DNA of 20,300 nt, from positions 1-20,300 of IMG/VR virus record IMGVR_UViG_3300031841_003681; one strand, written 5' to 3'. Both the position numbers and the translations under genes were made by a program. The stretch's first letter is position 1. Every line of letters starts with the position of its first letter. The stretch is from a virus. The notes under the pieces were generated by a model. The model searched no databases and was not told the DNA's origin. It saw nothing but the letters and a program-made list of their open reading frames with translations. Positions 1-20,300 of this stretch are shown in pieces.

Positions 1-170
1 CCTGCTTTTTTTGCAGCTTCCGTATTTGGTACAAATTGTTTTCCTTTACGGCTACCAGCTCGTTTTTTCGCATCGGTATCTTCTCTTTCTTGTTTAGAAA
101 GAGCTGCCCATGCTTTTTTGGGAAGGTAACGCTTAGTTGTACCGTCTTTTTGAATTGCTTTATCGGCCAT
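1..170 (-). CDS. Small basic protein, C-terminal half of a viral basic-protein family (partial)
   Basis: Starts at ATG 170 on the minus strand and runs off the left edge, giving at least 56 residues. It is rich in Lys and Arg. The segment around residues 13-22 (KRYLPKKAWA), followed by LSKQERE and then GSRKGKQFVPNT, resembles from memory the C-terminal half of a small basic family (DUF5872-like) found in phages and large eukaryotic viruses. The protein at 1261-1536 resembles the N-terminal half. It begins one base after the stop of the preceding gene (172-342), so it belongs to the same leftward operon. A DNA-binding or packaging-associated role is inferred from charge only. The family name is uncertain. 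Confidence 0.75.
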   Translation of the reverse strand, partial: MADKAIQKDGTTKRYLPKKAWAALSKQEREDTDAKKRAGSRKGKQFVPNTEAAKKA

Positions 171-171
171 G

Positions 172-342
172 TCAAGTTTCCGTTTCTAAACACTCAGGCC
201 ATGTTTTTGTTTTAAATAATTCATGAATTTCTTTACGCTCTTTATGGTGTGTAGGTTCTTGAAAAAACGGATCAGCATATAAACGTTTTATAGCTCCATG
301 ATACTGAGAGCAGGTTAGTGTCCAAGCAAGTAATATTCCCAT
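172..342 (-). CDS. Hypothetical 56-aa protein
   Basis: ATG at 342 overlaps the TAA of the upstream gene as TAATG, and TGA lies at 174-172, immediately before the next gene's ATG. The tight coupling on both sides is the main evidence that it is real. The product begins MGILLAWTLTCSQYHG, a short hydrophobic stretch of about 10 residues, too short for a confident membrane segment, and continues with a charged part (HHKERKEIHELF). No family is recognised. It is easily missed because it is under 60 codons. Confidence 0.6.
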   Translation of the reverse strand: MGILLAWTLTCSQYHGAIKRLYADPFFQEPTHHKERKEIHELFKTKTWPECLETET

Positions 343-560
343 TATTTAGTTTTTCCAGTGACAGCAGTCAAAACTGTTTGAATAATTTCAGGAGAGTATT
401 CACTTGATTTTAAATCTTGCAATTTAAACGGATATTGAAAATCCAAAAAAGCTTCTTTGAGCTGAGGGTTGGTAGCTTGATTTGCCAACTGCTGCATTAA
501 CTGTTGATCTGGAAAAAAATCAGGTGTATAACCTGTTGAATACTTGCCTGCTAGTTTCAT
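342..560 (-). CDS. Hypothetical 72-aa protein
   Basis: ATG at 560 overlaps the TGA of the upstream gene as ATGA, and its TAA overlaps the next ATG as TAATG, so it is translationally coupled on both sides. The protein is polar, with Gln/Asn-rich residues 18-34 and a PEIIQTVLTAVTG tail, and has no membrane segment. No family is recognised. The context is the distal end of the leftward packaging and virion operon. Confidence 0.7.
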   Translation of the reverse strand: MKLAGKYSTGYTPDFFPDQQLMQQLANQATNPQLKEAFLDFQYPFKLQDLKSSEYSPEIIQTVLTAVTGKTK

Positions 561-1261
561 CGTTTAATTGTGTAATCAATTTCATATGGTTTAAATTTAA
601 CAGGCATTGCGTACATCAAAGAACGTGCAACATCTGTCATTGGACTCATAGTATCATTCTGGCCTCGATATTTCATCATTTCTTGAAATCCTTTAATACC
701 TTGCAGTTGTGGTGGAAGTAATTCACGGTTATCTCTTAGAGCGCCTGTTCTACGATTAAATTCAAAACCCGGAACAAAAGTAGCTGTTAAAAGGTTTAAA
801 GCTTTGCGAGGTTGAAATTTACCACTTACCAAATCAGGATCTTCTGACTCGTTTACCATGTCGTAGGTATCTCTTACGCGAACAGTTTCAGGTGTGACTT
901 CTGCGTTATATCGTCCTAAGGTTTGCGTAACTGCCTTATCTTTTAAACCGTAAGGCATTGTTGGTCCTGAAGTAGGAAGACCAGGGCCAAAAGCAGGTAC
1001 CTGCATTTTTTGTGTGCCAATTGGTTTGTCGCCTCTTCTTGCTGCTTCCATGCTTTCCCACATTGGAAACTCTTCTTCTGCTACAGGATATTTTTCAGTT
1101 CCTCTAATAAGAGCTTTTTCTGTACTACGATCAAGCTTTAAATTCTTATTTCCAACACCAGTTAAGTAACGTGCAAATAAATTAATGCGATCAGGAAGCA
1201 TATTCATTGCTTCCCCTGCTGCACCTTGAAGTGCTCCTTGTAATCGACCAGCAAAATCCAT
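557..1261 (-). CDS. Hypothetical 234-aa protein, possible virion-associated protein
   Basis: ATG at 1261 is preceded by an AGGAG ribosome site at about 9 nt and overlaps the upstream TAA as TAATG. The N-terminus (GRLQGALQGAAGEAMNMLPD) looks helical and amphipathic. The middle part has TLGRYNAEVTPETVRVRDTY, a beta-rich pattern seen in some phage particle or cell-wall-acting proteins, but no catalytic motif is visible. There is no membrane helix and no cysteine. Position in the late operon suggests a particle or lysis-related role. That is inference only. Confidence 0.75.
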   Translation of the reverse strand: MDFAGRLQGALQGAAGEAMNMLPDRINLFARYLTGVGNKNLKLDRSTEKALIRGTEKYPVAEEEFPMWESMEAARRGDKPIGTQKMQVPAFGPGLPTSGPTMPYGLKDKAVTQTLGRYNAEVTPETVRVRDTYDMVNESEDPDLVSGKFQPRKALNLLTATFVPGFEFNRRTGALRDNRELLPPQLQGIKGFQEMMKYRGQNDTMSPMTDVARSLMYAMPVKFKPYEIDYTIKR

Positions 1262-1536
1262 TATTTTTTCTCCTTGTATTTCTTAGCAGCTTTTGCTGAT
1301 TTTTCGTATTGATCTTTAGTTTGCCAATCTTCTTTCCCCCATTTCTTCAGCGACTTTTGGCTTTTGCCTTCACCGCCTTTGTACCCGCCACCAGCTTTCT
1401 TGTACTCGGAAGCAACGAGCTGTGCTTTACGCGCAGACCACTGACCAGGCTTTCCACCTTTGGAGCCAGCCGTTACGCGTTTTTTAATACGTTCACGTAA
1501 GCCTGGCTTTGTATATTTGGAATTATCCTGAGCCAT
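1261..1536 (-). CDS. Small basic protein, N-terminal half of a viral basic-protein family
   Basis: A 91-aa, very Lys-rich protein coupled by TAATG overlaps to both neighbours. Residues 24-40 (GSKGGKPGQWSARKAQL), 43-53 (EYKKAGGGYKG) and 61-74 (KSLKKWGKEDWQTK) match what I remember of the conserved first half of a basic family (DUF5872-like) in phages and nucleocytoplasmic large DNA viruses. Family members often continue with RYLPxKAW and RKGKQFV motifs, which are absent here but present in the gene at 1-170. The charge suggests nucleic acid binding, perhaps genome condensation in the particle. Function is not known. Confidence 0.8.
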   Translation of the reverse strand: MAQDNSKYTKPGLRERIKKRVTAGSKGGKPGQWSARKAQLVASEYKKAGGGYKGGEGKSQKSLKKWGKEDWQTKDQYEKSAKAAKKYKEKK

Positions 1537-2060
1537 TAGGAAACAAATTTATTTACAAAACCTTCCGGTGCCTGTCCCATCTGAGGGCCGCCATACATCG
1601 TGGCGTTTAAATTACCTGGTGCGCCAGGGACAGAGACCAACCCTTTTTGTTGATTTAAACGTTCCCTTAAATTCTGGAGGCGCTTACCTTCACTACTGTT
1701 CTGCAACCAATTTTGAAATTGTTGCTCTTGTGCAGGCGTGAAGGGAGTAGTAATAGGTTTCATTGCCATTCCGCCCATATTGCCAACAGCACCAGCAACA
1801 TTGCTACTACCAGGAGTGGGAGGAATAAACGTAGGAAATTGACGTAGGCGTGTTTCTTCTACAATGTCACGACCATTTTGATTATTCCCCATTGGGTAAG
1901 AACCATTTGCAGGAGGAGGAGTAGATCCACCACCAAAGGGGCGGCCACCAGGAGCCATTGGAAATGCCCTGGGGTCAGTAGCAGGAATAATTGGAGGAGG
2001 AAATCCACCGGCTAAATTCCCAGGGGCACCAGGGACACTATTTTGATTACCGTAACGCAT
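1536..2060 (-). CDS. Proline/glycine-rich disordered protein
   Basis: A 174-aa protein that is almost entirely low complexity: Pro, Gly, Asn and Gln dominate and no folded domain is evident. The nonapeptide SVPGAPGNL occurs twice, at residues 8-16 and 143-151, so the two ends of the protein carry the same tag. FPMAPGGRP (residues 33-41) resembles HPMAPGGNP at the start of the 8200-8931 product. The ATG at 2060 has only a weak purine-rich stretch upstream. A structural linker or virion decoration role is possible, but nothing in the sequence proves it. Confidence 0.7.
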   Translation of the reverse strand: MRYGNQNSVPGAPGNLAGGFPPPIIPATDPRAFPMAPGGRPFGGGSTPPPANGSYPMGNNQNGRDIVEETRLRQFPTFIPPTPGSSNVAGAVGNMGGMAMKPITTPFTPAQEQQFQNWLQNSSEGKRLQNLRERLNQQKGLVSVPGAPGNLNATMYGGPQMGQAPEGFVNKFVS

Positions 2061-2085
2061 TTCTTATCTCTAACCTGGGACTATT

Positions 2086-2268
2086 CTAATCTTCGTTAAC
2101 TTCGTATCCTGCAGAATCATTCAACTTATTCAAAACAATTCCGTTTCCTTTTAAATTCCATTCAAGGATATCTCCCTCTTGCCAGTTCAATTCTTCGCAA
2201 ATTTCATCAGGTAACGGAATAACAACGTCACCATTGTTGGCCTCTTCGACCTCAATAATGTAACTCAT
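2086..2268 (-). CDS. AbrB/SpoVT/MazE-fold small protein
   Basis: A 60-aa product coupled to the preceding gene by an ATGA overlap (2265-2268). The pattern GDVVIPLPDEICEELNWQEG followed by DILEW and GIVLNKL is the swapped-hairpin AbrB fold: a beta strand, Pro, a helix with E-x-L-x-W-x-x-G-D, and a closing strand. Family members bind DNA as dimers, as transition-state regulators or antitoxins. No toxin partner lies next to it, so a phage or host transcription regulator is the likelier reading. Its place inside a particle-gene operon is unusual. Confidence 0.75.
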   Translation of the reverse strand: MSYIIEVEEANNGDVVIPLPDEICEELNWQEGDILEWNLKGNGIVLNKLNDSAGYEVNED

Positions 2269-2558
2269 TTTGACAGTAACTTTTCAATAAGCTTATCAAG
2301 CTTATTATTAATTTGTCGAAAGTTTTCTTGCATCTCTTGGATCTCTCTAATGAAATCCGCTTTCAATACGTATTCGACAGGCATTCGACTTAGTTGTATT
2401 TCGAGATCGTCAATCCTTTCATCTTGTTCATTTAAACGTTCCGATAAAAATCGAACACGATCAATTGAACGCTCTAGTAATTTGTTGGCAACCCAGGATC
2501 CGCCAGAAACAGCAGAAATTACTGCGGTTAAGCCAATGGCTATATATTCTGGCCCCAT
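2265..2558 (-). CDS. N-terminal membrane anchor plus coiled coil; candidate lysis protein
   Basis: A 97-aa protein. Residues 5-25 are hydrophobic and small (one membrane segment), and the rest is a charged helix with heptad spacing at about 31-57 and 67-95 (QENFRQINNKLDKLIEKLL). A short protein with one N-terminal helix and a long coiled coil next to the terminase fits a holin or spanin-like lysis component, but coiled-coil head or tail accessory proteins look alike. Start at ATG 2558, 12 nt after the terminase stop, without a clear ribosome site. The topology is read from sequence; the role is inferred. Confidence 0.7.
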   Translation of the reverse strand: MGPEYIAIGLTAVISAVSGGSWVANKLLERSIDRVRFLSERLNEQDERIDDLEIQLSRMPVEYVLKADFIREIQEMQENFRQINNKLDKLIEKLLSK

Positions 2559-2570
2559 GGCTTGAACTAG

Positions 2571-4097
2571 TTAATAATCTAATTGTAAACGACCTTTTTT
2601 CATTAGACCATTTACTAACCAAACTAAAGCATCGACACAATCGTCATGGCTACTAACACCGAAGTTTGTGAGTTCTTCATAGAGTGCTGCGAAGTTTCTG
2701 AAACGATTAAAGATGATTTTTCTGTCCTCAAACATTCCCATGATTCCACGGAATCTAGCCAGTTTATCGGCACGGAAACCTTTCACTGCATGCCAGTTGA
2801 GATTGTAGAGACTTTCGTTTTGGAGGCAGATACGTTTGAAGTCGGCTTCAAGGGAAGCCTGGTATTGAACCGCCTCACTCCAGATATCACAAGTTGAATA
2901 AGTCGGATAATAATTTCCGTTTTCGTCTTGCCCTAATACGGACCAGTCATTTAATAATTCTTTTAAGGCATCTAGTTTTTCTAGGTTCCCCATGACACGT
3001 ATGCGGCGATAATCAATGATGTGAATAGTATCTCCAATACGACCACCAAGAACCATGACGGTGTAATCATTTTTTTCTTTAGTGCCAGCAGAAAGATCAA
3101 CTCCTATACCTAGGGTATCGAATTCGGTGGCAATTTCAGCTTTAACCAAGAGTTCAGGCGCAAGGGATAATTCGTTTTGCCTAACAATTTGATTCATGTA
3201 CTGGAAGCTAAAAGCAATTGGTGCCTGATGCTTCTTTTGCTTTAAGTAATCCAGAGACCACATCTCTGGCCAATACGATTTTTCTTCTCCTGTTTTTGCA
3301 TCGTTATAAATTGCAGACAAAACAATCTGTGTCCAATTGTTTTGCTCATTAAATGTAGTGGAATGAATGTCGTCATGCCTAAAGCGAGTACCAAGACAAA
3401 TTGCCCTTCCACCTTCAAACATGGTGGGAGCAATCACAGCATTCCAGTTATCTTGCATCTGCTTCCGAATGTCTGGGTTGCCGATATCCGCAGCAGACTT
3501 AATAGCGTCATCAATCATCACAAGATGAGAACGCTTAGAAGTCACTGAACCTTTAAGGCCAGCAGCACAAAGGGTGAACTGTTCATCTGCAGTGGTATCA
3601 ATACCAGCAAATTTATGGTCGATAGACCAGTACTCATTACTGGTAACATTTTTCATCAAACGAACCGTAGGAAATACCTCCTGGTATCTTTTGCTCTCAA
3701 TGATTCGTTTAATAGTTGCAGACTTAGAACGTGCAATATCAACGGTATAACTAAGGTACAGAATCTGCAGCGGCATCTTTGCTGCAGTATGAATACCAAT
3801 AGCCCAAGCAGTCAGCAAGCCAAGAACAGTTGACTTAGCTGATCCCCTGGGAGCAAGAAGATCAATATTAGGTCCAGCAATCTTGATTAAACAAGAGCTA
3901 TCTTCATTGGTGACAAAATGCCGATTCCATTCTCTGTGATGAGCGGCAGGTGGTTTGTCTGCTACGTATTCACAAAAGAAAGCAAAATCGCTACGTGCTC
4001 GATCTAATTCATCTTGGTTTTTGAGTGGCTTAAGACTTTGCTTGCGAGCAGCGGCAATAGCATTACGCCTATAAGCAAGATGTTGGTAAGAAGGCAC
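2571..4097 (-). CDS. terL: Terminase large subunit (DNA-packaging ATPase/nuclease)
   Basis: A 508-aa packaging motor that translocates DNA into the procapsid and cuts concatemers. The ATPase half shows Walker A variant APRGSAKST (residues 82-90), Walker B VMIDD (193-197) and the coupling segment GTRFRHDD (236-243). The RNase H-like nuclease half starts at IGVDLSAGTKEKNDY (331-345, acidic residue D334) and ends with SSHDDCVDALVW (482-493, acidic D485, D486, D489). Length is typical of the family. The start is GTG at 4097: an in-frame TGA lies four codons upstream and no ATG fits. Sequence alone does not settle whether packaging is headful, cos or by terminal repeats. Confidence 0.96.
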   Translation of the reverse strand: MPSYQHLAYRRNAIAAARKQSLKPLKNQDELDRARSDFAFFCEYVADKPPAAHHREWNRHFVTNEDSSCLIKIAGPNIDLLAPRGSAKSTVLGLLTAWAIGIHTAAKMPLQILYLSYTVDIARSKSATIKRIIESKRYQEVFPTVRLMKNVTSNEYWSIDHKFAGIDTTADEQFTLCAAGLKGSVTSKRSHLVMIDDAIKSAADIGNPDIRKQMQDNWNAVIAPTMFEGGRAICLGTRFRHDDIHSTTFNEQNNWTQIVLSAIYNDAKTGEEKSYWPEMWSLDYLKQKKHQAPIAFSFQYMNQIVRQNELSLAPELLVKAEIATEFDTLGIGVDLSAGTKEKNDYTVMVLGGRIGDTIHIIDYRRIRVMGNLEKLDALKELLNDWSVLGQDENGNYYPTYSTCDIWSEAVQYQASLEADFKRICLQNESLYNLNWHAVKGFRADKLARFRGIMGMFEDRKIIFNRFRNFAALYEELTNFGVSSHDDCVDALVWLVNGLMKKGRLQLDY

Positions 4098-4129
4098 AAT
4101 TAATATTCATCTATTAAATGAATACTAAC

Positions 4130-4312
4130 CTATTTGGTTTCTTCTTTTTTGCTTTTAAAGTTCTTAGCAGCTTTGGCCGCTTTCAAACCTTTCTTAGCAG
4201 ACTCTTCTGCTTTCTTGCCTTTCTCTTCTTTTTCGGTATCTTTACCGTTTTCTTTGTCAGCCTTTTTCTTAAAGTATTCAAGAAGCTGAGGGGGCATTTT
4301 TCCTTTAGCCAT
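4130..4312 (-). CDS. Small Lys-rich protein, MPPQLLEYFKKK type
   Basis: A 60-aa protein, more than one third Lys or Glu. It starts MAKGKMPPQLLEYFKKK, a motif I recall from small basic proteins of cyanophages and large eukaryotic viruses, followed by a disordered charged tail with AKKGLKAAKAAKNF. It sits between a 287-aa Arg/Ser-rich protein and the terminase. It has a clear ATG at 4312 but no ribosome site. It is one of four short basic proteins in the leftward block. Function is unknown; nucleic acid binding is plausible from charge. Confidence 0.65.
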   Translation of the reverse strand: MAKGKMPPQLLEYFKKKADKENGKDTEKEEKGKKAEESAKKGLKAAKAAKNFKSKKEETK

Positions 4313-4331
4313 GATTTTAAAAGTAAATTAA

Positions 4332-5195
4332 TCAGCGACCAAAACGATTTCGAGAGGATCGGCCACGGCGTTCAAAAGATCTGTCACGACGGGAATCGCT
4401 ATAAGATGAACCGGAGGCATCACGCCTGGACCTTCCTGGGCCAAAGTCAGTTCCTCTTCCCGAAGAAGAACGCCTAGACTCATAATCAGAGCGGGCACGG
4501 TCTGCAGCGCGGTCTGCACGAGACCTTTGAGCTTCATTACGAGAACGTCTAGATCTCCGTGAAAACTCAGCCTTGCGCCCACCTCGTGAAGACCGGTCGC
4601 GTCCACCTCTAGTAGAAGTATCTCCGGTTACTTCTGCGTAAGTACCTCCTCTAGTGGCCGGCTCATTTTCTGCTTTTGCTTCTAGATCTTTTTTAAACTT
4701 ATCGAGAAAGTCTGGTGCATTAGAGCTGCTTTGCGGTGCAGCTTCTTTTTGCCCTGCATCAGAGCCTATATTATTTTTTGCTTCTTCAACACGATTTAGG
4801 AGTTTATCGAAATTACCAATATTATATTGGCTTCCGCTAGAACCCAATTGAGGGAAAGGGGAAACAGAATCCATATACTTTTTAAAACCTTCGAAAGATG
4901 GTGCATTATTGCCTTCTCTTTTAAAGTAATCTAACCCTTTACGAAGAGCATCTTTAGAAACAGCAGAATCGAAAACACCTTGTACTTGTTTAAACTTTTC
5001 TGCATCAAAATAATCATCCGGCCCACGATTAGTATTTACAATACTTTTTACCTTTTCAAGTTGTTCTGGAGTAAAGTAATCATTAGTTTTAACCTCTGGA
5101 CCTCGAATGGCGCCAGTGCTAGGCATATTATTTTTCAGCCCTTCAAGACGATTTAATATATCGCCAAAATTACGAATATTATACTGGCTAAACAT
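4332..5195 (-). CDS. 287-aa protein with duplicated helical motif and Arg/Ser-rich tail
   Basis: There are three regions. Residues 3-23 and 122-142 are two copies of one motif, beginning SQYNIRNFGDILNRLE and SQYNIGNFDKLLNRVE, each ending in KNN. Between them are two related blocks (DYFTPEQLEKV at 39-49, DYFDAEKFKQV at 61-71). Residues 193-287 are disordered and dominated by Arg, Ser and Gly (RSSRGGRKAEFSRRSRRSRN). The motif reappears once in the 71-aa product of 6019-6234. The tail is strongly basic and could bind DNA or RNA. Close to the terminase, it may be a packaging or head component, but no known family is recognised. Confidence 0.75.
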   Translation of the reverse strand: MFSQYNIRNFGDILNRLEGLKNNMPSTGAIRGPEVKTNDYFTPEQLEKVKSIVNTNRGPDDYFDAEKFKQVQGVFDSAVSKDALRKGLDYFKREGNNAPSFEGFKKYMDSVSPFPQLGSSGSQYNIGNFDKLLNRVEEAKNNIGSDAGQKEAAPQSSSNAPDFLDKFKKDLEAKAENEPATRGGTYAEVTGDTSTRGGRDRSSRGGRKAEFSRRSRRSRNEAQRSRADRAADRARSDYESRRSSSGRGTDFGPGRSRRDASGSSYSDSRRDRSFERRGRSSRNRFGR

Positions 5196-5233
5196 GTCAA
5201 TAGCTCAATGCATTAAATATATTTTAATTCAAT

Positions 5234-5722
5234 TTATTCTTCTAATTGCATCTTTGCCCACACGGACATCGTTGCTTCTTCTAATGGAATTTCAATAGGA
5301 TCATCTTTAAAGATCATCATAAGTTCACGGATAGCACGATCTGCACCAGCCATCAGTAAGCCTTTGCGGTCTCGATTATTAGTAAACTCTTCTACCTGTG
5401 CGATGGTGCCACGTAGCTCACGTTGCATTTGAGCAATACGTGCGACACCAGCATCACGCTTCACAAGGCCGGTTTCAACATCGGCTCGAAGCTTAGCAAT
5501 ATCGTCCTGCATGGCGTTAATCTCATACAGGAGTTTTTTACGATGATCAGGCTTGGGATGATTTAATTCAACCCATGCATTGCAATCTGCAATGCTGCCA
5601 GCATATCCAAGAAAACGAGCAAACAAATAAGTCTCAATTACTGAGTAATTATCAGAAGCAAAAGAGATAAAAGATTCTTGTGTGGCAGAATCTAAATTAT
5701 CGATCCAATAATCAAAAAGATC
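5234..5722 (-). CDS. C-terminal frame of a probable frameshifted protein; coiled-coil, candidate small terminase
   Basis: Downstream frame of 162 residues, starting after the UGA that ends the 5721-5978 gene. This frame stays open up to 5935, but that upstream part is the shadow of the other gene and has no ATG, GTG or TTG between 5857 and the conserved part. Skipping the U of UGA joins ARRF to DLFDYWIDN. The protein is helical: YLFARFLGYAGSIADCNAW, then a coiled coil from about LLYEINAMQDDIAKL to RELRGTIAQVEEF, then IRELMMIFKDDP. A helical, coiled-coil protein three genes before the large terminase could be the small terminase subunit. That is inference. Confidence 0.65.
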   Translation of the reverse strand, partial: DLFDYWIDNLDSATQESFISFASDNYSVIETYLFARFLGYAGSIADCNAWVELNHPKPDHRKKLLYEINAMQDDIAKLRADVETGLVKRDAGVARIAQMQRELRGTIAQVEEFTNNRDRKGLLMAGADRAIRELMMIFKDDPIEIPLEEATMSVWAKMQLEE

Positions 5723-5978
5723 AGAATCGACGTGCCTTCTGGGCCTGGGAGTAATCCCTGGCTTCGTCTCGTTCAGAGAACTCTTGTGACTGTCGGGAAG
5801 ACTTTCGCTGCTCTTCAGCTCCTTTGCCGATTGTTTGTCGTTCTTGTTCACCAGCATCTTCTGCTTTCTGTTTGCTGTATTTGTAGGCAATGCCAGCCGC
5901 TCTTTCGTATAGATCGTCGTTAAACCAATCATCAATATCAGTTTGACCCTCAGGAACTGATCTGTTATCGTCAGACAT
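5721..5978 (-). CDS. N-terminal frame of a probable +1 frameshifted protein
   Basis: An 85-aa, charged, Gln/Glu/Arg-rich product starting MSDDNRSVPEGQTDIDDWF. Start at ATG 5978: AGGAG lies exactly 6 nt upstream, whereas the ATG at 5984 touches that site and is unsuitable. The strong ribosome site shows that this frame, not the overlapping one, is translated here. It ends KARRF-UGA, and the next conserved protein sequence continues in the +1 frame with no start of its own. A joined product would have about 247 residues. Alternatives are a separate small protein, or a single-base assembly error or mutation. Confidence 0.7.
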   Translation of the reverse strand: MSDDNRSVPEGQTDIDDWFNDDLYERAAGIAYKYSKQKAEDAGEQERQTIGKGAEEQRKSSRQSQEFSERDEARDYSQAQKARRF

Positions 5979-6018
5979 TTCCATCTCCTATATGACGTTG
6001 CCTATAAAATACAGCTTA

Positions 6019-6234
6019 TCAGAAATTGCTCATCATGCCAGCAAGACCGGTTGCGAAGATATCGCGACGACCTTCAACTGATTTCTGACGCTGTTGACGA
6101 CCCTTGGAAGCCTCAAGACGCTTTAAAAGCTGTTCAAAGCGATCGATATCAAAAGTTGAAGAAGTATCGTCAGCGCTATTGCTAATCTCGTCAGCACCTA
6201 AAAATACTTGGTCGGTCGTTTCTAAAGGATCCAT
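6019..6234 (-). CDS. 71-aa protein with a third copy of the shared helical motif
   Basis: The product is acidic at the N-terminus and basic towards the middle. Residues 26-44 (STFDIDRFEQLLKRLEASK) match the motif found twice in the 4332-5195 product: Ser, aromatic, Asn/Asp, Ile, then F-x-x-[IL]-L-x-R-[LV]-E-x-x-K. The tail IFATGLAGMMSNF is hydrophobic. It starts at ATG 6234 without a clear ribosome site. The shared motif suggests that both proteins contact the same partner or surface, perhaps a repeated virion component. No family is recognised. Confidence 0.65.
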   Translation of the reverse strand: MDPLETTDQVFLGADEISNSADDTSSTFDIDRFEQLLKRLEASKGRQQRQKSVEGRRDIFATGLAGMMSNF

Positions 6235-6278
6235 TTATTTAACATGAATAACTGAAATAATTATAACAAAGATTTATT

Positions 6279-7172
6279 TTAGAAACTAAATGTACCAACA
6301 AGGCTAGAGTAAAGATCGCCTTCTTTGCTAATGCGCGTAATTTCTTTAGTGCCTTCCACCTTGATGTTTTGAAGTTCTTTATCAATTTCGCCTTGAAGAT
6401 TAGTCAAACCAGCACTATATAAATATTGCCGTGATTGACGCATTGATTGTTGGAACTCTTCCAGCTCTGCTGGCGTACCTGTAAAGTCACCAAACTCTGG
6501 CATTTTAATTCCAGATTGATCTTTCAGGTCGCCAATAAAGGATGGCATGTACTCCTGACTAAATTTAAATGTGCGTTTGCCAGTCTTCTTGCCTTTTTCA
6601 TCAACAGTTTGTTTGCCAAACTGAGTGTCATAATAATTATCAAGATAGCTTTGATTAAATTTGTCTTGATACTCTTGGCTCTTAACAAGAGAATCTTTAA
6701 AGTCTTGAATATTAGTGTAATAACCCTGACCAAAGCGCTCCATCGCTTTTTCTTTTTCTTCTGCAGTAGGAGCCCTACCTAAAAGCTCTTCATAGGCTGC
6801 TGTAACGCCCGTAGAACGTCTACCAGGTTGAACTTCAGTTGCATAAATATTCGCTAAATCTGTACCATAACCAAGAGTTGATCCTGGATCTAAATTATAT
6901 TGACTGGCGTAACCCCGAAGCTGAGATGCGGCATCTGCATAAGTAATAAGGCCAGAACGCATTTGCGCCTCAAGATTTTGATAAAGCGGGCCAAGATTTT
7001 TTGTAGCTGCAGCAGTACGTTCTGCATCAGCAGCCCTACGATCAGCTTGTTCTTGTAAACGTCGATCGTCGTCATCTTGATCTCTCTGCATTTGATATTG
7101 CAGAAATTTCTCAAATGACCTGTCTGGTTCAGGCATTTTATAAACAGTTTTGCCGCCGCCACCGCTGCCCAT
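6279..7172 (-). CDS. 297-aa virion-type protein with DUF4214-like segment
   Basis: Start at ATG 7172 with AAGGAGA at about 8 nt, a good site. The N-terminus is Gly-rich (MGSGGGGKTVYKMPEP) and is followed by a charged helix (residues 20-58, many Asp, Arg and Gln). Residues 122-172 (AYEELLGRAPTAEEKEKAME to SLVKSQEYQDKF) fit the DUF4214 pattern of a helix pair with LLGR-x-P and S-x-E-Y, a domain common in cyanobacterial surface and carbohydrate-linked proteins and in phage tail or virion proteins. The C-terminal third is helical with QQSMRQSRQYLYSAG. A tail or adsorption role is possible; the assignment is by memory of the pattern. Confidence 0.75.
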   Translation of the reverse strand: MGSGGGGKTVYKMPEPDRSFEKFLQYQMQRDQDDDDRRLQEQADRRAADAERTAAATKNLGPLYQNLEAQMRSGLITYADAASQLRGYASQYNLDPGSTLGYGTDLANIYATEVQPGRRSTGVTAAYEELLGRAPTAEEKEKAMERFGQGYYTNIQDFKDSLVKSQEYQDKFNQSYLDNYYDTQFGKQTVDEKGKKTGKRTFKFSQEYMPSFIGDLKDQSGIKMPEFGDFTGTPAELEEFQQSMRQSRQYLYSAGLTNLQGEIDKELQNIKVEGTKEITRISKEGDLYSSLVGTFSF

Positions 7173-7183
7173 GGGTATTCTCC

Positions 7184-7762
7184 TTATACAAATAAAGTGC
7201 CAACATTTTGTGGGGCAATTCGACCGAACATACCCATCATTTGCCCTTGACGTTGAGCAAGACTTTGTTTTAGTGCCTCACGATTAGCTCGTTGCTCTGC
7301 TTCTCTAAATGGAGCACTGGTTCTAAAACCAAACTCCATTTCCATGTCACGTCGTTTCTTTTCACGGAAAGCATCGCCTAGAGGGCCTGCTTGAAGCATT
7401 GCTACTTCAAACTGACGACCAATATCTAAATCTTTTTCGCGGCTACCAAAAAGGCCTGACCACATCGTTTGGCCCAAGTTGGCTTTGGCTACATCACGAC
7501 CAGCTTGTGCTTGAGCATCTGCAGCATACTTAGCTAGAGCAAGTTGCTTATCAGCCGTTCGACGTTGTTCATTAGATGCACTAAGGCCACCAAAAAGACT
7601 AGTGCCAATACCAGCAACACCTAGACCTAATGTTAATGGATCCATTCCAAAACCTCCACCTCCTAAATTTGATTTTCCAAATCCAGCAGATCCACCAAGA
7701 CTAATAGCATCTTTAAAAGAGGATGAATCAGAAAAGCCGTTGCTGAATGGATTACCTAACAT
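7184..7762 (-). CDS. 192-aa Gly-rich/helical protein, probable internal virion or tail protein
   Basis: The N-terminal 40 residues are Gly- and Ser-rich. Residues 41-60 (DPLTLGLGVAGIGTSLFGGL) form a hydrophobic glycine-containing helix that could enter a membrane. The rest is a long amphipathic helix region rich in Ala, Gln and Arg (RRTADKQLALAKYAADAQAQ, later REAEQRANREALKQ). The 12-nt gap from the next start (7172) shows operon packing. This architecture is like ejected internal virion proteins that form a DNA channel, but no family is recognised. Confidence 0.7.
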   Translation of the reverse strand: MLGNPFSNGFSDSSSFKDAISLGGSAGFGKSNLGGGGFGMDPLTLGLGVAGIGTSLFGGLSASNEQRRTADKQLALAKYAADAQAQAGRDVAKANLGQTMWSGLFGSREKDLDIGRQFEVAMLQAGPLGDAFREKKRRDMEMEFGFRTSAPFREAEQRANREALKQSLAQRQGQMMGMFGRIAPQNVGTLFV

Positions 7763-7781
7763 GACTTTATTTTACATCTAA

Positions 7782-8195
7782 TTAACTACTAAACCCGTAA
7801 TTAACGGTAGGAATTCCAACCTGCATTGGTTGAATTTTGGTATACAAAGAGCCCATGTTGGCACCAGCAGTTGCCAAAGTATTAGCAGCTGCAATATCAC
7901 CAGTAGCAGCAATAGCAGCAGGGATAGTAAAAGCATTCATGATTTGCTTAGGAAGCCCAAAGAGTGCTTTGTACTTACCAGCTTCTGCCATCTGTTTATT
8001 TTGGAAATCCCTGGTCATATCCAGGATTCGTTGTTTACGCTCAGGATCAGCAAAAACATTAAGCAATGCCTGAAAATCACTAACGTTAGCAGTTGAATCA
8101 GTCTTCGCAGAATCTGAAATTAATTTTGGCATGTTTAAAGCCGTGCCAAAATCAATTCCTCCGCCTGAACCTGCTGCAAAAGGATTGACATTCAT
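7782..8195 (-). CDS. 137-aa Ala-rich helical protein
   Basis: The reading frame is open further upstream to 8288, but ATG 8195 is preceded by GGAGG at 8208-8204 with an 8-nt spacer and lies 4 nt after the stop of the upstream gene, so it is the likely start. The product begins MNVNPFAAGSGGGIDFG. Residues 41-70 are a charged helix, and 82-115 are hydrophobic and Ala-rich (MNAFTIPAAIAATGDIAAAN). A virion or membrane-active component is possible. No family is recognised. Confidence 0.7.
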   Translation of the reverse strand: MNVNPFAAGSGGGIDFGTALNMPKLISDSAKTDSTANVSDFQALLNVFADPERKQRILDMTRDFQNKQMAEAGKYKALFGLPKQIMNAFTIPAAIAATGDIAAANTLATAGANMGSLYTKIQPMQVGIPTVNYGFSS

Positions 8196-8199
8196 TGGA

Positions 8200-8931
8200 T
8201 CAACCTCCGTAACGGAACACAGAAGCAGCGTAAGGATTCTCAGCAGTAAGCATTTGGCGAGTCGTTTCACCAGCCTGAGCCTGAGCACCGCCAGCCAGTT
8301 GTGCCATGTGCTTCTGTTGGTTCAAGGCGCCAGTGAGTTGACCAAGCTGTTGATTGAGCTGCATCTGGCGCTGCATCTGACGATCACGGTCTTGATTGAC
8401 AACTGGGCTAAGCGCTTGAGCAATCTCAACTTGACTCATGCCTGCTTTACGAAGGAAATCAATAGTTTCATCAACTTTCATATCACCAACTGACTTGCCT
8501 TCACCTAAGCCAGTGCGAGTAGGAGATTCACCACGCTCACGTTGTGATTGTTGGCCGCCAGAAACAAGGCCAGCAATGCCAGATTGTGCTGCGCTACCTA
8601 GCATCCCGCCAAGCATACTTCCACCAACTGCACCAACAGGACCAAGGGCACTGCCAAGAACACCACCTAAACCAGCACCAACTGCACCGCCTACATCACC
8701 TTGAAGAAGGGAAATACCAGCTCCAACAATAGGAGCCCCTCTGGTAATACCTCTAGAAAGCTGAGGACCATATCTACCAGCAAGTTGAGTAGCTTGTCCT
8801 TTGCCTTTGGACAACGCAGCTTGAATAGCTTTTAGATCAACACCATTTAGAAAGTTTTGAAATGCGTTACCACCTGGCAATGGTGATGTGCCTGGGTTAC
8901 CACCTGGTGCCATCGGGTGAATGTAAGCCAT
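8200..8931 (-). CDS. 243-aa protein with glycine-zipper segment
   Basis: It begins MAYIHPMAPGGNPGTSPLPG, sharing PMAPGG with the 1536-2060 product. Residues 63-125 are a long Gly/Ala/Val/Leu stretch with regular small residues (GGAVGAGLGGVLGSALGPVG), a glycine-zipper pattern found in proteins that insert into or span membranes. The C-terminal half is Gln-rich and helical (QMQRQMQLNQQLGQLTGALN). It is likely part of the ejected or tail-internal set with its neighbours. The ATG at 8931 follows an A-run without a ribosome site. Confidence 0.72.
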   Translation of the reverse strand: MAYIHPMAPGGNPGTSPLPGGNAFQNFLNGVDLKAIQAALSKGKGQATQLAGRYGPQLSRGITRGAPIVGAGISLLQGDVGGAVGAGLGGVLGSALGPVGAVGGSMLGGMLGSAAQSGIAGLVSGGQQSQRERGESPTRTGLGEGKSVGDMKVDETIDFLRKAGMSQVEIAQALSPVVNQDRDRQMQRQMQLNQQLGQLTGALNQQKHMAQLAGGAQAQAGETTRQMLTAENPYAASVFRYGG

Positions 8932-8972
8932 TTTTTTTTCTACGCTTAATTATTTCTTGTACTTTAATTTTA

Positions 8973-9995
8973 TCAGCCTAAATACTCTAAAGTGTCTGGT
9001 AATGATTCAGGATTATTGCGAGCAGCCGCAATACCACGATTAATAATATTGCCTACAGTTGCACCTGCTAATGAACCAGCAGCAGTAATTGCAGCAGCAC
9101 GACGATTAGAAATACCAGGCTTGCCGACTGCTTGCCTTGCTGTGGCCGCACCACCTGCCAATGCGCCAGCTGATTCAAGACCAACGGGGAATCCAACAAT
9201 ACGTGCTTCTGGAACACCTTGGATGTTTTCATCAGTTGCTTTAATTAAACCAAGACCAAGAAGTCCTTTGTCTTGATAATAGTTACGCATTACTTTGCTG
9301 TAGCGTTCTTTTGTAAGATCCGGAATTTCTTGTTTTGCGGTTTCGTACTTCAAAGGATTACCCTGGCGACCAAGTACAATACGATCAATTAATTCAATAC
9401 CAGGTTGTGTAGTTTCACGACGATCTTCGGAACCCTTTTCAGAATACTTTTGCGCGTAACCTTTAGGTCTGAATTGCTCACCAGGATTGGTAAGATCAAA
9501 AGTACCAGCACTAGCAGCAACAGGAGCAGCAATAGCCAATCCAAGCATCGCCTTTTCAGTTGGATTCGTAACTTCTTTAAGACCTGGAGCAATTTTTTCG
9601 GCAATCTTTTCAGCAATAGGCATTGGGTGATTGTATTGCCAATAAAAACGACGCGATGAATCTGAACCAATATCAACTAATGCTCGATTAAGATAAGCCC
9701 CTGCCATTTCTGCTGCGTTAGCAGCAGCTTCAATACGTCGAGTTTCAGGTAGCCCCGTCATTGGGTCAAAACTACCTTTAACTTCAACAACTCCCCCTTC
9801 ACGCATTAAACGATTAAATTCAGGGCCAAACACAGAAGTGCGACTTGTTCCTTGAGGGCCAGCTTGAGCACGCGTAACTGCTTCACCTTTTTGGGAGCCA
9901 GTCCTTAAACTACGACCCACGTTCACAACGCGTTCAGGTAAATAGTTTTTGAGAAACTCTTTTGCTTGTTCTTTTGCTTGTTGTAAACGTGACAT
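8973..9995 (-). CDS. 340-aa probable internal virion/tail protein
   Basis: ATG at 9995 overlaps the upstream stop (TGATG), with GAGG about 10 nt upstream. The start is basic and helical (SRLQQAKEQAKEFLKNYLPE). Residues 61-125 look folded (VEVKGSFDPMTGLPETRRIE, then SSRRFYWQYNHPMPIAEKI). Hydrophobic small-residue segments occur at 149-164, 275-285 and 300-318 (ITAAGSLAGATVGNIINRG). This alternation of soluble and membrane-compatible segments matches the neighbouring genes. No catalytic motif was seen. The role is inferred from context. Confidence 0.75.
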   Translation of the reverse strand: MSRLQQAKEQAKEFLKNYLPERVVNVGRSLRTGSQKGEAVTRAQAGPQGTSRTSVFGPEFNRLMREGGVVEVKGSFDPMTGLPETRRIEAAANAAEMAGAYLNRALVDIGSDSSRRFYWQYNHPMPIAEKIAEKIAPGLKEVTNPTEKAMLGLAIAAPVAASAGTFDLTNPGEQFRPKGYAQKYSEKGSEDRRETTQPGIELIDRIVLGRQGNPLKYETAKQEIPDLTKERYSKVMRNYYQDKGLLGLGLIKATDENIQGVPEARIVGFPVGLESAGALAGGAATARQAVGKPGISNRRAAAITAAGSLAGATVGNIINRGIAAARNNPESLPDTLEYLG

Positions 9996-10621
9996 CAGAT
10001 TTGACCTCGGGATAAGCCATAGGGATCGATACTGGGATCAGTTGCCATTGGCATCCCTTGGAGTTGATATAAAGTGCCAGGTGAATTACCTTCCTGGCCT
10101 AACTTATTTTGTTGCTTTAGTTGGGCTAACTGTTGTGCTTGAGTTGCCATTTGACTTTGATCAACTGGAACTCCACCTAACTGAGGATATTGCTGAGCAA
10201 GAATGGCAGCTTCTTGCTTTGGATAAAAATAAGGCTCAAGTGTAATTGCAGCTCCAACACTACCAAGAGCAGTGGCAGCTTGTTGCGGCCCGCTCATCAT
10301 ATATTGACCGCCAACCATGCTTCCAGGTAACGCTTGAGCAATTTTTCCGGCAAGAGGAATCTTTGCCGCCTCTGCCTTCATCAATTGATTCTGAAGCGTT
10401 CGGCTACCTAAGCCACGAGCAAGTAAAGAACTACTGGCAAGGTCAGTAAGTCCAACTGCAACGCCAGCCAGTGGATTACCAGTGGTCACTGTAGACATCA
10501 CTGATGTAGCTAAAGCACCTGGAACAGAACCTTGAATAATTTCTTTGCCGCCACGTTTGGCAAATCTGGTGGCCCCAGGAATTTGTTTAACTAAATTAAG
10601 AAGTCTGCCAGCGATTGCCAT
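9995..10621 (-). CDS. 208-aa Ala/Gly-rich virion-type protein
   Basis: ATG at 10621 has GGAGG about 8 nt upstream, one of the best ribosome sites in the window. Residues 34-70 (VPGALATSVMSTVTTGNPLA and onward) and 88-128 are Ala/Gly-rich and weakly hydrophobic. Residues 150-180 are Gln-rich and probably disordered. The stop overlaps the next start. With the three genes downstream it forms a set of low-complexity, membrane-compatible proteins typical of internal virion proteins. No homologue can be named. Confidence 0.72.
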   Translation of the reverse strand: MAIAGRLLNLVKQIPGATRFAKRGGKEIIQGSVPGALATSVMSTVTTGNPLAGVAVGLTDLASSSLLARGLGSRTLQNQLMKAEAAKIPLAGKIAQALPGSMVGGQYMMSGPQQAATALGSVGAAITLEPYFYPKQEAAILAQQYPQLGGVPVDQSQMATQAQQLAQLKQQNKLGQEGNSPGTLYQLQGMPMATDPSIDPYGLSRGQI

Positions 10622-10658
10622 TATTTGCCTCCAGTAATATTATTTTAATTGCCTTTAT

Positions 10659-11291
10659 CTAGGCTTCTTTTTCATCTTCCACATCTTCCACGTCTTTCTT
10701 ACCTTCTTCAACCGAAGCATCCGAAGCTTTAAAATCTGGTACGTCGCCCGCCAGGAGTGATGCGACAGAAACGTTATCGAGCGGATTAACATCTGCTTCA
10801 GCATCTCTTTCAGCACGACGCATAATGTAGCCTCTAGGATCTGGATTTGAATCTCTAGGCATTACATTTTTAGCTGAATCACTTGGGTTAACGGTAGGAC
10901 TTAATCGATAAGCTTCGACCCAATTAGGATCAAAATCTGGTTGGTTTTTTGGATTTGCTTCAATACGTGCGCGTCCTACTTCAAAGTCATAATCTCTATG
11001 AGAAAAATGACCTAAACCTTCAAAGACTTCAAAAGGCTCTTTAACTTGAACACCGTTTTGAAAGTAAGGACTATTGCTAACAAAATTTAGATCTGGGTTT
11101 TGAGTTAATTTTTTTGTTTGAGTTCTGCGACGCAAGTCGTCAGCGCCAAATCTAGACGGGCTCCATGGATACTCACCCATAAAAGATTTAGATTGAAATA
11201 AATCATGAAAATCTAAACGCTTACCTACCTCCCCGCGCTTATTAAACGGATTAGAAATGTAACGCCCTAGATCTAAACGATGGTCTTTCAT
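10659..11291 (-). CDS. 210-aa hypothetical protein with acidic tail
   Basis: ATGA overlap with the upstream gene at 11288-11291. The N-terminal two thirds is Pro-, Asn-, Asp- and Arg-rich (KDHRLDLGRYISNPFNKRGE, then SPSRFGADDLRRRTQ), with an aromatic segment LGHFSHRDYDFEVGRARIEA near residues 92-111. The last 18 residues are Glu/Asp/Lys (EEGKKDVEDVEDEKEA), a mimic of a nucleic-acid-like surface. No membrane segment or known domain was seen. It is immediately downstream of a strongly basic 72-aa protein, so an acidic/basic pair is possible. Confidence 0.7.
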   Translation of the reverse strand: MKDHRLDLGRYISNPFNKRGEVGKRLDFHDLFQSKSFMGEYPWSPSRFGADDLRRRTQTKKLTQNPDLNFVSNSPYFQNGVQVKEPFEVFEGLGHFSHRDYDFEVGRARIEANPKNQPDFDPNWVEAYRLSPTVNPSDSAKNVMPRDSNPDPRGYIMRRAERDAEADVNPLDNVSVASLLAGDVPDFKASDASVEEGKKDVEDVEDEKEA

Positions 11292-11506
11292 TTCTTGGCT
11301 TTCTTTTTCTTATTTAATTTTACTAGGGTCTCTCGAAGCTGCGCTTGCTTTCGCGTAGTCTCGTCGTATTTATCTGGATTCGCTTCCACGTTTGCCTGGA
11401 GTTGAGCGGAAGTAATTCCCCTCTTCTTAGCTTTGGCGGTGAAGCTGCCAGGATTTTTGACAGCTTTTTGAATCCACTTCTTATCTTTCTTTTTCTTTTC
11501 AGCCAT
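11288..11506 (-). CDS. 72-aa highly basic protein (WIQKAVKNPGSFTAKAKK type)
   Basis: Nearly 40 percent Lys or Arg. The segment KKWIQKAVKNPGSFTAKAKK (residues 9-28), then GITSAQLQANVEANPDKYDE, is a pattern I recall in small proteins of cyanophages and large DNA viruses. They usually have a WIQ-A-x-K-PG core and are thought to bind DNA. ATG at 11506 lies just after the TGA of the 613-aa gene, and the gene ends in an ATGA overlap. It may be a packaged DNA-binding protein. The exact family name is not certain. Confidence 0.75.
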   Translation of the reverse strand: MAEKKKKDKKWIQKAVKNPGSFTAKAKKRGITSAQLQANVEANPDKYDETTRKQAQLRETLVKLNKKKKAKK

Positions 11507-11507
11507 T

Positions 11508-13349
11508 TCAACCCTGCTTAAGATCTTGGATGTATTGTTGCACTAATTGTTGTGCATCCGGACGGCCACTTTTTTGCAGCTGTTGGATTTCACGACTTGC
11601 ATCAATACTACGACGCTTAGTTAATTGCTTACTTGCATTATAAGCTTCACTAGCTGTGCCAGTCATTGAAATTTGCCCTAACTCTTGATCAGAAAGATTG
11701 GAATACGGATTGCGAACTTTATCTAAAGCACTCTGACGAACATCAGTTGGTTTGCGTTCAGAAGCAGCAGACATCAAACCAGTTGATTTGGACTGTGCGC
11801 CAGGGACATAGCTTGGCTCGACACCATAGACACCGATTCCTGCAGGGCCACCACCTTCTTGTTGCCTAACTGCATAGGGATCAATGCGTTCTTGCGGTTG
11901 AGTTTCAATTTGACTTAACGCCGTTTCGCGAGCAGGCCGATCCAGCATGTAGTCATCAGGTGCTCCAGGGACGTTGGTATCGGCTGTTCCAAAAATTGGA
12001 CGTTGGCGTGAAACCGGAGGAGCTTGCTCTAAAACAGGGGACGCGCCACGAATTGCAGTTCCTTGTGCCGTTTTAGTAACAACAGCTTCTGGTCCAATAT
12101 TTGAAACGGTACGTTCGGGAAGAGTTTCAAAGTCAACAGCACCTGCAGATTGAACAGTTTGGCGAATTGGTCCGGCAGGTAAAGCAGTCTTTGCCATCGA
12201 CTCACCCGTCATCTGTGGCTTGACGTTTGCAGAAGTTCGGAATGACTGAGCTAATGCACGTTCGTACCGAGTAGTTCCAGGTTGTAACCCAGTGGCTGCA
12301 ACTTCAGCACGGCGAGCTTTCATTTCAGCGAGAGCTGCATCAGCGGTTTCTTGTGCAGAGATCGGTCCTTGCACAGGAACATCAGTTTGAGTAAAAGGAA
12401 TTTCGCCTTCGGTAACTACAGCAGCAGCATCAGCTGCCTGAACAGGAGATGCACCACGTTGCTCTAATCCATCTTGAACTCGCTCAAACTCAGCTAAGTT
12501 TTCACCTGGATCACGTTGAACTGTCCGTGAAACACGCATTGCCTCTTGATCGGCACCAGTGTCAATAGCTTCCGCAGATTGGTTAGAAACTTGACCTTCA
12601 ACCATCTGTTGTTTCTGGACACTGGTAACAGCTCCTTCCTCCAGCAGTTGTTGAGAAGCGTTCGCATCAACGTACTGCTTCTGGACTAAGTATTCATTTG
12701 CAAAATTACCTTCAGCCTCTTCTTTTAGTTCAGCCAGGATGTCTTGAGCAACTTCTTTGGTCTGACGTTGGGATTCACGACCGATTTCAGCTGCCTCTTG
12801 ACGTTGTTTGGCTTGCGTATATTCACCTTCGTACTTCCTAAGAAAACGATCAGCTGCATCGTCATAATCCTTAGGGCTTTGACCAGCGGCACGTAGTTCG
12901 CCAGTAGTTTCACGAATTAATTCAACGTCAGCACCAGACTGTGGACGTGTTACCGCAGGAAGATCTGCCTCAGGTTTTGCGGCAGAAGCAGCATATGCAG
13001 CCCTACGTTGTTCAGCGATAGGAACTCCTTGAGTTACTTCAGATGCAAGGGGAAGTTTTACGCCAGTTTGCAATGAACCTGTACGTTTTTGTAATTCAGA
13101 TGCAGCAATACGTGCATTTTGTTCAACTTCTTGTCTACGCGTAGGTTTTTGCGATGTTTGTGCCGTTTCTGCACCAAAACCACGACCACGCATCAAACGA
13201 CGGCCAGCGATACCAGCACCAGCAGCAATACCTAAGCCAAGAGCAGTTTTACCCACAGCATCCAGGAATTGATTGCCTTGTTCCGGAGGTTGTTGTAAAT
13301 TTTGCTCTTGTGCAGCCCTAAATCCTGCCTCGTAAGATGCGCGATCCAT
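11508..13349 (-). CDS. 613-aa disordered/helical protein, first gene of the leftward operon
   Basis: The start MDRASYEAGFRAAQEQ at ATG 13349 is the first gene after the strand switch, with no ribosome site. Residues 31-49 (AVGKTALGLGIAAGAGIAG) form one hydrophobic glycine-rich helix next to a basic stretch (RRLMRGRG). The remainder is Gln-, Ala-, Glu- and Thr-rich with no clear fold, including coiled-coil-like parts near residues 165-240 and a Pro-rich part with NVPGAPDDYML. It may be a scaffold, tape-like or ejected protein. Length and composition alone cannot decide. Confidence 0.75.
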   Translation of the reverse strand: MDRASYEAGFRAAQEQNLQQPPEQGNQFLDAVGKTALGLGIAAGAGIAGRRLMRGRGFGAETAQTSQKPTRRQEVEQNARIAASELQKRTGSLQTGVKLPLASEVTQGVPIAEQRRAAYAASAAKPEADLPAVTRPQSGADVELIRETTGELRAAGQSPKDYDDAADRFLRKYEGEYTQAKQRQEAAEIGRESQRQTKEVAQDILAELKEEAEGNFANEYLVQKQYVDANASQQLLEEGAVTSVQKQQMVEGQVSNQSAEAIDTGADQEAMRVSRTVQRDPGENLAEFERVQDGLEQRGASPVQAADAAAVVTEGEIPFTQTDVPVQGPISAQETADAALAEMKARRAEVAATGLQPGTTRYERALAQSFRTSANVKPQMTGESMAKTALPAGPIRQTVQSAGAVDFETLPERTVSNIGPEAVVTKTAQGTAIRGASPVLEQAPPVSRQRPIFGTADTNVPGAPDDYMLDRPARETALSQIETQPQERIDPYAVRQQEGGGPAGIGVYGVEPSYVPGAQSKSTGLMSAASERKPTDVRQSALDKVRNPYSNLSDQELGQISMTGTASEAYNASKQLTKRRSIDASREIQQLQKSGRPDAQQLVQQYIQDLKQG

Positions 13350-13430
13350 TTATATTCAAATTTATTCGTATCTACATTCTAAACGTAGAAGTACTTCAGT
13401 TATATTAAAGAAACGACCGATATTATCCAG
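13350..13430. promoter_or_regulatory. Divergent intergenic region at the strand switch
   Basis: An 81-bp AT-rich gap separates the first leftward gene (ATG 13349) from the first rightward gene (ATG 13431), so it must hold promoters for at least one block. Possible -10 boxes are TATATT around 13402 on the plus strand and TATAAAT next to the leftward ATG on the minus strand. No matching -35 box was convincing on either strand, and start sites cannot be fixed from sequence alone. Confidence 0.4.
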
Positions 13431-13640
13431 ATGAATATCGAAGATAAACAAAAAAGGATTGAAGGATTAGAAGCAATTAAAGATCGTGCGCTAATTATGG
13501 CCCGTGAAGGGGTAGATTCTCTTGGCGTTCGTGATTTTATTACGCAAGCAAAGACAGAATTAGCTTACGAGCTTCCCGATGAGGACGCATTTCGTAAAGC
13601 AGTAGCCGCCACCCAGCGATATCAAAAAAATAAAGGCTGA
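13431..13640 (+). CDS. Hypothetical 69-aa protein
   Basis: First rightward gene. It starts MNIEDKQKRIEGLEAIKDRA and is charged and helical throughout (VDSLGVRDFITQAKTELAYE). It has no membrane segment or known motif. A strong hairpin terminator (13667-13696) closes it, so it is a single-gene transcript independent of the small-gene block further right. A regulator is conceivable given its position at the strand switch. No helix-turn-helix can be defended. Confidence 0.7.
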   Translation: MNIEDKQKRIEGLEAIKDRALIMAREGVDSLGVRDFITQAKTELAYELPDEDAFRKAVAATQRYQKNKG

Positions 13641-13666
13641 TTATAAAGAAAATCTGTAATTTATAG

Positions 13667-13696
13667 CCCTAATTTTAGTAATTGGGGTATTTTTTT
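13667..13696 (+). terminator. Rho-independent terminator after 13431-13640
   Basis: Stem CCCTAATT / AATTGGGG (8 bp with one G-U pair), loop TTAGT, followed by TATTTTTTT. It lies 26 nt after the stop codon of the upstream gene. This is a complete intrinsic terminator on the plus strand. Confidence 0.85.
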
Positions 13697-13703
13697 GCCT
13701 AAA

Positions 13704-13723
13704 AACCGGGTTAAGACCCGGTT
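13704..13723 (-). terminator. Second hairpin, probably a minus-strand terminator
   Basis: AACCGGG, loop TTAAGA, CCCGGTT: a 7-bp GC-rich hairpin. Read on the minus strand it is followed by a short T run (TTTTT including paired bases), while on the plus strand it is followed by AATAAG. It may stop leftward transcripts before they enter the 13431 gene, although no leftward gene is seen to the right. Confidence 0.6.
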
Positions 13724-14109
13724 AATAAGTATATTTACCCAAAAAAGGGCCTTATATACACCCAAAATGGGGAAAAAATTTTCCTGACGCTTCTCCCACT
13801 GCCCGGTCGACGCCGATTACGTGTAGAAAAAAAAAGGAGAAGGGTGTGTGGGTATGAAGGGAGGGAGAGAATCCGAGGGAAATGAGGAAGAAGGGCGGGA
13901 GAAAGGGAACGAAGTCAGCTCAGAGTAGCGGCAACGTAACTTACCTGCTTCGTTTCCAGGGAACACAGCAATCATCTGCTGCGTTTTCCACATTTCCACA
14001 GGAAATCTGTACAATTCGCGCTCGCGATCTCACTCGCCGCCGAAAGAAGGGGATTTGCAGAAGTGTACTGTAACTAACTGTCGCTCAAATCCCTTGGTAT
14101 CACTGCGTT
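13724..14109. other. Long gene-free region: candidate origin or regulatory region
   Basis: No convincing gene. From left to right it holds the near-palindrome GGAAAA-AA-TTTTCC (about 13772-13785), a strongly purine-rich plus strand at about 13825-13914, DnaA-box-like TTTTCCACA at 13984-13992 followed at once by TTTCCACAG (13993-14001), the 6-bp hairpin ATTTCC/GGAAAT (13992-14006), and the leader inverted repeat (14050-14093). An open frame on the minus strand across 13817-14014 is only the complement of the purine tract. Placement next to divergent gene blocks suits an origin, but a plain leader is also possible. Confidence 0.4.
14050..14093 (+). repeat. 8-bp inverted repeat in the leader of the small-gene block
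   Basis: GGGATTTG (14050-14057) is perfectly complementary to CAAATCCC (14086-14093), enclosing 28 nt. A flanking A48-T94 pair could extend it past a bulged G. Within the loop, CAG and CTG can form a small inner stem. It lies just upstream of the first type 2 element and may be part of a folded 5' leader. Confidence 0.5.
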
Positions 14110-14142
14110 CTTGGCATTCAGCTCTGCTGAAGTAAGCCCAAG
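14110..14142 (+). ncRNA. Type 2 intergenic RNA element, copy A
   Basis: Outer stem CTTGG (14110-14114) with CCAAG (14138-14142), then CAT, a 5-bp hairpin TCAGC-TCT-GCTGA (14118-14130), A, GTAAG (14132-14136) and C. It has the same layout as the copies at 17721, 19275 and 19835, with a different outer stem that still pairs. It lies 33 nt upstream of ATG 14176. Confidence 0.6.
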
Positions 14143-14175
14143 TTCATGTACACAATTGTAAACGGAGTTAATCCA

Positions 14176-14340
14176 ATGAAACTTAGCTGTAATGAAAGAG
14201 ATTTTCTTATGCATTGCATAGAACTCTTTGGCGATGGCTCTGAAACTGTCAAGTTTCTGAACTATGACGGAACAGAAGTTTTAATGGATTATGAACAGAT
14301 AAATGATCTGTATAACAGAATCCAGGATGGCAAAATTTAA
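14176..14340 (+). CDS. Hypothetical 54-aa protein, first gene of the T-loop cassette series
   Basis: Start chosen at ATG 14176 because GGAG (14164-14167) lies 8 nt upstream. An in-frame ATG at 14146 touches the preceding RNA element and lacks a site. Product MKLSCNERDFLMHCIELFGD, then ETVKFLNYDGTEVLMDYEQI: acidic, small, no membrane segment and no known family. Its TAA overlaps the first base pairs of T-loop element copy 1. Confidence 0.7.
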   Translation: MKLSCNERDFLMHCIELFGDGSETVKFLNYDGTEVLMDYEQINDLYNRIQDGKI

Positions 14341-14407
14341 CTGATCCGTACAAGCGGGTCCAGGGGTGCGAACCCCCTGGCAGTTATTGCCACCCACTGA
14401 GGGTGGT
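14339..14407 (+). ncRNA. T-loop intergenic RNA element, copy 1
   Basis: P1 AACTG (14339-14343) with CAGTT (14381-14385). P2 ATCCG-TACAAG-CGGGT. P3 CCAGGGG with CCCCTGG closing the 7-nt loop TGCGAAC. The junction from P3 to P1 has no unpaired base. Linker ATTG, then hairpin CCACCC-ACTGA-GGGTGG (14390-14406). It fills the whole gap between two genes. Not a tRNA: there is no anticodon arm and no 7-bp acceptor. Confidence 0.7.
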
Positions 14408-14419
14408 TACTACAGAACC

Positions 14420-14593
14420 ATGAGCTGCGCTATCGAAGCAAAGGATGCCATCTATTTCTTCGTTACAGAAGAAGAGGGTGACATGGTGCAAGTAACCAAG
14501 TACATCCGTAAAGGATTTAAAGGTTACGACCAGGGAACGAAAGTTTCCAAGCAGTTTGCACGTACTTGGTACAAGCAACTGTGCAACGCCTGA
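14420..14593 (+). CDS. Hypothetical 57-aa protein
   Basis: ATG 14420 is 12 nt after T-loop copy 1. The frame is open further upstream (from a GTG at 14366), but that part is inside the RNA element. Product MSCAIEAKDAIYFFVTEEEG, then YIRKGFKGYDQGTKVSKQFA: one compact alpha/beta-sized domain with no known motif. The TGA lies inside the 5' strand of copy 2. No ribosome site was seen before the start. Confidence 0.7.
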   Translation: MSCAIEAKDAIYFFVTEEEGDMVQVTKYIRKGFKGYDQGTKVSKQFARTWYKQLCNA

Positions 14594-14651
14594 TGGTGTA
14601 GGAGGGGTTCGACTCCCCTCCCAGGTATTGCCCAACCGACCGGAGATGGGC
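14588..14651 (+). ncRNA. T-loop intergenic RNA element, copy 2
   Basis: P1 is changed to GCCTG (14588-14592) with CAGGT (14622-14626), so both strands differ from the other copies but still pair. P3 GGAGGGG with CCCCTCC closes TTCGACT, an exact T-loop. The P2 hairpin is missing and replaced by 8 nt. Final hairpin GCCCA / TGGGC with a 12-nt loop ending GGAGA. Confidence 0.7.
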
Positions 14652-14672
14652 ACCGGCACAGTTCAACTCAAC

Positions 14673-14939
14673 ATGGCACGTAATGATGATCAACTGCACT
14701 ACCAACCTGAAGCGGAGTGTAAGTTTCGTGTTACTTGGTATGGCGGAGAGTCAACGCAGCTTCACTTTCAAAAGTTAGGCATTGTTGCTACTCCACAGTT
14801 CGATCAGGAACCGGAATGGATTGACATTGATTGCCGCACAATAATGAACTTTCCTACCAGGGTTAAAGACCTTTGGTTAGAGATGGTTGATTATTACAAC
14901 TACGGCATTGAGATGGAGCAAGAGCGTTGTACTTTTTAG
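14673..14939 (+). CDS. Hypothetical 88-aa protein
   Basis: Start chosen at ATG 14673. An in-frame ATG at 14646 lies in the last hairpin of T-loop copy 2 and gives an unlikely N-terminus. Product MARNDDQLHYQPEAECKFRV, then TWYGGESTQLHFQKLGIVAT, ending in YGIEMEQERCTF: acidic, beta-rich in the first half. No known family. TAG at 14937-14939 precedes T-loop copy 3 by 2 nt. Confidence 0.75.
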   Translation: MARNDDQLHYQPEAECKFRVTWYGGESTQLHFQKLGIVATPQFDQEPEWIDIDCRTIMNFPTRVKDLWLEMVDYYNYGIEMEQERCTF

Positions 14940-14941
14940 CC

Positions 14942-15010
14942 AACTGATCCGTTAAAGCGGGTCCGGAGGTGCAAACCCTCCGGCAGTTATTGCCTACAGC
15001 GGAGATAGGC
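14942..15010 (+). ncRNA. T-loop intergenic RNA element, copy 3
   Basis: P1 AACTG (14942-14946) with CAGTT (14984-14988). P2 ATCCG-TTAAAG-CGGGT. P3 CCGGAGG with CCTCCGG closing TGCAAAC; the stem bases differ from copies 1 and 4 on both strands and still pair. Linker ATT, then hairpin GCCTA / TAGGC (14992-15010) with a 9-nt loop ending GGAGA. Confidence 0.7.
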
Positions 15011-15032
15011 ACCGCACTTTATGGAGTTCCTA

Positions 15033-15191
15033 ATGGAATTTGAAAATCTGACTTCAGATCAAGTTGTTTGCGTTCTTGAAGAAGTTCACAACCGTGCTAA
15101 TGATTTCCAAGAGAAACTAGGCACTTGCTACAGCAATGCTTTGGTCACAGTATTCCACGATCTGTGGAACACGTTAGAGAAACGCAACTGA
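15033..15191 (+). CDS. Hypothetical 52-aa protein
   Basis: Start chosen at ATG 15033 because GGAG (15023-15026) lies 6 nt upstream. ATG 15021 is in frame and would add MEFL. Product MEFENLTSDQVVCVLEEVHN, then ANDFQEKLGTCYSNALVTVF: helical and acidic with no known family. Under 60 codons, but bounded by two RNA elements exactly like its neighbours. TGA lies at the base of T-loop copy 4. Confidence 0.65.
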   Translation: MEFENLTSDQVVCVLEEVHNRANDFQEKLGTCYSNALVTVFHDLWNTLEKRN

Positions 15192-15255
15192 TCAGTTAAG
15201 GCTGGCACCAGGGGTTCAATGCCCCTGGCAGTTATTGCCACCCACTAAGGGTGGT
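15186..15255 (+). ncRNA. T-loop intergenic RNA element, copy 4
   Basis: P1 AACTG (15186-15190) with CAGTT (15229-15233). P2 ATCAG-TTAAGG-CTGGC (4 good pairs plus an end mismatch). P3 CCAGGGG with CCCCTGG closing TTCAATG, a good T-loop. Linker ATTG, then CCACCC-ACTAA-GGGTGG (15238-15254). The next ATG is at 15267. Confidence 0.7.
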
Positions 15256-15266
15256 ACTTAATCAAC

Positions 15267-15473
15267 ATGAATCGCATTCCAGTTCAACCTTTCCTTGCCG
15301 TACTTATCGGTACTGGCATTGGTGGTTTAATGTGTGTCGCAGGACAAAAGCATCTCAATCACCTTGCAAAGCAAGAGTGTTTAAAACAACCTGACACTCA
15401 TCGTATTATCACGATGCGTAGTTGGGTTGGTGATGCTACTCACTGCGTCCACATTCGTTACCTTGCTAACTAA
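15267..15473 (+). CDS. 68-aa single-pass membrane protein
   Basis: ATG 15267 follows T-loop copy 4 by 11 nt. Residues 8-26 (PFLAVLIGTGIGGLMCVAG) form one membrane helix. The rest is basic and contains two cysteines (C38, C60), with RSWVGDATHCVHIRYL at the C-terminus. The short N-terminus and hydrophobic start suggest an anchored or exported small phage protein acting on the host envelope. The role is not known. Confidence 0.7.
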   Translation: MNRIPVQPFLAVLIGTGIGGLMCVAGQKHLNHLAKQECLKQPDTHRIITMRSWVGDATHCVHIRYLAN

Positions 15474-15479
15474 TTACCA

Positions 15480-15617
15480 ATGGCTATTCGTAAGTCTATT
15501 GCTGGCTGCCTCATCGCAGCAGCCACGCAACTACAGCAAGATCAATCCAAAGAGATTTTCTTGCATGAGGTCAAGAAGGCACGCATCAAGCTTGCCGACT
15601 GGATCAAACCCAAGTAG
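15480..15617 (+). CDS. Hypothetical 45-aa protein
   Basis: ATG 15480 is 6 nt after the previous stop; TAG at 15615-15617. Product MAIRKSIAGCLIAAATQLQQ, then KEIFLHEVKKARIKLADWIK. It is amphipathic and helical and reads as a normal protein. No known family and no ribosome site. Short, so moderate confidence. Confidence 0.5.
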   Translation: MAIRKSIAGCLIAAATQLQQDQSKEIFLHEVKKARIKLADWIKPK

Positions 15618-15649
15618 CATTGGCAACTACCCCCCTTTCTTGTTGGCAG

Positions 15650-15904
15650 ATGTGTGTTCATTACCGTGCATGTATTTGTGAATACTGCGGGGAAACCACA
15701 GCTACTGTTCAGCCTCTCAAGCGTTATTGCTCGCGTCGGTGTAAAGAACTGGCGCGGCAAAAACGTAGGCGTGATGCTGCAGCTTCAAAAGCTGTTGAGG
15801 GGTCTTGCCATCACCAACTCTCTACATCAGGTGGTGGCACAAATCAATTCAATCCTACGGAGCAATCCAATGATTCATTCAATTCAACTGCTGTCCCACA
15901 TTGA
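15650..15904 (+). CDS. 84-aa putative zinc-binding protein
   Basis: Residues 10-31 show C-x2-C (C10, C13) and C-x3-C (C27, C31) 13 residues apart, with YCSRRCKELARQKRRR directly after, typical of a small zinc knuckle followed by a basic helix. Such proteins usually bind nucleic acid. The second half is polar and disordered (STSGGGTNQFNPTEQSN). The open frame extends to TTG 15620, but ATG 15650 is the better start. The C-terminus overlaps the next gene by 35 nt. Confidence 0.65.
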   Translation: MCVHYRACICEYCGETTATVQPLKRYCSRRCKELARQKRRRDAAASKAVEGSCHHQLSTSGGGTNQFNPTEQSNDSFNSTAVPH

Positions 15905-16454
15905 CAGCATTATCACTGCTGCCCTACGCATCTATGCAATGGGCGGCGAGATCTTTTCAATTACTGCACTCTTAGTTGCACTCAATATCATTGCAACTAT
16001 GATTCAACGTACCTACCAAGCAGGCTACGCAGTTGGAACCTTCTACTGGAGGTACCTACACAAGCCTCTAAGGTGGCTATTAATACACCTGGTGGCATTG
16101 GTCATCATGCTCTCTCAACTCGCTTGGGAGGGCGCTATCTATGTGTATCAGCACCGCCAGGAGATCATGTCCTGGTGTGTCACTCAATACCAATTGGTAA
16201 AGCAATCCTTTGCCACTGTGTATCAACTGCAGTTACAATCACTGCTCGTCCTTGGCACTGACGTTAAACTGCTTATGTCCAAATTCAAATTCAATCTCAT
16301 GTCAACTATGTCTCATCTTGATCGCTTGATGGATGAAATCCGTCAAGAAGATATGGAAATCCTTGCTGATATCGAGTACCGTAATCGCAAAGCAATGGAG
16401 GAAGAACTTGACGAGCCCGAACAAACGGAAGGCACCTCAAAAGTACTCCTCTGA
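15870..16454 (+). CDS. 194-aa two-helix membrane protein
   Basis: Start chosen at ATG 15870 with GGAG (15859-15862) 7 nt upstream; the open frame extends further left but there is the shadow of the zinc-finger gene. Membrane segments at about residues 26-45 (GEIFSITALLVALNIIATMI) and 67-84 (RWLLIHLVALVIMLSQLA). The remaining 110 residues are helical, with an acidic end (EEELDEPEQTEG). A holin-like or host-membrane-modifying protein is possible; no family is recognised. Confidence 0.7.
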   Translation: MIHSIQLLSHIDSIITAALRIYAMGGEIFSITALLVALNIIATMIQRTYQAGYAVGTFYWRYLHKPLRWLLIHLVALVIMLSQLAWEGAIYVYQHRQEIMSWCVTQYQLVKQSFATVYQLQLQSLLVLGTDVKLLMSKFKFNLMSTMSHLDRLMDEIRQEDMEILADIEYRNRKAMEEELDEPEQTEGTSKVLL

Positions 16455-16470
16455 CTTTGATCTAATTACC

Positions 16471-16497
16471 GAGGGCATAGCCTTTGGGCTTGCCCTC
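16471..16497 (+). other. Strong intergenic hairpin
   Basis: GAGGGCA (16471-16477) pairs with TGCCCTC (16491-16497), and inside it AGCC pairs with GGCT across TTTG, with a single bulged T: 11 bp in all. It sits between the stop at 16454 and the ATG at 16524. No T run follows, so it is not a standard terminator. It contains GGGCAT followed by a hairpin, recalling the type 2 element, but lacks GTAAG. Confidence 0.55.
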
Positions 16498-16523
16498 TGG
16501 GATTTAATTACTGGTAACAAACC

Positions 16524-16880
16524 ATGCTCGACTCAACCACAGCCTCAATCGCAAAAGCCATCGCTGGATACGAACCCTGCTCAATCGAAGAAGCAGAGGT
16601 CCAGTACCCAGCAACAGTCAACTACAACAGACAGTGCTTTAATCCAAAAGACGCTTCCACTTATCCCAGAACCGGATCGGTCTATCTAGATCCACACGGT
16701 GTGATGCGTTCCTACTGGATCCCATCAAGCGTTGCTGATCTTGACTTGGAAGGTTGGTATGACGTGCCAACAATAGGTGAAATGGAAGAGATGTGCCTTG
16801 ACCAGGCATACACGCCTGCTGGAGATTATGTCGAACATGATCATCCAGACGGCTGGCCTGCTATCTTAGGTGCCATCTAA
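16524..16880 (+). CDS. Hypothetical 118-aa acidic protein
   Basis: Product MLDSTTASIAKAIAGYEPCS, then a central part with GSVYLDPHGVMRSYWIPSSV and a Pro/Asp-rich end (GDYVEHDHPDGWPAILGAI). Acidic and probably soluble. No motif or family is recognised. The ATG is 69 nt after the previous stop, behind the strong hairpin. An overlapping open frame (16333-16689) is less likely to be coding. Confidence 0.7.
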   Translation: MLDSTTASIAKAIAGYEPCSIEEAEVQYPATVNYNRQCFNPKDASTYPRTGSVYLDPHGVMRSYWIPSSVADLDLEGWYDVPTIGEMEEMCLDQAYTPAGDYVEHDHPDGWPAILGAI

Positions 16881-16923
16881 CTCAAAGCTAATCTCTTGCT
16901 TTCTTTAACTCATGATTAGGTAC

Positions 16924-17052
16924 ATGGCTGGAACTTACCGGTTAACCCATTGCGTTCTCGGTGAGCCCTACTACGTACGTCTAGAAACAATCAAGTCTCC
17001 AGGGCTACGTAATGCCCTGGGGCGTTGGTTATCACGTCAACTTAAGTTCTGA
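16924..17052 (+). CDS. Hypothetical 42-aa basic protein
   Basis: ATG 16924 (or in-frame ATG 16912, adding MIRY); TGA at 17050-17052 overlaps the next ATG as TGATG. Product MAGTYRLTHCVLGEPYYVRL, then NALGRWLSRQLKF: basic, possibly one small beta sheet plus helix. The stop-start overlap with the next gene supports it. No known family. Confidence 0.5.
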   Translation: MAGTYRLTHCVLGEPYYVRLETIKSPGLRNALGRWLSRQLKF

Positions 17053-17282
17053 TGCCACTCAAACGAATGAATCCGATTTACATTAATCGGCGTTCAACTA
17101 CTGCCAAAGGCAGAACAGTTGCTACAGTTCAAACCTGTACAACTAGAGAAGAAGCTTTACATGCATTAGAGATGTGGTTTGATTACGATGATCAATCTCA
17201 TTACTACATCTGTGATCGCTTGTTAGCTATTGATCTCTCTGCCTCCATACCTCCATGGAAAACAGCCACTACCAGTAGATAA
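17052..17282 (+). CDS. Hypothetical 76-aa protein
   Basis: Coupled to the preceding gene by TGATG. Product MPLKRMNPIYINRRSTTAKG, then TREEALHALEMWFDYDDQSH. A basic start and an acidic, aromatic centre; no membrane segment. The next gene starts 17 nt after its TAA. Family unknown. Confidence 0.65.
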   Translation: MPLKRMNPIYINRRSTTAKGRTVATVQTCTTREEALHALEMWFDYDDQSHYYICDRLLAIDLSASIPPWKTATTSR

Positions 17283-17298
17283 GGCTGTTATATATACC

Positions 17299-17634
17299 AT
17301 GTCAACCAACAATCATCGTCGTAAGTACTGGTTAATTAAACGAGAAGGTATGCCTACCACTCTTGTTTATAACCTAGTCAAATGGTGCTCAGCTAATGAT
17401 TACAACATTCAAAAGCTTTACGAAATGCACCGTTCAAAGATTCGTACTTATCAAGACGTTACTTCAATCAAAGCTCTTAATCAACATGAATACGCAGCAT
17501 TCGCCTCATCAAATCAATTCAGAGATCGATGCAACTTTATCAATGACCCTACAGCGCTTGACTCACTTGCTGAAGGAGAACGAAAAGAGTCACATGATGG
17601 ATGCATATCCATCACAGTTTGTAACAGTGATTGA
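17299..17634 (+). CDS. Hypothetical 111-aa protein
   Basis: ATG 17299 chosen because the further open frame (from 17230) is the shadow of the previous gene. Product MSTNNHRRKYWLIKREGMPT, then KWCSANDYNIQKLYEMHRSK: basic first half with TYQDVTSIKALN, acidic end. The last 30 codons overlap the next gene in another frame. No family is recognised. Confidence 0.65.
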   Translation: MSTNNHRRKYWLIKREGMPTTLVYNLVKWCSANDYNIQKLYEMHRSKIRTYQDVTSIKALNQHEYAAFASSNQFRDRCNFINDPTALDSLAEGERKESHDGCISITVCNSD

Positions 17635-17713
17635 GGATGAAATCATCCCAGCCATTGATGCAATCGTTAACTACGATCCAACTCCTGACACTCCTTACGA
17701 TTTCTTTCACTGA
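17543..17713 (+). CDS. Hypothetical 56-aa acidic protein, overlaps preceding gene
   Basis: Product MTLQRLTHLLKENEKSHMMD, then FVTVIEDEIIPAIDAIVNYD, ending TPDTPYDFFH. Start uncertain: ATG 17543 gives a 92-nt overlap with the preceding gene; ATG 17486 (149-nt overlap) and the ATG pair at 17594/17597 are alternatives. The non-overlapping end reads as a normal acidic helix. No ribosome site before any choice. Confidence 0.55.
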   Translation: MTLQRLTHLLKENEKSHMMDAYPSQFVTVIEDEIIPAIDAIVNYDPTPDTPYDFFH

Positions 17714-17720
17714 TTAACTA

Positions 17721-17779
17721 CTGGGCATCTATTTAGTAACGCCACGTCTAGGGCACAAGCTGAATAGTGTAAGTCCCGA
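17721..17779 (+). ncRNA. Type 2 intergenic RNA element, copy B (long hairpin)
   Basis: CTGGG (17721-17725), CAT, hairpin CTATT (17729-17733) with AATAG (17763-17767) enclosing 29 nt, T, GTAAG (17769-17773), T, then CCCGA (17775-17779): 4 of 5 outer pairs form, one C-A mismatch. Followed by CTTTTAT. ATG 17810 lies 30 nt downstream. It fills the gap after the 17713 stop. Confidence 0.6.
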
Positions 17780-17809
17780 CTTTTATCTTGTTTCTTTACA
17801 TCAAATCCA

Positions 17810-18136
17810 ATGAAACTTCAACAACGCATTGACAATTTAATTAATGCATCAAAAGATAATTTTATTAAAAGAGGTAACCATAGTTCAACACTTGAAGTAG
17901 AACAAAGACCTGGTCGTAAATACATCAAGATTGTTAATCGAACTGTTGGTCTAAATAAATTAGGTGGAGCTGAAGCTTGGTCTGTTTGGTGTTTTATTGA
18001 TAAAGATGGCAATGTATATAAACCAGCATCATATAAAGCGCCAGCCAAACACATTCGTTATTGTTTGTTAGATGATGCTTCTTATCAAGAAGCGTTAACT
18101 AAAGCAGACTGGGCAGGTAGCTGGCTTTACCTTTAA
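17810..18136 (+). CDS. Conserved phage hypothetical, KPASYKAPAKHIR type, 108 aa
   Basis: Residues around RKYIKIVNRTVGLNKLGG, then SVWCFIDKDGNVYKPASYKA and PAKHIRYCLL: I recall the W-x-FID-x-x-G-x-x-(Y/L)KPAS-x-KAPAKH-x-R core from many phage and cyanophage hypotheticals. It is a small beta-rich domain of unknown role. The N-terminal 35 residues are a helix with no membrane segment. The gene is preceded by type 2 element copy B. No ribosome site. Confidence 0.75.
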   Translation: MKLQQRIDNLINASKDNFIKRGNHSSTLEVEQRPGRKYIKIVNRTVGLNKLGGAEAWSVWCFIDKDGNVYKPASYKAPAKHIRYCLLDDASYQEALTKADWAGSWLYL

Positions 18137-18161
18137 ACTCATCTATTAACGTTTCAATTCA

Positions 18162-18395
18162 ATGTCTGACCTTAAAATTCCTGACAACACTCCAGATCCT
18201 TGGACTCTAAAAATGATGGAGTTCACTGCCAAGACTAATGCATCCATGCGTAAGCTTGGTATTCAAGGCATTGGTGGTTTTGTAAACCCAACGACTGGTG
18301 AAATCTTTTGCCAGTCAGTTGATGGTGCTGAAGTGCCAGAAGAGTTCAAGCAACTGATTCAATCCCAACTCAACCAGGACTATGACAATGAGTAA
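18162..18395 (+). CDS. Hypothetical 77-aa protein
   Basis: Product MSDLKIPDNTPDPWTLKMME, then GGFVNPTTGEIFCQSVDGAE. Soluble, acidic, with one GGFVNPTTGEIF beta turn. TAA at 18393-18395 lies inside the start of the next gene, so the two are translated as a pair. Family unknown. Confidence 0.7.
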   Translation: MSDLKIPDNTPDPWTLKMMEFTAKTNASMRKLGIQGIGGFVNPTTGEIFCQSVDGAEVPEEFKQLIQSQLNQDYDNE

Positions 18396-18819
18396 TGATT
18401 CAAGCATGCTTAATCATCTTGATATCGTCAGAAGGTTTGATGCCGAAGAGTTAACTCCTGCGGAGTATTCTACGCTTCGTACTTTGGCAGCAAAGTATCT
18501 AACGTATCAAGCGTTATTCCAATGCTTAGCACCTAAGCTTCCTTATAAGCCTGGTGTTAAAGAAGCTTGGGAAAAGTTAGCTGACTGCATGATGTGCGAC
18601 GAAGAGGAAGCTAAAAAGCGACGCGAACTTGAAAACGAAATTAATTTAAGAATGCGTTGTGCTGAAGCTGAGCACAATAAACGTAAACGTAAACAGCACG
18701 AAGAGCGGAAGCAAGCTATTGCAGCAGCTCTTGGTCAACAACACAAGCTACAGAAAGTAATTGATGAACTTCAAGAGTCAATGACTGATCTTCGAAACCA
18801 ATTGTATTCTCTCCAATGA
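18382..18819 (+). CDS. 145-aa protein with C-terminal coiled coil
   Basis: ATG 18382 (or in-frame ATG 18388) overlaps the end of the previous gene. The first half is a helical domain (HLDIVRRFDAEELTPAEYST, then YLTYQALFQCLAPKLP). Residues from about 75 to 145 are a long charged helix with heptad repeats (EEEAKKRRELENEINLRMRC, and later LQKVIDELQESMTDLRNQLY). Likely an oligomer. It ends in an ATGA overlap with the next gene. Function is unknown. Confidence 0.72.
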   Translation: MTMSNDSSMLNHLDIVRRFDAEELTPAEYSTLRTLAAKYLTYQALFQCLAPKLPYKPGVKEAWEKLADCMMCDEEEAKKRRELENEINLRMRCAEAEHNKRKRKQHEERKQAIAAALGQQHKLQKVIDELQESMTDLRNQLYSLQ

Positions 18820-19088
18820 CACGTAACAAATCTGCATTCAATTTTGATAAGCAGATGTTCGGTTTCAATATTACTGAAACCGGAATCAAGTCATGGACCA
18901 AGTCATTCAAACTTGGTCCTTTTTCTCAGACCATTAACATTAACTTGCAAAATGGCAAGATGAGAGGGACCACATCCCTTCCAGGCACTGGTGTTGCAAA
19001 GCGTTATGACCTCCCAGGTCTGGATGCCTTAAGGACACCAGACCTGCCAGAGTTCAAACGCAAACCTGACATGTGGACTGATGACTAA
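18816..19088 (+). CDS. DUF4236-like 90-aa protein
   Basis: Residues about 26-60, SWTKSFKLGPFSQTININLQ then GTTSLPGTGVAKR, follow the DUF4236 pattern: a KS-x-K-(L/I)-GP start, alternating strands, and a TS-(L/I)-PGTG end. DUF4236 proteins are small beta-rich proteins of unknown function common in bacteria and phages. ATGA overlap with the upstream gene and 8-nt overlap with the downstream gene show coupling. Assigned from memory, so not certain. Confidence 0.7.
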   Translation: MTRNKSAFNFDKQMFGFNITETGIKSWTKSFKLGPFSQTININLQNGKMRGTTSLPGTGVAKRYDLPGLDALRTPDLPEFKRKPDMWTDD

Positions 19089-19272
19089 TCTTTCTTCTGA
19101 CATCTCTGACAAACAGTTGTTTATTGGAAAGAGAGGTGGCACTTACTACCTTGATGGAAAAGGAAAGAAGGTTTATGTCCACATGATTGATCGGCAACGC
19201 CGCAAAGTCCAACGCAAACGTTACAATCCACCAACAGGTGCCTTTTCACGGTACCTACAAAACAATTCTTAG
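19081..19272 (+). CDS. 63-aa basic protein with GKKVYV motif
   Basis: Residues about 17-33 (KRGGTYYLDGKGKKVYV), then a very basic part (RQRRKVQRKRY). The G-x-YY-x-x-x-GKK-V-YV pattern recalls the short basic adaptor domain of large algal viruses; the match is weak and from memory. Overlaps the upstream gene by 8 nt. TAG is followed within 3 nt by type 2 element copy C. Likely nucleic acid binding by charge. Confidence 0.65.
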   Translation: MTNLSSDISDKQLFIGKRGGTYYLDGKGKKVYVHMIDRQRRKVQRKRYNPPTGAFSRYLQNNS

Positions 19273-19274
19273 AT

Positions 19275-19316
19275 ACAATACGGCTGGGCATCCTTTGGTG
19301 TAAGTCCTAGTATTGT
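19275..19316 (+). ncRNA. Type 2 intergenic RNA element, copy C (extended stem)
   Basis: CTGGG (19284-19288) pairs with CCTAG (19306-19310, one G-U), extended past a CGG bulge by ACAATA (19275-19280) with TATTGT (19311-19316). Inside: CAT, a weak 2-bp CC-TTT-GG hairpin, T, GTAAG (19300-19304), T. ATG 19336 follows after 19 nt. Confidence 0.6.
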
Positions 19317-19335
19317 CCAACTCAACCTCAACTTA

Positions 19336-19548
19336 ATGATTAACGACACTCAGTGGGCTATCTATCGCAAGGTATCAAAACTTGCAACAGATGCAGACAA
19401 CAAAGCTTTTAAGCTTGAGCCTTGTACTAATGAATGGGAGCATGCTCTTGGTTACGCTTCTGCATTACGCCAGCTTGCAATTGATTTGTTATCAAACGAT
19501 TTCATAGCTGAAGAAACTGAATCCGATCTTGTTACATGTTATGACTGA
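19336..19548 (+). CDS. Hypothetical 70-aa helical protein
   Basis: Product MINDTQWAIYRKVSKLATDA, then EWEHALGYASALRQLAIDLL. All-helical, acidic. TGA at 19546-19548 overlaps the next gene, whose ATG is at 19541. Preceded by type 2 element copy C. Unknown function. Confidence 0.7.
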   Translation: MINDTQWAIYRKVSKLATDADNKAFKLEPCTNEWEHALGYASALRQLAIDLLSNDFIAEETESDLVTCYD

Positions 19549-19828
19549 CATCATTGACATTGATTCAATTGAACTTGATCTTGTAGAACCAAATGGAACA
19601 ACTCATTGGATCGTTACTGCCACAATTGCTGACGCTGTCCTCTCAGTTCCTGCTCGATACCATCCAGCAGCTTTTGCCTCACCTGATGAGTACAGTCCAG
19701 CAGTATGTGTTAGCGCTTTTCAATTAGAGCCAGAGGATACACCTCCTCCCATCAGTGGTACCCAGCACGATCAGATTGAATACATTTCAAATCTAGATCT
19801 TGATTGGGATCCAATCGACGACGACTAA
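19541..19828 (+). CDS. Hypothetical 95-aa very acidic protein
   Basis: ATG 19541 chosen; a TTG at 19529 is the only other option. Product MTDIIDIDSIELDLVEPNGT, then a beta-rich centre (HWIVTATIADAVLSVPARYH) and an acidic end (ISNLDLDWDPIDDD). The strong negative charge could mimic nucleic acid, a feature seen in some phage anti-host proteins. That is inference from charge only. Confidence 0.68.
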   Translation: MTDIIDIDSIELDLVEPNGTTHWIVTATIADAVLSVPARYHPAAFASPDEYSPAVCVSAFQLEPEDTPPPISGTQHDQIEYISNLDLDWDPIDDD

Positions 19829-19834
19829 ACTACA

Positions 19835-19870
19835 CTAGGCATTGAGTCCCCATCCTCATGTAAGTCCTAG
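19835..19870 (+). ncRNA. Type 2 intergenic RNA element, copy D
   Basis: CTAGG (19835-19839) with CCTAG (19866-19870), CAT, hairpin TGAG-TCCCCATC-CTCA (19843-19858), T, GTAAG (19860-19864), T. Compared with copy A both helices have changed on both strands and still pair. Followed by ACTTTTTTG, so it could also act as a weak terminator. ATG 19892 is 21 nt downstream. Confidence 0.65.
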
Positions 19871-19891
19871 ACTTTTTTGTTTGAATCGTTT

Positions 19892-20065
19892 ATGGCCAAG
19901 CTAACTGGTTACGATTACATTGGTTCAGGTAAGCCGGAAGGTACATCTTTTGGCGGCATGGATTTACGTAAAGTTAAACGTAAACGCAATCGCCAATTAA
20001 TCAAAGCAAACTTAAAAGCAAACAAAGCTCAGTGCAGTGTTAAAGCTGTACAAGGCTTTGTTTGA
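19892..20065 (+). CDS. Hypothetical 57-aa basic protein
   Basis: ATG 19892 chosen over an in-frame TTG at 19877. Product MAKLTGYDYIGSGKPEGTSF, then LRKVKRKRNRQLIKANLKAN: strongly basic in the second half. No membrane segment or known motif. Preceded by type 2 element copy D. Nucleic acid binding is plausible by charge. Confidence 0.6.
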   Translation: MAKLTGYDYIGSGKPEGTSFGGMDLRKVKRKRNRQLIKANLKANKAQCSVKAVQGFV

Positions 20066-20104
20066 CATTGACCTTTTATTTATTCAACTCAACTCTATTC
20101 AATC

Positions 20105-20300
20105 ATGCAATTCAATCTTCCTCAGCAACTTCAAATGGAAGTTGTTAAATATGACGCTTCTCGTAAGCAACTAGCTAAAGCTTTAGAAGAAAAGAACAAG
20201 CCAGCAAAGCGCAAAGCAAGTCATCCTCGTGGCAACGTAATGCCATTAGGTTTAATACCTGATGACATTATTAAGCCTGCTGATATGCAAGAGGCTATTG
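20105..20300 (+). CDS. Hypothetical protein, partial at right edge
   Basis: ATG 20105, open to the end of the window (65 residues seen). Product MQFNLPQQLQMEVVKYDASR, then QLAKALEEKNKPAKRKASHP, with a helix, a basic stretch and PLGLIPDDIIKPADMQEAI at the edge. The short gap after 20065 holds no RNA element. Too little is present for a family call. Confidence 0.65.
   Translation, partial: MQFNLPQQLQMEVVKYDASRKQLAKALEEKNKPAKRKASHPRGNVMPLGLIPDDIIKPADMQEAI

Follow-up and report, generated by a model that had tools for sequence, protein, structure and literature searches.

A repeated tRNA-like RNA fold at the ends of small genes in S-EIV1-like cyanophages

Early mRNA of phage T7 is split at RNase III sites, which are long double-stranded stems. 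In eukaryotes, the nuclear RNA MALAT1 is known for a 3' end formed at mascRNA, a small tRNA-like cloverleaf. ELAC2 takes part in the generation of MALAT1 (PMC3161902). Viral tRNA-like structures, such as that of the TYMV 3' end, have an acceptor/T-arm stack and a D/T elbow within a non-tRNA topology (PMC4810234), and the RNase P substrates C4 antisense RNA, M3 RNA and operon mRNAs present a tRNA-like signal with a 12-bp distance (PMC11143913). Cyanobacterial and cyanophage genomes also contain structured RNAs with Rfam families, manA, wcaG and PhotoRC-I/II, which are 5' UTR elements of metabolic or photosynthesis genes (PMC2864571).

In tRNA, D-loop bases 18 and 19 contact the T-loop, with 19-56 forming a Watson-Crick pair (PMC4810234). 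RNase P, RNase Z, the CCA-adding enzyme and others read this elbow and, in part, its distance from the acceptor end (PMC4810234, PMC11143913). The RNase Z cut falls immediately 3' of the discriminator base, and C there is inhibitory (PMC7479834, PMC3161902); for two archaeal RNase Zs the 5' end had to be mature already (PMC7479834). In cyanobacteria, the genes of most elongator tRNAs do not encode CCA (PMC5143459), and cyanobacterial RNase P favours CCA-less substrates (PMC4264200).

Four structured elements between five tiny genes

The window, that is, the whole 20.3-kb stretch of viral DNA that was analysed, encodes a terminase that is 80% identical to the S-EIV1 protein; S-EIV1 is a Synechococcus phage isolated from a lake in the high Arctic. 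On its + strand, five tiny ORFs at 14146-14340 (64 amino acids), 14420-14593 (57), 14673-14939 (88), 15033-15191 (52, with a start at 15021 or 15033) and 15267-15473 (68) form the start of a rightward operon, adjoining a divergent junction with structural genes. Judged from the sequence, early expression would fit a site beside such a junction. The five proteins had no known family in PHROGs or Pfam, and a promoter and terminator scan of positions 13300-15700 gave matches that were not above chance.

A sequence-only reading of this DNA had placed four copies of a structured RNA between these genes, and we found all four at the positions it gave, one in each of the four gaps separating the five ORFs. 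Each copy has a head and a tail. The head is a three-way junction in which P1 (5 bp) and P3 (7 bp) add up to 12 bp capped by a 7-nt T-loop; an unpaired A follows, then UU, then a tail that is either a hairpin or an H-type pseudoknot. The T-loops reported for copies 1-4 (TGCGAAC, TTCGACT, TGCAAAC and TTCAATG) were recovered, as was the arrangement in which the 7-bp P3 abuts P1 without a gap and TATTGCC comes after. The hairpin that the same reading had drawn last in every copy holds for copies 1 and 4; copies 2 and 3 end in H-type pseudoknots instead.

Head 1 (14339-14386, + strand; E = 2.4e-16 with the covariance model R1 described below) lies downstream of tiny gene 1 and consists of P1 (14339-43/14381-85), P2 (14345-48/14355-58, its loop ending in AG at 14353-54), P3 (14360-66/14374-80), the T-loop UGCGAAC (14367-73) and the unpaired A at 14386. 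The UU linker and tail 1 (14387-14407, + strand) follow, the tail being the hairpin GCCACCC-ACUGA-GGGUGGU. Head 2 (14588-14627, + strand; E = 1.3e-6) has P1 at 14588-92/14622-26, the junction AUGGUGUA with GG where P2 is absent, P3 at 14601-07/14615-21, the T-loop UUCGACU at 14608-14 and the unpaired A at 14627. Its linker and tail (14628-14656, + strand) comprise UU and a pseudoknot with S1 GCCCA/UGGGC and S2 CCGG/CCGG (GCCCA-ACCGA-CCGG-AGA-TGGGC-A-CCGG). Head 3 (14942-14989, + strand; E = 6.5e-18) contains P1 (14942-46/14984-88), P2 (14948-51/14958-61, loop end AG), P3 with the T-loop UGCAAAC, and the unpaired A at 14989, and leads through UU into a tail (14990-15015, + strand) whose pseudoknot pairs S1 GCCUA/UAGGC and S2 GCGG/CCGC (GCCTA-CA-GCGG-AGA-TAGGC-A-CCGC). 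In head 4 (15186-15234, + strand; E = 8.1e-12), P1 is at 15186-90/15229-33, P2 at 15192-95/15202-05 with loop end GG, P3 at 15208-14/15222-28, the T-loop UUCAAUG at 15215-21 and the unpaired A at 15234; UU and the hairpin GCCACCC-ACUAA-GGGUGGU (15235-15255, + strand) end the element upstream of tiny gene 5.

The D-loop-like dinucleotide is AG in the copies with UGC loops (1 and 3) and GG in those with UUC loops (2 and 4). Folding z-scores were -3.9, -1.8, -1.4 and -3.5 for copies 1-4. Upstream stop codons lie in or at P1: UGA occupies P1 positions 4-6 in copies 2 (ORF 14420-14593) and 4 (ORF 15033-15191), the UAA of the upstream gene touches P1 in copy 1, and a UAG stands just upstream of P1 in copy 3. 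As the sequence-only reading had noted, the copies are without an anticodon arm and without an encoded CCA. We rejected a canonical tRNA or tmRNA, there being no anticodon arm and no tRNA found by ARAGORN in the window.

A second repeated structured RNA, CYDGG-C-N-[hairpin]-GUAAGY-CCHRG, was seen in 67 distinct copies across all loci; in the window it is at 14110-14142, about 17746-17780, 19284-19310 and 19835-19870. It often lies 5-17 nt past a stop codon, with the next ATG about 30-37 nt on; its P1 and hairpin change in pairs, and Rfam has no match to it. One variant stands ahead of the array's first gene, and some copies are directly upstream of phage tRNA-Leu genes.

An unnamed family with a covarying elbow

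We searched with a pattern for the 3' half of the head (the P3 3' side, the loop and TATTGCC), leaving out the P1 5' strand, P2 and the P3 5' strand. Matches occurred in at least 119 viral contigs, and complete heads numbered 152 in 107 sequences, the window included; a partial pattern in that many contigs together with this many complete structures excludes chance. Hits in L030, L094, L130 and L133 were set aside: with a 5-bp stem and lacking P1, they look like the T-arms of ordinary tRNAs. The same pattern, run on 84,980 bacterial and archaeal genomes (257 Gb), gave 8 hits, none with a 7-bp P3. These were unstructured or tRNA and none was titled cyanobacterial, so bacterial hosts were rejected as the source of the element.

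The covariance model R1 returned 190 matches in 79 loci, with 2-4 tightly clustered copies per record in twelve records. Listed elements scored 25-81 bits, nearly all above 30, against a best score of 23.7 bits in control loci, for a real tRNA. The sequence-only reading had staked its claim on further copies with supported covariation, and many such copies now exist. Its expectation for Rfam was likewise borne out: there was no gathering hit in the window, and up to E = 1 in four sequences the only match was to real tRNA. The element is an unnamed RNA family absent from Rfam. Our literature searches found no description of it, and an earlier mention in the S-EIV1 genome paper is possible. The carriers are S-EIV1-like phages, viruses of freshwater cyanobacteria, which hold well over 100 distinct copies and in which the element closes many of the first small genes. 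Among isolates, S-EIV1 was the only one found with the element, with two copies on the minus strand of KJ410740 (43742-43795 and 43448-43501) in which the tail stem ACC/GGU replaces GCC/GGC, a compensatory change.

That the helices are kept by paired changes, as first noticed among the four copies, extends to the family. Across 76 distinct heads, 14 of 17 pairs changed on both sides, and covariation was 0.527, compared with 0.154 in shuffled alignments (0/500) and at most 0.137 in slid ones. Standard pairs fill 98.1% of pair cells, a percentage inflated by the choice of heads with a structural descriptor. The outermost P1 pair, 1-72, is looser and paired in about 83%. G.U cells outnumber A.C cells by 112 to 7 (one conserved U.G pair in P2 supplies about 70 of the 112), so selection on the structure acts in the mRNA-sense strand. 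Very probably, then, the head is a tRNA-like fold with P1 and P3 stacked as a 12-bp acceptor/T-arm rod.

The dinucleotide that ends the P2 loop covaries with T-loop positions 2 and 3, giving the sets AG or CG with UGC, GG with UUC, GA with UUU, and AA or CA with UGU. For 130 distinct P2-bearing heads we went through the rows by hand, in a uniform register that sets nt 19 opposite the invariant U. Pair 19-56 proved to be G-C in 121 of them and A-U in the other 9, with no exceptions; the tool count in the 76-row alignment was 71 G-C and 5 A-U. This pair played no part in sequence selection, and its A-U form is found on several different P2 stems. The 18-55 contact (A.G 111, C.G 10, G.U 8 and A.U 1 in the 130 heads) covaries with one departure; L140 and L113 deviate from its rule. 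A T-loop that would be locked to the P2 (D-loop-like) loop through a tRNA-type elbow is therefore well supported by these compensatory changes. With its 12-bp stack and D/T-loop contact, the element belongs among the tRNA-like structures. The sequence-only reading had interpreted it as a tRNA-mimicking signal for cutting, stability or translation control: the mimicry stands (T-loop, 12-bp stack, D/T-loop covariation, no Rfam match), and the three uses differ in probability, as weighed below.

Phage tRNA-Leu genes follow the same pairing, with D-loop AG in the two that have a UGC T-loop and GG in those with UUC. In the former (L087:11194-11279 and one further locus) the T-loop is UGCAAGU and the D-loop AG, not GG, a natural A18-G55 elbow variant without U55 and an instance of the A.G form independent of the element.

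The distance from the T-loop to nt 73, searched over 7-18 nt, came out at 12 nt for 185 distinct elements and at 13 nt for another 31, taken over two head classes; the sole other value, 10 nt, came from one window hit and looks spurious. The second class, class B, reads CUGAGU-ACCA-GGCGUGAUGCC-GGGGG-AUCRAAU-CCCCC-ACUCAGU-A-UUGCC, with P1 of about 7 bp and P3 of about 5 bp compared with 5 + 7 in the main class. The two classes thus divide the stack differently and keep a near-equal total. Class B heads, recognisable by the long P1, the T-loop AUCRAAU and the hairpin GGCGUGAUGCC, were seen in L005, L032, L033, L040, L056, L066, L067, L095 and others, with tails and a distance to the unpaired base that match those of the main class.

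The search left the linker positions unconstrained; of 118 elements, 106 have A at nt 73 and 117 have UU at nt 74-75. In the tails, pseudoknot stem S2 covaries widely (GCGG/CCGC, GUGG/CCAC, GCAG/CUGC, CAGG/CCUG, AGGG/CCCU and others). Heads and tails behave as separate modules: head identity was 0.90 between copies with the upstream gene in common and 0.62 where only the downstream gene was in common, tail identity leaned to the downstream gene (0.79 compared with 0.67), and identical heads occur joined to different tails and downstream genes. At L005:503, L054 and L066, an upstream motif AGGGGGCUGCGCAUCC..CGCAGACAC runs directly into the pseudoknot tail with no head; L115:5081 has a head between that motif and the tail, and this looks like a clean head loss or gain.

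Embedded stop codons and proposed processing

Of 76 heads, 73 have a stop codon at P1 positions 4-6 (UGA 65, UAA 6, UAG 2). In 58 of 70 the frame that this stop closes is 30 codons or longer, compared with 24% by chance. Column shuffling gave 71.3 stops in 76 from composition alone, with 104 of 5,000 shuffles reaching 73, so the joint choice of letters is weakly informative and frame closure is the stronger evidence. The next start codon is mostly about 33-45 nt past the unpaired A. Recoding, readthrough or bypass of the T4 gene 60 type at the embedded stop was rejected: there is no open, frame-linked extension, the frames after the stop are unlinked to the next gene (31/25/21), and 18 of 79 meet another stop within two codons. 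Downstream of the pseudoknot tails in L008, L014, L027 and S-EIV1 we noted a short hairpin, for example CAGGA-GAU-UCCUG, with GGAG inside it and the start codon within or next to its 3' arm; it could tune initiation.

A gene-end fold holding a stop codon suggests that these phages borrow host tRNA-trimming enzymes to divide a long message. The element would act in cis as a tRNA-like structure within the sense mRNA, with host tRNA-maturation nucleases recognizing the elbow and 12-bp rod and cutting the polycistronic early mRNA. The most likely cutter would be RNase Z, acting directly 3' of the unpaired A at nt 73 and so parting it from UU. This base is a discriminator of the RNase Z type, unpaired and not followed by C74-C75. 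A cut at that point agrees with the unpaired A and the UU, would leave the stop codon intact and would coincide with the boundary between head and tail. The upstream mRNA would keep its stop codon and end 3' in a compact tRNA-like fold, perhaps CCA-extended, and the downstream mRNA would begin with UU and a protective hairpin or pseudoknot. That no CCA is encoded does not count against this, given the CCA-less tRNA genes of cyanobacteria and the preference of their RNase P. Against RNase Z stand the two archaeal enzymes that needed mature 5' ends: a long coding 5' extension could block the enzyme. UU, moreover, is kept more strictly than the enzyme requires. Against processing at large, P1 would be unfolded by a ribosome that reaches the stop codon. 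Reading the sequence evidence as a whole, we put processing of early polycistronic mRNA by host tRNA-end enzymes, preferably RNase Z, slightly short of an even chance.

The 19-56 pair and the 12-nt ruler do not discriminate between tRNA-binding partners, and RNase P could be the main user in place of RNase Z, with a cut on the 5' side of P1 like those in phage C4 RNA and mRNAs. It reads the elbow and the 12-bp distance and accepts acceptor/T-arm hairpins (PMC11143913), and the cyanobacterial enzyme prefers substrates without CCA (PMC4264200). However, its canonical cut precedes the last sense codon and in most copies would remove the stop codon, giving a nonstop mRNA where an RNase Z cut leaves the gene intact, and we consider this reading quite improbable. 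The stop codon is also what recommends a translation element, in which the fold governs termination, reinitiation or a shunt between neighbouring genes: the counts of P1 stops and closed frames, the spacing to the next start and the GGAG-enclosing hairpins after some tails all suit it. Yet roughly one copy in three has its stop at another position, the spacing to the next start is not constant, the reading frames are random, and coupling requires neither a tRNA elbow nor a 12-nt ruler, so that we regard such a role as unlikely, if the least so of the alternatives.

The very stable sense-strand structures at gene 3' ends, and the modular heads and tails that join at the A-UU linker, would also suit a passive stability module in which the head stops 3' exonucleases, the tail stops 5'-end-dependent decay, and RNase E or another general nuclease cuts the linker. 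A plain hairpin would suffice for this, however, leaving the elbow covariation and the T-loop-to-A73 distance unexplained, and the single-stranded linker is just 3 nt; we judge it somewhat less probable than a translation element. Antitermination on nascent RNA near the start of the early operon, with the element acting on RNA polymerase like the put sites of phage HK022, agrees with the grouping of 2-4 copies at the head of a long operon beside a divergent junction. But the copies stand one per intergenic gap, at stop codons, and put RNA has no known role for tRNA-elbow features, which makes this reading improbable. The joining of the same heads to different tails and downstream genes might point to a DNA-level cassette or recombination site between small genes; the excess of G.U over A.C cells indicates selection on the sense RNA, and tertiary covariation between loops is a feature of RNA, as conserved stop codons are of coding sequence, so a purely DNA-level explanation is scarcely credible. 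Processing by tRNA-end enzymes is the reading we carry forward, in that tentative form.

Relation to known tRNA mimics and mRNA-splitting elements

Since tRNA mimicry is already a known principle, the element is a new family within it; what is new is the family, its genomic place and its architecture. It adds to the DNA phages a large unnamed group of tRNA mimics in which the elbow is evidenced by compensatory loop-loop changes, with a fixed distance from the T-loop to a putative cut site, and it includes a non-canonical 18-55 A.G pair that it has in common with two phage tRNA genes. If processing is true, the family would represent a new way of dividing a phage operon, and nature would have supplied a set of variants on which to test what RNase Z, RNase P and other elbow readers require; S-EIV1, an isolate with a named host, Synechococcus sp. 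PCCC-A2c, makes this testable. It is possible, though we hold it with more doubt than processing itself, that mimicry of tRNA serves this DNA phage lineage as a general device at gene ends: host tRNA-maturation enzymes would divide its early messages at the embedded folds, and the resulting mRNAs would have tRNA-like 3' ends, perhaps with CCA added, and 5' ends capped by a pseudoknot or hairpin.

The acceptor/T-arm stack, the D/T elbow and the non-tRNA topology are shared with the structures of the TYMV type, whereas the phage element is internal and repeated between the genes of a DNA phage, not placed at a genome end, and has neither an anticodon domain nor a CCA end. An aminoacylated viral 3' tRNA-like structure does not fit, on the same grounds, namely the internal position and the lack of an encoded 3'-terminal CCA. 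With C4, M3 and the operon mRNAs cut by RNase P, the element has in common the tRNA-like signal and the 12-bp distance; it gave no Rfam match to C4, and it differs from these substrates in having a stop codon inside the acceptor-like stem, in its repetition at successive gene ends and in that its cleavage is putative. The manA, wcaG and PhotoRC-I/II RNAs are alike in being structured RNAs of cyanophage genomes, and none matches the element. As with MALAT1, tRNA-end enzymes would cleave a long RNA next to a tRNA-like fold, and in place of the mascRNA cloverleaf the phage mRNA carries a minimal three-way junction. A parallel in proposed function is the T7 early region, where structured elements likewise stand between successive early genes and a polycistronic mRNA is split; in contrast to the RNase III stems of T7, the element described here is a tRNA-elbow fold.
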